A DNA stretch of 64,000 nucleotides from Pseudomonas sp. S09G 359 (lineage in GTDB: Bacteria; Pseudomonadota; Gammaproteobacteria; Pseudomonadales; Pseudomonadaceae): contig NZ_CP025263.1 in the NCBI RefSeq assembly GCF_002843605.1, positions 4,059,501 through 4,123,500 of the forward strand, read 5' to 3'. Both the position numbers and the translations under genes were made by a program. Shown one piece after another: positions 1-64,000 of this stretch (positions within the stretch are counted from its first letter, which is position 1; the number at the start of each line of letters is the position of its first letter). The notes under the pieces were generated by a model that worked only from the letters and a program-made list of their open reading frames with translations, did not search any database and was not told the origin of the DNA.

Positions 1-1948
1 CGACGTTGATCGTCATCGGTTCACGCTGCTGAATCTTCGACGCGCGGCTGTAGCTGCCGTGGTCGTACTGGCTGTGCAGGCGCGTCTTGGGCTGGTTCGA
101 CAGCAGGTGCAACGGGTAGTCCGGTGCCGCCTTGTTCAGCCACACCGGATGGCCGGGGCAGTCGGCATAACCGAAGCTGGCGATGCGCTCGGAGAAAATC
201 TCGATACGCCCCGATGGCGTCGGCAAGGGATGAGCAACGGGGTCATCGCGAAAGGCCTTGAGCAGCACCGTATCGGTGTCCGGATAGGCCACTTCAAATA
301 CGCCGTCGCGCCAGAAGTTGTCGTAGCCCGGCAGCTCAATGCCGTGCTCCTCGGCGCGCCCGCGCGACTCGTCGTAGATGAAGCGCAGCCAATGCTCGGC
401 ATCGCGACCCTCGGTGAAAGTGTCGGCGAACCCCAGGCGCGCAGCGATATCGGCAAAGATCGAGTAGTCGTCCCGCGCCTGCCCCACCGGCTCGATGGCC
501 TGCTGCATCGCCAGCATGAAACGGTCAGAGGCCGAGCTGCCGATATCGTTGCGTTCCAGGGCTGTAGTGGCCGGCAGCACGATGTCCGAGTACTTGGCCT
601 GGGCGGTCCAGTACTGTTCATGAACGATCAGGCTGCGCGGCTTTTGCCAGGCATCCAGCAGACGATTCAAATCCTGGTGATGATGGAAAATATTGCCACC
701 GGCCCAGTACACCAGCTGGATATCCGGATAGGCCTGACGCTTGCCGTTGTAATCGAACGAAGCGCCAGGGTTAAGCAGCATGTCGGTGATGCGCGCCACC
801 GGGATAAAGTCTTTCACCGGGTTGAGGCCCTGGGAAAAACGCGGCCCGGAAAACCCCTTGCGCCCGCTGCCGGTGTTATTCATGCAGCCGTAGCCCAGGC
901 CAAAACCGCCGCCGGGCAAGCCGATCTGGCCGAGCAGCGCGGCCAGGGTTACGGTCATCCAGAACGGCTGTTCGCCGTGTACCGCGCGCTGCAGGGAATA
1001 GGCGATATTGATCATGGTGCGCTGGCGGCCCATGCGTCGGGCCAACTCGGTGATCTGCTGCGCGGGAATATCGGTCAAGGCTGCGGCCCAGGCCGGGTCT
1101 TTCGGCTGGCCATCGACGGCGCCCAACAGGTACTCGCGAAAGCGTTCAAAGCCCACGGTGTAGCGTTGAATAAAGGTTTCGTTGTGCAGCCCTTCGGTCA
1201 CCAGCACATGGGCCAGCGCCAGCATCAAGGCAGTGTCGCTGCCGGGGCGGATCGGCAGCCATTGGTTAAGCGCCGGGCCGCTGAGGTCGTCGCGCAGCGG
1301 GCTGATATTGACGAACTGCACACCGGCCGCCGACATCGCCGCCAGCGCCTCGCTCAACAGGTGGTCGCTGGCGCCGCCGGGGCTGGTCTGGGCATTTTTC
1401 GCCGGCAGGCCGCCGAAGGCCACAAACAGCTCGCAATGCTCGGCGAGGTTTTTCCACGAGGTGTGCGCCGCCAGCAGCCAATCCATATTGCCGACGATAT
1501 GCGGCATCAACACCCGCCCGGCGCCGAGGCTGTAGCTGTCGGTGCTGGCGACGTAGCCGCCGTAGAGGTTGAGGAACCGGTGCAACTGGCTTTGGGCATG
1601 GTGAAAGCGCCCCGCGCTGCCCCAGCCATAGCTGCCGCCATAAATGGCCTGGTTGCCATGCTCGGCCTTGACGCGCTTGAGTTCGGCGGCCACCAGGTCC
1701 AGCGCGACCTCCCACGACACTTCGACGAACGGCTCCTGGCCACGCAGCTCCGGGTGCGAACCCGGCTCGGCCAGATAGCTGCGGCGTACAGCGGGCCGCA
1801 GGATGCGCGTCGGCGAGGTTATCGCTGCAGGGATCGACGCGCCGATGGGCGACGGGTCTTTATCCCACTCGGCCGGGGCCATCGACACCAGCTTGCCGTC
1901 GACCACCTGCGGGCGGTACGCGCCCCAATGCAATGATGTGAACGTCAT
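1..1948 (-). CDS. Molybdopterin (bis-MGD) S/N-oxide reductase, BisC/TorA type (C-terminus cut by window edge)
   Basis: An open frame of 649 codons runs on the minus strand from the ATG at 1948 to the window edge with no stop; BisC-type enzymes are about 750-780 residues, so the C-terminal MGD-binding part is outside the window. Seen: TDSYSLGAG around residues 136-144, where the serine of the DYS-like motif (about Ser140) should be the molybdenum ligand, then MPHIVG, and later VYWAGGNIFHHHQDLNR and IVLPATTALERNDIG, all typical of the DMSO/TMAO/biotin-sulfoxide reductase subfamily. No Tat signal is visible, which fits the cytoplasmic BisC branch rather than periplasmic TorA. The start lies two bases after the stop of the ABC ATPase gene, so it is the last known gene of that import operon. 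Probable role: reduction of an imported sulfoxide or N-oxide. Substrate is inferred, not seen. Confidence 0.88.
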   Translation of the reverse strand, partial: MTFTSLHWGAYRPQVVDGKLVSMAPAEWDKDPSPIGASIPAAITSPTRILRPAVRRSYLAEPGSHPELRGQEPFVEVSWEVALDLVAAELKRVKAEHGNQAIYGGSYGWGSAGRFHHAQSQLHRFLNLYGGYVASTDSYSLGAGRVLMPHIVGNMDWLLAAHTSWKNLAEHCELFVAFGGLPAKNAQTSPGGASDHLLSEALAAMSAAGVQFVNISPLRDDLSGPALNQWLPIRPGSDTALMLALAHVLVTEGLHNETFIQRYTVGFERFREYLLGAVDGQPKDPAWAAALTDIPAQQITELARRMGRQRTMINIAYSLQRAVHGEQPFWMTVTLAALLGQIGLPGGGFGLGYGCMNNTGSGRKGFSGPRFSQGLNPVKDFIPVARITDMLLNPGASFDYNGKRQAYPDIQLVYWAGGNIFHHHQDLNRLLDAWQKPRSLIVHEQYWTAQAKYSDIVLPATTALERNDIGSSASDRFMLAMQQAIEPVGQARDDYSIFADIAARLGFADTFTEGRDAEHWLRFIYDESRGRAEEHGIELPGYDNFWRDGVFEVAYPDTDTVLLKAFRDDPVAHPLPTPSGRIEIFSERIASFGYADCPGHPVWLNKAAPDYPLHLLSNQPKTRLHSQYDHGSYSRASKIQQREPMTINV

Positions 1949-1950
1949 GG

Positions 1951-2739
1951 CTACCAGCTTTCTCCCAGCCCGAGCAGCCCGAGTATCTGCCGCCGCAGGT
2001 CCACCAAGTAAGGATCATCCCGGTGCCGAGGATAAGGCCGATCGATGCTCAATTGCGCCTGTATTTTTGCCGGGCGGTCGCTGAACACAATCACGCGGTT
2101 GGCCAGCAACAAGGCTTCCTCCACATCGTGGGTCACCAGCAGGGCCGTATAGCCCTGGCGCTGCCACAAATCGATCAGCTCTTTTTGCATGGTGATGCGC
2201 GTCAGCGAATCGAGTTTGCCCAACGGCTCATCGAGGATCAGCAGGCGTGGCTGGTTGACCAGCGCCCGGGCCAACGCCACCCGCTGCGCCATACCGCCGG
2301 AGAGTTGTCGCGGATACGCGCGGGCAAAGTGGCTGAGGCCGACTTTTGCCAAGGCTTCATCCACCTTGTGCGAGTGGGTCTTGAGCAGGCCCTGGGCTTC
2401 CAGGCCGATGGCGACGTTGTCCCACACCCGCCGCCAGGGGTATAGCGTCGGGTCCTGGAACACCACCACGCGGCTCGGGTCCGGGCCAAGGATGGCGTCA
2501 CCGTCGGCCAGCAACTTGCCTGAATCGGCTGGCTCCAGGCCGGCCACCAACCGCAGCAAGGTGGATTTGCCACAGCCCGACGGGCCGAGCAGCGCCACGA
2601 ACTCGCCTGGCGCCACGTCCAGCGATACCTGTTCCAGCACCGGCAAATGCTGGCCGTCCAGGGCAAAGCCATGGCTCAAGTTTTCAATACGTAGCGCCAA
2701 TCCCGCGCTCGCCTCTACCGCGTGTGCCAGGGCTACCAT
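1951..2739 (-). CDS. ABC transporter ATPase, nitrate/sulfonate/taurine (SsuB/TauB) type
   Basis: 262 residues. Walker A GPSGCGKST, signature LSGGMAQRVALARAL, Walker B LLILDEPLGKLD and the switch histidine in LLVTHDVEEAL are intact, as in SsuB/TauB. A longer in-frame start exists upstream but the ATG at 2739 is preferred because it overlaps the end of the permease gene by only seven bases (ATG inside the permease terminal codons), a coupling arrangement, and the protein then begins just before the ATPase fold. The next gene (S/N-oxide reductase) starts two bases after this stop. It should energise uptake of the ligand of the binding protein at 3709-4767. Confidence 0.93.
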   Translation of the reverse strand: MVALAHAVEASAGLALRIENLSHGFALDGQHLPVLEQVSLDVAPGEFVALLGPSGCGKSTLLRLVAGLEPADSGKLLADGDAILGPDPSRVVVFQDPTLYPWRRVWDNVAIGLEAQGLLKTHSHKVDEALAKVGLSHFARAYPRQLSGGMAQRVALARALVNQPRLLILDEPLGKLDSLTRITMQKELIDLWQRQGYTALLVTHDVEEALLLANRVIVFSDRPAKIQAQLSIDRPYPRHRDDPYLVDLRRQILGLLGLGESW

Positions 2740-3722
2740 TTCATCGTTCCTTTCTGCCAAGCCAGCAAGCGGTCGCGCACCAGGAACAACCCGGTGATCA
2801 ACCCCGAACAGGCCAATGCCATGATCAACAACGCCGCGTACATATTGGCGTAGGCGGCCCAACCCTGGGCCCATTGCAGGTACCAGCCGATGCCGGATTT
2901 CACCCCCATCATTTCCGCCACCACCAGGGTCGAGAACGACGCGCCCAAGCCCATGAACAGGCCGACAAACACGTGGGGCAACGCGGCCGGAATCGCCACT
3001 TTAAAAATCAGGAAGCCCTGCTTGGCGCCCAGGGTGCGCGCCACGTCGTAATAGGCTTTGTCGACACTGGCCACGCCCGACCAGGTCAGCACCGTGACCG
3101 GAAACCAGGTGGCCAGGGCGATCAGGAAAACACTCGCGCTCCAGCTGCTGGGAAACAGGAAAAAACACAGTGGCAACAACGCCGTGGACGGCACCGGCCC
3201 GAGAATCCTCAGCACTGGGTGCAGCCAGTAGCCGATGCGGGTCGACCAGCCGATGGCCACGCCCGCAACAAAACCGGTGGCCGCGCCCAAGGCCACGCCC
3301 GAGCCCAGCAGCAACGCCGAATGCAACAGGCTGTCGGCCAGCCGCGCATAGTCTTCGATATACACCGCGAGCAGCGCCTGCGGCGGCGCGAAAAACGGCA
3401 CCGGCAACAACGCCAGTTTGGCGGTGAGCAGTTCCCACACCCCCAGCAACAGCGGCAACGCAATCAACCAGGGCGCGGCCGTGCGCAGGCGCTGGCCAAG
3501 CGTCGACACCTTACGACCGACCAGGCTCAGCACGATGAACAACGCCGCCACCGCCACGCAGAGGTTGGCCAGGCCTTGGGTCATCGGCCAATTTCGCACT
3601 GCGTTGGGCCAGTAGCTGATCAACAGCGCGACAGCCACCCAGGCCGCCACCACCGCTGCGCCCTGCCAGCCAACCTTGAGGGCCACGGGTGGGTTGAGGG
3701 TTGTCGCGTCAGCTGAAGACAT
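2733..3722 (-). CDS. ABC transporter permease, SsuC/TauC type
   Basis: 329 residues with multiple hydrophobic segments and a C-terminal half carrying the inner-membrane component signature (VARTLGAKQGFLIFKVAIPAA region, EAA loop) of nitrate/taurine/sulfonate permeases. The N-terminal part holds extra membrane segments (WQGAAVVAAWVAVALLISYW and following), so it is longer than classical SsuC (about 260). Start chosen at the ATG at 3722 because an AAGGAG lies about ten bases upstream; an in-frame ATG at 3743 would add seven residues. It overlaps the binding-protein gene by 14 bases and the ATPase gene by seven. Confidence 0.88.
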   Translation of the reverse strand: MSSADATTLNPPVALKVGWQGAAVVAAWVAVALLISYWPNAVRNWPMTQGLANLCVAVAALFIVLSLVGRKVSTLGQRLRTAAPWLIALPLLLGVWELLTAKLALLPVPFFAPPQALLAVYIEDYARLADSLLHSALLLGSGVALGAATGFVAGVAIGWSTRIGYWLHPVLRILGPVPSTALLPLCFFLFPSSWSASVFLIALATWFPVTVLTWSGVASVDKAYYDVARTLGAKQGFLIFKVAIPAALPHVFVGLFMGLGASFSTLVVAEMMGVKSGIGWYLQWAQGWAAYANMYAALLIMALACSGLITGLFLVRDRLLAWQKGTMKW

Positions 3723-4767
3723 CGGCGGTGATCTCCTTGGCAAATTCCACCGGGTCAGTGCCTTTGCTGATCACTTCCACGGTTTTCAGGTCGGTGACGT
3801 AGGTGGTGATCTCCTGAGTCAGCGCCGCACCCACCGCGTGGTGGCCGTGGGTGTGGTCGTGGAGGATCGCCTGCACTTCTTCGGTTGAGGTGTTCAGCGC
3901 ATAGGCCTGGAAGCCTTTGGCTACGGCTTCGGGGTGCTGCACGGAGTAATCGTGGGCCTCCAGGATCGCCTGGGTCAGCGCGGCGACCACGCGTTTGTCC
4001 TCGCGCACCAATTTGCCGGTGACACCGACCACGCAGCAGCTGAGGTTGGCGTATTCCTCCACCAGGTTGGTGGACAGCTCGCGCGCCACGCCGGACTTGA
4101 TCAGGCGGTACATAAACGGGTCGCTGCCGCTCACCGCCTGCACTTCGCCACGCTCCAGCGCGGTGCCGAGCAGGTCGGCCGGGTACAGGCGCCATTCCAC
4201 ATCGCGCACCGGGTCGACGCCGTGCTTTTTCAGCAGGATCGAGAAGAAATTGCGGTCCGGGCTGGCCATGTCGGTCACGCCGATGGCCTTGCCCTTGAGG
4301 TCTTCGAGCTTGCTCACGCCGCCATTCACTGCACTGAGCAAACGCAGGCAGCCGCCATGGGTGCCGGCGGTGAGCTTCACATCAAAGCCTTGCTCCAGCG
4401 CCTTGAGCCAGCGCAGCGCCATGCCCACGCCGGCATCGGCCTTACCGGTGGCGATAGCTTCCAGCAGCACCTCGGTGGAATTGCCGAAGTTGACCAGTTC
4501 CACGTCCAGGTTGTGCTGGGTGAAAAAGCCCTGACCGTGGGCGATCACCACCGGGGCCAGGCACACCGCATTGAGGTTGACCGCCAGCTTCAGCTTGCGC
4601 GGCGCGTCGAGGCGGATGAATTCACCGGTGCCCGCGGGCTCCTGGGGCGTGTTGTGGCCGGCGTGCGCGTCGGCAGCAAACCCCAGGCGCGGCAGCGACA
4701 GGCTGGCCAGGGTGACCCCGGCCAGGCCGAGCAGGCGGCGGCGGGTTAGGTGATCAAATGTGGCCAT
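3709..4767 (-). CDS. ABC transporter substrate-binding protein, NitT/TauT (NMT1/THI5-like) type, Tat-like signal
   Basis: 352 residues from the ATG at 4767, which follows AAAGGG. The N-terminus TRRRLLGLAGVTLASLSLP has the twin-arginine pattern and ends near AADAHAG, so export of the folded protein by Tat is likely. The mature part matches periplasmic NMT1/THI5-like binding proteins (APVVIAHGQGFFTQHNLDVELV; DLKGKAIGVTDM). The reading frame stays open upstream through the intergenic inverted repeat, but that part (rich in RAGLPALG-like repeat translation) is not coding. First gene of the importer/reductase operon. Ligand unknown; linkage to an S/N-oxide reductase suggests a sulfoxide, sulfone or N-oxide. 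Confidence 0.87.
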   Translation of the reverse strand: MATFDHLTRRRLLGLAGVTLASLSLPRLGFAADAHAGHNTPQEPAGTGEFIRLDAPRKLKLAVNLNAVCLAPVVIAHGQGFFTQHNLDVELVNFGNSTEVLLEAIATGKADAGVGMALRWLKALEQGFDVKLTAGTHGGCLRLLSAVNGGVSKLEDLKGKAIGVTDMASPDRNFFSILLKKHGVDPVRDVEWRLYPADLLGTALERGEVQAVSGSDPFMYRLIKSGVARELSTNLVEEYANLSCCVVGVTGKLVREDKRVVAALTQAILEAHDYSVQHPEAVAKGFQAYALNTSTEEVQAILHDHTHGHHAVGAALTQEITTYVTDLKTVEVISKGTDPVEFAKEITADVFS

Positions 4768-4818
4768 GCAAAATATCCCTTTAAAATTGAAGTATTGGGT
4801 CGTGCGTCGAGCCCGTCT

Positions 4819-4956
4819 TTTGTGGCGAGCGGGCTTGCCCGCGTTGGGCTGCGAAGCGGCCCCAATAAAACCGCCGCGTTCTGTCAGGTAAACCGTGGTG
4901 TCTGGTTTTTGGGCCGCTTCGCGCCCCAACGCGGGCAAGCCCGCTCGCCACAAAAA
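4819..4956. repeat. Long intergenic inverted repeat, copy 1
   Basis: Two arms, each about 44 bases (core GCGAGCGGGCTTGCCCGCG followed by TTGGGCTGCGAAGCGGCCCC), face each other around a ~45-base centre. The same element recurs at 41931-42062, 49718-49851 and 59773-59906, always between genes. It fills most of the gap between the binding-protein gene and the monooxygenase gene. Just outside the right arm a short A-rich tail (CCACAAAAAAGCCGTTTGCC) repeats the end of the arm imperfectly. It belongs to the palindromic repeats common in P. fluorescens-group genomes and may act as a transcript-end structure. Confidence 0.85.
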
Positions 4957-4987
4957 AGCCGTTTGCCAGAAAAAAACTGAGGTGGTT

Positions 4988-6313
4988 TCAAGCGTCCAGA
5001 TCAGCCAGCCCTAAATGCTCGCGTAGCGTCGAGCCTTGATACGCCGTGCGGAACAAGCCCTTGCGCTGCAGATGCGGAATCACGCTTTCGACAAACTCCG
5101 TGAACGAACCCGGCAGGTAGCCCGGGGAAATCACAAACCCGTCGCACCCGCCCTGCTCGAACAGTTCGGCCAATTGGTCGGCGATCTGCGCCCCGGTACC
5201 CACCAGTTGCGGCACACGCACGCTGCTGGCGAAGATGCGCCCAAGTTGTTCCAGGGTGGTTTCCGGGCCTTGCATCAGCAGCTTTTCAGCGGCCGCCGGG
5301 TGAATCAGCGGCGACTGCGCGATCTCGGCCAGGGTGGCGCTCAGCGGGAATGGCGACAGGTCCACGTTCAGCTGTGAGGCCAGCGTTACCAGGCCCAATT
5401 CGGGGCGCGCCAGGGCATTGTGTTTATCGCGTTTGGCGCGAGCCTCGGCTTCGCTGCCGCCAATAAACGGCATCACCGCCGTGAGCACTTTGCAGCTGTC
5501 GGCCTCGCGACCTTGCTGCACCACCTGGGCGCGCACGTCGTCACGAAACGCGCGCATGGCCGCCAAATGCGGGTGGATGGTAAAAATCGCCTCGGCCCAA
5601 CGCGCGCCAAAACGCCGACCGCGCCCGGACGAACCAGCCTGGATCAGTACCGGGCGGCCCTGTGGCGTACGCGGGATATTCAGCGGGCCTTCGACCTTGA
5701 ACCACTCGCCCTGGTGTTGCACCGAGTGGATCAACGCCGGGTCGGCCAGCACGCCGCTGTCGCGATCCAGCTTGAGCGCGCCCTTGCCCCAGCTGTTCCA
5801 GAGTTTCAGCGCGACCTCTACAAACTCATCGGCGCGGTCATAGCGCAGGTCATGTTCCAGGTGCTTGTCCTTGCCGAACAGGCGCCCTTCGCTGTCGTTC
5901 ATCGAGGTGACGATATTCCACGCCGCACGGCCCTTGGACAGGTGGTCGAGGGTGGCGAATTCACGGGCAATATGCGCCGGTTCGTAATAGGTGGTGGAAC
6001 GCGTCGCGCCCAGGCCCAACTTGCGGGTCTGGCCGACCAGGTAGGAGAGGATCGGCAAGGGGTCGAGGCGCGTGGCGTCCTGGGCGCCGTAGCGCAGGGC
6101 AAACTCGCGGGAGCCGCCCATCTGGTCGCCGACGGCCAGGCGGTCGGCGAAGAACAGGAAGTCGAACAACCCCTCTTCCACCACCTTGGCAATGCGTGAG
6201 TAGTACTCGGGGTCAAGGTAATTGCCGACGGTTTCCGGGTGACGCCACACCGCGTGGCTGTGCACCACCGGGCCGCTGAGCAAAAACGCAGAGAGATGGA
6301 TTTGACGGCTCAT
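4988..6313 (-). CDS. LLM-class flavin-dependent monooxygenase, NtaA/SnaA/DszA family
   Basis: 441 residues, the usual length of the family. Family sequence includes FADRLAVGDQMGGS, the LEPLPILSYLVGQT-like block, TYYEPAHIAREFATLDHLS and GRAAWNIVTSMNDSEG, which form the FMN-binding TIM barrel, and a C-terminal GFVISPGYLPGS. Such enzymes use reduced flavin from a partner reductase to cleave C-S, C-N or related bonds; no flavin reductase lies nearby. The start at 6313 is chosen because ATGA overlaps the stop of the upstream binding-protein gene by four bases, coupling the two. With SsuA-like proteins on both sides, desulfurisation of an organosulfur compound is the best inference. Confidence 0.9.
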   Translation of the reverse strand: MSRQIHLSAFLLSGPVVHSHAVWRHPETVGNYLDPEYYSRIAKVVEEGLFDFLFFADRLAVGDQMGGSREFALRYGAQDATRLDPLPILSYLVGQTRKLGLGATRSTTYYEPAHIAREFATLDHLSKGRAAWNIVTSMNDSEGRLFGKDKHLEHDLRYDRADEFVEVALKLWNSWGKGALKLDRDSGVLADPALIHSVQHQGEWFKVEGPLNIPRTPQGRPVLIQAGSSGRGRRFGARWAEAIFTIHPHLAAMRAFRDDVRAQVVQQGREADSCKVLTAVMPFIGGSEAEARAKRDKHNALARPELGLVTLASQLNVDLSPFPLSATLAEIAQSPLIHPAAAEKLLMQGPETTLEQLGRIFASSVRVPQLVGTGAQIADQLAELFEQGGCDGFVISPGYLPGSFTEFVESVIPHLQRKGLFRTAYQGSTLREHLGLADLDA

Positions 6314-7248
6314 GACTTGGGCGTCCACACAGTGATGTTACTGACCTTCAGCGGCTTGGGGATCAGCTTGGCGGCGTAGTAGGTGTCGGCGATGCGTTGC
6401 TGTTCGGCGAGGTTGTCCAGCTTGACCGGAATGATGTCGTAGCTGCGTCGGCTGTTGGCACGCTCCACCGTGGCCGGGGCGATGTTGCCCCACAACGGGC
6501 CAAGGATTTCAGCCGCCTCCTTGGGGTGGGCTTTGACCCACTGGCCGGTCTCGCGCAGGGTGTCGAAGGTGACCTGCAGCACGTCCGGGTGGGCATTGGC
6601 GAATTTAGTCGTGGCCAGGTAGAAACGGTTGTAGTTGGCCAGGCCGTCGCTGCCGTCGGCGATCACCCGCACATAGTGGTCGAGTTGCTGGGTGGCGAGG
6701 AACGGGTCCCAGATCACCCACGCGTCCACGCTGCCATTGGCGAACGCCGCGCCGCCGTCCGGTGCTTCGAGGTAGCGCGGGGTGATATCGGCCAGGCTCA
6801 GCCCGGCTTTTTTCAGTGCGGAAATCAGCAGGAAATTGCTGCCCGAGCCCTTCGATACGGCGACGGTCTTGCCCTTGAGGTCGGCGATGCTGTGGATCGG
6901 CGACTGGTCCTGCACGATGATCGCCTGGGCGCCCGGTGATGAGTTTTCCTGGGCGTAGTAGGTCAGCGGCGCGTCGGCAGCCTGGGTGAACAGCGCAAAG
7001 GCGTCAGCCACATCGGCGTGCAAGTCGACGCTGCCGGCGTTGAGCGAACTGAGCAGGCCGGTGCTGAATTCATGCCAATTGACCGTGAACCCCAGCGGCT
7101 TGAGGCGCTGTTCCAACTGGCCATTTTGCTTGAGCAGAATCCATAGGGTGGATGAGCGCTGGTAGCTGATATCCAGGGTCTGCTCGGCATGGGCCGCCGC
7201 TGCGGCAAACAGCAGGCTGGCAGCGACGATGAGTTTTTTGAGCGTCAT
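6310..7248 (-). CDS. Aliphatic sulfonate-type (SsuA-like) periplasmic binding protein
   Basis: 312 residues. Signal peptide MTLKKLIVAASLLFAAAAAHA followed by a mature SsuA-like fold: ISYQRSSTLWILLKQNG, HEFSTGLLSSLNAGSVD, the DLKGKTVAVSKGSG loop and VDAWVIWDPF. Start at 7248 has an AAGG seven bases upstream; the in-frame extension to 7305 would place residues before the signal peptide. Coupled by ATGA to the monooxygenase gene. No permease or ATPase gene is adjacent, so it probably feeds a transporter encoded elsewhere, or the importer at 1951-4767. It is a clear paralogue of the divergent protein at 7484-8428. Confidence 0.9.
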   Translation of the reverse strand: MTLKKLIVAASLLFAAAAAHAEQTLDISYQRSSTLWILLKQNGQLEQRLKPLGFTVNWHEFSTGLLSSLNAGSVDLHADVADAFALFTQAADAPLTYYAQENSSPGAQAIIVQDQSPIHSIADLKGKTVAVSKGSGSNFLLISALKKAGLSLADITPRYLEAPDGGAAFANGSVDAWVIWDPFLATQQLDHYVRVIADGSDGLANYNRFYLATTKFANAHPDVLQVTFDTLRETGQWVKAHPKEAAEILGPLWGNIAPATVERANSRRSYDIIPVKLDNLAEQQRIADTYYAAKLIPKPLKVSNITVWTPKS

Positions 7249-7483
7249 GAAGGGCCTTGGCGTCGGAGGTGAAAGAAACACGAGCAAGGCATAAGCGCCT
7301 GGCATAAATGCGCTTTTGATTATATTAATGAAGACTGATTATGAAAGGACCTTATGATTCTATGGTTATGCCCGATTCGTCGGAACACGCCAAAAGCATC
7401 CTAAGCTCAGATCGAAAAAGTATTTATCGAATGGTTTTTAGAACTTTATGCTCAGCGCTATTTCGTTGAAGATCGAGCGTGCC
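7249..7483. promoter_or_regulatory. Divergent promoter region between two sulfonate-type binding-protein genes
   Basis: 235 non-coding bases separate the two oppositely transcribed SsuA-like genes. The middle (about 7310-7370) is markedly AT-richer than the surroundings (TTTTGATTATATTAATG and TATGATTCTATGG), as expected for promoters. No precise operator could be assigned; CysB-type control would be expected for sulfur-starvation genes but this is inference. Confidence 0.5.
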
Positions 7484-8428
7484 ATGTCCATACGTCGTCC
7501 CCTCGCCGCTGTACTCGGGTTGCTGGCCTTTTCTGTCGCCGTGAGCGCGGACGCCCAGGAAACCGTACGTATCGGCTACCAGAAATCCTCGACCCTGATC
7601 ACCCTGCTGAAAACCCAGGGCACCCTCGAAAAAGCCCTCAAGGCCGACAACATCGACGTGTCCTGGCACGAGTTCCCCAGCGGCCTGCCGCTGCTGGAAG
7701 CACTGAACGTGGGCAACGTGGACATCAGCGCCGACGTCGCCGACACCGTGCCGATCTTCGCCCAGGCGGCCCAGGCCAAACTCACCTACTTCGCCCAGGA
7801 AGCGCCCTCGCCTTCGGCCCAGGCCATCGTGGTGCGCAAGGACTCGCCGATCCAGCAACTGGCGGATTTGAAGGGCAAGAAAATCGCGGTGACCAAGGCC
7901 GCCGGCACCCACTATTTGCTGATCGCCGCGCTGGCCAAGGCTGGCCTGGCCTTCTCGGATATCGAGCCGGCGTATCTGTCGCCGGCGGATGGTCGCGCGG
8001 CGTTCGAGAACAATAAAGTCGATGCCTGGGTTACCTGGGAACCCTTCCTCACCAGCGTGCAGCGCCAACTGCCGACGCGCACCCTGGCCGATGGCGCCGG
8101 GCTGGCCAGTTACAAGCGTTATTACCTGACCGGCACGCCGTACGCCAAGGCCCATCCGGAGGCGTTGAAAGTGGTGTATGCGCAGCTGGAAAAAGCCGGG
8201 CACTGGGTGAAAACCAACCCGCAGGACGCGGCTAAAGTGCTGGGCCCGCTGTGGGGTAATTTGGATGTGGCCACGGTGGAAGCGGCGAATGCGCACCGCA
8301 GCTATCAGGTGCAGCCGGTAAGCATTGACCAGTTGGGGGAGCAGCAGAAGATCGCGGATGCGTTCTTTAAGGCGGGGTTGTTGCCCAAGGCGGTGGATGC
8401 GAAGGATGTGCAGACCTGGAAGCCTTGA
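7484..8428 (+). CDS. Aliphatic sulfonate-type (SsuA-like) periplasmic binding protein, paralogue
   Basis: 314 residues from the ATG at 7484. The signal peptide is MSIRRPLAAVLGLLAFSVAV, ending near SADAQE. An upstream in-frame ATG at 7448 would put twelve residues before a typical signal peptide and has no ribosome-binding site. Mature sequence matches SsuA: IGYQKSSTLITLLKTQGTL, WHEFPSGLPLLEALNVG, DLKGKKIAVTKAAG and VDAWVTWEPF. It aligns along its length with the minus-strand neighbour 6310-7248. No transporter partner is adjacent. Followed by a REPIN-like repeat that probably ends the transcript. Confidence 0.9.
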   Translation: MSIRRPLAAVLGLLAFSVAVSADAQETVRIGYQKSSTLITLLKTQGTLEKALKADNIDVSWHEFPSGLPLLEALNVGNVDISADVADTVPIFAQAAQAKLTYFAQEAPSPSAQAIVVRKDSPIQQLADLKGKKIAVTKAAGTHYLLIAALAKAGLAFSDIEPAYLSPADGRAAFENNKVDAWVTWEPFLTSVQRQLPTRTLADGAGLASYKRYYLTGTPYAKAHPEALKVVYAQLEKAGHWVKTNPQDAAKVLGPLWGNLDVATVEAANAHRSYQVQPVSIDQLGEQQKIADAFFKAGLLPKAVDAKDVQTWKP

Positions 8429-8443
8429 GATCTGGTGAGGTTT

Positions 8444-8553
8444 AAATGTGGGAGGGGCGGTGCGACGATTCGACTTGCCCCCGATTGCAGTGGGTCAGTC
8501 AATACATGTATGACTGATACACCGCTATCGGGGGCAAGCCCCCTCCCACATTT
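8444..8553. repeat. REPIN-like inverted pair of REP sequences (variant left arm)
   Basis: Two REP arms face each other: the right arm is canonical (ATCGGGGGCAAGCCCCCTCC, CACATTT) while the left arm reads GTGGGAGGGGCGG, then an extra segment TGCGACGATTCGA, then CTTGCCCCCGAT. The copy at 39915-40023 has the same kind of insertion, whereas 15705-15799 and 47941-48034 are canonical. It sits between convergent genes. Confidence 0.88.
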
Positions 8554-8568
8554 GATCTCCACATGCTG

Positions 8569-10053
8569 TTAGAGAAGGGTTCGGGCCAAGGCCTTTTTCC
8601 ATTCTGAATAGCGGGTAGCCATCTCCCCATCCTCCTGCGGCTCAAACCGCTCGCGCTGACGTTCCAACTCGCCCAACGCCGCATCACTCGCCCATATCCC
8701 CAATGCACGCCCGGCCAAATGCGCCGCACCCAACGCCGACACTTCCGGCGACAGGCTGCGCACCACCGGGCGTTGCAGCAGGTTGGCGAGAAATTGCATC
8801 AACCAGCGGTTGCGCGTGGCGCCGCCGTCCACCCACAGCTCCTTCAACGGGCTGCCGATATCCTGCTGCATGGCCTCGAACACATCGCGGATCTGATACC
8901 CGATGGACTCCAGCGACGCACGCAATATATGCGCGCCAGAGGTGGCTTCGCTGAGCCCGCAGATCAGGCCGCGCGCGTCGGCTTTCCAGTGCGGCGCGCC
9001 GAGCCCGGACAACGCCGGCACAAAGTACACGCCGCCATTGTCCGGCAGTTGCGCGGCCTGTTCGGTCAATGCATCCAGGGATTCCCCGGCCACCAGTCGC
9101 GAGGCCCACTGCACGGCGGCGCCGGTGTGGACGATATTGCCTTCCATGCCAAAGGTCGGCTTGCCGCCGTCGTGCCAGGCCAATGTGGTGGAGAGGCCGT
9201 GGGTGGAGGCAATCGGGCCGGTCATCGGGGTCATCAAGGATGAGCCGGTGCCGAGGGTGGCCTTGACCAGTCCCGGGGCGAAACCGCCCTGCCCGTACAA
9301 CGCGGCGTGGGAATCGCCAATCATCGACATCACCGGGATGCCAGCGGGCAAGCCACCGAGGGCAACGGTCTCGGCGAAGAAGCCGGCGCTGGGCTGGATC
9401 GGCGCCAAGGCCGCCAAGGGAATCGCAAACAGCTCCAGTAGTTCAGGGTCCCAGGCACAGGTGTGCAGGTTGAACAGTTGGGTGCGCGCGGCGTTGGAAT
9501 AGTCGGTGGCGAAGACTTGGCCGCCACTGAGTTTCCACAGCAGCCAGCTGTCGACCGTGCCCAGGCAGATATCACCGGCAGCCGCACGGGCGTGCCCGTT
9601 CTCCAGGTGATCGAGGACCCAGCGGAATTTGCCAGCGGAGAACATCGGGTCCAGCGCCAGCCCGGTCTTTTCCAGGATCATCGCTTCATGGCCCTGCTCG
9701 TGCAACTGCGTGCACAGCGCCGTGGAGCGTCGGCATTGCCAACTGATACACGGCGACAGCGGCTCACCGCTAAGCCGGTCCCAGGCCACCACCGATTCGC
9801 GCTGGTTGCTGATCGCCAGCGCGGTGATTGGCCGGTCGACCTGGGCCAGGCATTCTTCAATCGCGGCCAGGGTGCTCTGCCAGATCAGCAGCGGGTCCTG
9901 CTCGGAGAACCCGGCCTGAGGGTGGCTGATGCTCAGCGGCCGTGAACCGCGGGCAATCACCTGCCCGCGTTCGTTGACCAGCACGGCCTTGGCGTTGCTG
10001 GTGCCTTCGTCTATCGCCAGGATCAGCGGAGTGTTGTCTGTCATTGCATTCAC
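8569..10053 (-). CDS. FGGY-family carbohydrate kinase
   Basis: 494 residues, full length for the family. The ATP-binding DEGTSNAKAVLVN near the N-terminus, ISWQCRRS, the MIGDSHAALYGQGG block and the C-terminal LWVDGGATRNRWLMQFLANLL identify an FGGY kinase (glycerol, xylulose, erythritol, apulose and similar kinases). Specificity cannot be read from sequence. A GTG at 10053 overlaps the transketolase stop by four bases (GTGA); an ATG at 10044 is the alternative start, three residues shorter. It is the last gene of a minus-strand operon with a two-subunit transketolase, so it should phosphorylate a ketose that becomes the transketolase donor or acceptor. Confidence 0.9.
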   Translation of the reverse strand: MNAMTDNTPLILAIDEGTSNAKAVLVNERGQVIARGSRPLSISHPQAGFSEQDPLLIWQSTLAAIEECLAQVDRPITALAISNQRESVVAWDRLSGEPLSPCISWQCRRSTALCTQLHEQGHEAMILEKTGLALDPMFSAGKFRWVLDHLENGHARAAAGDICLGTVDSWLLWKLSGGQVFATDYSNAARTQLFNLHTCAWDPELLELFAIPLAALAPIQPSAGFFAETVALGGLPAGIPVMSMIGDSHAALYGQGGFAPGLVKATLGTGSSLMTPMTGPIASTHGLSTTLAWHDGGKPTFGMEGNIVHTGAAVQWASRLVAGESLDALTEQAAQLPDNGGVYFVPALSGLGAPHWKADARGLICGLSEATSGAHILRASLESIGYQIRDVFEAMQQDIGSPLKELWVDGGATRNRWLMQFLANLLQRPVVRSLSPEVSALGAAHLAGRALGIWASDAALGELERQRERFEPQEDGEMATRYSEWKKALARTLL

Positions 10054-10982
10054 CGCAACCGAGTGGCAGCCGCCACAATCCCAGCCGCGTCGATGTTATG
10101 CAAGGCGCGGGTCGGTTCACGGGCTCCCGCGGCGGCGTACTCACCGTCGCCGATGCCCAGGCGGATCAATGGAATGCCCAGGCCGGCTTCGGCCAGCACC
10201 TCGGCAACCAGGCTGCCGACGCCACCGTTGATGTTGTGTTCTTCAACGCTGATGACCGCGCGCGTGCCCCTCAAGGCGCTGAGCAATACCTCGCGCTGCA
10301 ACGGGCGGATCGACGACAAGTTGATCACCTGCGCCTGGATGCCCTGCTCCGCCAGTGCGGCGGCAGCGTCCACCGCTTCATGCACCACCGAGCCGAGGGC
10401 GACGATGCTTACGTCGGCGCCCTGGCGCAGCACATCTACCTGGCCGGGGGCGAATTGGTAGTCGGCGCCATGCACGTCGGGCAAGGCTTTACCGTCGAGG
10501 CGGATATACACCGGTCCCTCGTGGCGCAATGCGTAATCGACAATCTGGCGGCACTCACGCGCATCGGCCGGGGCAAAAATCTGCACATTGCCGAAGCCGC
10601 GCATCACCGAGATATCGTCGATGCTGTGGTGGGTGCTGGCCAGCGGGCCGTAGCTGGCGCCGGCGTTGAGGCCGAACATTTTTACGTTGGCCTGGTTGTA
10701 GCAAACGTCGACCTTGATCTGCTCGTTGGCTCGCGAAATCAGAAACGGTGCCGCGTTGCAGGTCGCGGCGATCTTGCCGCCCAACGCCAAGCCCGCCGCA
10801 ACACTGACCAGGGACTGCTCGGCGATCCCGACGTTGATCAGCCGCTCCGGAAAACGTTGCATGAACGGGCCGATCTTGGCCGTGGAAGTGGAGTCGCTGA
10901 CCACCGGCACCACGTCCAACCCGGCATCGACTGCGGCAATAAAGGCCTCCACCATGACGCTCGCCAAATGTTCACTCGCCAT
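10050..10982 (-). CDS. Transketolase-like protein, C-terminal (pyrimidine-binding and regulatory) subunit
   Basis: 310 residues corresponding to the second half of transketolase. Seen: VVSDSTSTAKIGPFMQRFP, the catalytic-glutamate block RLINVGIAEQSLVSVAAGLA, and the C-terminal transketolase domain (DVSIVALGSVVHEAV; RAVISVEEHNINGGVG). The ATG at 10982 lies within the end of the N-terminal subunit gene (11-base overlap), so the two halves are co-translated and should form one heteromeric enzyme. Split transketolases occur in sugar-catabolic clusters such as the D-apulose-4-phosphate transketolase AptAB and sulfo-transketolase SqwGH. Confidence 0.92.
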   Translation of the reverse strand: MASEHLASVMVEAFIAAVDAGLDVVPVVSDSTSTAKIGPFMQRFPERLINVGIAEQSLVSVAAGLALGGKIAATCNAAPFLISRANEQIKVDVCYNQANVKMFGLNAGASYGPLASTHHSIDDISVMRGFGNVQIFAPADARECRQIVDYALRHEGPVYIRLDGKALPDVHGADYQFAPGQVDVLRQGADVSIVALGSVVHEAVDAAAALAEQGIQAQVINLSSIRPLQREVLLSALRGTRAVISVEEHNINGGVGSLVAEVLAEAGLGIPLIRLGIGDGEYAAAGAREPTRALHNIDAAGIVAAATRLR

Positions 10983-11808
10983 GGTTCAACTCCTCCAGTG
11001 CAGCATTGATTTCATCACCCTTGGGCACACGGTGGTGCCATTCGGGGCGGGCTTCGATAAACGACACGCCTTTGCCTTTGATGGTGTGGGCGATCAGCAC
11101 CTGCGGGGCGCCGATTTGGGTGTGCATTTGTTCCAGGGCGGTGATCAACTGGCCCACGTCATTACCGTCGCACTCGCTGACGGTGAAGCCGAAGGCCGCC
11201 CATTTCACGTCCAGCGGGTCGAGGGGCATGATTTCGGCGGTCAGCCCGGCCAGCTGCAGCTTGTTCTTGTCGACGATCACAAACAGGTTATCCAGCCCGT
11301 ACTTGGCAGCGGCCATCGCTGCTTCCCAGTTGGAGCCTTCGGCCAGCTCGCCGTCGCCGGTCAGCACATAGATGCGCTTTTTGCTGCCGGACATTTTCGC
11401 CGCCAACGCCAGCCCCACGGCCACCGGCAAACCGTGGCCGAGGGCACCGGTGTTGAGTTCGATGCCAGGGGTTTTCTGGCGCACCGGGTGGCCGGGCAAA
11501 TGCGAGTTGAAATGCTGATACGTCGCCAGCCACGCCTCGGGAATGTAGCCCGCTTGCGCCAGGCAGCAGTACAAGCCGCCCACGCCGTGGCCCTTGCTCT
11601 GGATGTAGATATCGCGCTCGGGATCCTGGGTGCGTTCCGGGCCGGTATTGAGGATGCGGAAATACAGGGTGGCGAGGATGTCGGTTTCCGACAGATCCGC
11701 CCCGGTGTGGCCGCCGGCCGGTGAGTCGGCATTCAGGCGGATCACGTGGCGGCGGATCAGGCGGGCCTGTTCCTTGATCTGGTGGGCGTCGTACTGGAAG
11801 GCATTCAT
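10972..11808 (-). CDS. Transketolase-like protein, N-terminal (TPP diphosphate-binding) subunit
   Basis: 278 residues matching the first half of transketolase. Key motifs: GGHTGADLSETDILATLYF, QSKGHGVGGLYCCLAQAG, NTGALGHGLPVAVGLALAAK and the thiamine diphosphate motif GDGELAEGSNWEAAM ending in VDKNKLQ. Start at 11808 follows AGGAG with a seven-base spacer; the upstream in-frame ATG at 11886 would add 26 residues with no family similarity. First gene of the minus-strand transketolase/kinase operon, divergent from the ribose-type importer genes. Confidence 0.92.
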   Translation of the reverse strand: MNAFQYDAHQIKEQARLIRRHVIRLNADSPAGGHTGADLSETDILATLYFRILNTGPERTQDPERDIYIQSKGHGVGGLYCCLAQAGYIPEAWLATYQHFNSHLPGHPVRQKTPGIELNTGALGHGLPVAVGLALAAKMSGSKKRIYVLTGDGELAEGSNWEAAMAAAKYGLDNLFVIVDKNKLQLAGLTAEIMPLDPLDVKWAAFGFTVSECDGNDVGQLITALEQMHTQIGAPQVLIAHTIKGKGVSFIEARPEWHHRVPKGDEINAALEELNHGE

Positions 11809-12169
11809 GCAGCGGCTCCTATGAGGCTGACCACGCGGGGGTAAATGTGTCCAAAGCTGTTTTGAATATTTATTCAGCAGTGACAATATATTTCTATTTA
11901 GACGCCGATCTTTCCCGCGGTCAAGTGAGCGACTGGCGGAAAATCAAATAAATCGACGAAATATCCGTCGGACAAACGGGCAAAATCCCACGCCGGCTTA
12001 TCTATCCCGTGGCTTTGCGGTGTACAAAAGCACCGGTCTAGAGGCATACCGGAAAAATTAAGCGCTTGACTTTGACACGGTGTCACTGGAATCTGAATTA
12101 ACAGTCAGGCACGCATAAATATTCAACGCGCCTGAAAGCACTCCAAAAAAAATAAATCAGGAGAACACT
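11809..12169. promoter_or_regulatory. Divergent control region of the polyol/pentose cluster
   Basis: 361 bases without a supported gene between the transketolase operon and the importer operon. The half nearest the transketolase gene is AT-rich (AATATTTATTCAGCAGTGAC, ATATATTTCTATTT). A clean 13-base palindrome lies at 12073-12085 (separate entry), and a further imperfect dyad, CCGTCGGACAAACGG, lies near 11967-11981. The region must hold both promoters; the cluster-encoded SorC-type regulator is the obvious candidate to act here. Confidence 0.6.
12073..12085. promoter_or_regulatory. Candidate operator palindrome TGACACGGTGTCA
   Basis: Perfect 6-bp arms (TGACAC / GTGTCA) around a central G, about 85 bases upstream of the importer permease start. 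Its position in the divergent region suggests a repressor or activator site for the cluster regulator (17462-18415). No second copy was noticed in the window. Confidence 0.45.
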
Positions 12170-13177
12170 GTGGACACCAAAGCTATTGTCCAGCACCCGG
12201 CCGAACTCAAGCCGCCACCGCGCCCACGCCTGGTGAAACTGCTCCCCAGCAACATCGGCGGCCCGCTGATCGGCCTTGTGCTGCTGGTGCTGGTCTTCTC
12301 CTTCAGTTCCGAATTCTTCTTCTCCTTGCGCAATGGCCTGAACATTCTCGATCAGGTCACGGTGCTGGGCATCCTCGCCATCGGCATGACGGCAGTGATT
12401 GTGATCGGCGGCATCGACCTGTCGGTTGGTTCGGTGCTGGCCTTTTCGATGATGATGCTGGGCTGGCTCTATCAGGATCAGGCAGTGCCGCTGGGCTTCG
12501 CGATTCCCATCTCGATTGCCAGCGGCATGCTTGCCGGGCTGGTGTCCGGCGGGTTGATCACCTATGCCAAGTTGCCGCCGTTCATTGCCACGCTGACCAT
12601 GATGTCGGTGGCCCGTGGCCTGGCGAATATTCTCACCGAGGGCCGGCAGATCGTCGGCTACCCGGACTGGTTCACCAGCCTGGCCACGGTGCGGCATTTC
12701 GGTTTCTTGTCGGCAACCGTCGGGCTGTTCCTGGTGATGCTGGTGCTGGCCTGGGTGTTCCTGCGCTTTCGCGCCGGTGGCCGTAACCTCTATGCCATGG
12801 GCGGCAGCCCGGAAGTGGCGCGCCTGTCGGGCATCAAGGTGCGCGCGATTACCCTGTGGGTGTACGCCATCAGCGGCGCACTCGCCGGCATCGCCGCCGT
12901 GACCTTGGCTGCACGCCTGGACTCGTCCCAACCCAGCGCCGGCCTCAGCCTGGAACTGGACGCCATCGCCGCCGTGGTGATTGGCGGCGCCAGCCTCAGC
13001 GGTGGCGTCGGCAGTATCGGCGGCACGCTGGTGGGTGTACTGATCATTGGTGTGTTGCGCAATGGCCTCAACCTGCTCGGCGTTTCGCCGTTTATTCAAC
13101 AAGTGGTGATCGGCGTGGTCATTGCCCTCGCCGTGACCATCGACACCCTGCGCCGCCGTTCCAGTACTGCCCGTTAA
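12170..13177 (+). CDS. Ribose-type ABC transporter permease (RbsC family)
   Basis: 335 residues, many membrane segments, with the family blocks LGILAIGMTAVIVIGGIDLS, GRNLYAMGGSPEVARLSGIK and AAVVIGGASLSGGVGSIGG near the C-terminus. Starts with GTG at 12170, supported by a strong AGGAG six bases upstream; no ATG gives a better start. First gene of the plus-strand operon, followed by its binding protein and ATPase. Family members import pentoses, hexoses or polyols such as ribose, xylitol or erythritol. Confidence 0.93.
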   Translation: MDTKAIVQHPAELKPPPRPRLVKLLPSNIGGPLIGLVLLVLVFSFSSEFFFSLRNGLNILDQVTVLGILAIGMTAVIVIGGIDLSVGSVLAFSMMMLGWLYQDQAVPLGFAIPISIASGMLAGLVSGGLITYAKLPPFIATLTMMSVARGLANILTEGRQIVGYPDWFTSLATVRHFGFLSATVGLFLVMLVLAWVFLRFRAGGRNLYAMGGSPEVARLSGIKVRAITLWVYAISGALAGIAAVTLAARLDSSQPSAGLSLELDAIAAVVIGGASLSGGVGSIGGTLVGVLIIGVLRNGLNLLGVSPFIQQVVIGVVIALAVTIDTLRRRSSTAR

Positions 13178-13227
13178 ACCTGTTCGACAGTTGACACCCT
13201 CCAACAATAAAACCAGGAGTCACCGAC

Positions 13228-14160
13228 ATGTTCAGCCCCAAGAAACTGCTTATCGCCACTGCTCTGGCTGCCGCCACCCTCACCGCCACCGGCACCACCT
13301 GGGCCAAGGACCTGACCATCGGCCTGGCCGTGGCCAACCTGCAGGCCGACTTCTTCAACCAGATCAAGCAATCGGTGGAAGCCGAGGGCAAGGCCAAGGG
13401 GATCAAGGTGATCACCGTGGACGCCCAGGGCAACTCCTCCACCCAGGTCAGCCAGATTGAAGACCTGATCACCCGCCAGATCGACGTGTTGATCTACATC
13501 CCCGCCGGCGCCACCGCCGCTGGTGTACCGGTAAAAGCCGCCAAGGCCGCCGGCATCCCGGTGATCGCCGTGGACCGCAACGCCCCCGACGCGCCCGGCG
13601 ACACCTTTATCGCCAGCGACAGCGTGGCCGGCGCCAAGACCCTGGCCGAATATGTGGGCAAGATCACCGACGGCAAAGGCCGCATCGCGATCCTGCAAGG
13701 CCAGCTCGGCACCACGCCCGAGAATGACCGCGCCAAAGGCTTTGAAGAAGGCCTGAAAGCCTTCCCGGACCTCAAGGTGGTTGCCCAGCAACCGGCTGAA
13801 TGGGCCCAGGACAAAGGCTTCGCCGTGGCCCAGGACCTGCTCCAGCGTGACCCGAATATCACGGTGTTCTTCGGCCGCGCCGATGCCATGGCCTTGGGCG
13901 CTGCCCAGGCGGTGAAGGTCGGTAACCTCGACCACAAAGTCGTGGTGGTCGGTTTCGACGGCGACGTCGCCGGGCTCAAGGCCGTGGAAAGCGGCGTGCT
14001 CAATGCCACCATGACCCAGCAGACCCAGAAGATGGGCCGCCTGGCGGTAGCCTCGGCCATCGACCTCAAGGCCGGCAAGGCCGTGCCCAAGGAGCAACTG
14101 CTGCCTACCGTGCTGACCACCAAAGAAAACGTCGCGCCGTTCCTGCAACAGCACCCGTAA
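13228..14160 (+). CDS. Ribose-type (RbsB-like) periplasmic sugar-binding protein
   Basis: 310 residues. Signal peptide MFSPKKLLIATALAAATLTA with cleavage near TTWAKD. Mature protein shows the periplasmic-binding type 1 fold: IGLAVANLQADFFNQIKQ, DLITRQIDVLIYIPAG, IPVIAVDRNAPDAPG and VVVVGFDGDVAGLKAVESG. A strong AGGAG precedes the ATG. Lies between permease and ATPase genes of the same importer. Ligand unknown. Confidence 0.93.
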   Translation: MFSPKKLLIATALAAATLTATGTTWAKDLTIGLAVANLQADFFNQIKQSVEAEGKAKGIKVITVDAQGNSSTQVSQIEDLITRQIDVLIYIPAGATAAGVPVKAAKAAGIPVIAVDRNAPDAPGDTFIASDSVAGAKTLAEYVGKITDGKGRIAILQGQLGTTPENDRAKGFEEGLKAFPDLKVVAQQPAEWAQDKGFAVAQDLLQRDPNITVFFGRADAMALGAAQAVKVGNLDHKVVVVGFDGDVAGLKAVESGVLNATMTQQTQKMGRLAVASAIDLKAGKAVPKEQLLPTVLTTKENVAPFLQQHP

Positions 14161-14175
14161 GCCTTGGAGGTCGTC

Positions 14176-15684
14176 ATGCCAGCAGCAGCTCTGGATAACA
14201 GCACCGACGCGGTGCTGTGCCTGCGCAACATCAGCAAGGCCTATGGGCCGGTGCAGGTGTTGTCCCAGGTCAATGTGGATATTCGCCCCGGCGAGGTCCT
14301 GGCCTTGCTCGGTGAAAATGGTGCGGGCAAATCCACCTTGTCGTCGATCATTGCAGGCCTGGTGCAACCGGAAGCCGGGGGCAGCATGACCTGGCTCGGC
14401 GCGCCCTACGCCCCCGCTTCACCGGGCGCGGCGCTGAGTGCCGGGATCGGCCTGATCCACCAGGAAATCCGCCTGCTGCCGCAATTGTCGATCGCCGAGA
14501 ATATCTTCGTCGGCCGCCTGCCCATGCGTCATGGGCGGGTGGACCGCGAGTACATCGAGGCCCAGGCGCAGATCCAACTGGAACGCCTGGGGCTCAAGGT
14601 GCCGGCCTCGCGCAAGGTCGAAGGCCTGAGCGTGGCGGCCCAGCAACTGGTGGAAATCGCCAAGGCGCTGACCCTGAAAGCCAGCCTGTTGATTCTTGAC
14701 GAGCCCACCGCCGCCCTGGGTGGCGAAGAAACCGAGTTGCTGTTCAAGCAGGTCGAGCGGCTGAAAGCCGAGGGCGTGTCGTTTATCTATATCAGCCATC
14801 GCCTGGAAGAAATCGCGCGCATCGCCGACCGCGTGCTGGTACTGCGCGACGGTCGCCAGATCGCCCTGCACGCCACCGCGCAAGTGCCGGTGCGCGAGCT
14901 GGTGGAACAGATGGTCGGGCGCAGCCTGGAGCGCATTTTCCCCGCCCTGCAAGCGCCGCAGGACCAGGTGATGTTGCAGGTCAAGGATTTGAGCTGCCGT
15001 GAGTTCGCCTTGCACGGCATCGACTTCAGCGTGCGCGCCGGCGAAGTGTTCGGCATCGCCGGGGTGGTCGGCGCCGGGCGCACGGAGCTGGTGCGCACCA
15101 TCGCCGGTGCGGCCCAGGACATCCAGGGCCATATGCTGCTGGACGGTGAAGTGCGCCAGCTGCGCAGCCCCTTCGAGGCGATCCAGGCCGGTGTGGTGCT
15201 GGTGCCCGAAGACCGCAAGCAGCAAGGCGTGGTGGTGGAACATCGGATCGAAGACAACCTGATCTACGGCAACACCGACCTGCTGGATAACCGCGGCTGG
15301 GTGTTCCCGGCGGCCCTGCGCGAATTTGCCCGTACGGCGGTGGCACGCCTGGGCGTGAAAGGCGCGCCGCAGTCGCGGATTTCGAGCCTGTCCGGCGGTA
15401 ATCAGCAAAAGGTGATCATTGCCAAATGGCTGGCGCGCAATCCCAAGGTGTTCATCCTCGACGAGCCGACACGCGGCATCGATGTGGGCGCGCGGGCGGC
15501 GATTTATGAAGTGATTGCCGATCTTGCGGCTAAAGGCATGGCGGTGATTGTGGTGAGTTCGGACCTGGATGAAGTGCTCGGGCTGTCCCATCGGGTGATG
15601 GTCATGAGCCGCGGGCGGCAGATGGGCATTCTGGAGCGTGGCGAGGCTACCCCGGTGTCGGTGATGGAAATGGCTACTGCATAA
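14176..15684 (+). CDS. Ribose-type ABC transporter ATPase with two nucleotide-binding domains (RbsA family)
   Basis: 502 residues with two ABC domains. N-terminal domain: Walker A GENGAGKST, a weak signature LSVAAQQLVEIAKAL and Walker B LLILDEPTAAL. C-terminal domain: degenerate Walker A region GVVGAGRTE, canonical signature LSGGNQQKVIIAKWLA and Walker B VFILDEPTRGID. This asymmetry is normal for RbsA/MglA-type proteins. The ATG at 14176 is chosen because TTGGAGG lies five bases upstream; the frame could begin at a TTG four codons earlier. Third gene of the import operon; a REPIN follows it. Confidence 0.93.
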   Translation: MPAAALDNSTDAVLCLRNISKAYGPVQVLSQVNVDIRPGEVLALLGENGAGKSTLSSIIAGLVQPEAGGSMTWLGAPYAPASPGAALSAGIGLIHQEIRLLPQLSIAENIFVGRLPMRHGRVDREYIEAQAQIQLERLGLKVPASRKVEGLSVAAQQLVEIAKALTLKASLLILDEPTAALGGEETELLFKQVERLKAEGVSFIYISHRLEEIARIADRVLVLRDGRQIALHATAQVPVRELVEQMVGRSLERIFPALQAPQDQVMLQVKDLSCREFALHGIDFSVRAGEVFGIAGVVGAGRTELVRTIAGAAQDIQGHMLLDGEVRQLRSPFEAIQAGVVLVPEDRKQQGVVVEHRIEDNLIYGNTDLLDNRGWVFPAALREFARTAVARLGVKGAPQSRISSLSGGNQQKVIIAKWLARNPKVFILDEPTRGIDVGARAAIYEVIADLAAKGMAVIVVSSDLDEVLGLSHRVMVMSRGRQMGILERGEATPVSVMEMATA

Positions 15685-15704
15685 CCCAAGACCTATAGAG
15701 ATTC

Positions 15705-15799
15705 AAATGTGGGAGGGGGCTTGCCCCCGATAGCTGTGTATCAGTCACCCCATTTATCAACTGACAGACTGCCATCGGGGGCAAGCCCCCTCCCACATT
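15705..15799. repeat. REPIN-like inverted pair of REP sequences (canonical)
   Basis: Left arm GTGGGAGGGGGCTTGCCCCC, GATAGC and right arm GCCATCGGGGGCAAGCCCCC, TCCCAC flank a ~45-base centre. It separates the importer ATPase gene from the first dehydrogenase gene inside the same apparent operon and may reduce transcription into the downstream genes or protect the upstream transcript. Confidence 0.9.
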
Positions 15800-15832
15800 A
15801 GCCCTACTGTGATTTCAAGAATGGAGTAATTC

Positions 15833-16597
15833 ATGCAACTTTTCAGTCTTCAAGGCCAAGTAGCCTTCGTCACCGGCGCTGGCAGCGGCATCGGCCAAGC
15901 CATTGCGGTGGGTTTGGCCGAAGCCGGCGCCGATGTGGCCTGCTTTGACCTGCCCGGCAGCCCCGGCATCGCCAGCACCGTCGAGCGCATCCAGGCCCTG
16001 GGCCGTCGCGCCCTGGCCTTGAGCGGCACCGTTACCGAACGCGCTGCACTGGATGCCGCCGTGGCGCGCACCGAATCCGAACTCGGCGAACTCAGCGTCG
16101 CCGTCAACTGCGCCGGCATTGCCAATGCCCAGGCCGCCGAAGACCTGGAGCTGCAACGCTGGCAAACCACCCTGGACATCAACCTCACCGGCATCTTCCT
16201 CAGTTGCCAGGCCCAGGCCGCCGTGATGTTGCCCCGGGGCAAAGGCGCCATCGTCAACATCGCTTCCATGTCCGGCAGCATCGTCAACCGTGGCCTGTTG
16301 CAGGCGCACTACAACACCTCCAAGGCCGGGGTGATCCACCTGAGCAAAAGCCTGGCGATGGAATGGGCCGACAAAGGCCTGCGCGTCAATTGCATCAGCC
16401 CCGGTTACACCGCCACACCGATGAACTCGCGCCCGGAAGTGGCCGACCAGGTGAAGATTTTTGAACAGACCACGCCCATGGGCCGTATGGCCAGCGTGGA
16501 AGAAATGGTCGGCCCGGCGATTTTCCTGGTCAGCCAGGCCTCGTCTTTCTGCACCGGCGTCGACCTGTTGGTCGATGGCGGCTTCGTTTGCTGGTAA
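15833..16597 (+). CDS. Short-chain dehydrogenase/reductase, polyol-dehydrogenase-like
   Basis: 254 residues. NAD(P) motif TGAGSGIGQA, NCAGIANAQ, catalytic serine in IASMSGSI and YNTSKAG (Tyr/Lys). The C-terminus ends DLLVDGGFVCW, similar in style to sorbose reductase, D-arabinitol and threitol dehydrogenases. In this cluster it probably oxidises an imported polyol to the ketose used by the FGGY kinase. GGAG lies just upstream of the ATG. Confidence 0.9.
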   Translation: MQLFSLQGQVAFVTGAGSGIGQAIAVGLAEAGADVACFDLPGSPGIASTVERIQALGRRALALSGTVTERAALDAAVARTESELGELSVAVNCAGIANAQAAEDLELQRWQTTLDINLTGIFLSCQAQAAVMLPRGKGAIVNIASMSGSIVNRGLLQAHYNTSKAGVIHLSKSLAMEWADKGLRVNCISPGYTATPMNSRPEVADQVKIFEQTTPMGRMASVEEMVGPAIFLVSQASSFCTGVDLLVDGGFVCW

Positions 16598-16615
16598 CCC
16601 GTGGAGCCCCTCGTC

Positions 16616-17416
16616 ATGTCGCAACGTTTCAGCGGTAAAACCGTAGTCATCACCGGCGCCTGCCGTGGCATCGGCGCCGGCATTGCCGAGCGCTTTGCCC
16701 AGGAAGGTGCCAACCTGGTGCTGGCGTCCAATGACCTCGAACGCGTGACCTTCACCGCCGACCAGCTGGCCCAGGAATACGCGGTAAACGCCCTGGCCCT
16801 GGGCATCGATGTCACCGATGAAGCAGACATCGAAAAGCTCTACCGTGAAGGCCACGCGCGCTTCGGCAGCATCGACGTGTCGGTGCAGAACGCCGGCATC
16901 ATCACCATCGACCACTATGACAAAATGCCCCGCGCCGACTTCGACAAGGTGCTGCAGGTCAACACCACCGGCGTGTGGCTGGGGTGCCGGGAAGCGGCCA
17001 AGTACATGGTCAAGCAAGGCAGCGGGCGCTTGATCAACACGTCCTCCGGCCAGGGCCGCCAGGGTTTCATCTATACGCCGCACTACGCCGCGAGCAAGAT
17101 GGGCGTGATCGGCATCACCCAGAGCCTGTCCCTGGAGCTGGCGCCGCACAACATCACCGTCAACGCGTTTTGCCCCGGCATCATCGAAAGCGAGATGTGG
17201 GACTACAACGACCGCGTGTGGGGCGAGATCCTCAGCACCGACGAAAAACGCTACGGCAAGGGCGAGTTGATGGCCGAATGGGTCAAGAACATCCCCCTGC
17301 GCCGCGCCGGCAAACCCTCCGACGTGGCGGGCCTGGTGGCATTCCTGGCCTCGGACGACGCGGCCTACCTCACCGGCCAGGCGATCAATATCGACGGCGG
17401 CCTGATCATGTCGTAA
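16616..17416 (+). CDS. Short-chain dehydrogenase/reductase, sorbitol/butanediol-dehydrogenase-like
   Basis: 266 residues. TGACRGIGAG for nucleotide binding, VQNAGIIT, catalytic serine in INTSSGQGRQGF and YAASKMG. Features such as ESEMWDYNDRVWGEIL before the C-terminal QAINIDGGLIMS resemble polyol and meso-2,3-butanediol dehydrogenases. The ATG at 16616 is preferred over an in-frame GTG at 16601 because GTGGAG then serves as ribosome-binding site. Two dehydrogenases in one cluster suggest either two stereoisomeric substrates or sequential steps. Confidence 0.9.
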   Translation: MSQRFSGKTVVITGACRGIGAGIAERFAQEGANLVLASNDLERVTFTADQLAQEYAVNALALGIDVTDEADIEKLYREGHARFGSIDVSVQNAGIITIDHYDKMPRADFDKVLQVNTTGVWLGCREAAKYMVKQGSGRLINTSSGQGRQGFIYTPHYAASKMGVIGITQSLSLELAPHNITVNAFCPGIIESEMWDYNDRVWGEILSTDEKRYGKGELMAEWVKNIPLRRAGKPSDVAGLVAFLASDDAAYLTGQAINIDGGLIMS

Positions 17417-17461
17417 GGGTTTGGTATCCTCACGGCCATTGAGTCAATAACTGAGGCTTTC

Positions 17462-18415
17462 ATGAGCCAAATCGAAGAACAGCGACTGATCACCAAGATC
17501 GCGAGCCTCTATTACGAAGAAGGGCTCAAGCAGTCCGAAATCTCCACGCAACTGGACCTGTCCCAGTCCTTTATCAGCCGCGCCCTGCGCCGGGCGTTGC
17601 AGGAAGGCGTGGTGAAGATCAGTGTGATGCGCCTGCAAGGCCTGCACCTGGAGCTGGAAACCCAGTTGCAGCGCCGCTTTGGCGTACGCCGGGTGATCGT
17701 GGTGGAAGCCACCGAGCCCGGCAATGATGAAAGCATCAAGCAGGCCATCGGCTCGGCCGCCGCGCATTACCTGGAAACCAGCCTGTCGCCCCAGGACCAT
17801 ATCGGCATTTCGTCGTGGAGCAGCACCATTCGCGCCATGGTCGGCCACCTGCATGCACAACCGGGCAAACAAGCCGCCCAGGAAGTGGTACAACTGTTGG
17901 GTGGCGTCGGCAACAAAGGCGCGTTTGAAGCCACCCTGCTCACCCAGCGCCTGGCCACCCTGCTCAACTGCCCGGCGTATCTGCTGCCGTCGCAAAGCAT
18001 CGAGCAATCAGTGCAGAGCAAGCAGCGCATCGTGCAGATGGAAGAGGTCAAGGAAGTGCTGCAACGCTTTGACAGCATCACCCTGGCGATTGTCGGCATC
18101 GGCGACTTGGAACCCTCACAACTGCTGCGCAACAGCGGCAACTACTACACCGAAGACATGTTGCGCCTGCTCGCCGAGCGTGGCGCGGTAGGTGATATCT
18201 GCCTGCGCTATTTCGATGCCCAGGGCGAGCCGGTGCTGGAAGAAGATGAAGAATTCGTGGTGTCGGTGGCGCTGCCCAAGTTGCGCTCCATCCACCGTGT
18301 GCTCGGCCTGGCCGGCGGGCTGAACAAGGTCCAGGCGATTCGTGGCGCGCTCAAGGGCGGCTACCTGGACATCCTGATCACCGACCTGGATACCGCACAG
18401 GCCTTAAACCGATAA
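17462..18415 (+). CDS. SorC/DeoR-type sugar-binding transcriptional regulator
   Basis: 317 residues. The N-terminal helix-turn-helix (YYEEGLKQSEISTQLDLSQS, FISRALRRAL) is followed by a SorC-type sugar-phosphate-binding domain (IGISSWSSTIRAMVGHL; QLLGGVGNKGAFEATLLTQR; ITLAIVGIGDLEPS; VLGLAGGLNKVQAIRGALKG). Members such as EryD control polyol operons in response to a phosphorylated intermediate. GAGG lies six bases before the ATG. Expected to act on the divergent region 11809-12169. Confidence 0.9.
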   Translation: MSQIEEQRLITKIASLYYEEGLKQSEISTQLDLSQSFISRALRRALQEGVVKISVMRLQGLHLELETQLQRRFGVRRVIVVEATEPGNDESIKQAIGSAAAHYLETSLSPQDHIGISSWSSTIRAMVGHLHAQPGKQAAQEVVQLLGGVGNKGAFEATLLTQRLATLLNCPAYLLPSQSIEQSVQSKQRIVQMEEVKEVLQRFDSITLAIVGIGDLEPSQLLRNSGNYYTEDMLRLLAERGAVGDICLRYFDAQGEPVLEEDEEFVVSVALPKLRSIHRVLGLAGGLNKVQAIRGALKGGYLDILITDLDTAQALNR

Positions 18416-18436
18416 CCTTTTTTGGAGACAGCCGCT

Positions 18437-19360
18437 ATGACATCCAAGCTCGAACAACTCAAGCAATTCACCACCGTGGTCTGCGACACCGGCGACCTGG
18501 AAGCCATCAGCCGCCTGCGCCCGGTAGACGCCACCACCAACCCTTCGCTGCTGCTCAAGGCCGCCGCCATCCCGGAATACGCCGAGCTGCTGCGCAGTGC
18601 CGTGACGTTGTCCAAAGGCGATGTGGACCTGGCCTGCGATCACTTCGCGGTGTCGGTGGGTGCGGGTATTCTCAAGGTGATCCCGGGGCGTATTTCCACC
18701 GAAGTCGACGCACGTTTGTCCTTCGATGAAGACGCGCTGTGGGCCAAGGCCAACCAGTTGATCGCCCTGTACGACCAGGCCGGCATCGGCCGCGACCGCG
18801 TGCTGATCAAACTGGCCTCCACCTGGGAAGGCATCCGCACCGCCGAGCGCCTGGAAAAGGCCGGTATCCAGACCAACCTGACCCTGCTGTTCTCCTTCGC
18901 CCAGGCCCAGGCTTGTGCGGATGCCGGAGTGTTTCTGATCTCGCCGTTCGTGGGCCGTATCTACGACTGGTACCGCAAGAGCACCGGCCAGGACTACACC
19001 GGCGCTGAAGACCCGGGCGTGCAGTCGGTGACGCGCATCTACAACTACTACAAGGCCAACCAGATCAACACCGTGGTGATGGGCGCGAGTTTCCGCACCC
19101 TCAGCCAGATCGAGCAACTGGCCGGTTGCGATCGCCTGACCATCAGCCCGGACCTGCTGCAAAAGCTCGCCGAAGACCAGGGCACCCTGGAACGCAAATT
19201 GGTGCCGGGCGCCGACGGCGAGCCGCGTCAGCCCCTCAACGAAGCGCAGTTCCGCTGGGCCTCCAACGAAGACGCGATGGCCACCGAGAAACTTGCCGAA
19301 GGCATTCGCCAGTTCGCGCGGGACCAGGAAAAGCTTGAGAAACTGCTGAGCAATCCATGA
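18437..19360 (+). CDS. tal: Transaldolase
   Basis: 307 residues, TalB-like. Motifs: [27 protein letters not shown] block ([14 protein letters not shown]), the Schiff-base lysine in [14 protein letters not shown], and [18 protein letters not shown]. The ATG at 18437 follows TTGGAGA; the in-frame TTG at 18422 is rejected. It transfers dihydroxyacetone units between sugar phosphates. Its place after a split transketolase, kinase and dehydrogenases suggests it handles products of that pathway. Whether this is the only transaldolase of the genome cannot be told. Its stop overlaps the next start (ATGA). Confidence 0.94.
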
Positions 19361-20352
19361 GCATCGTCACCCCACTCGGCCAACCACGCACCCTGGTGTT
19401 CCTGGCCTACCCGCAGATGGGGTTGCTCGACCTGACCGGCGCCCAAACGGTGTTCTGGGCGGCCACCAAGGCCATGGCCGAGCGTGGCTTGCCCGGTTAC
19501 ACCTTGCACACCGCCAGCCTGGCGGGCGGCCTGATGCCGACCGCCGAGGGGTTGAGCGTCGACACCGTGACCCTGTCGCAGTTTGACCGCGCCGCCATCG
19601 ACACCCTGATCGTGCCCGGCGCCCCGGCGATCCAACAGGCCATGGCGGACAACACCGCCCTGGTCGATTGGCTGCGCGCCGCCTCGGGCACTGCCCGGCG
19701 CACCGCCTCGGTGTGCAGCGGCACTTTCCTGCTGGCCCTGGCCGGTTTGCTCGACGGTCGCCGCGCCGCGACCCATTGGGCCATGTGCGACATGCTCAAA
19801 TCGGGCTTCCCGACCATCGACGTGGATGTGAACGCGATCTTCGTGCAGCAGGACCAGGTGTGGACCTCCGCAGGCGTAAGCGCCGGGATCGACCTGGCCC
19901 TGGCGTTGGTCGAGGCCGACTGCGGCCGCGAAGTGGCCTTGCAAGTGGCGCGCGAACTGGTGGTGTTCCTCAAGCGTCCCGGCGGCCAGGCGCAATTCAG
20001 CCAGCTGCTGCAAGCCCAGACCGACGACAGCGCGGGGTTCGACACCTTGCATGTGTGGATCAGCAACAACCTGCGCGACAGCAGCCTCACCGTCGAACGC
20101 CTGGCGGAACAGAGCTGCATGAGCCCGCGCAACTTTGCCCGCGTGTACAAACAGAAAACCGGGCGCACCCCGGCCAAGGCCCTGGAGCTGTTCCGGATCG
20201 AAGCAGCGCGGCGCCTGCTCGAAGACTCGCAACGCAATATCGACCAGATCGCCGAACTCTGCGGTTTTGGCGACGAAGAACGCATGCGCTACACCTTCCA
20301 CCGCCACCTGGCCATTTCCCCGCGTGACTACCGTGAGCGCTTTTCGCGCTAA
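19357..20352 (+). CDS. GlxA-family AraC-type transcriptional regulator
   Basis: 331 residues. N-terminal DJ-1/PfpI-like domain ([39 protein letters not shown]) and a C-terminal AraC double helix-turn-helix ([35 protein letters not shown]). The start overlaps the transaldolase stop by four bases. It could control the flavoprotein gene that follows; a direct repeat GTCATTGG(G/A)GC occurs at about 20385 and 20446 between the two, spaced about 61 bases. Confidence 0.92.
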
Positions 20353-20462
20353 GCCAAACGCGTGGCAGTAATTCAGGGTTATGTGTCATTGGGGCCAAGC
20401 ACCCAGGCTTCTACAGTGAGCAAGCAACGCCTTGCGGCTTACTTGGTCATTGGAGCAACCCC

Positions 20463-21662
20463 ATGAAACAGCACATTCTTATCATCGGCGCCGGGTTTGG
20501 TGGCGTATGGAGCGCCCTGAGCGCCGCCCGGCTGCTGGACAAACACGCCCGCAACGACGTGCAGATCAGCCTGCTCGCACCACAACCGGAACTGCGTATC
20601 CGCCCACGTTTCTACGAGGCCGATGTGCACACCATGCTGGCGCCGCTCGGCCCATTGTTCGACGCGGTGGGCGTGACCTTCGTGGAAGGCGCGGCCCACA
20701 GCATTGACGAAAACGCCAAGCAGGTGACCTACCGCAATGCGGCCGGCACCTCCACGACCCTGCAGTACGACCGCCTGGTACTGGCCGCCGGCAGCCGCTT
20801 GAATCGCCCGAAAATGGACGGCATCGAGCAGGTGTTCGATGTGGACCAGATCGAAGACGCCGCGCGTCTCGAAGCGCATATCAAGGCTCTTGGAAAGCTA
20901 CCCGACAGCCCCGCGCGCAACACCGTGGTGGTCGCCGGCGGCGGGTTTACCGGGATCGAAACCGCCACCGAAATGCCGGCGCGGCTGCGAGCGGCATTGG
21001 GTGAAAACGCCAACATCCGCGTGATCGTGGTAGACCGTGGCCCGCAGATCGCCGCATCGATGGGCGATGGCATTCGCCCGTCGATCATCGACGCCAGCCA
21101 GGCGCTTGGCCTTGAATGGGTACTCAACACCTCAGTGGCCTCGGTGGATGCCGGCGGCGTGACCCTGGCGGATGGGCAACGCATCGAGTCGAGCACGGTG
21201 ATCTGGACCATCGGTTTCCGTGCCAACCCGTTGACCGAGCAAGTCAGCGGCGCCCGCGACCCACAAGGTCGCTTGCATGTGGACGGTCACCTCAAGGTCA
21301 AAGGCCAGGCCGCTGTGTTCGCCGCCGGTGATGTGGCCTACGCCGCCTGCGACGACCTGGGCAACTTCGCCGGCATGTCCTGCCAGCACGCCATTGCCCT
21401 GGGCCGCTACGCCGGTAACAACGTGGCGGCCGACCTGATCGGCGTGGCACCGATGACCTACAGCCAGCCCAAATACGTGACCTGCCTGGACCTGGGCGCC
21501 TGGGGCGCGGTGTACACCGAAGGTTGGGACCGCCAGTTGAAACGGGTGGGCCAGGATGCCAAGGAGCTCAAAACCCAGATCAACACCGTGTGGATCTACC
21601 CGCCGGCAGCCGACCGCAGCCTGGCACTGGCGGCGGCCGACCCATTGATCCCGGTGGCTTGA
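20463..21662 (+). CDS. Type II NADH-dehydrogenase-like FAD/NAD(P)-binding oxidoreductase
   Basis: 399 residues. FAD-binding IIGAGFGGVWSALSAARLL at the N-terminus, NAD-binding VVVAGGGFTGIETATEM near residue 155, and a second FAD motif VFAAGDVAYA near residue 280, the order seen in NDH-2-like pyridine nucleotide-disulfide oxidoreductases. The C-terminal membrane-anchoring helix of respiratory NDH-2 is not obvious. TTGGAG precedes the ATG. It is preceded by a GlxA regulator and ends six bases from a convergent lipoprotein gene. Confidence 0.88.
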   Translation: MKQHILIIGAGFGGVWSALSAARLLDKHARNDVQISLLAPQPELRIRPRFYEADVHTMLAPLGPLFDAVGVTFVEGAAHSIDENAKQVTYRNAAGTSTTLQYDRLVLAAGSRLNRPKMDGIEQVFDVDQIEDAARLEAHIKALGKLPDSPARNTVVVAGGGFTGIETATEMPARLRAALGENANIRVIVVDRGPQIAASMGDGIRPSIIDASQALGLEWVLNTSVASVDAGGVTLADGQRIESSTVIWTIGFRANPLTEQVSGARDPQGRLHVDGHLKVKGQAAVFAAGDVAYAACDDLGNFAGMSCQHAIALGRYAGNNVAADLIGVAPMTYSQPKYVTCLDLGAWGAVYTEGWDRQLKRVGQDAKELKTQINTVWIYPPAADRSLALAAADPLIPVA

Positions 21663-21668
21663 GTTGCG

Positions 21669-22565
21669 TTATGGCGCGACGCGTTGCACGGCCACGTTTT
21701 CAAACGGCATCGGCACCGATTTGATCGCGCCATCCAGGTTGCGGTAACGGCTGTACACGCCCGCCGAAGGCAACACCCGACCCCGCTCGACCACGCGGCG
21801 GCCGTCGAGCACGTAGCGTACGGTCTGCTCGACCTCGGCCTGGCTGTCGACGGCGCGCAGGTCTTGCGCAAGCACGCGCATCGACTCGTCGATGCAGCGT
21901 TCAAGCTGCTCGTTGACCTTGGCCGTTTCCAGGTGGCCGTCGTCGATGCACTGCGCGCCACAACTGCGGAACGGCTGGCCGACCACTTCGATACGCCGCT
22001 GGTAGAGCACGGAACCGGCGATATCCTGCACCTGTACGCGGTTGACCAGCACGAAGCTGCCGCGATCGGCGCTGAGTACCAGCCGTGGCTCGATCAACAC
22101 CAACGCGCTGACCTGCCCTTGTGCCGCAGGCAGGCCTGCCGCCAGGCTGGTCTGCTGATAGCGCTGGGTAAACATCGCGTCGAGGTTCTGCTCGGCGAGC
22201 AATGCCGCCATCGGCCGCGAGTCGTTTTCGGCGCTCTGGCGCGCATCGCGTTCCAGCGCACCTACGCCGGTGCGGGTGTTGATGGCACTGGCGATCAACA
22301 AGCCCACCACGCCACCGGCGCCCACCGCGTTGCGGGTCACGTTGTCTGTGGTCTGCGCGGCGCTGAGCGCGGTCTTACTGTCAATCACCATCGACGCGGT
22401 GATAAAGCCTTCAGTCGGCAGTTGCACCTGCACCTTGGCACCGTGGGCATTCACATACGACAGCGCAGACGGCGTGTTGAAGCCCGGCTCCGGCAACCGT
22501 TGCTGGGCACATGCACCAAGCAACAGGCTGCCGGCGGCCAGCACGGCGCAACTCAACGCCCTCAT
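21669..22565 (-). CDS. Putative lipoprotein of unknown function
   Basis: 298 residues. MRALSCAVLAAGSLLLGACA has a signal peptide with lipobox LGAC. The rest is not recognised; it includes GAGGVVGLLIASAINTRTG (a glycine-rich hydrophobic stretch), a CxxxC pair (SCGAQC) and LVLIEPRLVLSADRGSFVLV. The start at 22565 overlaps the stop of the neighbouring lipoprotein gene by ATGA, so the pair is co-translated. The longer frame to 22697 is rejected because it would bury the lipobox. Confidence 0.8.
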   Translation of the reverse strand: MRALSCAVLAAGSLLLGACAQQRLPEPGFNTPSALSYVNAHGAKVQVQLPTEGFITASMVIDSKTALSAAQTTDNVTRNAVGAGGVVGLLIASAINTRTGVGALERDARQSAENDSRPMAALLAEQNLDAMFTQRYQQTSLAAGLPAAQGQVSALVLIEPRLVLSADRGSFVLVNRVQVQDIAGSVLYQRRIEVVGQPFRSCGAQCIDDGHLETAKVNEQLERCIDESMRVLAQDLRAVDSQAEVEQTVRYVLDGRRVVERGRVLPSAGVYSRYRNLDGAIKSVPMPFENVAVQRVAP

Positions 22566-23257
22566 TGGGCGAAGGGAGTGATAACCAGTTGGCGGCTGCT
22601 GTCCACGGCCTGGTAGTAGGCGTTCGACAGGTTGCTGTAGTTGGGCTGGTCCCACTCGCCCTGGGCGGGCTGGGTCACGGCAAACGGCTTGTACCACAGC
22701 AGGTGGTTGTCATGCAGGTCGACCACCAGGCCAATACCGCCGACTTGCGGGGTTGGCACGCTGGTCGGTACCACGCTGTAGTAAGTACGGTAGGCGCCGC
22801 TGGCCGTGTAGGAAATCAGCAGCAGGCGATCCACACCGTACTTGGCTTGCAACGGCGTCAGATCGCGACCGAAGAAACCTTCGCGGAATTTGTTTTCCTT
22901 GAACAGCTTCACGTCGACCGCTTCGTCGATACGCTTGGCTTTGTAACCCTTGGCCACCAGCTTGGCGACAATTTCATCCGGGATCGACGTGGTGTCCTGC
23001 AGCTTCCAGGTGCTGACCTGATCGCTGAGCTTACTGTTGATGCCCTTGTTGATCGCCAGGTCCAACAAGCCCTGGTTGCCGCCGAGCACCAGCTCCGACG
23101 GTGGCAAGGTGCTCATGGCCACGCCGATGGTCTGGCTCTTGTCACTCCAGAACTGGGCATCGAGTTCGATAGGCTTTTGAATATTGGCCGCACAGCCGAA
23201 CAGGCCGGAGCATACAAAAATCAGGGCGATACAATTTCGAAACGCGCGAAATCCCAC
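22562..23257 (-). CDS. Putative lipoprotein of unknown function
   Basis: 231 residues with signal peptide MGFRAFRNCIALIFVCSGLF and lipobox LFGC. Mature part begins AANIQKPIELDAQFWSDKSQ and contains VDRLLLISYTASGAYRTYYS and VPTPQVGGIGLVVDL. No family recognised. First gene of a two-lipoprotein operon; a terminator-like hairpin (23396-23415) separates it from the TssM-like gene upstream, so it may be its own transcription unit although it lies beside the type VI island. Confidence 0.8.
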   Translation of the reverse strand: MGFRAFRNCIALIFVCSGLFGCAANIQKPIELDAQFWSDKSQTIGVAMSTLPPSELVLGGNQGLLDLAINKGINSKLSDQVSTWKLQDTTSIPDEIVAKLVAKGYKAKRIDEAVDVKLFKENKFREGFFGRDLTPLQAKYGVDRLLLISYTASGAYRTYYSVVPTSVPTPQVGGIGLVVDLHDNHLLWYKPFAVTQPAQGEWDQPNYSNLSNAYYQAVDSSRQLVITPFAQ

Positions 23258-23395
23258 GGGAAAGTCCTTTTAGGTGTGGTGTGAGCAGTGTCGGTATCAG
23301 CAGACGAACAATTAATGTCACGTTGCCATCAGTGGCTGGCGATATTAAAAGGCGTGAAAAATGACGTCAACTTAATAACATTCTGAAGCATGAAA

Positions 23396-23415
23396 GGCGA
23401 CCAACGGTAGTCGCC
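23396..23415 (-). terminator. Hairpin terminator downstream of the TssM-like gene
   Basis: GGCGAC and GTCGCC arms around an eight-base loop lie just after the stop of 23421-26741; on the minus strand the hairpin is followed by TTTCATG, a weak T-tract. It probably ends the vgrG-to-tssM transcript. Confidence 0.6.
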
Positions 23416-23420
23416 ACCTA

Positions 23421-26400
23421 TTAAGTACCTGGCACCCCGCGTGTACCCGCAAGCTTGCGACCGTCATCGACAAATATCTGCTGGGGCAATTTGAAGCCCC
23501 TTAATTTGAGCAACGCCAATGGCCCGGCATCCAGCTCGGTGCGCAAGTGCCAGGTCAGGTTCAGGCCGTCAGGCGCCTTCAGCACCATTCGGTAACGGAT
23601 GTCGCCGTCATCCAACGGCGTGAGCTGGGCTTTTTCCAACAGACGGATCAGGCCCCAAGTGCCGGGGTAGTCGCCGAACAACCGTTCGCCGGTGTGCACG
23701 CTGGTCCAACTCAGGCTCGCGCCGGGATAGTCGCTACGCCCCGGCCAGTTGAAGCGCTGCCAGCTTTCCTTCTGGTTGAAATAGTGGTGTTTATCGCCGT
23801 TAAGGATGAAGGTGGTTTGCACCACATCACGCACGGCCTTGCCTTGCAGTTCAAAACTCAGGCCCATGCCGCCGTCGGTGTAGAGCACATCGGCGAGGTC
23901 GCTGAGTTGGTTGATGGCCGTCAGAAAGTGCGGGTTGAAACGCAGCCCCTGGCTGTGGCGCGGGTCGGCCACCCAACGGTTACCCTCCTTGCGCAACACG
24001 CCGCTCAGTTGCCGCTGTAAAAACTGCTCGATGCGCCCGGAGTCCGCGCGGATCATCTGCCCCAGCATCGGCAGCGACGTGTCGCTGGCGGTGGCCGCAA
24101 AGGGGTAACGGCTGGCAAAGGCATCATTCCAATGGTTGACGATCGAGCGTTGCCACTGGCTGTTGATCCCCGCCGCCGAGGGTTGCAGCACCCGTTGCCA
24201 GGCGTGCTCCAGCGGTTGCACGAACAACGTTTGCGCCGCCCCGCTCCACTCCGCGCCCAAGCTCGCGGCCATCAGGCTGCCGTAGGATTGAGTGTCGGTC
24301 AGGTCGATGCTGCGGCCTTGGAACACGGTTTGTGCCAGTGCCTGGGTCATTTCAAGTGGGTCCGGCGCGGTGCTGACTTGCTGCAACTTCAGGCGTACGC
24401 GGGTTACCCGGGTTAAAAAGGCTTGGAGACTCAGGTTATCGGCGCCGGTCTTGCCTTCGGGGCCTTTGCCGAGCAACGCCAATAGCGGGCCGAAGGTGGC
24501 GTCCAGTGGGCTGCTTGGGATCTGGGCCATCTGGTCGATCACTGGGGCATTATCCTGCCCGATCAGCTTTTGTGCGGACTTCACCAGCGAGTCGGCCAGG
24601 GCTTGAGTGCGAGCACCGGCCTGGCCTTGATAGGCCACGGTGTTCATCAACGCGATCAGTGGCGATTGGCGTACATCGCTCATCAACGTCAACTGGTCGA
24701 TGACTTCGTCAAGGCTGCGGGCCTGTTGCCAGCGCAGGCTGTTGAGGAAGCTCAGCCAGGCACTGGCGTAATCCTGAAAGTAGCGTTCGGTGAGGCGTTC
24801 GCGGAGTTCATCTGGTGTCAGCTCGGTGGCGATGTCGGCCTGGTTGTCGCTGAGTACCCAGTCGATTTCTTCACGACGGGCCTCGGCGATCTCGTCGATG
24901 GCTTGGCGTATCTGGCCTTCCCAGGCCTGGCGGGTGAACACGCCAGGCACGCTGGCGTCGGTGTAGAACAGGGCCTGGGCATCGGTATCGCCGAGCATGG
25001 TGTGCATGTACAGCTCAGGGTATTGATGCGCGGCGGTGTCGAGGAGCTGCTGGTACAGCGTGGTTTCGGCGTTGCGTTGGCCTAATTGGCTGAGCAGCAC
25101 CCGCCGAGCCTGGGCGACCAGCACCGGATCGGGCGTGATGGCCCAGGCTGGGTGCGCCGCCAGGTGTTCGCTGTAGAACTGCCACAGGTTCGGTGATAGG
25201 CCGTCGCGCAGCGGTTTGGTGTTGATCAGAAACGTTGCGTCGGCTTTTTGTGGGCGGGCCATCATCAGGTAGGCCTTGAGTTGCGCGTGGGCCTCCTCGG
25301 CACGTACTACACGTTGCTCGCTGCCGGGTGGCAAGCTGATCAATGCGTCGAGTTGGCGTTGCAACTGGGCGGCGACCGGGTCGCGGATCAAGCGGTTATT
25401 GGCGTCGACGTAATGTGGCCAGACGATATCGAGCAGGTCCTGGTTCTGATTCAGGCCGAAGCGCTGGTACCAGGGCGCGCCGTATTCGGCGCGGTAGTCG
25501 AGGCGGCCCAGTTCGCGTACCAGGTCGGTGAGTGCGAGCAGTTGTTCATTGTGGCTGGCCGACGCCTGCAACGCCGCCAATGTGGTCTGCACGTGGGCGA
25601 TCTGTGCACGATTACTGGCAAACGACAGCAGTAATCCTGACGTCCAGAACAGCGCCAGTCCCAGCACCAATGCATAGCCAACGCGTGGTACGTTCCAGCC
25701 CAATCGACGGTTGTAGGGGCTGGCACCGAGTACGCCGTTCCATACCGGCGTAACCGGCCAGTAATGGTCTGACTCGCGCTGACTGGGCTTTATCGGCAGG
25801 CCGAACCACACCCCACGCAACGGCACGCCAACGGTAAAACTACCGAACAATGGCGCCAGCGTATGACGCCAACGGGCAATACCCTCGCCCTGTAAATCCC
25901 GGGACAGGCGCAGCAAAAAATCATGCTGCATCACTGTATTGATCTGCGCCAAACCCTCGCGGCGCAGAGGCTCAACCAGGCCAGCCAGCGCACTTTCCAA
26001 CGCCTTCGCCGAGAAACGCGCGGGCAACAGGCAGCCCACCGGCTGTGCTCTACGGCTGTCTTGCGACCATGGGCTGTTACAGACCTGCCAGAGGTGGAGC
26101 GGCAACTGCCAATACAGACCACGAGCCAGACGTTGCAACTGGTACAGGCCAGCGCCCAAGGCGGCATCATCGGCGGCCTGGGTTGTGTTGAGTGCCCAGA
26201 CAACGCCGTCCAGTGCACGCCCACGGCTCAGGCCACGCCACTGCTTGAGGAATGACTCATCCACCGAAGCCTGGATGCTACCGCCCCATAGCAAGACAGT
26301 GCCTTGGCCTTCTAACCAATGCTGATCAGCCAGGGTGGGGGCGATGGCATTGATTTCGGCGGGTTCGCCGATGACGAGGAACAGAAGGACTTTGCGGCGC

Positions 26401-26741
26401 CAGAGGGGGCCGTGGGTTTTGCTTAGGTGGTTGCGTAGCTCAGAGAGCACCACAATCGGCTGACGAGGCGAGCGCATTTGAGCATCTGCGGGGGCATAGA
26501 CCTTATCCATCCGCCCCTGCTCGCGGTGGTTTTGACGTTTGAGCTGCGCCAATAACCGTGGCGCCAGATTGCCTGCCATTACGAGGGTGATGATCAGCAA
26601 AAAAGCCAACAGCTTAGGCTGGTTCTCAGCCAGCCCGATCTGGTCGCCATACCGCCAGATCGCCCAACCCAGTGCAGCTGTCAACGTAAGGATCCAAATC
26701 GCTGCTCCCGCGCGGCGCCATGAATGACTCCATACCTTCAT
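23421..26741 (-). CDS. TssM/IcmF-like type VI secretion membrane protein, orphan form with degenerate Walker A
   Basis: 1106 residues, slightly shorter than core TssM (about 1150-1300). Two early membrane segments (AAIWILTLTAALGWAIWRYG; LLAFLLIITLVMAGNL) and a third near residue 380 (VGYALVLGLALFWTSGLLLS) reproduce TssM topology; the C-terminal region is the periplasmic IcmF-related/DUF1215 part. The cytoplasmic domain has FLVIGEPAEINAIAPTL where TssM normally has a GxxGxGKT Walker A, so nucleotide binding is probably lost. The start at 26741 has AGGAG upstream and an ATGA overlap with the previous gene. No tssJKL or sheath genes are nearby, so this is an accessory copy tied to the vgrG island. 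Confidence 0.85.
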   Translation of the reverse strand: MKVWSHSWRRAGAAIWILTLTAALGWAIWRYGDQIGLAENQPKLLAFLLIITLVMAGNLAPRLLAQLKRQNHREQGRMDKVYAPADAQMRSPRQPIVVLSELRNHLSKTHGPLWRRKVLLFLVIGEPAEINAIAPTLADQHWLEGQGTVLLWGGSIQASVDESFLKQWRGLSRGRALDGVVWALNTTQAADDAALGAGLYQLQRLARGLYWQLPLHLWQVCNSPWSQDSRRAQPVGCLLPARFSAKALESALAGLVEPLRREGLAQINTVMQHDFLLRLSRDLQGEGIARWRHTLAPLFGSFTVGVPLRGVWFGLPIKPSQRESDHYWPVTPVWNGVLGASPYNRRLGWNVPRVGYALVLGLALFWTSGLLLSFASNRAQIAHVQTTLAALQASASHNEQLLALTDLVRELGRLDYRAEYGAPWYQRFGLNQNQDLLDIVWPHYVDANNRLIRDPVAAQLQRQLDALISLPPGSEQRVVRAEEAHAQLKAYLMMARPQKADATFLINTKPLRDGLSPNLWQFYSEHLAAHPAWAITPDPVLVAQARRVLLSQLGQRNAETTLYQQLLDTAAHQYPELYMHTMLGDTDAQALFYTDASVPGVFTRQAWEGQIRQAIDEIAEARREEIDWVLSDNQADIATELTPDELRERLTERYFQDYASAWLSFLNSLRWQQARSLDEVIDQLTLMSDVRQSPLIALMNTVAYQGQAGARTQALADSLVKSAQKLIGQDNAPVIDQMAQIPSSPLDATFGPLLALLGKGPEGKTGADNLSLQAFLTRVTRVRLKLQQVSTAPDPLEMTQALAQTVFQGRSIDLTDTQSYGSLMAASLGAEWSGAAQTLFVQPLEHAWQRVLQPSAAGINSQWQRSIVNHWNDAFASRYPFAATASDTSLPMLGQMIRADSGRIEQFLQRQLSGVLRKEGNRWVADPRHSQGLRFNPHFLTAINQLSDLADVLYTDGGMGLSFELQGKAVRDVVQTTFILNGDKHHYFNQKESWQRFNWPGRSDYPGASLSWTSVHTGERLFGDYPGTWGLIRLLEKAQLTPLDDGDIRYRMVLKAPDGLNLTWHLRTELDAGPLALLKLRGFKLPQQIFVDDGRKLAGTRGVPGT

Positions 26742-27898
26742 GCCAACTCTCCTGTAGTAACCGTGCTGATCCAGTGCTGCGTTTGCTCTCGCGTCAACAC
26801 CAACAAAGGCTGGCGCTGATGCCGCACCATTTCCACGCCAAGCGCAATCACCAGCCAGTGACCGAGTGGCCCCGAGAGCCCGCAAAAACTTTCCTGAAAC
26901 CACTGTTTTTCCGCGCTGAGTGCCGCCCCTTGGGTACCAGCGACAGCCAGCATTTTTCCGGTAAGTGGCTTCCAACAAATGGTGTCGGCCAATAGGCCGG
27001 TTGCCCGGCAGGCGCTGGGTTGGGTCTGCAGGAATAACGGCAACTCGCTGTCCAACGCGTCGACGCTCAATGGCATTGGACGTAACAAGCCAGCGGCGAT
27101 AGGTAATCCCAGGACGCTTGCCAGGCTGTCCGGGCATAGCAATAGGGCGGCAAGCCCGTCGGAGTACGAATCCTTGCCGTGCACCTGCAGTACCAGAATC
27201 AACTCGACGCTAGCGCTGGCGGCCTTCAACGTTTCGTCGACCCACCGGCACGATAACTCGCCCGCCAAGTTGAGCGTTGCAGGCAACGGCCGGTCCACCT
27301 TGAGGGTCCAGGTTTGTTGCCAGGCATTACGTAAAGCATCGTATTCGTTGGGGTGAACGTCACTCAGTAGCGTGACCCGTAACGCCTGCTCCATGGGCAA
27401 CGCTTGCAGTGCAGGTACCAATGCCGCGATCAAAATCTGCAAACCGGCACGTGCCCTCTCCGTCTCCGTCGGCAAATCGGCAATACGCCGTGCTTGCCCT
27501 GTTCGGGAAAGCACGTCAAAGCCGGGCGAAGTCAATACGCTCGCAGACACTTGATCAGGCAGCACTACACAACCGGCAGACACGGCAAGATAACGCTGCG
27601 CCCAACGCTGCCAGGATTGCTGGGCAACTTGCGCCTCTTCTTCCAAGAATTGAAAACGACTCAGCGCGCACCCATGGGTATAGGCACGCGCGCCGAACGC
27701 CAGAACCCAGACCAGCAATGGCGAACCGGAAAGCGCCCAGATATTGAGCGTAAGCAGCAGCGGTATCCGTTCGGAAACATGCAGTAAAAACAGCAGCACG
27801 CAGACCAGTACCGCCATGACCGCCGCCAACAACCATCGACCCAACATTGGCGGATCTGGAACGTCTACTACCTCGGGTGCCTGCCGATCCCAGCCCAT
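26738..27898 (-). CDS. Unknown type VI-island membrane protein, partner of the TssM-like protein
   Basis: 386 residues. Two adjacent membrane segments near the N-terminus (WLLAAVMAVLVCVLLFLLHV and LLLTLNIWALSGSPLLVWVL) and a large remainder lacking obvious motifs (ILIAALVPALQALPMEQALR; ELILVLQVHGKDSYSDGLAA). Begins two bases after the PAAR gene stop and overlaps the TssM-like gene by four bases, so its product probably acts with that protein at the inner membrane. Family not recognised. Confidence 0.8.
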   Translation of the reverse strand: MGWDRQAPEVVDVPDPPMLGRWLLAAVMAVLVCVLLFLLHVSERIPLLLTLNIWALSGSPLLVWVLAFGARAYTHGCALSRFQFLEEEAQVAQQSWQRWAQRYLAVSAGCVVLPDQVSASVLTSPGFDVLSRTGQARRIADLPTETERARAGLQILIAALVPALQALPMEQALRVTLLSDVHPNEYDALRNAWQQTWTLKVDRPLPATLNLAGELSCRWVDETLKAASASVELILVLQVHGKDSYSDGLAALLLCPDSLASVLGLPIAAGLLRPMPLSVDALDSELPLFLQTQPSACRATGLLADTICWKPLTGKMLAVAGTQGAALSAEKQWFQESFCGLSGPLGHWLVIALGVEMVRHQRQPLLVLTREQTQHWISTVTTGELA

Positions 27899-27900
27899 GG

Positions 27901-28167
27901 CTAGCCCACCCCACAATCGGGAGCACTGGAAATGACCTGGCAACCACATTCACAGTGACAGCCATTGACCACCATCGCCCGGTTGCCCTCGGACCAGCCC
28001 GGGCAACCTTCGACAATCCGGTTAACGCCATGCCCTGGTAACGGGCAATGCACTTCGTCGCCGACCAAAGCTACTGGCTTGCCATTGACGAAGGTTGTGG
28101 AAGAGGCAGACGTTACTTCTCCGCCATGGGTGGTTTTGTCACCCAACAGTACAAACCCCTGAAACAT
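27901..28167 (-). CDS. PAAR-domain spike-tip protein
   Basis: 88 residues. LLGDKTTHGGEVTSASSTTF, NGKPVALVGDEVHCPLPGHG and a Cys/His-rich end (NGCHCECGC) match PAAR proteins, which sharpen the VgrG spike and bind metal at the tip. GGGAG lies eight bases before the ATG at 28167; the upstream extension of the frame is rejected. No C-terminal toxin domain, so it should act as adaptor for the island effectors. Confidence 0.93.
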   Translation of the reverse strand: MFQGFVLLGDKTTHGGEVTSASSTTFVNGKPVALVGDEVHCPLPGHGVNRIVEGCPGWSEGNRAMVVNGCHCECGCQVISSAPDCGVG

Positions 28168-28296
28168 TTTATTTACTCCCAATAACTTGCCCATTGAAAG
28201 ACAGGCACAAACAAAAGGATCGCTCTCTATAAGAGCAATGATCTCGACCAACAACCAATAAAAGCGGCAGTACTTCCAATTACCCGGCTCTGATCG

Positions 28297-28581
28297 CTAC
28301 GAATAGTCTCGCGGGCAATGGGCATTTCCGTTATCTGCTTCGAGAGCGGCCCCAAGAGAAAACGTGTCAACGACGAAAGATAAAGGGAGATCAATGATAG
28401 CTAATGGAATAATAAAACCTTTTGTAATCAAAATTGTCTGCCAATCGGTTATCGCATTAAAATCCAGATGAACACCCTGATAGGGACAAAGTGGCCCATT
28501 CATAATTGCCGCACCCAATGAACCACAGCCTGTGAGCACAGTAAAAACAAGCCCTAATAGGCCGCACTTAGAATTAATCAC
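28297..28581 (-). CDS. YceK/YidQ-family lipoprotein
   Basis: 94 residues. Lipobox LTGCGS after a short signal peptide, then CPYQGVHLDFNAI and LAIIDLPLSFVVDTFSLGAA, the conserved blocks of the YceK/YidQ (DUF1375) family. These are small outer-membrane lipoproteins of unknown role. Its position between effector-immunity genes and PAAR in an AT-richer stretch is unusual; it might protect against an effector, which is inference only. Confidence 0.85.
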   Translation of the reverse strand: MINSKCGLLGLVFTVLTGCGSLGAAIMNGPLCPYQGVHLDFNAITDWQTILITKGFIIPLAIIDLPLSFVVDTFSLGAALEADNGNAHCPRDYS

Positions 28582-28693
28582 TCCAACACCTCCACACTGA
28601 AATCTATTTTTAGCGCGCGACTAAATAACGCCCGCGACGATGCCAAGATCTAGCTTCGAAATTTCCTACACATAGGTATTACGAGCTTTATCG

Positions 28694-28765
28694 CTATTTC
28701 GCACTTTGGATAACGAGCGGTATGTGTTCCTGTAAAGACGAGGGGACCCTCCGTAAAGCAATCAT
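28694..28765 (-). pseudogene. Remnant of a third copy of the duplicated immunity-type lipoprotein gene
   Basis: Starting at an ATG at 28765 that overlaps the stop of 28762-29580 by ATGA, a 23-codon frame encodes MIALRRVPSSLQEHIPLVIQ then SAK and a stop. It aligns with the first codons of the intact neighbour (MIALWMIPTSLPERRQPVTQ), and at the DNA level about 66 bases (28700-28765) match 29515-29580. Similarity is lost beyond, so this is the 5' stump of a deleted copy. Confidence 0.75.
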
Positions 28766-29580
28766 TGTGATTGCCCCAGGCGGATGGTTTGAAGCTTCTT
28801 AAATTTTGGCTTGTGTCCAGTTGCAGCGGTACTGCCATCGGGATAGGTGATTAGTGGGTAGTTGCCCACTTTCTGCACCTTAGACTCCACCGAATAAACG
28901 ACGTAGTCGGCGTGCAGTACGGGCTCGAACGTCACCCTCTTAGCACTTAAAGCGCGATAATACGAATACATTTCACCTTCACCGACGATCCATGCAAGCA
29001 GTTCATGTCCGCCAATAAACTGCTCGGTTATCCAAGGGTAGTAATCCCCCTTGATCAAGACATCGCCGCTCACTTCTATCGTTGGCTGAAATACAGAACG
29101 CCTCTGTGGCAGGCGCTGATCGAACATCACAATCACTCCCCCCCCAGAACCAGCTTTAACATTTTCTCCAAAGTGTGTTGTGCTAGCGTACGTAACACCA
29201 AAGGTCACATTACTCAGTCGCCATTGGCATGTGCCTGAGCCGTTAATAGGTAATTTCGCTTCATAAAGATCACTCTGCCCCTGCTGTAGCGGATGAACTG
29301 TGATGGATAGGTAACCATCCTCTTCATAGGTGCTCCAGTCTGGCCCAGAGCGTTTGATGGGACACTTCTCCGAGCGGTACATCACCCGCATGGGTTCCGC
29401 CGCGAGGTTCTGCGGGACCTTTACAGTGATGCTGACCTGCCCGCCGTCCGGTGCCGGTGTAAAAGTCTGGTTCTGGGCGCAACCGTTGAGGCTGAACAGC
29501 AGCAAGAGCACGCCGCATGTTTGGGTAACGGGTTGTCTGCGTTCAGGTAAGGACGTGGGGATCATCCATAAAGCAATCAT
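28762..29580 (-). CDS. Putative immunity lipoprotein of the lipase effector, copy 2
   Basis: 272 residues. Signal peptide ends at the lipobox FSLNGCAQ, giving a mature protein starting CAQNQTFTPAPDGG. Closely related along its length to the neighbour 29577-30356 (shared VSITVKVPQNLAA, MRVMYRSEKCPIKRSG, WSTYEEDGYLS, VTFGVTY, GVIVMFDQRLPQ). Starts at 29580 with an ATGA overlap. Its N-terminus before the signal (MIALWMIPTSLPERRQP) is longer than in the sister. Tandem periplasmic lipoproteins after a type VI lipase gene match the known Tle-Tli arrangement, in which the lipoprotein blocks the phospholipase. Confidence 0.82.
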   Translation of the reverse strand: MIALWMIPTSLPERRQPVTQTCGVLLLLFSLNGCAQNQTFTPAPDGGQVSITVKVPQNLAAEPMRVMYRSEKCPIKRSGPDWSTYEEDGYLSITVHPLQQGQSDLYEAKLPINGSGTCQWRLSNVTFGVTYASTTHFGENVKAGSGGGVIVMFDQRLPQRRSVFQPTIEVSGDVLIKGDYYPWITEQFIGGHELLAWIVGEGEMYSYYRALSAKRVTFEPVLHADYVVYSVESKVQKVGNYPLITYPDGSTAATGHKPKFKKLQTIRLGQSQ

Positions 29581-30356
29581 TGTGGTTGTCCCAGGCGGAT
29601 GGCTTGAAGTTTCTTGAAGCTTGGGTCACTGCCACCCATCACAACACTACCATCGGAGTACGTGTACTGGTTGCGATTACCCTTTTTATGAACCTTCGGT
29701 CCTACCGAATAAACGACGTGGTCGGCATATAGTAAGGGTTCGAATACCACCTGTCGGGCTCTTGGGGCACGGTAATATAAATAGATTTCACCCGCGCCGA
29801 CGAGCCAAGCGACCTTTTCATGCTTGCCAATAAACTGCTCGTTAATCCAAGGGTAGTAGTCCTTCCTAATCAGTACATCACCGTTAACTTCTATCGGTGG
29901 CTGAAAAGCTGAACGCTGTTGCGGCAGGCGCTGATCGAACATCACAATAATCCCTCCCCCTGGCCCGCCTCTCACATTCTCCCCGAAGTGGGTCGTGTTG
30001 TTATAGGTGACACCAAAGGTCACATTGCTCAGTTGCCACTGGCATTTGCCTGCGCCGTTAATGGGCAGTTTCACTTCATACATATCACTCCGCCCTTGCT
30101 GTTGCGGCAAGACCGTAGTGGACAAGTAACCGTCCTCTTCATAGGTGCTCCAGTTTGCTCCGGAGCGTTTGATAGGGCATTTTTCCGAGCGATACATCAC
30201 CCGCATTGGGTCCGCCGCAAGATTTTGTGGGACCTTTACCGTGATGCTGACCTCCTCGCCGCCCGGTGCAGGTGAAAAGGTTTGGTTCTGGGCGCAGCCG
30301 TTGAGGCTGAACAGCAGTAATGCAACGCCGCTCGCACGAATTAAACGAACGTTCAT
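29577..30356 (-). CDS. Putative immunity lipoprotein of the lipase effector, copy 1
   Basis: 259 residues with signal peptide MNVRLIRASGVALLLFSLNG and lipobox SLNGC. The body is rich in beta-type sequence (EVSITVKVPQNLAADP; YEVKLPINGAGKCQWQLSNV; FEPLLYADHVVYSVGP). It follows the class 3 lipase gene after a ~143-base gap and is coupled to its paralogue. Inferred immunity (Tli) function rests on position, lipoprotein nature and duplication; no family name is recognised. Confidence 0.82.
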   Translation of the reverse strand: MNVRLIRASGVALLLFSLNGCAQNQTFSPAPGGEEVSITVKVPQNLAADPMRVMYRSEKCPIKRSGANWSTYEEDGYLSTTVLPQQQGRSDMYEVKLPINGAGKCQWQLSNVTFGVTYNNTTHFGENVRGGPGGGIIVMFDQRLPQQRSAFQPPIEVNGDVLIRKDYYPWINEQFIGKHEKVAWLVGAGEIYLYYRAPRARQVVFEPLLYADHVVYSVGPKVHKKGNRNQYTYSDGSVVMGGSDPSFKKLQAIRLGQPQ

Positions 30357-30499
30357 AGGCTATGGCCTCGATGATGGTTAGCAGTGCAGCGGCAAATTCG
30401 AGTGTGAGTGCGTGCGGGCGACAGTTGGTTTGAAGTGTTCATGGTTTTAGTCTTCCTCTGTGGCTACTTATGTGAATTGGGCCATGGCAATCCAGTTGA

Positions 30500-32596
30500 T
30501 CAGGCGCGCGCCTGGGTAATCTCGATCAACACGCCGAATTCACGCTCACGACTGAAACGCTCCAGTGCCTCAGGGCCACCTTCCATTCCCCGGGTGGTAC
30601 GCAACGCCATGGGTAACAACCGCTGCAGGGCAAGGAACTGTTCGTTGCGATGCCTTTCTGCTTCGGGAACCCCGAGCGTGTGCATCTGCTGTTCGAACTT
30701 CGCCCGTTGCGCCTTGCGTTCCAGTGGGCGTTCGGGATCGCTGAGTTCCAGCAGTTGGTTATGTAAAAAAGGCAGGTAGGCGTCGACCATCGAGTGATCC
30801 CTCGGGTCGCTGCGATGGTTACTGCGCTCGGGATTGGTGTGAGATGGAAAAAAGCGCGCCAGGTTTTGCTGATTCAATGCGCGAATCAGGGCCTTCTGGT
30901 CTTCCTCGGCGAAGCGGCTCAGCTCATCGTTCAGGCTGGGCACCAGGTAGATGCGCGTGCTGTGCGGCAGACGTTTGAGAATAGTGCTTCGATAGAAGTG
31001 GCCCTCGGCTTCTTTTCGTTGCGCGGCAGAGTAGCGGGTGTCCTTGGACTCCATATGCTGGTCGGCACGGTAAAACATCGCGATCTGGCCGTGATGCCAG
31101 TAGGGATCGCCAAAGCTCACCAACTTGCCCGCCATCAATTCACCCACCGACCAGACGTAGCCCAGGCTACCGCCCAATGGGCCAAGGGCCTTGTACAGCC
31201 AGTTATCCAACTCGGCCTCGGGCGGTACGCTGGTGATCATGTCTGCGTCGTTTACATGGCGAAAGTGGGTTACCGCGTTTAGGCGTGCCAGCGCTTTTTC
31301 AGTGAAGGTGCGGGGCATTCCGTAGGTGTAGAGCTGTGGGGTACGATCTTTCAGTTCGGCGGAGTGAATCAGTGCCAGCGCACCTCCCAAGCTATGGCCG
31401 CAGATAAACAACTCTTTATCGAGTAGCGCCTTCTGAATGTCATCAAAGCGTTGAGGAAACAAAACCTTAGCAACCTCAAACGCCTGCAAAAACCCGTAAT
31501 GCACACTGCCAACCTCCGTCAGCGGCGTGCACGCCGTCTTCAAATCACACCCACTGCCATCGGCCGCCATCGGACGGTACAGCGCGTCGGTCAGCCAGTC
31601 TTTGAACTCCTGGGTCCCGCGCCAGGCCACGAGTACCTGAGTTTGGTTGATGCAATAGAACAGCTGGGTGTTTTCGATGGTGAACAGCGGTATCCCGGAC
31701 CCCGCCGGCGGGCGCTCGGCGGTCAGCGAATCGAGCATCACCGCTGTGGTGTAGCGCTGGTCAAAAGGCACATCGACCACCAGCGCCGGCAGGCATGTGC
31801 CCTTGCCGTCGATCATGATCGGCGTGCGCGACAGGTCCAGGCACTGGCGGAAAAAGAACTCATCCACCGAGCCTGCGACGGTACTGGGGTCAGTGCCAGG
31901 GCGTTGCTTCAACACAGCCTGGGCGACAGTGCTGTAGGAGAGGTTGGCCATCAACCCGAGGTTATAGGCGTTGGCCATGCTGTATTCAGGTTGATGGTGC
32001 AGGATCAACGACCAGGCTCGGAAGGGACAGACTTCCAGCACATGCCGTCGATTCAGCACCTCGAAACCTAGCGTAAAACCACTGAATGTCTTGTCCGGAA
32101 AGTGGAACGCAGGGAGTTGGCGCGGGTCTGCCAGGGGCGGATCGAAGTCCGGCGTTTGATCGCACAACTGCCCGATACGCAGATAGTGATAACGGTACCC
32201 GTCCGCCAAGGCCTGCTTCTCTACGGGCGAGAAACCCTTTGGCGGCGGGTCATAGCGGTAGGGCTGCAACGGCGACGACACCGGCAATTCAGCACGCTGC
32301 GCACGCAAGCGTCGGTTTTTAAGTACCTCGGCCAGTGGATTCGCCGACAACAACAAGGTCACTGCCAGCGGGTGCAGGCCCTCCAGGCGGATCACGCCGT
32401 GGGCATCACTGTGGCCAGCGCACTCTGGGGCACACGCCGCACGCGTGGCGTCGTTAACCGCGCGATAAGGGATATTCGCCAGCGGCTCGCCCTGCTCGTC
32501 CAGCAATTGGAATTCGACCCAATGCTGTTTCTGTTTGCCGACAATAAAGTCTTTACGGGGGTTGAGCGTATCGGTGCGGTGGTAGGGATCGTTCAT
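30500..32596 (-). CDS. Type VI secretion lipase effector, class 3 lipase (GxSxG) Tle type
   Basis: 698 residues. Lipase class 3 core: VLVAWRGTQEFKDWLTDALY, nucleophile elbow LFICGHSLGGALALIHSAEL (Ser402), FRHVNDADMITSVPPE with the likely catalytic Asp (about 450-452) and DPYWHHGQ with the likely catalytic His (501/502). The N-terminal 100 residues contain a beta-domain (WVEFQLLDEQGEPLANIPYR, GVIRLEGLHPLAVTLLL), common in VgrG/PAAR-delivered effectors. AAGGA precedes the ATG. Located after vgrG and before the lipoprotein immunity genes. Expected to hydrolyse membrane phospholipids of a target cell. Resembles GxSxG phospholipase effectors such as Tle2/TseL; the exact Tle class is not established. 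Confidence 0.92.
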   Translation of the reverse strand: MNDPYHRTDTLNPRKDFIVGKQKQHWVEFQLLDEQGEPLANIPYRAVNDATRAACAPECAGHSDAHGVIRLEGLHPLAVTLLLSANPLAEVLKNRRLRAQRAELPVSSPLQPYRYDPPPKGFSPVEKQALADGYRYHYLRIGQLCDQTPDFDPPLADPRQLPAFHFPDKTFSGFTLGFEVLNRRHVLEVCPFRAWSLILHHQPEYSMANAYNLGLMANLSYSTVAQAVLKQRPGTDPSTVAGSVDEFFFRQCLDLSRTPIMIDGKGTCLPALVVDVPFDQRYTTAVMLDSLTAERPPAGSGIPLFTIENTQLFYCINQTQVLVAWRGTQEFKDWLTDALYRPMAADGSGCDLKTACTPLTEVGSVHYGFLQAFEVAKVLFPQRFDDIQKALLDKELFICGHSLGGALALIHSAELKDRTPQLYTYGMPRTFTEKALARLNAVTHFRHVNDADMITSVPPEAELDNWLYKALGPLGGSLGYVWSVGELMAGKLVSFGDPYWHHGQIAMFYRADQHMESKDTRYSAAQRKEAEGHFYRSTILKRLPHSTRIYLVPSLNDELSRFAEEDQKALIRALNQQNLARFFPSHTNPERSNHRSDPRDHSMVDAYLPFLHNQLLELSDPERPLERKAQRAKFEQQMHTLGVPEAERHRNEQFLALQRLLPMALRTTRGMEGGPEALERFSREREFGVLIEITQARA

Positions 32597-32647
32597 GTCA
32601 GTCCTTAAACGTGATAGTTGCTGAGCGTCTGCGGGGTCCAGTTCGGT

Positions 32648-33421
32648 CTAGCCGACGCCCCACTTGAGAAACTCTTCGAGCTCATCATCAAGAGACTCGG
32701 TCACTAACGAAGCCCCCCACCCCGACGCAATCCCCGCGCCCAACATCAAACCAATGGCACAAAACGGTGCACCGGGGCCGCACACGGCCGACACGGCTGC
32801 ACCTGCCAACGCTGTTCCGACCACCCCACTGCCCACAATGACGCCCTGCTTGATCGCCGCTTTCGGTTTGTTCTCAGCAGTGGCAATGTCATAGGTTGCA
32901 TACGCAATGGTAACGACCACCAAAACCTTGCCTGAAACCCTCAACACTTTATTCATCGTGTTGAATCTCACGCTGGGCCTGGCTGAAGACTCTACGATTT
33001 CGTAATACATCAGGTTTTTCTGTTTTACATCAAGCTCAACAAACGTCCCGCCAAACTTTTTAGTGGCTTTTTCATCTAACATTTCCGCAAGACCAAGAGG
33101 AATTTTTTTCCTCGCTTCGGCAATCGCCAAACCCTGCGGTGATGTTCTCGCACGGACTTCAGCCATGATGTTATTGCGCGCCTCGTAACAAAACTGCGCC
33201 GCCTCTTTGACCGTGACCTTTCCGCTCTTAACTTGCTCCAGCACCGCCTCCTTGACCCGCCTGACGTTGCGATTGTAATTCTCACGCTGCGCCGCATCAC
33301 TGATAGCGTCTGCAGAAAACTTGAGCGCCGTCCCCTCAAGTGATACGAGTGCTTGCTTTAGCGTTTCGTCATCAATTGCGTGATCTTTTTGCGCCAGATA
33401 GTCCCGATAAAAAACGTCCAT
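32648..33421 (-). CDS. Putative type VI effector with C-terminal glycine-rich membrane segments
   Basis: 257 residues from ATG 33421 (GAGGTG seven bases upstream; a GTG at 33430 is alternative). Residues 1-150 are charged and helical (DDETLKQALVSLEGTAL; VRRVKEAVLEQVKSGKVTVK). The last 100 are hydrophobic and glycine-rich: VLVVVTIAYATYDIATAEN, VIVGSGVVGTALAGAAVSAV, CGPGAPFCAIGLMLGAGIAS, then an acidic amphipathic end (DDELEEFLKWGVG). Such glycine-zipper segments recur in membrane-inserting toxins. No family recognised. It lies between vgrG and the lipase effector and beside a small multi-pass membrane protein that could be its immunity factor. Confidence 0.7.
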   Translation of the reverse strand: MDVFYRDYLAQKDHAIDDETLKQALVSLEGTALKFSADAISDAAQRENYNRNVRRVKEAVLEQVKSGKVTVKEAAQFCYEARNNIMAEVRARTSPQGLAIAEARKKIPLGLAEMLDEKATKKFGGTFVELDVKQKNLMYYEIVESSARPSVRFNTMNKVLRVSGKVLVVVTIAYATYDIATAENKPKAAIKQGVIVGSGVVGTALAGAAVSAVCGPGAPFCAIGLMLGAGIASGWGASLVTESLDDELEEFLKWGVG

Positions 33422-33458
33422 ATTGTTCACCTCGAAAGATCAATAAAAATGTCAAAAC

Positions 33459-33839
33459 TTAGAAATTTTTCATAAAAATCAACAATAAAGCCGTAAAAGA
33501 AAAGCATACAGCCGCACTCAGCAATAAATAAAAAGACAGTGCCATGCGGTATTTTATCTCTACAGGACAACGCGCCATCTCTTCAGGGTCCAGTGTGCCA
33601 TTCCGCATATGCTTATTAGGGAACATCACACTACCTATTACGATATACACCAATGTATAGCGCGCATAAAATGACCCTCTGCCCCACACGCTCGCATATG
33701 AACTGATAATGGTGCTTTTCTTAAAGCACTCTAAAAATCTGTCGAGATCGAACAACACAATGTAAAAATTCACCCCCACAGACGCCACAAATAAAACAAA
33801 AGGAAGACCAAGCAAAAAAAACATCTTTAATATAATCAT
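33459..33839 (-). CDS. Small multi-pass membrane protein, candidate immunity protein
   Basis: 126 residues with three likely membrane helices: residues 5-27 (KMFFLLGLPFVLFVASVGVN), about 58-75 (ARYTLVYIVIGSVMF) and about 101-123 (SFYLLLSAAVCFSFTALLLI). ATG at 33839 has GGAG five bases upstream; a GTG at 33845 overlapping the vgrG stop is the alternative. Base composition is clearly AT-richer than vgrG, suggesting acquired cargo. An inner-membrane immunity protein next to a predicted membrane-active effector is a common pairing; here it would precede the effector, which is less common. Confidence 0.7.
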   Translation of the reverse strand: MIILKMFFLLGLPFVLFVASVGVNFYIVLFDLDRFLECFKKSTIISSYASVWGRGSFYARYTLVYIVIGSVMFPNKHMRNGTLDPEEMARCPVEIKYRMALSFYLLLSAAVCFSFTALLLIFMKNF

Positions 33840-33841
33840 AT

Positions 33842-36583
33842 TCACTCCGCTAACTGTTTAAAAAGAGCCTGCGCACCACTGGGCACACTCTCCTTCCGAC
33901 CTAGGTCTTCCACTTCAAAGTTGACGCAAGCATCACCCGTAAAAGAATAAAACTTCGCTTTATTCTCATGATCAAACTCGCCTTTTAGAACCGTCCCATC
34001 GTCCATGGTCGCGGTGCACTGAATGCCTGCGTAGTTCATTCCGGCGGGAGCGGAAAAGCTGATCCACCGCTCAGACTGCGGCAGCTCTACTTTCAACCCT
34101 CCCGGAACCAAGGTATGGACACTCATGGTGAGGCCGTCCTTGTCCGTCACGCCGTTGAATACGTCACCCTGGTCGGTGGTGATCCGATAGTGGGTGAACG
34201 GTAATGGCGCCTGGGCTGCATCTTTCAGCATATAGCCAGCGGCATATCCCGCCGGCAACTCAGGCGTGGGCGTATCTAGCCGGGTACTGCCGAACTTTTG
34301 CACATCAGTGGCTTTAAGGTAGATGTTGCCAGGCGCCCCGAGCTCTATGTCGCCGTCCTTCAAGCGGATGTAGGCACCGCCACAGTTAAGTACCAACTCT
34401 TGCGGGGCACTGATCTGAATACAGCCATCGACGCTTTCGATCTTGATGTCGGCCTTTGCTTGAACGTGGACGTCGCTGGCCAGAGCCTGCAGTTCGACCT
34501 TGCCGTGCGCCGCCTTGAGTTGCAGGTCGGCACTTTGCGCCAAGACGCTGACACCTCCCTCGGCGGTTGCGGTGATGTCGCGCCCGGCACCGATGTCTGC
34601 GTTATGGGCGGCCATGATGCCGACGCTTTCTGTGCCGGAAGACAGGCATATGGCTTTAGGGCTGAGTACGCCGATACCCGCCGGGGCATGCAGCAGTGCT
34701 CCCGGTTGCGCCAACCCCGTGAGGGCCTCAAGCAAATCCAGCTGGCTATCGAGATCGCCAGGCTTAACTTCGGCTTTACGCGCTGCCTGAGCCAGGGAGC
34801 GCGCCAGTGATAGCGCGCCTTGCAACTGCTGAATGGCGGCTTCCATATCGAGCTGCTCATTGCCAGCCTTAACCTGCTCATCGGCACTGATAAACACCCC
34901 CCTGCCCCCCCGAATCGCCCCCCAACCATCGGTACGCAGCTCAAAGCCCTCTCCACGTTTATTGCGCTCGGCATCCACCAGATGCCCCAGATTCAGCTGG
35001 CTCTTGCCGCTGTGTTCCGTACTGAGCTTGATATGCTCTTGCCCACGCGTGTCATCCATGCGCAGTTTGTTGTTCGCAGGCGTGCGCAACACGTTGCGTT
35101 TGTAGTTGCGCAAGGTCACGTGGTCGACGTGCTGGCTGTCATGCAGGGCATGGGCGATGTAGGGGCGGTCGGGGTCGCCTTGCTCGAAGGCAATGGCCAC
35201 CTCGGTGCCAGCTATCAGTGGTAGATGCAGGCCGTGGGTGTCACCTGCGTAAGGTCGAGCCAGGCGTAGCCAGACGCTTTCCTGGCCGGGTTTCCAGGTG
35301 TCGCGGTCGAAGAGGAAGTTGACTCGGTAGCGGCCTTCTATGTCGATTTCGGCGTAAGGGTCGTGAGCCTTCGGGCTGGTGACGCGAGCCGGGACGGTGC
35401 CGGCGATTTGTGGTTTTGGCTGCAGTTTTGGACGAAAGCACACGCTTTCTGAATAGGGCATCGCTTCGAAAGTCGCGATGAAACTGCTGTCGCGCGCCGC
35501 CGTGGTGGTCAGCCCGGTGATCACCGCGCCGGGTGTGAAAGCCTCGGGCGCAGCGCCAGACACGTTGAGCACCTGCCCCGGCGCCAAGATGGCACTGCTG
35601 CTGATACCGCTGAGTTGGGTCTGCCCGTTTAGGTAGCGCTCATGCCTAAGGCGCGCGTAGAAGTAACCGCTTTCGCTTAGCAGGCGTTCGTCTTGATCGA
35701 GGCGATCGCCCAGGGCGCTGTAGGGTTCGGCGTAGTGGTAGGCCTCGCCGTAGGTGGTGGTTGCGCCGCGAGTCTGGTCGATCTCGCCGCTCAGGTAGGC
35801 GCCGGCATCGCGATGTTGGTAGGCGCGAATATGCACGTGCTTTTCGACTACCGCGTGGCTCGATTGCAGTTGCCACACCCCGTCCTGGCCACTGCTGCCG
35901 AGCCCGGATTGCGGGCGAAAAGGCAGCTCGATGTCGAACTGGTAGAGGCGTTGATCGTCGCAGAATTCGACCACGTCGATACCCAGGCGGTCGTCGCTGG
36001 TGAAGCGGTACCAAATCCCTACGTCGGCCAGCAGGCGGTCGATAAAAGCCAGGTCGCTTTCGCCGTATTGCATCACCTGTTCGCGCCGGGGGTAGTCGCG
36101 TTTCAAGCTGAACAGGAAGTGCTGGCCGAGGAAGCCGTGGCGGCTGCGCAGGATGCTTTCGACGATTTCCGGCACCGATTGGTGCTGGTAGATGCGGTAC
36201 TGCTGACCGCGCTCCAGTAACGCCAAGCGCGGCCGCAACGTGACGGCATAACAGGCCTGGTCATTGGAGCCGGAGTCGCGCTTGAATCCGGTGATCACAC
36301 CATACAGGGTGCGCAGCGGCTTGATTTCCTCGGGGCTTGGCGCCAGAAACGAGCTTTGTTTTTGCAGGGCGGCGCGCAGGCTGAAACTGGCGTCCTGGCC
36401 AAGCAAGGTGTCGGCGGCCAGGTCACGCTCGGTGCTGGTGAACTCTATGGTGTAGGTGTAGGGCTTGCTTAGGTTTTCTTGGCCTTTGAAGGCCAGGACA
36501 TCAAGCCGGGCCTGGACCTGGTAGACACTCAGGGTATGTCGGCTGTGATCAAAAAAAACGCTGGGCAGTACGCTGGAAGCCAT
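33842..36583 (-). CDS. vgrG: VgrG (TssI) type VI secretion spike protein with C-terminal extension
   Basis: 913 residues. N-terminal gp27-like part (YQVQARLDVLAFKGQENLSK; RDYPRREQVMQYGESDLAFI), gp5-like OB part (YRVNFLFDRDTWKPGQESVW; RLARPYAGDTHGLHLPLIAG; VAIAFEQGDPDRPYIAHALH), the DUF2345 needle (GWGAIRGGRGVFISADEQVK) and LQALASDVHVQAKADIKIES near residue 700. After the needle a ~140-residue extension (from about residue 775, starting LPAGYAAGYMLKDAAQAPLP) looks like a transthyretin-like adaptor (VFNGVTDKDGLTMSV). ATG 36583 follows AGGAG; the longer frame to 36604 is rejected. First gene of the island; delivers the effectors encoded downstream. Confidence 0.95.
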   Translation of the reverse strand: MASSVLPSVFFDHSRHTLSVYQVQARLDVLAFKGQENLSKPYTYTIEFTSTERDLAADTLLGQDASFSLRAALQKQSSFLAPSPEEIKPLRTLYGVITGFKRDSGSNDQACYAVTLRPRLALLERGQQYRIYQHQSVPEIVESILRSRHGFLGQHFLFSLKRDYPRREQVMQYGESDLAFIDRLLADVGIWYRFTSDDRLGIDVVEFCDDQRLYQFDIELPFRPQSGLGSSGQDGVWQLQSSHAVVEKHVHIRAYQHRDAGAYLSGEIDQTRGATTTYGEAYHYAEPYSALGDRLDQDERLLSESGYFYARLRHERYLNGQTQLSGISSSAILAPGQVLNVSGAAPEAFTPGAVITGLTTTAARDSSFIATFEAMPYSESVCFRPKLQPKPQIAGTVPARVTSPKAHDPYAEIDIEGRYRVNFLFDRDTWKPGQESVWLRLARPYAGDTHGLHLPLIAGTEVAIAFEQGDPDRPYIAHALHDSQHVDHVTLRNYKRNVLRTPANNKLRMDDTRGQEHIKLSTEHSGKSQLNLGHLVDAERNKRGEGFELRTDGWGAIRGGRGVFISADEQVKAGNEQLDMEAAIQQLQGALSLARSLAQAARKAEVKPGDLDSQLDLLEALTGLAQPGALLHAPAGIGVLSPKAICLSSGTESVGIMAAHNADIGAGRDITATAEGGVSVLAQSADLQLKAAHGKVELQALASDVHVQAKADIKIESVDGCIQISAPQELVLNCGGAYIRLKDGDIELGAPGNIYLKATDVQKFGSTRLDTPTPELPAGYAAGYMLKDAAQAPLPFTHYRITTDQGDVFNGVTDKDGLTMSVHTLVPGGLKVELPQSERWISFSAPAGMNYAGIQCTATMDDGTVLKGEFDHENKAKFYSFTGDACVNFEVEDLGRKESVPSGAQALFKQLAE

Positions 36584-36687
36584 TCCCTTTACTCCTGGAC
36601 GCAAGAGTCCAGAGAGTAAAGATTTGTTATCGGTGATTAATGTAGGAAGAGTCGACTTTACAAGACAGGCACTTCCTGATCAAGTTT

Positions 36688-37872
36688 TCAGCCAGGCACC
36701 ACACCCGTTCCAAACTTGCGAATCGCCAGGCAATACCCGATCAACGCGACCGCCGCGAGCAAGCCGCCCGCCGCGCCGATCCAGGCGAAGCCGAAGTGGC
36801 TGCCGACCCAGCTGCCCATCAGGGCGCCGCCGCCGATGCCGATGTTGTAGATGCCGGAGAACATGGCCATGGCCACGTCGGTGGCGTCCGGGGCCAGCAC
36901 CAGCACCTTGGATTGCATGGCCAGGCCGAAGCCCATGATCGCCATGCCCCAGAACACGCTCAAGATCACCAGGTAGGACTCAGCGCCACTCAACGGCAGC
37001 ATCAGCGCCAGGCACGCGGCCAGGATGAACACCGCGCCGACCACAAACAGGTGCGGATTGAAACGGTGCACCAGGCTGAACAGCAGCGAGCCGATGATGC
37101 CTGCGCCGCCGAACACCAGCAGGATCAGGGTCACCGCGCTGCCGCTCATGCCGGCGACGCCTTCGACGAAGGGTTCGATGTAGCTGTAGGCGGTGAATTG
37201 CGCGGTCACCGTGAGCGCGGTGAGCACATACAGCGCCACCAGCGCCGGACGCTTGAACAGCAGCGGCAGGCTGCGCAACGAGCCGGAGTTCTGGCTTGGC
37301 AGCAGCGGCAAGGTACGCCCCAGCCAGAACACCAGGGCCGCCGCGAAGGCGCCAATCACCAGGAACGTGGTGCGCCAGCCCATGGCTTCGCCGAGCAGGC
37401 GGCCAAGGGGGATGCCCAAGACCATCGCCAGGGAAGTGCCGGTGGCCAGCAGGCCGAGGGCTTGCACCTGCTTGCCTTCCGGCGCCAGGCGCACTGCCAG
37501 GGAGGCGGTGATCGACCAGAACAGCGCATGGGAGAGCGCAATGCCGACGCGACTGAGCATCAGGATGCCGAAGCTGGTGGCGATGCTGGACAGGACATGG
37601 CTGGCGATAAACAGCCCGAACAGCACGATCAGCAACTTGCGCCGCTCGACGTTACGGGTCAGCAGCATCACCGGCAGCGAGGTCAGCGATACGATCCACG
37701 CATAAATGGTGAGCATCAGGCCGACACTGGCGATGGGCATGTCGAAGCTGGCACCGATGGCGCTGAGCAGCCCGACCGGCACAAATTCGGTGGTGTTGAA
37801 CACAAAGGCGGCCAACGCGAGGGCGATGACCGGTTGCCAGTTGGCTTGGGGCGTTGCGGCTGAAATGCTCAT
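36688..37872 (-). CDS. sotB: MFS sugar efflux transporter SotB
   Basis: 394 residues, twelve membrane segments. Matches the SotB/YdhP group closely: [95 protein letters not shown] and [20 protein letters not shown]. SotB-type pumps export arabinose, IPTG-like sugars and some drugs. Separate from the upstream vgrG gene by about 100 bases; likely its own unit. Confidence 0.9.
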
Positions 37873-38020
37873 TTAAGGGCGCGGTACTCTGACGGTGATC
37901 AAACGGCCGCCAAGGACAAGCGCCGCTGCCCTGCATTCTATAGGTTTCTCGCCGAGCTGTTGACGCTGATCCTACACAACGCCTGCGCGTATTTGTCGCA
38001 CACCCTGAGCGAACGATGGA

Positions 38021-39019
38021 TTACGGATCTACCTGCCCCATCAACTCTGGAATGCTTTCCGGGCGTTTTGCATAGCGTTGCGCCAGCGCAGCACAGACCA
38101 TCAGCTGGATCTGGTGAAACAGCATCAACGGCAGGATCAGCACCCCCATGGTCGCCCCCGCGAACAACACCTGAGCCATTGGCACGCCGGTGGCCAGGCT
38201 TTTCTTCGAGCCGCAGAACAAGATGGTGATGCGGTCTTCCTGGTTAAAACCGAACGCCTTGCCCAGTACGGTGGACGCCACCAGCACCAGGGCCAGCAAC
38301 ACGCAGCAGGCGACGACCAGACCGCCCAATTCCCACAGCGGGATCTGATGCCAGATGCCTTCGTTGACCGCTTCGCTGAAGGCGCCGTACACCACCAGCA
38401 AAATCGAGCCCTGGTCGACAAATTTCAGCCAGGATTTGTTGCGCCCAACCCACTCGCCGATCCAGCGACGGGCGATTTGCCCAGCGATAAACGGCAGCAG
38501 CAGTTGCACGCTGATTTTCAGGATCGCATCAACGGTGGAGCCGCCTTCACCGTGCACATTGAGCAGCAGGGTCACCAGCAACGGCGTGAGGAAGATCCCG
38601 AACAGGCTGGACGCCGCCGCGCTGCAAATGGCCGCCGGAATGTTGCCGCGCGCCAGCGACGTGAAGGCAATCGCCGACTGCACCGTAGCCGGCAACGCGC
38701 AGAGGTAGAGCATGCCCATGTACAGGTCTTTGCCGATCAACGGCGACAGCACCGGCTTGAGCGCCAGGCCCAGCAGCGGAAACAGCACAAAGGTCAGGCT
38801 GAACACCAGCAGGTGCAGGCGCCAGTGGCCCGCCCCGGCGACGATGGCCTGGCGCGACAGCTTGGCGCCGTGCAGGAAAAACAGCAGCGCGATGGCCAGG
38901 TTGGTCACCCAGCCAAACGCCACGGCGGTCTGGCCGCTGGCGGGCAGCAGGGAGGCGAGGATCACCGTGGCAATCAGGGTGAGGGTGAAGTTGTCGGGCA
39001 GAAAACGCGGGCGGGTCAT
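38021..39019 (-). CDS. Bile acid:sodium symporter family protein (YfeH-like)
   Basis: 332 residues, about ten hydrophobic segments. Matches the SBF-like/YfeH family: NLAIALLFFLHGAKLSRQAI, LYLCALPATVQSAIAFTSLA, RGNIPAAICSAAASSLFGIF and ILFCGSKKSLATGVPMAQVL. Substrate unknown. ATG at 39019 is preferred to an in-frame TTG two codons upstream. Divergent from an AraC-type regulator gene 85 bases away, which likely controls it. Confidence 0.9.
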   Translation of the reverse strand: MTRPRFLPDNFTLTLIATVILASLLPASGQTAVAFGWVTNLAIALLFFLHGAKLSRQAIVAGAGHWRLHLLVFSLTFVLFPLLGLALKPVLSPLIGKDLYMGMLYLCALPATVQSAIAFTSLARGNIPAAICSAAASSLFGIFLTPLLVTLLLNVHGEGGSTVDAILKISVQLLLPFIAGQIARRWIGEWVGRNKSWLKFVDQGSILLVVYGAFSEAVNEGIWHQIPLWELGGLVVACCVLLALVLVASTVLGKAFGFNQEDRITILFCGSKKSLATGVPMAQVLFAGATMGVLILPLMLFHQIQLMVCAALAQRYAKRPESIPELMGQVDP

Positions 39020-39104
39020 AAGCAAATCTTCCAGGGGTTGCCAAGAGCATCGTCGCGACTCTAACGTAACGGCTTATTACCGACTAACGCCAATGAGCCA
39101 TTAA

Positions 39105-39893
39105 ATGCCGCCTAAAGGACATGACAAGACCGTCCGCCGCAGTGTGCCCGGGCTTTCCAGCTTGCCACGCCCGGTGTATGGGCGCACCGAATCACTGCCC
39201 AACCGCGCGCTGACCCGCCGGCACAGCCACCCGTGGGTGCAATTGTCCTACGCGATTTCCGGGGTGCTGGAGATCCAGACCAGCGTCGGCCGCTTCGTCG
39301 CACCGCCCCAGCGCGCGGTGTGGATTCCGGCAGGCATGCCGCACCGGGTGTACAGCTCGCCCCACACCGAGATGCGTAGCCTGTACCTCGATTGCAGTGT
39401 GACCGCCTGGGCGGCCGAGCACTGCCATGTGCTGGAGGTGAGCAATTTGTTGCGCGAGTTGATCCGCAGTTTCAGCGAGCTGCCGGTGGAATACGCCGAG
39501 GATGGGCCGGACGGCAGGCTGGCCCAAGTGGTGCTGGACCAATTGGCGGCGGCGCCGCAGGTGGATCTGATGCTGCCCCTGCCCCACGACCCGCGCTTGC
39601 GCCAGATCTACCGCAGCCTGAACCTGCACCCGGAGCAGCAGACCACTCTGGGGCAGTGGAGCCACAAGCTCGGCGTCAGCGAAAAGACCCTCAGCCGCTT
39701 ATTCCTCAGCGACACCGGGCTGACCTTCCGCGCCTGGCGCCAGCGCCTGCGCCTGCTCACCGCGCTGCCCGCCCTGGAGCAAGGCGAGCGGGTCACGGAT
39801 GTGGCGTTGGGGTGCGGGTATGAATCGACGTCGGCGTTTATCAATGCGTTTCGTCAGCAGTTTGATGCGACGCCGGGTGAGTTCTTTCGCTGA
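39105..39893 (+). CDS. AraC-family transcriptional regulator with cupin sensor
   Basis: 262 residues. N-terminal cupin (RRHSHPWVQLSYAISGVLEI; AVWIPAGMPHRVYSSPHTEM) and C-terminal AraC DNA-binding domain (TLGQWSHKLGVSEKTLSRLF; ERVTDVALGCGYESTSAFIN; QFDATPGEFF). The layout resembles NimR/YeaM-type regulators, which control divergent exporter genes. It is divergent to the symporter-family gene 38021-39019. Confidence 0.9.
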   Translation: MPPKGHDKTVRRSVPGLSSLPRPVYGRTESLPNRALTRRHSHPWVQLSYAISGVLEIQTSVGRFVAPPQRAVWIPAGMPHRVYSSPHTEMRSLYLDCSVTAWAAEHCHVLEVSNLLRELIRSFSELPVEYAEDGPDGRLAQVVLDQLAAAPQVDLMLPLPHDPRLRQIYRSLNLHPEQQTTLGQWSHKLGVSEKTLSRLFLSDTGLTFRAWRQRLRLLTALPALEQGERVTDVALGCGYESTSAFINAFRQQFDATPGEFFR

Positions 39894-39914
39894 CCTCACA
39901 GCCCATGAAGATCC

Positions 39915-40023
39915 AATGTGGGAGGGGCGGTTCGACGATTCGACTTGCCCCCCGATAGCAGTGTGCCAGTCAACACATTTGTATCTGACCCACCGCTATC
40001 GGGGGCAAGCCCCCTCCCACATT
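39915..40023. repeat. REPIN-like inverted pair of REP sequences (variant left arm)
   Basis: Right arm canonical (CTATCGGGGGCAAGCCCCCT, CCCACATTT). Left arm GTGGGAGGGGCGG carries an inserted TTCGACGATTCGA, itself a small palindrome (TCGA-CGAT-TCGA), before CTTGCCCCCC. Same variant as 8444-8553. Lies between convergent genes. Confidence 0.88.
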
Positions 40024-40039
40024 TCAACTGTGTGTTTCT

Positions 40040-41275
40040 TTAGAGTTGGGCCTTGGCCAAGATCGCCTGGAGCAGCACATCCGCCCCCGCCGTCGACCAT
40101 TCGGGAGAAATTTCTTCCGCCTCGTTATGGCTGAGCCCATCCACACACGGCACAAAGATCATCGCGGTCGGCGCCACCTGGTTCAGGTAGCAGGCGTCAT
40201 GCCCGGCACCGGAAATCATCGACCGGTGGCTGTAGCCCAATGCCTCGGCCGCTGCGCGCACCACGTCCACGCAGTCAGCGTCGAAGGCAATCGGCGCGTA
40301 CTGGAAGATCTGCTTCACGCTGTGCTGTAGGCCGATGCCCGCGGCGATGCGGGCCACGGCGTCGCGCAACTGCTGGTCCTGGCGCGCCAGCACCGCTTCG
40401 TCCGGGTGGCGGAACTCGACGCTGAAAAACACCCGCCCCGGCACCACATTGCGCGAGTTGGGGAAGATATTCGCCATGCCTACCGTCGCCCGGCCTTCGG
40501 CGCCCTGCTCCAGGCCCAGCCCGTTCACAGCCTCGACCACCCGCGCAAAACCCAGCAGTGCATCCAGGCGATGGTCCATCGGCGTGGTGCCGGCGTGGGC
40601 GCTGCGGCCGCTCAATTCCACTTCGTACCAACGCTGGCCCTGAGCGCCGGTGACCACGCCGATGGTGATGCCTTGGGCCTCCAGGATCGGGCCTTGCTCG
40701 ATATGCAACTCAAAGGCCGCATGCACAGCCTGGCCGCCCACCGGTTCGCGGCCGGCATAGCCGATCTGCTGCAACGCCTGGCCGATGGTCACGCCGGTTT
40801 TGTCCGCGCGGGACAGGCCGTACTCCAGGTCGAACACACCGGCATAGACGCCGGAAGCAATCATCGCCGGGGCAAAACGCGAGCCTTCTTCGTTGGTCCA
40901 GTTGACCACTTCGATGGGCCGCTCGGTTTCGATGCCCAGGTCGTTGAGGGTGCGCAGCACTTCGACACCGGCGAGCACACCATAGATGCCGTCGTACTTG
41001 CCGCCGAAGGGTTGCGAGTCGCCATGGGAGCCGGTGAGTACCGGGGCCAGGTGGTCCTGGCGACCGGCGCGGCGCGCGAAGATATTGCCCATGGCGTCAA
41101 CCCGGATGCTGCAACCGGCCGCCTCGCACCACTGCACAAACAGGTCGCGACCGCGGCGGTCTTCGTCGGTGAGCGCCAGGCGCGACACGCCGCCCTTTTC
41201 GGTGGCGCCGATCTGCGCCATTTCCATCAGCGAGTCCCACAGCCGCGCGCCGTTGACCCGTGCCAGGTTACTCAT
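40040..41275 (-). CDS. Zn-dependent amidohydrolase, N-carbamoyl-L-amino acid hydrolase/AtcC type
   Basis: 411 residues of the M20 peptidase-like allantoate amidohydrolase/carbamoylase family: VLTGSHGDSQPFGGKYDG (metal-binding His and Asp), VVNWTNEEGSRFAPAMIASG (catalytic Glu pair), ELHIEQGPILE, SGRSAHAGTTPMDHRLDALL and SGAGHDACYLNQ. The first metal motif has HGD where most relatives have HLD. ATG 41275 overlaps the preceding gene by eight bases. The gene pair ATC hydrolase plus N-carbamoyl-L-cysteine amidohydrolase (AtcB/AtcC) is known from Pseudomonas strains converting 2-aminothiazoline-4-carboxylate to cysteine; the pairing here supports a similar two-step ring opening and decarbamoylation. 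Confidence 0.88.
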   Translation of the reverse strand: MSNLARVNGARLWDSLMEMAQIGATEKGGVSRLALTDEDRRGRDLFVQWCEAAGCSIRVDAMGNIFARRAGRQDHLAPVLTGSHGDSQPFGGKYDGIYGVLAGVEVLRTLNDLGIETERPIEVVNWTNEEGSRFAPAMIASGVYAGVFDLEYGLSRADKTGVTIGQALQQIGYAGREPVGGQAVHAAFELHIEQGPILEAQGITIGVVTGAQGQRWYEVELSGRSAHAGTTPMDHRLDALLGFARVVEAVNGLGLEQGAEGRATVGMANIFPNSRNVVPGRVFFSVEFRHPDEAVLARQDQQLRDAVARIAAGIGLQHSVKQIFQYAPIAFDADCVDVVRAAAEALGYSHRSMISGAGHDACYLNQVAPTAMIFVPCVDGLSHNEAEEISPEWSTAGADVLLQAILAKAQL

Positions 41276-41750
41276 GGGGTTTGGCCCGATAGCGGAAATC
41301 ACAGCGGTGGTCGCCGCCCATGATGGTCTGGGTGCGGGTCAGTTCGATATCCGGGTTGTAGCCGACGATAAACAGCTCATCGCGCGCGCAGGAGAGTAAG
41401 TGGCCAATCTCGCCCAGGCCCATCTCGTGGTACATCTCGGCGTAGCGGCAGCGCTTGACGTCGTAGTCGTAGTGCTCGGCATCGCTGGCGATGACCTCGA
41501 CCTTGAGCGCGTCGTCCTGTTCCCACAGCACTTGCAGTTCGACAAAACTCTTGAGGTCGGCGCCCTGTTCTTCCAGCGCGGCAAAATGCTTGCCGGCCTG
41601 GATCGCCGCATTGCCCACGGCTTCGCCGATCACGGCAGCGGCAAAGTCCTTGCCCTGTTCGCGCTTCAAGATCTCGTAGATCGGTTTGATGATTTCGGCT
41701 TCGATACGCCGCCGGGCAAGAATGCCCAGTTCACCTTCCAGTTTGCTCAT
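41268..41750 (-). CDS. L-2-amino-thiazoline-4-carboxylic acid (ATC) hydrolase-like protein, AtcB type
   Basis: 160 residues. The C-terminal half has the ATC-hydrolase family pattern: YAEMYHEMGLGEIGHLLSCA, RDELFIVGYNPDIELTRTQT and MGGDHRCDFRYR. N-terminal half helical (ARRRIEAEIIKPIYEILKRE; AAVIGEAVGNAAIQAGKHFA). The family opens the thiazoline ring to N-carbamoyl-cysteine; relatives may act on other small cyclic amino-acid derivatives. Overlaps the amidohydrolase gene by eight bases, so the two act together. Separated from the importer genes upstream by a repeat-filled gap. Confidence 0.85.
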   Translation of the reverse strand: MSKLEGELGILARRRIEAEIIKPIYEILKREQGKDFAAAVIGEAVGNAAIQAGKHFAALEEQGADLKSFVELQVLWEQDDALKVEVIASDAEHYDYDVKRCRYAEMYHEMGLGEIGHLLSCARDELFIVGYNPDIELTRTQTIMGGDHRCDFRYRAKPHE

Positions 41751-41806
41751 TGTGTGCCTCCATCAGCTCCACAGAACCTATAAAAACATCTCACTGGCCA
41801 GCCCAC

Positions 41807-41928
41807 TTGTTATGGCAGCGGGCTTGTTGTTACAACCAGGCTTGCTATGGCAGCAGGCTGTTGTGGCAACCAGGCTTGCTATGGCAAGCAGGCTGTTGTG
41901 GCAACCAGGCTTGCTATGGCAGCAGGCT
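41807..41928. repeat. Tandem array of ~34-base units beside the long inverted repeat
   Basis: Three near-identical units of 34-35 bases (each containing CAACCAGGCTTGCTATGGCA) occupy 41826-41859, 41860-41894 and 41895-41928, preceded by a partial unit from 41807. The last unit runs straight into the arm of the inverted repeat at 41931. Unit ends resemble the repeat's outer edge (GCTTTTGTGGC). No open frame of interest. Confidence 0.85.
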
Positions 41929-41930
41929 TT

Positions 41931-42062
41931 TGTGGCGAGCGGGCTTGCCCGCGTTGGGCTGCGAAGCGGCCCCAACACAGGCACCGCATTCATCCAGGCA
42001 AAACCGGGTGTCAGGTTTTAGGGCCGCTTCGCAGCCCAACGCGGGCAAGCCCGCTCGCCACA
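41931..42062. repeat. Long intergenic inverted repeat, copy 2
   Basis: Arms TGTGGCGAGCGGGCTTGCCC, GCGTTGGGCTGCGAAGCGGCCCC and the reverse complement flank a ~45-base centre. Together with the tandem array at 41807-41928 it explains nearly all of the 369-base gap 41751-42119 between the ATC-hydrolase gene and the binding-protein gene. Confidence 0.88.
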
Positions 42063-42119
42063 ACAGCCAGCTCGCCACGACGGCCCACTCATCAGAACAG
42101 GCCCGTTCACCCTACAAGC

Positions 42120-43259
42120 TCACTTACCACCCGCCACGCTCACCGGCTGCCATTGATTGGCCTTGACCTGGTAAACGGTGAACGACGGTTTCTTCAAGTT
42201 ACCCTCGGCATCAAACGCAATGGTCCCGGTCACGCCTGGGTAACTAATGGCGCGCAGCACCGGCAGGTACTTTTGCGGGTCTACGGAGTCGGCCTTTTCG
42301 ATGGCCGCCACCAGCACGCCGACGCCGTCATAGGCAAACGGCGCATGCAGTTCGATATTGGTCTTGTAACGTTCTTTATAGGCCTGTTCGAACGCCTTGC
42401 CACCCGGCATCTGCGCAACCGCCAGCCCCGGCTCCAGGGCGATCACGCCCTCGCCTTCGTTCTGCGCCAGTTGCAGGAAGGTCTGGCTGACAAATCCACC
42501 AGCGCCCATCAACGGCGCCTTGATCCCCAACTGCTTGATGCGCCGTGCCAGCGGCGCGGCCTGGGCATCCACACCGCCGAAGAAGATCAGGTCGGGGTTC
42601 TGGCCACGGATATTGGTGAGTACCGCGCTGAAGTCGATGGTCTTGTCGTCCACGTATTCGCGGGCAACCACTTTGGCGCCCCCGGCTTCGATGGATTTGA
42701 CGAACTGGTCCGCCAGGCCCTGGCCGAACGCGGTGCGGTCATCGATCACGGCGATGCGCTGGGCTTTCAAGGCGTTCAACGCATAAGCGCCGGCCACCTG
42801 GCCGCCATCGTCGTCATGGCCCATGATGCGGAAACTGGTGTCGAACCCCTGCTGGGTGTAGGCATGCCCGGTGGCCACCGGCGCCACCTGGGCAATACCG
42901 GCGTCATGGTAGACCCGCGCCGCCGGAATGCTGGTGCCGGTATTCCAGTGGCCGACCACGCCGACCACGCCTTCATCCACCAAACGCTGGGCGACGGTGA
43001 CGGCGGTGCGTGGGTCGGACTGGTCGTCTTCGGAAACCAGCTTGAAGGTCACGGTTTCACCGTTGATTTTCGGGTGCTTGGCGTTGGCCTGGTCGATGGC
43101 CAGTTGCGCGCCGTTTTCCAGGTCCTTGCCGATACGTGCCGAGGGGCCGGTCAGCGGGCCGGCGAGGCCAATCAGCACGGTCTGGTCGGCCTGGGCCACG
43201 GCGCTCGCCAGGCTGCTGAGGGCCAGGCCGATCAATGCGGTTGTCTTCAAAGTCTTCAT
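42120..43259 (-). CDS. Branched-chain-amino-acid-type (LivK-like) periplasmic binding protein
   Basis: 379 residues. Signal peptide MKTLKTTALIGLALSSLASA, cleavage near AQADQ. Mature LivJ/K fold: VLIGLAGPLTGPSARIGKDL, GVVGHWNTGTSIPAARVYHD, FRIMGHDDDGGQVAGAY and IAVIDDRTAFGQGLADQFV. In an operon with the four other HAAT transporter genes and with ATC-hydrolase/carbamoylase genes, so the ligand is probably a cyclic or carbamoylated amino-acid derivative rather than leucine. Confidence 0.92.
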   Translation of the reverse strand: MKTLKTTALIGLALSSLASAVAQADQTVLIGLAGPLTGPSARIGKDLENGAQLAIDQANAKHPKINGETVTFKLVSEDDQSDPRTAVTVAQRLVDEGVVGVVGHWNTGTSIPAARVYHDAGIAQVAPVATGHAYTQQGFDTSFRIMGHDDDGGQVAGAYALNALKAQRIAVIDDRTAFGQGLADQFVKSIEAGGAKVVAREYVDDKTIDFSAVLTNIRGQNPDLIFFGGVDAQAAPLARRIKQLGIKAPLMGAGGFVSQTFLQLAQNEGEGVIALEPGLAVAQMPGGKAFEQAYKERYKTNIELHAPFAYDGVGVLVAAIEKADSVDPQKYLPVLRAISYPGVTGTIAFDAEGNLKKPSFTVYQVKANQWQPVSVAGGK

Positions 43260-43330
43260 CAGTGTTTCCTGCTAATTGTCGGGCGGGTCGGAACACGCCG
43301 GGCGTCCGGTAGCGTCATGGGTACAGTTAT

Positions 43331-44047
43331 TTATTCGCCGAGATACGCACTGCGCACCTCAGGGTGTTCAAGCAAATCCTGGGACGGGCCGCTGAGGCTG
43401 ATGCGCCCGGTGTCCATCACGTAAGCCCGGTCAGTCACCTGCAGCGCCAGCCGCGCGTTCTGTTCCACCAGCAACAGGGTCATGCCCTGGCGACACACGT
43501 CGTCGATCACCTGGAAGATCTTCTCCACCATGATCGGCGCCAGCCCCATGGACGGCTCATCGAGGATCAGCAAACGCGGGCGCGACAACAGCGCACGGGC
43601 CAGGGCGAGCATCTGTTGCTCGCCGCCGGAGAGCAGGCCGGCGGACTGCTGCAGGCGCTCTTCCAGGCGCGGAAAGTGCTCGAACAGCTGGCGCATTTCA
43701 CGTTGTACCTGCGCGTTATCGCGGCGCAGAAAAGCCCCGGCCTGGAGGTTCTCGAGCACGCTCATGCGCGCAAAAATCCCGCGCCCTTCCGGCACCATGG
43801 CAATGCCTTGGCGCAGCAGTTGGTCCGGCGCCTGGCCTCGCACCGATTGCCCGGCAAAGCGGATCTCACCGCCGGCTGCCGGCAGCAGCCCGGTCAGGGC
43901 CTTGAGGCTCGACGTCTTGCCGGCACCATTGGCCCCGATCAGCGTGACGCGCTCGCCTTCATCGATATGCAGGTCCAGGGACTTGACCGCTTCGATGGCG
44001 CCGTAGCGCACCTGTAAAGCGTCGACCTTCAACAACGGTTCAGACAT
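43331..44047 (-). CDS. Branched-chain-amino-acid-type ABC ATPase, LivF type
   Basis: 238 residues. Walker A GANGAGKTS, signature LSGGEQQMLALARALL, Walker B LLILDEPSMGLAP, and VEQN in place of a switch histidine, usual for LivF. ATG 44047 overlaps the LivG-type gene by eight bases; an upstream GTG at 44053 is less likely. Confidence 0.93.
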   Translation of the reverse strand: MSEPLLKVDALQVRYGAIEAVKSLDLHIDEGERVTLIGANGAGKTSSLKALTGLLPAAGGEIRFAGQSVRGQAPDQLLRQGIAMVPEGRGIFARMSVLENLQAGAFLRRDNAQVQREMRQLFEHFPRLEERLQQSAGLLSGGEQQMLALARALLSRPRLLILDEPSMGLAPIMVEKIFQVIDDVCRQGMTLLLVEQNARLALQVTDRAYVMDTGRISLSGPSQDLLEHPEVRSAYLGE

Positions 44048-44809
44048 GGGCACTGGCTCCCAGATAGGCCTGGATCACCGCCGGATGCTGCCGTACCTCG
44101 GCTGGCGGCCCCACGGCAATCACCTGGCCGTAATCGAGCACGCTGATGCGGTCGCACACGCCCATCACCAGCTTCACGTCGTGTTCGATCAGCAGCAGGG
44201 TGTGGCCGTCGTCGCGGATTTTTTCCAGCAGGCCGCGCAGTTGCACTTTTTCACTGGCATTCATGCCCGCCGCCGGCTCATCCAGGGCCAGCAGGCGCGG
44301 CTCGGTGGCCAAGGCACGGGCGATTTCCAGGCGGCGCTGGTGGCCGTAGCTCAAGCTGTCGGCGCGGTATTCGGCAAACCCGGCCAGGCCCACATATGCC
44401 AACAGGCGATGGGCATGGGCGCGGGTTTGGGCCTCTTCGTCGCGGGCCCGGCGATGGCGGCTCAAGGCGGCCCACAAGCCATTGCGGGTGCGCACATGGC
44501 GCCCGACCATGACGTTTTCCAAGGCGCTCATGGCATTGAACAGGCGGATATTCTGGAACGTGCGCGCGATGCCGGCGGCGGCCACCTGGTGCACGCTGGT
44601 CGGCTGGTACTCGCGGCCATCGAGCTGGAAGCGTCCGGAGTCCGGGGTGTAGAGGCCGGTCATCACGTTAAAGAAGGTGGTCTTGCCTGCGCCATTGGGC
44701 CCGATCAGCCCGTAGATTTCTCCGGGCTGGATGCTGAGGCTCACGTCCGTCAGCGCCGCCACGCCGCCGAAGTGTTTATTGACCGAATCAATCTGCAACA
44801 GCGGTGCGT

Positions 44810-44813
<4 letters not shown>
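44040..44813 (-). CDS. Branched-chain-amino-acid-type ABC ATPase, LivG type
   Basis: 257 residues. Walker A GPNGAGKTT, FFNVMTGLYTPDSG, ARTFQNIRLFNAMSALENVM, signature region LSYGHQRRLEIARALA, Walker B LLALDEPAAGMN and LIEHDVKLVMGVCDRI. Signature SYGHQ is the usual LivG form. Start at 44813 overlaps the LivM-type stop by ATGA. Confidence 0.93.
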
Positions 44814-45891
<1,078 letters not shown>

Positions 45892-45895
<4 letters not shown>

Positions 45896-46848
45896 GCGCG
45901 GGTCGCCAAACGTTCGCCCAGCAGCCCCGATGGCCGGAACACCAGCACCGCAATCAGCACGATAAAGGCGAACACATCCTGGTAATTGCTGCCAAACACG
46001 CCGTTGGTGGCGGCGCCCAGGTAGCCGGTGCCCAGGGCCTCGATCAGCCCCAGCAGCAAGCCGCCGAGCATCGCGCCCTTGAGGTTGCCGATACCGCCGA
46101 GCACCGCCGCGGTGAAGGCCTTGATGCCGGGCAGAAAGCCCATGTAGAAATGCGCGCTGCCATAGTTGCTGGCCATCATCACCCCGGCCAGTGCCGCCAA
46201 GGCGCCGCCGATGGCAAAGGTGATGACGATAATGCGGTTCGGGTTGATGCCCATCAGGCTGGCCACCTGGGGGTTTTCCGCCACGGCGCGCATGGCGCGG
46301 CCGAAGCGCGTGCGCTCCACCAGCACCAGCAGCGCGGCCATCACCGCCAGCGCGATGGCGATGGTGGTCAGCGCCGTTGCATTGGTGATCGCCGGATGTG
46401 CCGAGGCGCCCGCCAGCACTTCAATCGGTTCCAGGGGCAGCAGTTGCGGGAACATTTGCGGGTTGCGGGTCCACACCAGCATGGCCAGGGTCTGCAGCAG
46501 CAGTGACACGCCGATCCCACTGATCAACGGCGCCAGGCGCGGGGCGTGACGCAGCCGACGATAAGCCACACGCTCGATCACCACCGCCAGCACCGCACAA
46601 AACGCCATGGCCACCAGCGTCGCAAGCAGCAACACCAGCACCGGCGGCAGTGCCGGCCACGTGGCCTGCACCAGGCGAATCACCGACAGCCCCACCAGCG
46701 CGCCGACCATCAACACATCGCCATGGGCAAAGTTGATGATGCGCAAAATGCCGTAGACCATGGTGTAACCCAGGGCCACCAGCGCGTAGAGACTGCCCGT
46801 CATCAAACCGTTGAGCAGTTGTTGGATAAAGCCATCCATCAGGACCAT
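45892..46848 (-). CDS. Branched-chain-amino-acid-type ABC permease, LivH type
   Basis: 318 residues. LLNGLMTGSLYALVALGYTM, YGILRIINFAHGDVLMVGAL, VAENPQVASLMGINPNRIIV and GFLPGIKAFTAAVLGGIGNL identify LivH. First gene of the import operon. The ATG at 46848 has GAGG four to five bases upstream; the ATG at 46839 is alternative. Confidence 0.92.
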
Positions 46849-47011
46849 AAACCTCAGTGCGTACAGGGGCGGCACACTAAGCATCTATTCTGTTTTTATC
46901 AAATATCAGAAAGTCATATGGTTATATCAAAGCGAAAGCAGGCTATTTATGCCGTTATTACGGCACTTATGGCTCTTTATTTGGGTGATGACTTGGTATT
47001 TAATTCAACAC
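46849..47011. promoter_or_regulatory. Divergent promoter region of the HAAT operon and its LysR regulator
   Basis: 163 bases with an AT-rich centre (TTTTTATCAAATATCAGAAA, GTCATATGGTTATATC) containing CATATG and several T-N11-A matches as expected of LysR targets. Exact operator not assigned. Confidence 0.5.
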
Positions 47012-47908
47012 ATGAATAAATTAGAACAGTTAGCCAATGACCCTCCCCTGCGTGCCGTGCGCACGTTCGAAGCCTTTGCGCGCCATGGCGGGGTGAATGC
47101 CGCCGCGCGCGAGCTGGACGTGTCGGCCTCGGCGATCAGCCATCAACTGCACTTGTTGGAAGATTTTTTACAGCAGCCGCTGACCTTGCGTCAGGGCCGC
47201 AACCTGGTGCTGACCGATGAAGGCCGTGAGTACTACCGCGCGATCCGCTCGGCCTTTGCGGTGTTGCGCAGCGCCACGGAGCACGTGCGTGAGAAAAGCG
47301 CCACGCGCCAGGTCACCATCAGCCTGATCCCGCTGTTCGGCATCAACCTGTTTATCCCGCGCCTGGCGAATTTTCTGAAGGACCACCCGGCACTCGACAT
47401 CAACGTGACCTACGCCAACCACCGCAGCTACCCCAGCGATGCGGCCGACCTGTCGATCCGCTTCGGCACCGGGCACTGGCCGGGTTATCACAGCGAGCCA
47501 TTGATCTGCGGCGCGGTGACGCCCTACTGCAGCCGCGCCTTCCTGGCGCAACACGGCCCCATCGACACGCCCCAGGCCCTGAGCGAATTACCGCTGCTGC
47601 ACGACGAAGAACGCGGCACATGGGGCCAATGGTTCGAGGCCGCCGAGGTCGACGCCACGGCGCTGAATGGTTTGTTGCTGGAAGATGGCCAACTGGCGCT
47701 CACCGCCACCCTCACCGGCCTGGGCTGCGCCTTGCTGCGCGAGCCGCTGGTGGCACCCCATGTGGCCAGCGGGGAGTTGGTGAAGCTGTTTGATCTGCAG
47801 GTCGATGATGGCCGCCAGTACTACCTGTGCCGGCGGGCCAACAGTGAATTGTCGAGCGAGGGTAATGACTTGTATGACTGGATCAAGCGCAGCTTGATTG
47901 AGAGCTGA
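47012..47908 (+). CDS. LysR-family transcriptional regulator, GcvA-like
   Basis: 298 residues. N-terminal helix-turn-helix (LRAVRTFEAFARHGGVNAAA, RELDVSASAISHQLHLLEDF) and a LysR substrate-binding domain (ADLSIRFGTGHWPGYHSEPL) of the GcvA subgroup. The in-frame extension to 46811 is rejected; ATG 47012 fits the family. Divergent from the importer operon and likely its regulator, with the imported compound or product as effector. Confidence 0.9.
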   Translation: MNKLEQLANDPPLRAVRTFEAFARHGGVNAAARELDVSASAISHQLHLLEDFLQQPLTLRQGRNLVLTDEGREYYRAIRSAFAVLRSATEHVREKSATRQVTISLIPLFGINLFIPRLANFLKDHPALDINVTYANHRSYPSDAADLSIRFGTGHWPGYHSEPLICGAVTPYCSRAFLAQHGPIDTPQALSELPLLHDEERGTWGQWFEAAEVDATALNGLLLEDGQLALTATLTGLGCALLREPLVAPHVASGELVKLFDLQVDDGRQYYLCRRANSELSSEGNDLYDWIKRSLIES

Positions 47909-47940
47909 GCCCACAGCGAATCCCATAATTGTGGAGATCC

Positions 47941-48034
47941 AAATGTGGGAGGGGGCTTGCCCCCGATGGCAGTGTGTCAGTCAATAGATGTGTATCTGGC
48001 CCACCGCTATCGGGGGCAAGCCCCCTCCCACATT
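47941..48034. repeat. REPIN-like inverted pair of REP sequences (canonical)
   Basis: Left arm GTGGGAGGGGGCTTGCCCCC, GATGGC and right arm CTATCGGGGGCAAGCCCCCT, CCCACATTT around a ~45-base centre, between convergent genes. Confidence 0.9.
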
Positions 48035-48050
48035 TGATTGGGTTTACAGG

Positions 48051-49064
48051 TCAGCTGCCGTTGCCAGCATGGGCCTCTTCGAAGAAGTAATCCTTCCAGC
48101 TGGCCGCCTTGTTTTTCAGCACGCCCAGTTCCTGCAATTTCTCCGCGTAGATATAGGTGCGCTGGGGCACGATGGTGAAGTCGATTTCCGGGTCCTGGAC
48201 GATTTTCTCCACCAGGTCCAACGGCAACTTCGACTGCTCTACGCGGATATAGGCCTTGGCCGCTGCGGGTTTGTCGGCCTTGATGATCTTCTCGGCTTCA
48301 GCCAGCGCGGCATAGAAGGCTTTGTAGGTCTTAGGGTTTTCGTCGTGGAATTTCTGCGTGGTGTACAACACGTTGAACGTCGCCTGCCCGCCGAGGATGT
48401 CGTAGGAACTGAGCACCTTGTGCACGTTGGGATTCAACAGTTCCTGGTACTGGAATGGCGGGCTGGAGAAGTGCGAGTTGATCTCCGAACCACCGGCAAT
48501 CAGCGCCGCCGTGGCGTCGGGGTGGGCCAGGCTGATGGAGATATCGTCAAACTTCTTGTAGTTGGCGTCGCCGAACTGCTTGGCGGTTTCGATCTGCAAG
48601 GTGCGCGACTGGAAGCCCACGCCGGCGGCGGGCACGGCGATGCGGTCTTTGTCGGTGAAGTCCTGCAGGGTCTTGACCTTGGGGTTGTTGGTCAGCAGGT
48701 AGTTGGGCATCGAGCCGAGGGAAGCGATGGCCTTGACGTTCTGCTTGCCCTTGGTGCGGTCCCACAGCGTGAGCATGGGCGGCACACCGGCCGAGACCAC
48801 ATCCAGGGCACCGGCCAGCAACGATTCGTTCATGGCGGTGGCGCCGGAAATGCTGTTCCATTCCACCTGAATATCCAGCCCCTGCTCCTTGCCATGTTTT
48901 TCGATCAGGTGCTGGTCGCGCACCACATCGAGGATCAGGTAGCCGATGCCGAATTGCTGGGCGATGCTGATCTTGCCTTCGGCGTGGGCGCCGGGGCTGA
49001 GCAAGGCACTGGCGGCGGCCAGGGACGCAGCCAAAAGAGTCAGGGAGGAACGCTTGAAAGTCAT
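48051..49064 (-). CDS. Orphan ABC substrate-binding protein, NitT/TauT type
   Basis: 337 residues. Signal peptide MTFKRSSLTLLAASLAAASA with cleavage near GAHAEG. Mature NMT1/SsuA-like protein: ISIAQQFGIGYLILDVVRDQ, LDIQVEWNSISGATAMNESL and ALDVVSAGVPPMLTLWDRTK. No permease or ATPase gene adjoins it; REPIN downstream. It must share a transporter encoded elsewhere. Confidence 0.9.
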   Translation of the reverse strand: MTFKRSSLTLLAASLAAASALLSPGAHAEGKISIAQQFGIGYLILDVVRDQHLIEKHGKEQGLDIQVEWNSISGATAMNESLLAGALDVVSAGVPPMLTLWDRTKGKQNVKAIASLGSMPNYLLTNNPKVKTLQDFTDKDRIAVPAAGVGFQSRTLQIETAKQFGDANYKKFDDISISLAHPDATAALIAGGSEINSHFSSPPFQYQELLNPNVHKVLSSYDILGGQATFNVLYTTQKFHDENPKTYKAFYAALAEAEKIIKADKPAAAKAYIRVEQSKLPLDLVEKIVQDPEIDFTIVPQRTYIYAEKLQELGVLKNKAASWKDYFFEEAHAGNGS

Positions 49065-49228
49065 GGGGATCTGCCGCGTTTTCGGGAAGGTGATGGAGCG
49101 TAGCGGCGGTTTTTAAGACAGCAAAAGAATATCGGGATCTATTGTTATGCAAATAATCCCCAAACCTGCGCGCGACTGGTATCGTGCCGCGCTTTGTAAA
49201 ACAGCCACACACTGCGAGGAAATGGACG

Positions 49229-49657
49229 TTGAACACTGACGATAAAATGACCGGGGACCTGTTCGAGGTGGATAAGCGCCTGTCACTCAAACCCGTGGTG
49301 GATTTCAACACCTACCTGCGCAGCGCCTTCGGCGACGGCCCGTGCACCTGCATTCGCTGCACCGCCAGCGGCGGCGACGAAAGCGGTTATGAGTTTCAGC
49401 ACAGCTTCACCTTCGACGGCAAACCGACCCACCGCCGCTTCGCCACCACGGCGGGCAGCGATGTGTTGATGGCGCTGAAGAAGGCGTGGCTGTCCTACAC
49501 CAAGGCGGAACTGCCGCTCAGTGGTGTGCTTGGGCTGGAAACCGTGAAGGAATTTGTCGAACCGCAACTGCACAAACGCCTGGCACCGCTGTTTTTGGCC
49601 AGTGGGTTGGTCAAGGACGTGAACGGCGAACTGCAGGTTCAGCCGCAGGCAGCGTAG
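49229..49657 (+). CDS. Hypothetical protein of unknown function
   Basis: 142 residues if the TTG at 49229 is used (GAGGA about nine bases upstream); an ATG at 49247 lacks a clear ribosome-binding site and would give 136. Contains CTCIRCTASGGDESGYEFQH, with a CxCxxC pattern that could bind metal, and LMALKKAWLSYTKAELPLSG. Family not recognised. Divergent from the orphan binding protein. Confidence 0.65.
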   Translation: MNTDDKMTGDLFEVDKRLSLKPVVDFNTYLRSAFGDGPCTCIRCTASGGDESGYEFQHSFTFDGKPTHRRFATTAGSDVLMALKKAWLSYTKAELPLSGVLGLETVKEFVEPQLHKRLAPLFLASGLVKDVNGELQVQPQAA

Positions 49658-49717
49658 CGCGAGCCTATTGTGCCAAGCGGGCTTGCGTGGCAGACAGGCT
49701 TTTGTGGCAGGTCGGCT

Positions 49718-49851
49718 TTTGTGGCGAGCGGGCTTGCCCGCGTTGGGCTGCGCAGCAGCCCCAGTAAAGGCGCTGAGATTTTCCTGAAAGACCGCAGCGC
49801 TTGGTTTTGGGGCTGCTTCGCAGCCTAACGCGGGCAAGCCCGCTCGCCACA
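49718..49851. repeat. Long intergenic inverted repeat, copy 3
   Basis: Arms GTGGCGAGCGGGCTTGCCCG, CGTTGGGCTGCGCAGCAGCCCC and reverse complement. Preceded by partial units (GCTTGCGTGGCAGACAGGCT, TTTGTGGCAGGTCGG). Part of the 449-base gene-free gap 49658-50106, which otherwise holds only the tandem array and the terminator listed next. Confidence 0.87.
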
Positions 49852-50010
49852 CATGCCTGCTTAACACAAAAGCTCATTTGCCACACATGCCTGCTTGCCA
49901 CAAAAGCTCATTTGCCACACATGCCTGCTTGCCACAAAAGCTCATTTGCCACACATGCCTGCTTGCCACAAAGCTCATTTGCCACACATGCCTGCTTGCC
50001 ACAAAGCCCA
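49851..50010. repeat. Tandem array of five ~34-base units
   Basis: Units of the form CACACATGCCTGCTTGCCAC, AAAAGCTCATTTGC repeat about five times immediately after the inverted repeat arm, decaying into related fragments to about 50040. Units are contiguous with no variable spacers, so this is not CRISPR. Unit sequence echoes the arm end (GCTCGCCACA). Confidence 0.88.
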
Positions 50011-50050
50011 TTTGCCAGACAAGTCCGTTTTGCACAAAAGCGTGCAGGTC

Positions 50051-50082
50051 ACAAAAGCAAAACGGCACGCTAGCGTGCCGTT
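50051..50082 (-). terminator. Rho-independent terminator of the glycerol importer operon
   Basis: Perfect 10-base stem AACGGCACGC / GCGTGCCGTT with loop TA; on the minus strand it is followed by TTGCTTTTGT. It lies 25 bases after the stop of the last gene, 50107-51849. Confidence 0.88.
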
Positions 50083-50106
50083 CTGTCCTCCTCTACACCC
50101 CCGCTG

Positions 50107-51849
50107 TTACTTACGCGCCGCCTCCCACTGCTTGAGCAGGTCGTTGTAGTTCACGGTTTCGCCTTTCGGCTTCTCGTTCGCCAGTTTCGGTTTAGGCGCG
50201 CCCGGCTGGTCGAACCAGTATTGCGCGTCACGTTCGGGGTTCATTTTCGGGCCGCATACCGGTTGCACCTTGGAGCGCTCCAGGCGCGTCATGATCGCGT
50301 CCTGCTCCTTGGCCAGGTTGTCGAGGGCCTGTTGCGGGGTTTTCTCGCCGCTGGCGGCGGCGGCGATGTTGCTCCACCACAGTTGCGCCAGGCGTGGGTA
50401 GTCCGGCACGTTGGTGCCGGTCGGCGACCATTCGGTGCGCGCCGGGCTGCGGTAGAACTCCACCAGGCCACCGAGTTTGGGCGCCATGTCGGTCATGGCC
50501 TGTGAGTTGATATCCGACTCACGAATCGGCGTCAGGCCCACAATGGTTTTCTTCAGCGACACGGTTTTCGAGGTCACAAACTGCGCGTAGAGCCAGGCCG
50601 CGAGTTTCTGTTTCTCAGGCGTCGACTTGAGGAAGGTCCAGGAGCCTACGTCCTGATAGCCCTTCTTCATACCCTTTTCCCAGTAAGGCCCTACAGGTGA
50701 CGGCGCCATGCGCCATTTCGGCGTGCCGTCGGCATTCACCACAGGCAGGCCCGGCTTGACCATGTCGGCGGTAAAGGCGGTGTACCAGAAGATCTGCTGG
50801 GCGATGTTGCCTTGGGACGGCACCGGGCCGGATTCGGAGAAGGTCATACCCGCCGCTTCCGGTGGCGCGTAGGCTTTCATCCAGTCCACATATTTCTGTG
50901 TGGCGAATACGGCGGCCGGGCCGTTGGTGTCGCCGCCACGGGTGACGCTGGAGCCCACCGGGTGGCAGTCCTCCACGCGAATGCCCCACTCGTCCACCGG
51001 CAACCCGTTGGGCAGGCCTTTGTCACCGCCGCCGGCCATGGAGAACCAGGCATCGGTGAAGCGCCAGCCCAGGGATGGGTCTTTTTTGCCGTAGTCCATG
51101 TGCCCGTAGATGCGCTTGCCGTCGATTTCCTTGACGTCTTCGCTGAAGAATTTGGCGATGTCTTCATAGGCCGACCAGTTCACCGGCACGCCGAGCTCAT
51201 AGCCGTACTTTTCCTTGAACTTGGCTTTCAGCTCCGGACGCTCGAACCAGTCGGCGCGGAACCAGTAGAGGTTGGCGAACTGCTGGTCGGGCAACTGGTA
51301 GATCTTGCCGTCCGGCGCGGTAGTGAAGGAGATACCGATAAAGTCCTTGATATCCAGGGTCGGCGAGGTGAAGGCCTTGCCTTCGTTGGCCATCAGGTCG
51401 GTGATGGATTCGGTCTTGCCATAGCGAAAATGCGTACCGATCAAGTCGGAATCGTTGACCCAGCCGTCATAGATATTCTTGTCGGACTGCATCTGGGTTT
51501 GCAGCTTTTCCACCACGTCGCCTTCTTGCAGCAGGTCGTGGGTCAGCTTGATCCCGGTGATTTCACTGAAGGCCTTGGCCAGCACCTTGGACTCGTACTC
51601 ATGGGTGGTGAGGGTTTCCGACACCACGTTGATCTTCATCCCACGGAACGGTTCCGACGCCTTGATAAACCACTTGAGTTCCTCAAGCTGCTGCTCGGCC
51701 GTGAGGGTGGATGGTTTGAACTCGCTGCCGATCCATTTTTTCGCGGCATCTTCATACGCATCGGCCCAGGCCGAGGCACTCAAACCGCTGAGGGCCAATA
51801 CGGCGGCCAATGAAATGCTATGTCGCAGCTTATTGTTTTTATTCAACAT
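50107..51849 (-). CDS. glpV: Glycerol ABC transporter periplasmic binding protein (GlpV type)
   Basis: 580 residues, unusually long for a binding protein, as in GlpV. Signal peptide within MLNKNNKLRHSISLAAVLAL, cleavage near SAWADA. Mature part includes WIGSEFKPSTLTAEQQLEEL, INVVSETLTTHEYESKVLAK and GYQDVGSWTFLKSTPEKQKL, matching the extracellular solute-binding proteins paired with GlpSTPQ importers of rhizobia and pseudomonads. Last gene of the operon, followed by a strong terminator. Confidence 0.87.
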   Translation of the reverse strand: MLNKNNKLRHSISLAAVLALSGLSASAWADAYEDAAKKWIGSEFKPSTLTAEQQLEELKWFIKASEPFRGMKINVVSETLTTHEYESKVLAKAFSEITGIKLTHDLLQEGDVVEKLQTQMQSDKNIYDGWVNDSDLIGTHFRYGKTESITDLMANEGKAFTSPTLDIKDFIGISFTTAPDGKIYQLPDQQFANLYWFRADWFERPELKAKFKEKYGYELGVPVNWSAYEDIAKFFSEDVKEIDGKRIYGHMDYGKKDPSLGWRFTDAWFSMAGGGDKGLPNGLPVDEWGIRVEDCHPVGSSVTRGGDTNGPAAVFATQKYVDWMKAYAPPEAAGMTFSESGPVPSQGNIAQQIFWYTAFTADMVKPGLPVVNADGTPKWRMAPSPVGPYWEKGMKKGYQDVGSWTFLKSTPEKQKLAAWLYAQFVTSKTVSLKKTIVGLTPIRESDINSQAMTDMAPKLGGLVEFYRSPARTEWSPTGTNVPDYPRLAQLWWSNIAAAASGEKTPQQALDNLAKEQDAIMTRLERSKVQPVCGPKMNPERDAQYWFDQPGAPKPKLANEKPKGETVNYNDLLKQWEAARK

Positions 51850-51881
51850 AGAGACCTCCTGATTGTTTGTTCACAAGGGCA

Positions 51882-52154
51882 CTAGCCCCAACGCATCACA
51901 CTCAACAGCCATACCAGGGACAGCGCGGACGCCACCCAGATGCTCCAGTCGGTAACGCCGATGACCAGCAAATGCAGGTAGGCGCTGCCGAGAAGACCGA
52001 TAAACAGGCGATCACCACGGGTGGTGCTGATCGGTAAAAAGCCACGCCGAGGGATGCTCGGCGACCGCAGTTCCCAGGTGGTCATGCCCGCCAGAATCAG
52101 CGCGATGCCGCCAAAGAACAGGGCTGTGGGGGTGGTCCAGGCCATCCATTCCAT
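51882..52154 (-). CDS. DUF2160 small membrane protein of the glycerol importer operon
   Basis: 90 residues. MEWMAWTTPTALFFGGIALI, TTWELRSPSIPRRGFLPIST, TTRGDRLFIGLLGSAYLHLL and a C-terminal hydrophobic end give about three membrane segments. The family is consistently located between permease and binding-protein genes of glpSTPQV-type operons; role unknown. GAGGAG lies six bases before the ATG at 52154 (three before the ATG at 52157). Confidence 0.85.
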   Translation of the reverse strand: MEWMAWTTPTALFFGGIALILAGMTTWELRSPSIPRRGFLPISTTRGDRLFIGLLGSAYLHLLVIGVTDWSIWVASALSLVWLLSVMRWG

Positions 52155-52164
52155 CATCGACTCC

Positions 52165-52965
<801 letters not shown>

Positions 52966-52975
52966 GTTGGCGGCC

Positions 52976-53838
<863 letters not shown>

Positions 53839-53842
<4 letters not shown>

Positions 53843-54936
53843 GGCTGCACCTCCAGCAGGTAATCGTCGGCGTAGAGCATCAGCCATTGCGCGGGGAAGC
53901 TGATGCAGGCCTTGCCCTCCGGCACCGGTTTGTCTTCGGCCAGGCGCACTTTCAGGGTGGCGCCGTCCAGGCTCAGGGTCATGATCTTGTAGGTGCCAAG
54001 GTCTTCGACATGCACGACATCGGCTTGCAGCGCGTCGGGGTTGTACTCGTCCCACACGTGGATAAATTCCGGGCGAATACCCACCTGCAGTTTTTTGTAG
54101 TCCGTGTTGGCGATGCGTTGCTGCAAGGCCTCGGGCAGCGGCAGATGCGTACCGGCAAAGCACACGCCACCGGCCTCGGCCTGCACCTCGATCAGATTCA
54201 TCCCAGGGCTGCCAATGAAATAGCCGACAAAGGTATGGCTCGGCCGCTCGAACAGGTCCCGCGGCGTACCGAACTGCACGATCTGCCCGCCGTACATCAC
54301 CGCGATCTTGTCGGCGAAGGTGGAGGCTTCCAGCTGGTCGTGGGTGACGTAGACCATGGTGATATTGAACTGCTCATGGATCTGCTTGAGCTTGCGCCGC
54401 AGCTTCCACTTGAGGTGCGGGTCGATCACCGTCAGCGGCTCATCAAAGAGGATCGCCGACACGTCATCACGCACCAGCCCACGGCCCATGGAGACCTTCT
54501 GTTTTTCATCGGCGGTAAGGTTGCGGGCCTTTTTGCTCAGCAGGTTTTGCAGGTCAAGAACCTCGGCAATTTCCTGCACCTTGCTGTGAATTTTCGCCTC
54601 GGCCATGCCCTGGTTTCGCAGCGGGAAAGCCAGGTTGTCGAACACCGTCATGGTGTCGTACACCACCGGGAACTGAAACACCTGGGCGATGTTGCGTTTT
54701 TCCGGTGTGAGGTCATTCACCACTTTGCTGTCGAACAGCACCTGGCCCTCAGACGGGCTGAGCAGGCCGGAGATGATATTGAGCAAGGTCGATTTGCCGC
54801 AGCCGGACGGGCCGAGCAAGGCGTAGGCACCGCCCTGCTCCCACACGTGGTTCATTTCCCGAATCGCATAGTCTTCAGGACCGCTCGGCGTAGGGCTGTA
54901 GCTATGCGCCAGGTTCTGCAAATGGATCTCGGCCAT
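53839..54936 (-). CDS. glpT: Glycerol ABC transporter ATPase 2 (GlpT type), non-canonical signature
   Basis: 365 residues. Walker A GPSGCGKST, Walker B ILFDEPLTVIDP and switch histidine VTHDQLEAS are normal, but the LSGGQ signature reads NLTADEKQKVSMGRGL. C-terminal MalK-like TOBE region present (VGIRPEFIHVWDEYNPDALQ). Starts by a TGATG overlap with GlpS. The partner GlpS has the reverse defects, so the heterodimer would have one complete ATP site (see findings). Confidence 0.9.
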
Positions 54937-56030
54937 CAGGCAACCCTCGCGACGCGGCGCCCGGGAGCCTGGACCAACCGGCCCTGGCCATCGAACACAA
55001 ACAGTTTATGGGTGGGGATATACACGCGGATCGGCGCATCGACGTCGTACTCATGCACCCCCGGCAGGTGCAGCACCAACAGGAAGTGCTCGCTGCGCAC
55101 ATGCAGGAAGGTTTCCGAGCCGCTGATCTCGGCGACTTCCACCGTCACCGCCAGCTCCAGGTCATCGTCGTTGCTCGGCACCAGGCTGATATGACTGGGG
55201 CGCACGCCAAAACGGAATTCGCCCTCGCCAATCGGGCGCAGGTCGACGTTCAGCGGGAAGTGCACAAAGTTGGCGAAGCTCACTTCGTTGCCGCTGATAC
55301 GCCCCGGCATCAGGTTGATCGGCGGCTCGGAAAACAGCTCGGCGGCCAGCACCGTCTGCGGCTGGTGATACACCTCGGCGGCCTTGCCGCTCTGGATCAC
55401 CCGGCCTTCGTGAAGGATGGTGGTGGTGCCGCCCAGGGCCAAAGCCTCGTTGGGTTCGGTGGTCGCGTAGATGGCGATGGTATGGCGCGCCTTGAACAGC
55501 TCGCGCATTTCCTGACGCAGCTCTTCGCGCAGTTTGTAGTCCAGGTTTACCAAAGGCTCATCGAACAGGATCAGCTCGGCATCCTTGACCAGCGCCCGCG
55601 CCATGGCCGTGCGCTGCTGCTGGCCGCCGGACAGCTCCAGCGGGTGACGCTGAAGGAATTTCTCGATGCGCAGCATCCTCGCGGTTTCCAGCACCTTGCT
55701 CTGGATCACCTCGTTGGACACACCGGCCTGGCGCAACGGCGAGGCGATGTTCTCGAACACCGTCATGGTGGGGTAGTTGATGAACTGCTGATACACCATC
55801 GACACGTTGCGCAGGCGCACCGGTTTGTGGGTGACATCCACGCCGTTCATCAGGATGCGGCCGCTGTCGGGCTTGTCCAGACCGGCCATGAGGCGCATCA
55901 GGCTGGTCTTGCCGGAGAGCGTACGGCCGAGCAACACGTTGAAGGAACCGGCTTCGAACCGCAGGTTGGCATCGTCGATCCAGGTTTGGCCTTCGACGAC
56001 GCGGGAGACATTTTCCAGGGTCAATGACAT
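54936..56030 (-). CDS. glpS: Glycerol ABC transporter ATPase 1 (GlpS type)
   Basis: 364 residues. Walker A GRTLSGKTS, canonical signature LSGGQQQRTAMARALV, Walker B LILFDEPLVNLD, but the switch region reads YATTEPNEAL with no histidine. C-terminal TOBE-like region (FRFGVRPSHISLVPSNDDDL). First gene of the glycerol importer operon; a sigma-54 type promoter lies 45-60 bases upstream. Confidence 0.9.
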   Translation of the reverse strand: MSLTLENVSRVVEGQTWIDDANLRFEAGSFNVLLGRTLSGKTSLMRLMAGLDKPDSGRILMNGVDVTHKPVRLRNVSMVYQQFINYPTMTVFENIASPLRQAGVSNEVIQSKVLETARMLRIEKFLQRHPLELSGGQQQRTAMARALVKDAELILFDEPLVNLDYKLREELRQEMRELFKARHTIAIYATTEPNEALALGGTTTILHEGRVIQSGKAAEVYHQPQTVLAAELFSEPPINLMPGRISGNEVSFANFVHFPLNVDLRPIGEGEFRFGVRPSHISLVPSNDDDLELAVTVEVAEISGSETFLHVRSEHFLLVLHLPGVHEYDVDAPIRVYIPTHKLFVFDGQGRLVQAPGRRVARVA

Positions 56031-56074
56031 GACACGACCTTTTTATTATTGGAATGAATCTGGCCAGTCGACAG

Positions 56075-56091
56075 AGCGAGTTTCGTGCCAA
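56075..56091 (-). promoter_or_regulatory. Sigma-54 (-24/-12) promoter of the glycerol importer operon
   Basis: On the minus strand the sequence TTGGCACGAAACTCGCT matches the consensus YTGGCACGrNNNTTGCW at every fixed base except one (TCGC for TTGC), with correct GG/GC spacing. It lies about 45 bases upstream of the glpS start. The adjacent divergent gene encodes an enhancer-binding activator with a GAFTGA loop. Confidence 0.85.
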
Positions 56092-56134
56092 AAGCGGCAG
56101 GTGCTTGATCCACAAGGAAATGGACTAAACGCGA

Positions 56135-56214
56135 TGTTCAGGAGTGAACACAAATGAACTGGCCGGGCTGAACAACTGAACAATCCGGGGGTTGACAATG
56201 AACAGTTCTGAACA
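56135..56214. promoter_or_regulatory. Cluster of TGAACA elements, candidate upstream activating sites
   Basis: TGAACA occurs at 56145, 56169, 56177, 56199 and 56209, and the inverted TGTTCA at 56135, forming the palindrome TGTTCA-GGAG-TGAACA. Offsets of 10, 22 and 32 bases between several copies approximate whole helical turns. The cluster is 45-120 bases upstream of the -24 element, a normal place for an enhancer of the activator encoded at 56397-58214. Confidence 0.7.
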
Positions 56215-56239
56215 ACACTCTGATGATCAACACAGGGCA

Positions 56240-56334
56240 AATGTGGGAGCGGGCTTGCTCGCGAATGCGCCGGGTCAGTCAATACCTATGTCGACTGGTC
56301 CAGCGCATTCGCGAGCAAGCCCGCTCCCACATGT
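56240..56334. repeat. REPIN-like inverted pair, second REP family
   Basis: Arms ATGTGGGAGCGGGCTTGCTC, GCGAATGCGC and GCGCATTCGCGAGCAAGCCC, GCTCCCACAT. A different arm sequence from the GGGGGCTTGCCCCC family seen elsewhere. It lies between the activator gene and the enhancer sites; the activator frame stays open through it but is not coding there. Confidence 0.88.
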
Positions 56335-56396
56335 TGAACCGATTTCTTCAGGTAGATTGTGCAAGACCCAATAACAATAAAAACGCAGGTCACCCT

Positions 56397-58214
56397 ATGG
56401 CCGAACCCTTGGCTCACGACACCCTTATCCAGGAATCCTGGCGCCGCTGCCGCGCCTTTGGCCTGGACCACCAGAGCACGCCCAGCTTCGACCAACTGCC
56501 GGCCGAGGGCATCAGCCAGTTGCTGGAAAGCCAGCATTCCCTGGTGCAGACCACCCATCAGGAAGTGCTGCCCTACTACGAAAACATCCTGAGCAATTCC
56601 AACTGCCTGATCATGCTGGCCGACAACCAGGGCCAGGTGCTGACCAGTTGGGGCACCCAGCGCTTTATCGACCCCAAGCTGGCCCGGGGTTTCAGCGCCG
56701 GCGCCAGCTGGATGGAGCGCGCCAGCGGCACCAATGCCATCGGCACCGCGCTGGCCTGTGCCCAGGCGGTGCACATCGAACATGACGAACATTTTCTCAA
56801 GGCCAACCGTTTCATGACCGGCTCCGCGGCACCGATCTTCGATGCCCAGCGCGAGATCATCGCCGTGCTGGATGTGTCCAGCGACAGCTACCTGCCGCCC
56901 TCCCACACCCTGGGCATGGTCAAGATGATGAGCCAGACCGTGGAGAACCGGCTGATCCTCAACCTGTTTCGCGGTGAGCACTTCCAACTGACCTTCAACA
57001 CCGGCCTGAGCAACCTCGACAGCCAATGGGCCGGCCTGCTGATTTTTGACGACAGCGGCCAGGTGCTCTCGGCCAACCGCCGCGCCGACAACCTGCTGGG
57101 CATCAGTTTGTCGCGGGTGATGATCGACAGTTTGTTCAAGGTCTCGCTGCTGGAGTTGCTCAACCAACCCGAAGGGCTGCCCTTTTCACTGCAGGCGGCA
57201 GGACGTAATCGCTTCCAGTGCTTGCTCAAACGGCCGAAACAGATGCCGGTGCAGGCGCGCGTATTCAGCGAGCCGGTCGCGCCAAAACCAGCCGCGATTG
57301 GCCTGACGACCTTGCACTTTGGCGATGTTCGCGTGGAAAAAGCCGTGCGCCAGGCCGAACGTTTGCTGGAAAAGGACATCCCGCTGTTGATTCATGGCGA
57401 AACCGGCGTGGGCAAGGAGGTGTTCGTCAAAGCCCTGCACAGCGCCAGTTCCCGAAGCCGGCAGGCATTTATCGCGGTGAACTGTGCGGCGATTCCCGCT
57501 GAGCTGGTGGAATCGGAACTGTTCGGCTACGAAAAAGGCGCGTTCACCGGCGCCAATCAGAAAGGCAGCATCGGCCTGATCCGCAAGGCGGATAAAGGCA
57601 CGCTGTTTCTCGATGAAATCGGTGATATGCCCCTGCCAACCCAGGCGCGACTATTGCGTGTGTTGCAGGAGCGTTGCGTGCAGCCGGTAGGCAGCAGCGA
57701 GTTATTCCCGGTGGATTTGCGGATTATTTCGGCCACCAACCGGGCGCTGCGCGAGCTGGTGCAGGCCGGGCGTTTTCGTGAGGACCTTTACTACCGCATC
57801 GGCGGCCTGACGCTCGAACTGCCGCCGTTGCGCGAGCGGACCGACAAGCAGGCGCTGTTCCAGCAACTGTGGCAGCAGCACCGCGAGCCGACCCAATGGG
57901 CCGGGCTGAGCGCCGAGGTGCTGGCGCTGTTCGAGCAGCACCCGTGGCCGGGCAATTTGCGTCAGGTCAGCAGTGTGTTGCAGGTGGCCCTGGCGATGGC
58001 CGAGGAACAACCGATCCGCGCAGAGCATCTGCCGGATGATTTCTTTGTGGATCTGAACGTGGCGCCACCCTTGCCCGCCAGCGAGTATCTGGACGACAGC
58101 ATCGACCTGACTCAGCGTCTGAAAGCGGCCGGCGGGAATATTTCCCACCTGGCGCGGGAGCTGGGGGTGAGCCGCAATACCCTCTACAAGCGCCTGCGCC
58201 AGAACGAAACCTAG
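56397..58214 (+). CDS. Sigma-54-dependent activator, AcoR type, likely regulator of glycerol import
   Basis: 605 residues. N-terminal GAF-like sensor (ASWMERASGTNAIGTALACA; TGSAAPIFDAQREIIAVLDV), a PAS-like part (GLLIFDDSGQVLSANRRADN), the AAA+ domain with Walker A HGETGVGKE, the sigma-54 contact loop YEKGAFTGANQKG, Walker B GTLFLDEIGDM, and a C-terminal Fis helix-turn-helix (GGNISHLARELGVSRNTLYK). ATG 56397 chosen because upstream codons come from a REP sequence. Its stop overlaps that of the convergent fecR-type gene in CTAG. Confidence 0.92.
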   Translation: MAEPLAHDTLIQESWRRCRAFGLDHQSTPSFDQLPAEGISQLLESQHSLVQTTHQEVLPYYENILSNSNCLIMLADNQGQVLTSWGTQRFIDPKLARGFSAGASWMERASGTNAIGTALACAQAVHIEHDEHFLKANRFMTGSAAPIFDAQREIIAVLDVSSDSYLPPSHTLGMVKMMSQTVENRLILNLFRGEHFQLTFNTGLSNLDSQWAGLLIFDDSGQVLSANRRADNLLGISLSRVMIDSLFKVSLLELLNQPEGLPFSLQAAGRNRFQCLLKRPKQMPVQARVFSEPVAPKPAAIGLTTLHFGDVRVEKAVRQAERLLEKDIPLLIHGETGVGKEVFVKALHSASSRSRQAFIAVNCAAIPAELVESELFGYEKGAFTGANQKGSIGLIRKADKGTLFLDEIGDMPLPTQARLLRVLQERCVQPVGSSELFPVDLRIISATNRALRELVQAGRFREDLYYRIGGLTLELPPLRERTDKQALFQQLWQQHREPTQWAGLSAEVLALFEQHPWPGNLRQVSSVLQVALAMAEEQPIRAEHLPDDFFVDLNVAPPLPASEYLDDSIDLTQRLKAAGGNISHLARELGVSRNTLYKRLRQNET

Positions 58215-59143
58215 CGCGGCTTGACCACCACCAGCAAGTCGGTGAAGTACTCCACCTGAATCGGCAGGTTATCCGCCAGGGTCGCCAGCGCCGCCGCCGT
58301 GTCATCGAGTTTGAATACACCGGACACCCGCAGGTTTTGCAGGGCCTGGGGGTCGAAGCGCACCAGGCCGTGGCGATAGCTGGCCAGGGTTTGCAGCACC
58401 TCGCTCAGGGGTTGGTCATCGACTTTGAGCAGGCCGCGCGTCCACGCATCCGGGTCGGAATTGCCCGTGGCCTGCGCAGGTGTGGCATGGCCATGCGCGA
58501 GGATCGAGCGCTGGCCGGCCGTCACCTTGACCCCGGCCTCGTTGTCGCCTTTAACGGCCACCGTGGACTCGATCACCGTCACCAGCGTGGTGCCGTCCGC
58601 CGCACGTTTGACCATATAGCGCGTGCCCAAGGCGGTGGCGGTGCCTTGATCGGTGCGCACCACGAACGGCCGTTGCGCATCCTTGGCCACCTCCACCCAC
58701 AGCTCGCCTTGCAGCAACTCGATAACACGCTGGTGGCCGTCGAATTTCACGTCCACCGCCGAGTTGCTGTTGAGCTGCAATTGGCTGCCGTCTTCGAGGG
58801 CGACCTGGCGGCGTTCACCGACGCCGGTGCGTTGGTCGGCCATCCACACGGGCAACTGCGACAACCCCAGCCAGCCACACAGCAACACACCGAGTACCCC
58901 CACCACCGGCACGGTGCGCGAGCGTTGCGGGGCAAACGCGCGGTTCAGGGCGATGCGTGCCGGTTGCGCGGGCAAGGTGTCGAGGCTGCCCCACAGCGAA
59001 CGCATGCGCTCGATGGCCACGGCGTGACGCGGGTCGGCCTGGCACCAGGCGTTGAAGGCACGGCGCTCGGCGTCGCTGACGTCTTCGTCGTGCAGGCGTG
59101 TCAGCCAATTCGCCGCTTGCTGGATGATCTGTTCGGAGTTCAT
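58211..59143 (-). CDS. FecR-type anti-sigma factor/sigma regulator
   Basis: 310 residues. N-terminal cytoplasmic DUF4880 region (AANWLTRLHDEDVSDAERRA, FNAWCQADPRHAVAIERM), one membrane segment (VVGVLGVLLCGWLGLSQLPV), the FecR domain (RQVALEDGSQLQLNSNSAVD; VIELLQGELWVEVAKDAQRP) and a C-terminal STN-like end (DDQPLSEVLQTLASYRHGLV). ATGA overlap with the sigma gene. It should carry a surface signal from a TonB receptor to the sigma factor. Confidence 0.92.
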   Translation of the reverse strand: MNSEQIIQQAANWLTRLHDEDVSDAERRAFNAWCQADPRHAVAIERMRSLWGSLDTLPAQPARIALNRAFAPQRSRTVPVVGVLGVLLCGWLGLSQLPVWMADQRTGVGERRQVALEDGSQLQLNSNSAVDVKFDGHQRVIELLQGELWVEVAKDAQRPFVVRTDQGTATALGTRYMVKRAADGTTLVTVIESTVAVKGDNEAGVKVTAGQRSILAHGHATPAQATGNSDPDAWTRGLLKVDDQPLSEVLQTLASYRHGLVRFDPQALQNLRVSGVFKLDDTAAALATLADNLPIQVEYFTDLLVVVKPR

Positions 59144-59682
59144 GCCAGCGGATCAGCCCCATGCAAGCTGTGGTAGCAATGCACCAGCGCGCTGGAAATA
59201 TAGTTTTTGACACTGCTGGAAGACACGTCCAGGCGGGTGGCGATTTCGCTGTAGGTCAGCCCGTCGAGGCGGCTCAGCAGGAAGGCTTCACGGGCTTTGG
59301 CCGGCAGGCCGGCGAGCATCTCGGCGATGCGTTCCAGGGCTTGCAGCGCCACATGGATCGCGGCGGGGTCGGGCATGCCGGCGTCTTCGGACTGGATCAC
59401 CAGCGCTTCCATGTAGGCCTTTTCGATGCGTCGACGGCGGGCGCCATCGATCAACAGGCGCCCCGCCGTGGTCGCCAGAAATGCCCGGGGCTCCTTGATA
59501 TGTTGCGGCTCGGCCAACATCAGGACGCGGATAAACGCGTCGTGGGCCAGGTCGGCGGCATGTTGGGAACAGCCGAGTTTTTTGCGCAGCCAGTTGTGCA
59601 ACCAGCCGTGGTGCTCGCTATACATCGCCGTAAGGGTCTGTTGACGGACTGAATCGCCCAGCGCGGCCGGAATATCATGCAT
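59140..59682 (-). CDS. ECF sigma factor, FecI type (iron starvation group)
   Basis: 180 residues. Region 2 (LRKKLGCSQHAADLAHDAFI, RVLML) and region 4 (LPAKAREAFLLSRLDGLTYS, EIATRLDVSSSSVKNYI) match FecI/PvdS-like factors. ATG 59682 is preferred; the frame could also start at a TTG two codons upstream. Cotranscribed with fecR-type gene; the TonB receptor gene lies upstream on the same strand beyond a 314-base repeat-filled gap. Confidence 0.92.
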   Translation of the reverse strand: MHDIPAALGDSVRQQTLTAMYSEHHGWLHNWLRKKLGCSQHAADLAHDAFIRVLMLAEPQHIKEPRAFLATTAGRLLIDGARRRRIEKAYMEALVIQSEDAGMPDPAAIHVALQALERIAEMLAGLPAKAREAFLLSRLDGLTYSEIATRLDVSSSSVKNYISSALVHCYHSLHGADPLA

Positions 59683-59772
59683 GCGCAAAAACTTCTCAAA
59701 TGGGAAATATTACCAATTGCGCGAACAATGCCAGTAAATCGATTCGGGGGCAAGGGCCTTCCACGATTGCCC

Positions 59773-59906
59773 TTGTGGCGAGCGGGCTTGCCCGCGTTGG
59801 GCTGCGAAGCGGCCCCAGTATGGCGAAATGCAGTGTGCCAGGCCCTCATCAGTGCCTGGTTTTGGGGCTGCTGCGCAGCCCAACGCGGGCAAGCCCGCTC
59901 GCCACA
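59773..59906. repeat. Long intergenic inverted repeat, copy 4
   Basis: Arms TGTGGCGAGCGGGCTTGCCC, GCGTTGGGCTGCGAAGCGGCCCC and reverse complement, in the gap 59683-59996 between the TonB receptor and sigma genes. With the short array after it, it accounts for most of that gap; the sigma promoter should lie in 59683-59772. Confidence 0.88.
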
Positions 59907-59977
59907 AAAAAGCCACTCTCCCCAAAAAAAGCCACTTTCCCCAAAAAAATCCGCTTTCCCCAAAAAAGCCGCTTGCG
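59906..59977. repeat. Tandem array of ~20-base A-rich units
   Basis: Four units of the form CCCCAAAAAAAGCCACTTT follow the repeat arm directly. As at copies 2 and 3, a tandem array borders the inverted repeat, and the units again start from the CCACAAAA-type end. Confidence 0.82.
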
Positions 59978-59996
59978 TTTGGGAGCCAGTGTGCCC

Positions 59997-62108
59997 TCAG
60001 CGCCAGCTCCACGACACACCCGTGTAGATGCCCCGCCCATCCGCCGGGGTCGAGCGCGCCGCGTCCAGGCCCTTGTCGTCGTAGACCGGGGTCACGGTGT
60101 TAGCGTAGCGGCGGTTGGTGAGGTTGCGCAGGTCGACCCAGGCTTGCCAGTCCTGTTTTGGCGCGTCGTAACCAAAGGTTGCGCCGAGGGTGGTGTAGGA
60201 CGCGGCGTAGTAGGAGTTGGCATAGTCCACCGCCACACGTGACGAATACTCGGTGTTGAGGCTGGTGTAGAGGCCCGTCGGGTGGCTGTAGCGCAGTTGC
60301 GCTTGGTAGTAGTGCTTGGGGATGCCCGGCAAGGTGTTGTCACCGAAACGGTCGTCGTCGCGGTAATGGAAGTCGCTGAAGGTGTAGGCCTGGCGCAAGG
60401 CGAGCTTGCCGTTGCCGGCGCCGTCCCACAGCGGGCTGAGCAGGCTCAGTTCCACGCCTTGGTGCACGGTGGGGCTGGCATTCGATTCAGCGACGATGGC
60501 ATTGCTGGTCGAGGTCTGCGCTTGGGTTTCCACGGTGAGCAATTCGTGGCGCACTTCGGAGCGGTACAGCGCCAGGTCCCACTGGCCGAGCCATGCCTCG
60601 CCGCGGCCGCCGATTTCCAGGGTGGTGGCGGTCTGGTTTTTCAGGCTCACGCCTTCACGCGCCAGGCCTGTCGCCGCGCCGCTGGTGAAGTACTTGTTGG
60701 AACCCCAGATCATCGACCACGCGTGCGGCGGCTCGACCGAGCGGCTCAGGTTGCCGTACACCTGCAATTGCGGGTTGAAGTCGTAGCGTAGGCCGATGCG
60801 TGGCGCGTAGTCCCAGTCGTGCTGGCTAAGCGGCGCCTGGCCTTCGGGGTAGGTCACCTGGGTTTCGCGGCGGGTGTAGATCGCGGCCAGGCCGGTGGTC
60901 AGCCACAGATCCGGCACCAGTTCCAGGTCGTTGCCGATATGCAGCACGGTGTCGGAGCCCAAGTAGCTGTAGTCGCGGGTCTTGGTGCCGGGTGCATAGG
61001 TGGCGGTATTGCCGGCAGGCGTGCGTACATATTCCGACGCGCCATTGTTGGGCATCGCCTGGGTGGTGCGCAGGCCGAGCGTGGTTTTACTGTCGTGGCC
61101 GAACAGCGTGTCCTGGCGGATGTAATTCAGGCTGCTGCTGATGTCGGTGTAAGCCACCTTGAGACGGTTGGTGCCTTCGCGCAGGTCCATCGGGTAATCG
61201 TGATAGGCCAGCCCGACTTCAAGGCGCGAACTGTCGTCCAGCTGCAAGGTGGTTTTGTTGGCGATCCAGGTGGAGCCCGGTTGCAGGCGCTTGGAGTCGC
61301 GGGCGGCGTTGAGGCTGTTGGCGGCACGCGGGTCGTGGCTGATCTGCGCGCGGGTGAGCTTGCCGGGGGTGTCGTTGGTGGTTTCTCGGTAACGGAAGTA
61401 AAAACGGGTTTCCAGGTCCGGGTTGAAGCGGTAGCCGAAGTTGGCCGCCACGCCTTTGCCGGTGGCGGCGCTCTGGCGCTGATAACCGTCGGATTGCGAG
61501 TCGGTGAGGCTGATGTAGTAGTCTGCATCGCCCAGCACCTGGCCCGAGCTGATCTCGCGCTGGGCATAACCGCGGCTGCCCGTTTCATAGCGCAGTTGCA
61601 GCTTAGGCGCATCAAAGCCGGTATGCGTCACGTAGTTGACCGAACCGCCCAGGGCCAGCGCGCCCTGATCAAAGCCGTTGGCGCCGCGCAACACCTCGAC
61701 ACGGCTTTGCCACAACGGATCCTTGAGTTCGTAAGGCGTGCCGCCGGGGCCGGTGAGCGGCAGGCCGTCGAACATTTCATACAGCCCGGAGGCATGGGAA
61801 CCCGGGCTGCGGTTCAGGCCCGAACCGCGAATCGAGAGTTTCACCCCTTCATTATTCGCCGCCTTGGCGTACACCCCGGCCTGGTACTTGAACACGTCTT
61901 CGTTGCTGCTCACCCGCCCCTGCTGCACGCTGCTCATGTCGATGAAATTGCTGGCGCCGGGGACGCTCTGGAGCTGTGCCTGGGCCACTTCGCCGGCGCT
62001 GGCTTCGCTGGTGGTGACTTCGACCGGCGCCAATTGCAGGTCTTCGGCATGCACCAGTGAGCTTAACGTCAGGGCGGCAAACAGGAATGGAGGATGGCGC
62101 AGCAGCAT
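59997..62108 (-). CDS. TonB-dependent outer-membrane receptor lacking a signalling domain
   Basis: 703 residues. Signal peptide MLLRHPPFLFAALTLSSLVH, then DLQLAPVEVTTSEASAGE (TonB-box region), plug (DVFKYQAGVYAKAANNEGVK; LSIRGSGLNRSPGSHASGLY; RVEVLRGANGFDQGALALGG; SVNYVT) and a beta barrel ending GRGIYTGVSWSWR. The plug starts about 35 residues after the signal, leaving no room for the ~80-residue STN domain of transducers. GAAGGA lies nine bases before ATG 62108. Probably takes up a ferric siderophore or other iron chelate; ligand unknown. Confidence 0.92.
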   Translation of the reverse strand: MLLRHPPFLFAALTLSSLVHAEDLQLAPVEVTTSEASAGEVAQAQLQSVPGASNFIDMSSVQQGRVSSNEDVFKYQAGVYAKAANNEGVKLSIRGSGLNRSPGSHASGLYEMFDGLPLTGPGGTPYELKDPLWQSRVEVLRGANGFDQGALALGGSVNYVTHTGFDAPKLQLRYETGSRGYAQREISSGQVLGDADYYISLTDSQSDGYQRQSAATGKGVAANFGYRFNPDLETRFYFRYRETTNDTPGKLTRAQISHDPRAANSLNAARDSKRLQPGSTWIANKTTLQLDDSSRLEVGLAYHDYPMDLREGTNRLKVAYTDISSSLNYIRQDTLFGHDSKTTLGLRTTQAMPNNGASEYVRTPAGNTATYAPGTKTRDYSYLGSDTVLHIGNDLELVPDLWLTTGLAAIYTRRETQVTYPEGQAPLSQHDWDYAPRIGLRYDFNPQLQVYGNLSRSVEPPHAWSMIWGSNKYFTSGAATGLAREGVSLKNQTATTLEIGGRGEAWLGQWDLALYRSEVRHELLTVETQAQTSTSNAIVAESNASPTVHQGVELSLLSPLWDGAGNGKLALRQAYTFSDFHYRDDDRFGDNTLPGIPKHYYQAQLRYSHPTGLYTSLNTEYSSRVAVDYANSYYAASYTTLGATFGYDAPKQDWQAWVDLRNLTNRRYANTVTPVYDDKGLDAARSTPADGRGIYTGVSWSWR

Positions 62109-62132
62109 GGGGTGGGTCCTTCGAATTCGGGG

Positions 62133-62156
62133 GCGTGCCAGGCCGGCCTGGCACGC
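62133..62156 (-). promoter_or_regulatory. Perfect 24-base palindrome in the receptor leader
   Basis: GCGTGCCAGGCC joined to GGCCTGGCACGC, about 25-48 bases upstream of the receptor start and ten bases upstream of its ribosome-binding site. In RNA it would form a long, loop-poor hairpin; in DNA it could be a dimeric operator. Confidence 0.7.
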
Positions 62157-62161
62157 GAACA

Positions 62162-62223
62162 GTGATGGGAAGACAGGCACGCTCGCCGGGTCACTCCTTA
62201 TTAACGGACCAGACCCTTCCCAC
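62162..62223 (-). promoter_or_regulatory. Possible structured RNA leader upstream of the receptor gene
   Basis: On the minus strand GTGGGAAG pairs with a downstream CTTCCCATCAC, and nested inside GGGTC pairs with GACCC; the enclosed loop contains CGTTAATAAGGAG. It does not match the cobalamin or TPP riboswitch patterns I know. It may simply be chance pairing. Confidence 0.35.
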
Positions 62224-62348
62224 AACAGCGTCGGACCGAATTGATTTTGCTAAGTCCAAAATCGCATGACCACATGCAAACTCAGTATTTAAAGAAATAA
62301 CCGCCACGCATTACTGTAGAGCCACTGAACACCCATGAGAGCGCCACC

Positions 62349-62507
62349 ATGCAAACATCCGCCACCGTCATCGACTTCACGCTCCACCGCAAACGCCGCC
62401 AGGCACGTGCTGCGGCCGAGCTGATGTGGGCGATGTACGCGGCGCGTGCCGGGCTTGCGGTGTTTGCCGCCCAGGCTGCTCTGTCCAGCGATACCCGCCG
62501 GGCGTAA
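62349..62507 (+). CDS. Small ORF upstream of the XRE-cupin regulator
   Basis: 52 residues: MQTSATVIDFTLHRKRRQAR, then AAAELMWAMYAARAGLAVFA and AQAALSSDTRRA. Third-position G/C bias is strong and its stop is five bases before the regulator start, so it is probably co-translated. The N-terminal half is basic, the C-terminal half an alanine-rich hydrophobic helix. GAGAG precedes the ATG. Function unknown. Confidence 0.62.
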   Translation: MQTSATVIDFTLHRKRRQARAAAELMWAMYAARAGLAVFAAQAALSSDTRRA

Positions 62508-62512
62508 CGCCG

Positions 62513-63139
62513 ATGAACTTTCTACACGTGCTCCCGGAACCGCCCGACCCGCTGCCCAAACCCAATACCGACGATGACGTGATCGGCTTGTGCGTCGCGC
62601 ACAACCTGCAACGCCTGCGCAGTAAGCGCCACCTTTCACTCGATGGCCTCGCGCGCGCCTGCGGTGTGAGCCGTGCGATGCTGGCGCAGATCGAGTCCGG
62701 GCGCAGCGTGCCGTCGATCAAGGTGCTGTGCAAGATTGCCAAAGGCTTGAAGGTGTCGGTGGCGGCGTTCCTGGAGGATCGCGCATTTGAAGGGGTGGAG
62801 GTGCTGCCGGCGCAACAGAGCAAGCGCCTGGTGAGTGCCGATGGCGCGTTTATCAGCCGTGCGTTGTTTCCCTACGATACCGCGCGCCAATCCGAATTCT
62901 ACGAGATCCGCCTGCGCGCACTGGGCGAGGAAGTTTCCGCAGGCCATGGCCCCGGCATCCAGGAAAACCTAGTGGTGGCCCAGGGTGTCCTGGAGGTCAG
63001 TGTCAACGAGGAGCGCTACCTGCTCTCCACCGGTGACTCGATTCTGTTCTACGCCGACCAGCCCCACCGCTACCGCAACCCGGCGGACAGCGAGGCGGTG
63101 GCCTTTCTGGTGATCACCTACCCCGAACGCCTCGACTGA
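62513..63139 (+). CDS. XRE-family regulator with C-terminal cupin domain
   Basis: 208 residues. Helix-turn-helix around residues 25-80 (LRSKRHLSLDGLARACGVSR; AMLAQIESGRSVPSIKVLCK) and a cupin domain at about 110-205 (LVVAQGVLEVSVNEERYLLS; TGDSILFYADQPHRYRNPAD). Such proteins sense small metabolites or metals. The ATG at 62513 follows directly after the small ORF; an upstream in-frame start is rejected because it runs through that ORF in another frame. Strong terminator after the stop. Confidence 0.92.
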   Translation: MNFLHVLPEPPDPLPKPNTDDDVIGLCVAHNLQRLRSKRHLSLDGLARACGVSRAMLAQIESGRSVPSIKVLCKIAKGLKVSVAAFLEDRAFEGVEVLPAQQSKRLVSADGAFISRALFPYDTARQSEFYEIRLRALGEEVSAGHGPGIQENLVVAQGVLEVSVNEERYLLSTGDSILFYADQPHRYRNPADSEAVAFLVITYPERLD

Positions 63140-63144
63140 AATGC

Positions 63145-63174
63145 AAAACGCCCCGAATCATCGGGGCGTTTTTT
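63145..63174. terminator. Bidirectional rho-independent terminator
   Basis: Perfect 12-base stem AAAACGCCCCGA / TCGGGGCGTTTT with loop ATCA and T-runs on both strands. Lies between the convergent XRE-cupin gene and the Met-rich protein gene and can serve both. Confidence 0.93.
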
Positions 63175-63189
63175 ATTGCGCGGGACCTG

Positions 63190-63693
63190 TCAGCAGGTGC
63201 AGCACATCATCGGCATGCCGTTGCAGCTCATCATCATCGGCATGGCGCAGTCGTTCATCATTTTGTTCATCAGCATGCAGCAGTTGGTCATCATGGCCAT
63301 GCTCATGCCTGGCATCGGCATCATTTTGCACTGCATGCCATCCGCCTGCATCGTGCACTCCATCACGCACTTCATCATCGGCATCTGCATGCCCATCATC
63401 GGCATCATCTGCATGTTCATGCCCGACATCATCGCCATGGCCTCAGCCGACATGCACATCATCGACATGTTGGCGCACTGCATCATCATCGGCATGCCGC
63501 AGTTCATCATCATCGCCATCATTTCGGCGTTGGTCTTGAACTGAGCCATGTCCATACCGGCCGCGGGTTTCATGGTGCACATCATGGCGTCGTCGGCCAT
63601 TTCGCATTTCATGGTGGCCATCATCATCGGCATGCCCATCATCGGCATCATTGGCATGGCGGTGTTCATCGGCATCTGCATTGCATTCATCAT
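63190..63693 (-). CDS. Extremely methionine- and cysteine-rich protein of unknown function
   Basis: 167 residues by my count with 68 Met (about 41%) and 15 Cys (about 9%); also Ala, Asn, Pro, Gly, almost no aromatic residues. It begins MMNAMQMPMNTAMPMMPMMG with no signal peptide, so it should be cytoplasmic. The sequence is an internal duplication of about 84 residues: C65-x7-C73-x6-C80 is repeated exactly as C149-x7-C157-x6-C164, with NCGMPMMMQC matching DCAMPMMMSC, and PMMGMPMMM near residue 20 matching PMMGMQMPM near residue 100. Evidence it is a real gene: CGGAG eight bases before the ATG, a plausible -35/-10 upstream, a strong terminator downstream, and G/C-ending non-Met codons. Possible roles: Cu(I) or other soft-metal storage, or a sacrificial oxidant sink. 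No known family recognised. Confidence 0.85.
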   Translation of the reverse strand: MMNAMQMPMNTAMPMMPMMGMPMMMATMKCEMADDAMMCTMKPAAGMDMAQFKTNAEMMAMMMNCGMPMMMQCANMSMMCMSAEAMAMMSGMNMQMMPMMGMQMPMMKCVMECTMQADGMQCKMMPMPGMSMAMMTNCCMLMNKMMNDCAMPMMMSCNGMPMMCCTC

Positions 63694-63739
63694 GTTCGAA
63701 ACTCCGTAATCGACAGGAAATGGCTAAGTTCTGGCGCCG

Positions 63740-63767
63740 ATTCTAAAGACGCCAGGCAGCCGCGCAA
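63740..63767 (-). promoter_or_regulatory. Candidate sigma-70 promoter of the Met-rich protein gene
   Basis: On the minus strand TTGCGC, a 16-base spacer and TAGAAT lie about 47 bases upstream of the ATG at 63693. No copper (CueR-like) or other metal operator was recognised in the region. Confidence 0.5.
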
Positions 63768-64000
63768 GACGGCGGCAGAGCAGCAGGAATGGATGTTGGC
63801 AAACTAGCTTAGTCGATCAACACAGCCGCGCCGGATGCGATGGTTACGAAATAGACGTTATTGCGTTACGCCTATCTGCTTAATACCGAGAATAGACGCA
63901 ATGGATATTCGATCCTGGAATGCCGTCCAATCGGAAGGAAATAAACGATCTAACGAAAGCGGCCCAGTTGGTTATTTGCGCAATGGCAGGACGAATACGC
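63768..64000. other. Right-edge region without a supported gene
   Basis: 233 bases, AT-richer than the window average after 63840 (GTTACGAAATAGACGTTATT). A frame opens at an ATG at 63901 (MDIRSWNAVQSEGNKRSNES) and stays open to the edge, but it has no ribosome-binding site and weak codon bias, so I do not call it a gene. Confidence 0.4.

Follow-up and report, generated by a model that had tools for sequence, protein, structure and literature searches.

The window analysed here, a stretch of 64,000 nucleotides from a genome that consists of one contig of 6.77 Mb, carries on its minus strand at 63190..63693 a gene with an ATG start for a two-module protein of 167 amino acids, of which 68 are methionine and 15 are cysteine. 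The reading frame is open from 63693 to 63190 and the composition given in the initial annotation is borne out, with sulfur-carrying residues occupying 83 of 167 positions. The N-terminus (MMNAMQMPMN) contains no export signal visible on inspection. Convergent with this Met-rich gene, the plus strand encodes at 62513..63139 an XRE-cupin transcriptional regulator of 208 amino acids, in which an N-terminal HTH_3 domain (47.2 bits) and a C-terminal Cupin_2 domain (44.8 bits) both score above cut-off. Directly upstream of the regulator lies a small ORF of 52 amino acids (62349..62507, plus strand) which starts MQTSATVIDFTLHRKRR in the window and has the N-terminal sequence VIDFTLHRKRR. Divergent from the operon formed by the small ORF and the regulator, the region 58211-62225 encodes a FecI-like sigma factor, a FecR-like regulator and a TonB-dependent receptor that is weakly PqqU-like; among 107 Pseudomonas loci compared, a receptor cluster is found at 25 and a sigma-factor cluster at 22.

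Among the expression signals proposed for the Met-rich gene from the window alone, the promoter is conserved at related loci. A GGAG ribosome-binding site (63702..63705, minus strand) is seen in the window and in the upstream alignment, and it is preceded by a promoter of the form TTGCGC-N16-TAGAAT (63740..63767, minus strand) whose CTTG and TAGAATC elements are shared by more than 90% of the Pseudomonas upstream regions in the alignment. A largely conserved TGCTGCT block (63779..63785, minus strand) adjoins the -35 element on its upstream side and may be an operator. Between the convergent genes, a hairpin at 63145..63173, assigned to neither strand and with a folding energy of -22.1 kcal/mol on the Met-rich strand, is probably a terminator shared by both; neither this terminator nor the promoter appeared in the output of a simple scanner run over the locus. 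Upstream of the operon on the opposite side, the inverted repeat TATTT-N4-AAATA (62286..62299, plus strand) is a candidate autoregulatory site. As a universal operator this repeat was rejected, its exact form being present at 26 of 110 loci. A counterpart of the small ORF with about 52 amino acids precedes the regulator at 110 of 117 loci by a loose pattern that was applied without a shuffled control, and at seven of eight additional loci examined in a second class of the phylum (see below), L201 being the one where it is absent. These small proteins share a start of the VIDFxxxRxRR type, with a C-terminus that looks helical in Pseudomonas and is aromatic/proline-rich and hydrophobic in the second class.

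That the gene is a chance or non-coding ORF can be ruled out by the existence of homologues, by a median dN/dS of 0.22 (1891 pairs from 62 Pseudomonas loci) and by differences that fall mostly at third codon positions. The openness of the frame alone was not used as coding evidence, because alternative frames at these loci are frequently free of stops as well. A dN/dS near 1 had been named in the initial annotation as the value that would speak against a functional protein, and the ratio obtained from the aligned sequences instead indicates purifying selection on the Met-rich gene. Matches to the protein were found by protein search in 64 of 298 Pseudomonas genomes, the genome of the window included; of these matches, that in G279 is only a short, stop-containing remnant and that in G206 is truncated by the end of a contig. 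Conservation of the methionine and cysteine columns, also put forward for checking, was found in Pseudomonas for 13 of 15 cysteines and 42 of 68 methionines, which are near-invariant in the sense of being kept in at least 61 of 62 aligned sequences. Counted over all alignment cells, cysteine is retained in 907 of 915 and methionine in 3793 of 4073 (93%), compared with 70% for the remaining residues. The methionines of the regulator are kept in 77 of 78 cells, so the 93% retention in the Met-rich protein is not higher.

The protein contains two cysteine motifs, Cys65-x7-Cys73-x6-Cys80 and Cys149-x7-Cys157-x6-Cys164, which are offset by exactly 84 residues, as had been noticed from the sequence. 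The accompanying proposal of an 84-residue repeat stands with regard to the duplication and fails with regard to a constant register, since the halves align first in register 83 and only past a one-residue insertion in register 84. An ungapped offset of 84 lies within the range of composition shuffles, being reached by 1460 of 2000, and a gapped comparison of one half against the other scores 179 against 74.6 +/- 10.2 for shuffles (z 10.2), with none of 500 shuffles reaching it. All of 13 further two-module proteins tested gave the same 0 of 500 each, with z values from 8.2 to 16.7, the highest belonging to P0046, a two-module relative with 22% methionine. The duplication is thus no artefact of composition, because the gapped halves beat all 500 shuffles in the window protein and in 13 others.

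Together with the predicted fold, the gapped shuffle test supports the earlier view of a duplicated, structured module. An AlphaFold model of the window protein built from 42 sequences (mean pLDDT 77.5, pTM 0.67) places module 1 at residues 24-81 (63451..63624, minus strand) and module 2 at residues 108-166 (63196..63372, minus strand), each with a predicted beta-beta-alpha-beta-beta arrangement and mostly with pLDDT values of 83-91. The N-terminal Met/Pro-rich tail (residues 1-20; 63634..63693, minus strand) and the linker (residues 93-103) are modelled at values below 50. For a single-module relative, strand-strand-helix was predicted at low confidence. The helical bundle lined by methionine and cysteine that had been suggested at first is opposed by this model, which does not by itself establish a new fold; searches with the predicted structure by Foldseek and VIA-align returned matches at background level only, with no clear fold relative among them.

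A profile search recovered 135 proteins at E <=0.001, of which the best 120 were listed and the weak tail may hold matches of composition only. Among the matches listed and read, two-module relatives have 138-173 amino acids with 22-44% methionine (31 counted), and single-module relatives have about 77-157 amino acids. The module consensus is approximately M-x-C-x-M...G-M-x-C-x-M-x-P...CC...GMPMMM-x-C-x-GMPMM-x-C. In 24 single-module proteins, the N-terminal tails vary from 17 to 97 amino acids and consist of methionine to 43-60%, against 27-42% in the remainder of the protein. Two single-module proteins from Sorangium (P0043 and P0061) have Met/Pro/Gly tails which appear to have expanded through short tandem repeats. 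Neither the window protein nor ten of its relatives scored above a curated cut-off in Pfam, nor did the window protein in NCBIfam; no match to the Met-rich protein was found among PDB sequences, and none on plasmids searched with P0074 and the window protein.

The best named matches to the window protein are Pseudomonas contigs, and among the matches listed 80 of 80 loci are from Pseudomonas, with strains of the plant-associated P. protegens and P. chlororaphis represented. Beyond this genus, relatives occur in the same family (G618, G622 and G702) and in another class of the phylum, the second class, which is taken as Alphaproteobacteria because Devosia, Microvirga and Tianweitania are named as sources among the listed relatives. 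G752, G839 and G1093 can be placed together in this class since the genomes sampled for it are the same for each of them. Sorangium and Polyangium are named as well, and Myxococcota also carry single-module relatives. Profile searches gave counts that include the genomes at the centre of each search: the two-module profile matched one of 274 genomes of the window's class, its own genome, and the single-module profile matched eight of 398 genomes in the phylum (its own and two other Pseudomonas among them), two of 337 and one of 123 in two samples of the second class, and one of 111, 11 of 110 and two of seven in three families of that class. The 14 genomes and loci of the second class that were studied represent eight genera, with L191-L193 from one genus. 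Among the matches listed in the open-licence literature searched, no description was recognised of the Met-rich family or its module, of the convergent pair, or of the small ORF. The class of XRE-cupin regulators is already known, as is the notion that Met-rich proteins can act as sinks; the function of the Met-rich family is what we infer below.

In contrast to the initial statement that no partner gene is linked, the XRE-cupin regulator proves to be a near-constant neighbour. Of 62 Pseudomonas loci with the Met-rich gene that were read, 60 have the regulator within the examined stretch, and it is convergent in 60 of 60, at less than 600 bp in 57 (median gap 72) and within 1.3 kb in the other three. 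Clustering of neighbours over 107 loci, which remain from 112 after removal of five without a filtered focal ORF, gave one gene cluster directly downstream of and facing the Met-rich gene in 103, a count whose members are not all independent since two collections often supplied the same genome twice among the 112. When the 298 Pseudomonas genomes were searched for the regulator at E 1e-30, 68 genomes matched; both genes are present in 63, the Met-rich gene alone in one, the regulator alone in five and neither in 229 (Fisher p about 2e-57, uncorrected for relatedness). The exceptions have individual explanations or features. G206 and G273 are cases of contig edges, and at L039 the two genes sit at two contig ends. 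Two genomes show decay: in G183 (L165) the regulator is interrupted by an internal stop and the Met-rich search found no match, and in G279 (L164), scored as carrying both, remnants of both genes are left. The regulators of G198, G244 and G256 are only 52-53% identical. At L023 the regulator of the genome lies 6.7 kb away and still faces the Met-rich gene. In genome G149 (L174:4413-11160) about 6.7 kb lie between the two facing genes.

The pairing extends past Pseudomonas. Among the three relatives of the same family, the regulator faces the gene in two and the third ends at a contig edge. In the second class, where the relatives have a single module, the convergent pair is present in 12 of 14 stretches; L194 and L196 have no regulator inside the examined stretch, and at L179 an OsmC-like gene sits between the Met-rich gene and the regulator. 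The second-class regulators are 58-68% identical to that of L169 (63% for L170) and, where compared, 45-50% identical to that of the window. The regulator gene is thereby a near-constant partner of the Met-rich gene in two proteobacterial classes.

The closest solved relative of the regulator is 1Y9Q from Vibrio cholerae (E 1.3e-25), in which, according to passages of PMC7901475, D-methionine sits in the cupin pocket. E151 and H185 of the window regulator align with a glutamate and a histidine of 1Y9Q, and they are kept in 122 of 125 and 125 of 125 aligned homologues, some genomes being counted twice. That methionine occupies the 1Y9Q pocket does not imply that it is bound by the regulator of the window. 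A further relative at 34% identity is SutR of Escherichia coli, a regulator of sulfur utilisation by the title of a cited 2015 paper. The same passages of PMC7901475 treat XRE-cupin regulators as a metabolite-sensing class, describe those studied in P. aeruginosa as repressors binding the intergenic region adjoining their own gene, and regard them as local units that may transfer jointly between genomes.

In several lineages the pair repeatedly has genes for methionine import or for other sulfur functions next to it. At four Pseudomonas loci (L096, L105, L133 and L135), genes matching MetQ, MetN and MetI directly precede the Met-rich gene and share its strand. At L194 of the second class, MetN, MetI and MetQ genes are convergent with the Met-rich gene (MetI over its cut-off, MetN and MetQ below), and at L200 genes matching MetN, MetI and MetQ are divergent from the regulator (MetI and an NlpA lipoprotein over cut-off, MetN below). 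Many neighbour names score under curated cut-offs in this way, and those given as below cut-off are clear relatives, with the exception of a weak SfnB-like match at L170. Over their cut-offs are also an MsrB near L169, two SfnB proteins at L179, cysteine synthase A at L195, and ARD and DMSP-lyase domains at L198. Below cut-off are an OsmC-like protein at L179, YedE-like and sulfide-quinone-reductase-like proteins at L195, YedE-like, sulfurtransferase-like and YciW/peroxidase-related proteins at L170, a YciW/peroxidase-related protein at L196, an enzyme of the cystathionine-beta-synthase type at L199 and a sulfur-transferase domain at L201. The SfnB-like match at L170 means little, because all 14 genomes carry weak SfnB relatives. 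At L198:2087-9771, genes for a NifH-like protein (just below cut-off), a radical SAM protein, a 2OG-Fe(II) oxygenase, an ARD-family protein and a protein with a DMSP-lyase domain flank the pair; perhaps they form a nitrogenase-like organosulfur system.

With 13 sulfur-gene queries, matches were obtained in 10 of 14 focal second-class stretches and in none of 12 control stretches, taken from 12 of these genomes. The test is weak because the focal loci were themselves the source of the queries, and the 10 count matches of a query to its own locus. Once such self-hits are set aside, six of 14 focal stretches remain (L170, L194, L195, L197, L199 and L200), among them the near-twins L170 and L197 and cross-matches among related PLP enzymes. 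No query matched at L191, L192 or L193. Of 112 Pseudomonas loci 13 gave matches, and neither the window nor the 14 kb that continue it gave any. Copy counts over whole genomes offer a fairer test than stretch controls. The 14 second-class genomes hold nine MetI copies in all (E 1e-25), and the sole copies of G1440 and G1424 lie about 1.1 and about 2.7 kb from the Met-rich gene, with one of the two copies of G1433 about 9 kb away. Under random placement, at least two MetI genes within 3 kb would have a Poisson P of 6.6e-5, and SfnB over its cut-off, found in one of the 14 genomes, has two copies which start 0.6 and 3.4 kb away; both statistics serve as guides only because the families were chosen post hoc and the genomes are related.

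A methionine link of the pair is well supported, and the recurrence of the link to import in upstream same-strand, convergent and divergent layouts argues for methionine supply as its common denominator. The best explanation, to which we give a probability of roughly 0.45, is that the Met-rich protein is a reserve of sulfur amino acids under a methionine-responsive repressor, and that its gene is derepressed when methionine is plentiful. The small ORF, the XRE-cupin repressor and the convergent Met/Cys-rich effector gene would together form a homeostasis module, in which the regulator would act as repressor of the Met-rich gene and sense methionine or a close relative through its cupin domain. 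With methionine in plentiful supply, repression would cease, and the excess of methionine and cysteine would be deposited in a protein that is compact, inert and cytoplasmic; when sulfur runs short, synthesis of the store would stop and both amino acids could be regained via proteolysis. The folded modules would hold the stored material soluble and out of the way, and the variable-length Met-rich tails may provide extra capacity. These tails retain their methionine, which argues that sulfur content itself is selected; on this and on the neighbouring genes we infer the storage role. The fuller claim of a dedicated, ribosomally synthesised reserve protein for methionine and cysteine, built from a novel beta-beta-alpha-beta-beta module and governed by its own methionine-sensing XRE-cupin repressor in both Pseudomonas and the second class, is a tentative one that falls noticeably short of even odds.

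Several observations speak against a store. A mere reserve would be expected to evolve freely, yet only eight of 915 cysteine cells have lost their cysteine and the predicted fold is constrained, which fits a site-specific function too. Methionine retention in the aligned sequences, at 93%, is no higher than the 77 of 78 of the regulator. The regulator is missing from the examined stretches of L194 and L196, and L191-L193 gave no sulfur-gene match. Most Pseudomonas copies have no sulfur genes nearby, and the gene pair of the window is adjoined by FecI, FecR and a TonB receptor.

Other functions for so much sulfur were considered. The protein could be a cytoplasmic oxidant sink, whose surface methionines and cysteines would react with hypochlorite, peroxide or chloramines and be restored by methionine sulfoxide reductases, and whose cupin regulator would sense methionine sulfoxide or another oxidised thioether. 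The composition would suit this role, a periplasmic Met-rich peptide (MrpX, BcrX) is established as a hypochlorite sink, and MsrB over its cut-off near L169 and OsmC-like or peroxidase-related genes under family cut-offs near L179, L170 and L196 point the same way. On the other hand, an MsrB homologue is present in just one of 14 second-class stretches, methionine-transporter and other sulfur genes are commoner than MsrB, the scanned neighbours included no recognisable oxidant-sensing regulator, and MsrP/MsrQ (YedYZ) were found neither among 40 second-class neighbour proteins scanned singly nor among three neighbours in the window, so that this role appears unlikely without being far-fetched.

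Somewhat more doubtful is a soft-metal buffer, in which the conserved methionines and cysteines of the beta-beta-alpha-beta-beta scaffold would coordinate Cu(I), Ag(I) or Hg(II) for storage or detoxification in the cytoplasm. The 13 near-invariant cysteines in Pseudomonas and the constrained predicted fold speak for such sites, and siderophore-type TonB receptors lie near some loci (among the 25 of 331 neighbour families listed). Against this, no copper or mercury genes were recognised in the part of the neighbours that was scanned, the partner regulator belongs to what passages of PMC7901475 describe as a metabolite-sensing class, and Met-rich tails of variable length are unlike defined sites. 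A role as a carrier or protein-protein module in organosulfur metabolism, for example of a thiol or methylthio intermediate and with methionine richness that is chemical and not a store, has family matches to organosulfur or sulfide chemistry near L170, L179, L195 and L198 in its favour (several below cut-off) and is very improbable, as neighbours vary among loci so that no single substrate fits and no catalytic motif is apparent on inspection.

If the sulfur-amino-acid reserve is correct, it would account for why a cell would afford a protein with 41% methionine and would provide a subfamily of XRE-cupins with a likely ligand. Should the protein instead prove to be an oxidant sink or a metal buffer, the family would still be undescribed and its partner regulator identified, which makes the inducer directly testable. 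Bacteria store carbon, phosphate and nitrogen as polymers. To our knowledge no protein serves as a store of reduced sulfur amino acids, and none appeared among the matches listed in the literature searched. A functional analogue of a sulfur reserve would be the methionine-rich seed storage proteins of plants (2S albumins and zeins), which belong to other organisms with another control and for which no sequence relationship is claimed.

Csp copper-storage proteins are four-helix bundles lined with cysteine. They resemble the window protein in the number of sulfur ligands placed in a small protein and differ from it in that the latter is predicted to be alpha/beta and is dominated by methionine. 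MrpX and BcrX, compared by description only, are similarly small, Met-rich and locally regulated. They are periplasmic, and their genetic links are to a methionine sulfoxide reductase system of the periplasm and to an ECF sigma/anti-sigma pair, whereas the window protein has no export signal on inspection, conserved cysteines, a predicted fold that is duplicated, and a partner of the XRE-cupin class. This partner shares its domains with ErfA, PsdR, PauR, E. coli SutR and V. cholerae 1Y9Q, and its adjacency to the Met-rich gene matches the rule of local repression stated for XRE-cupins in passages of PMC7901475. In those passages the neighbours of known XRE-cupins are mostly enzymes and transporters, while here the near-constant neighbour is a facing gene for a Met/Cys-rich protein.
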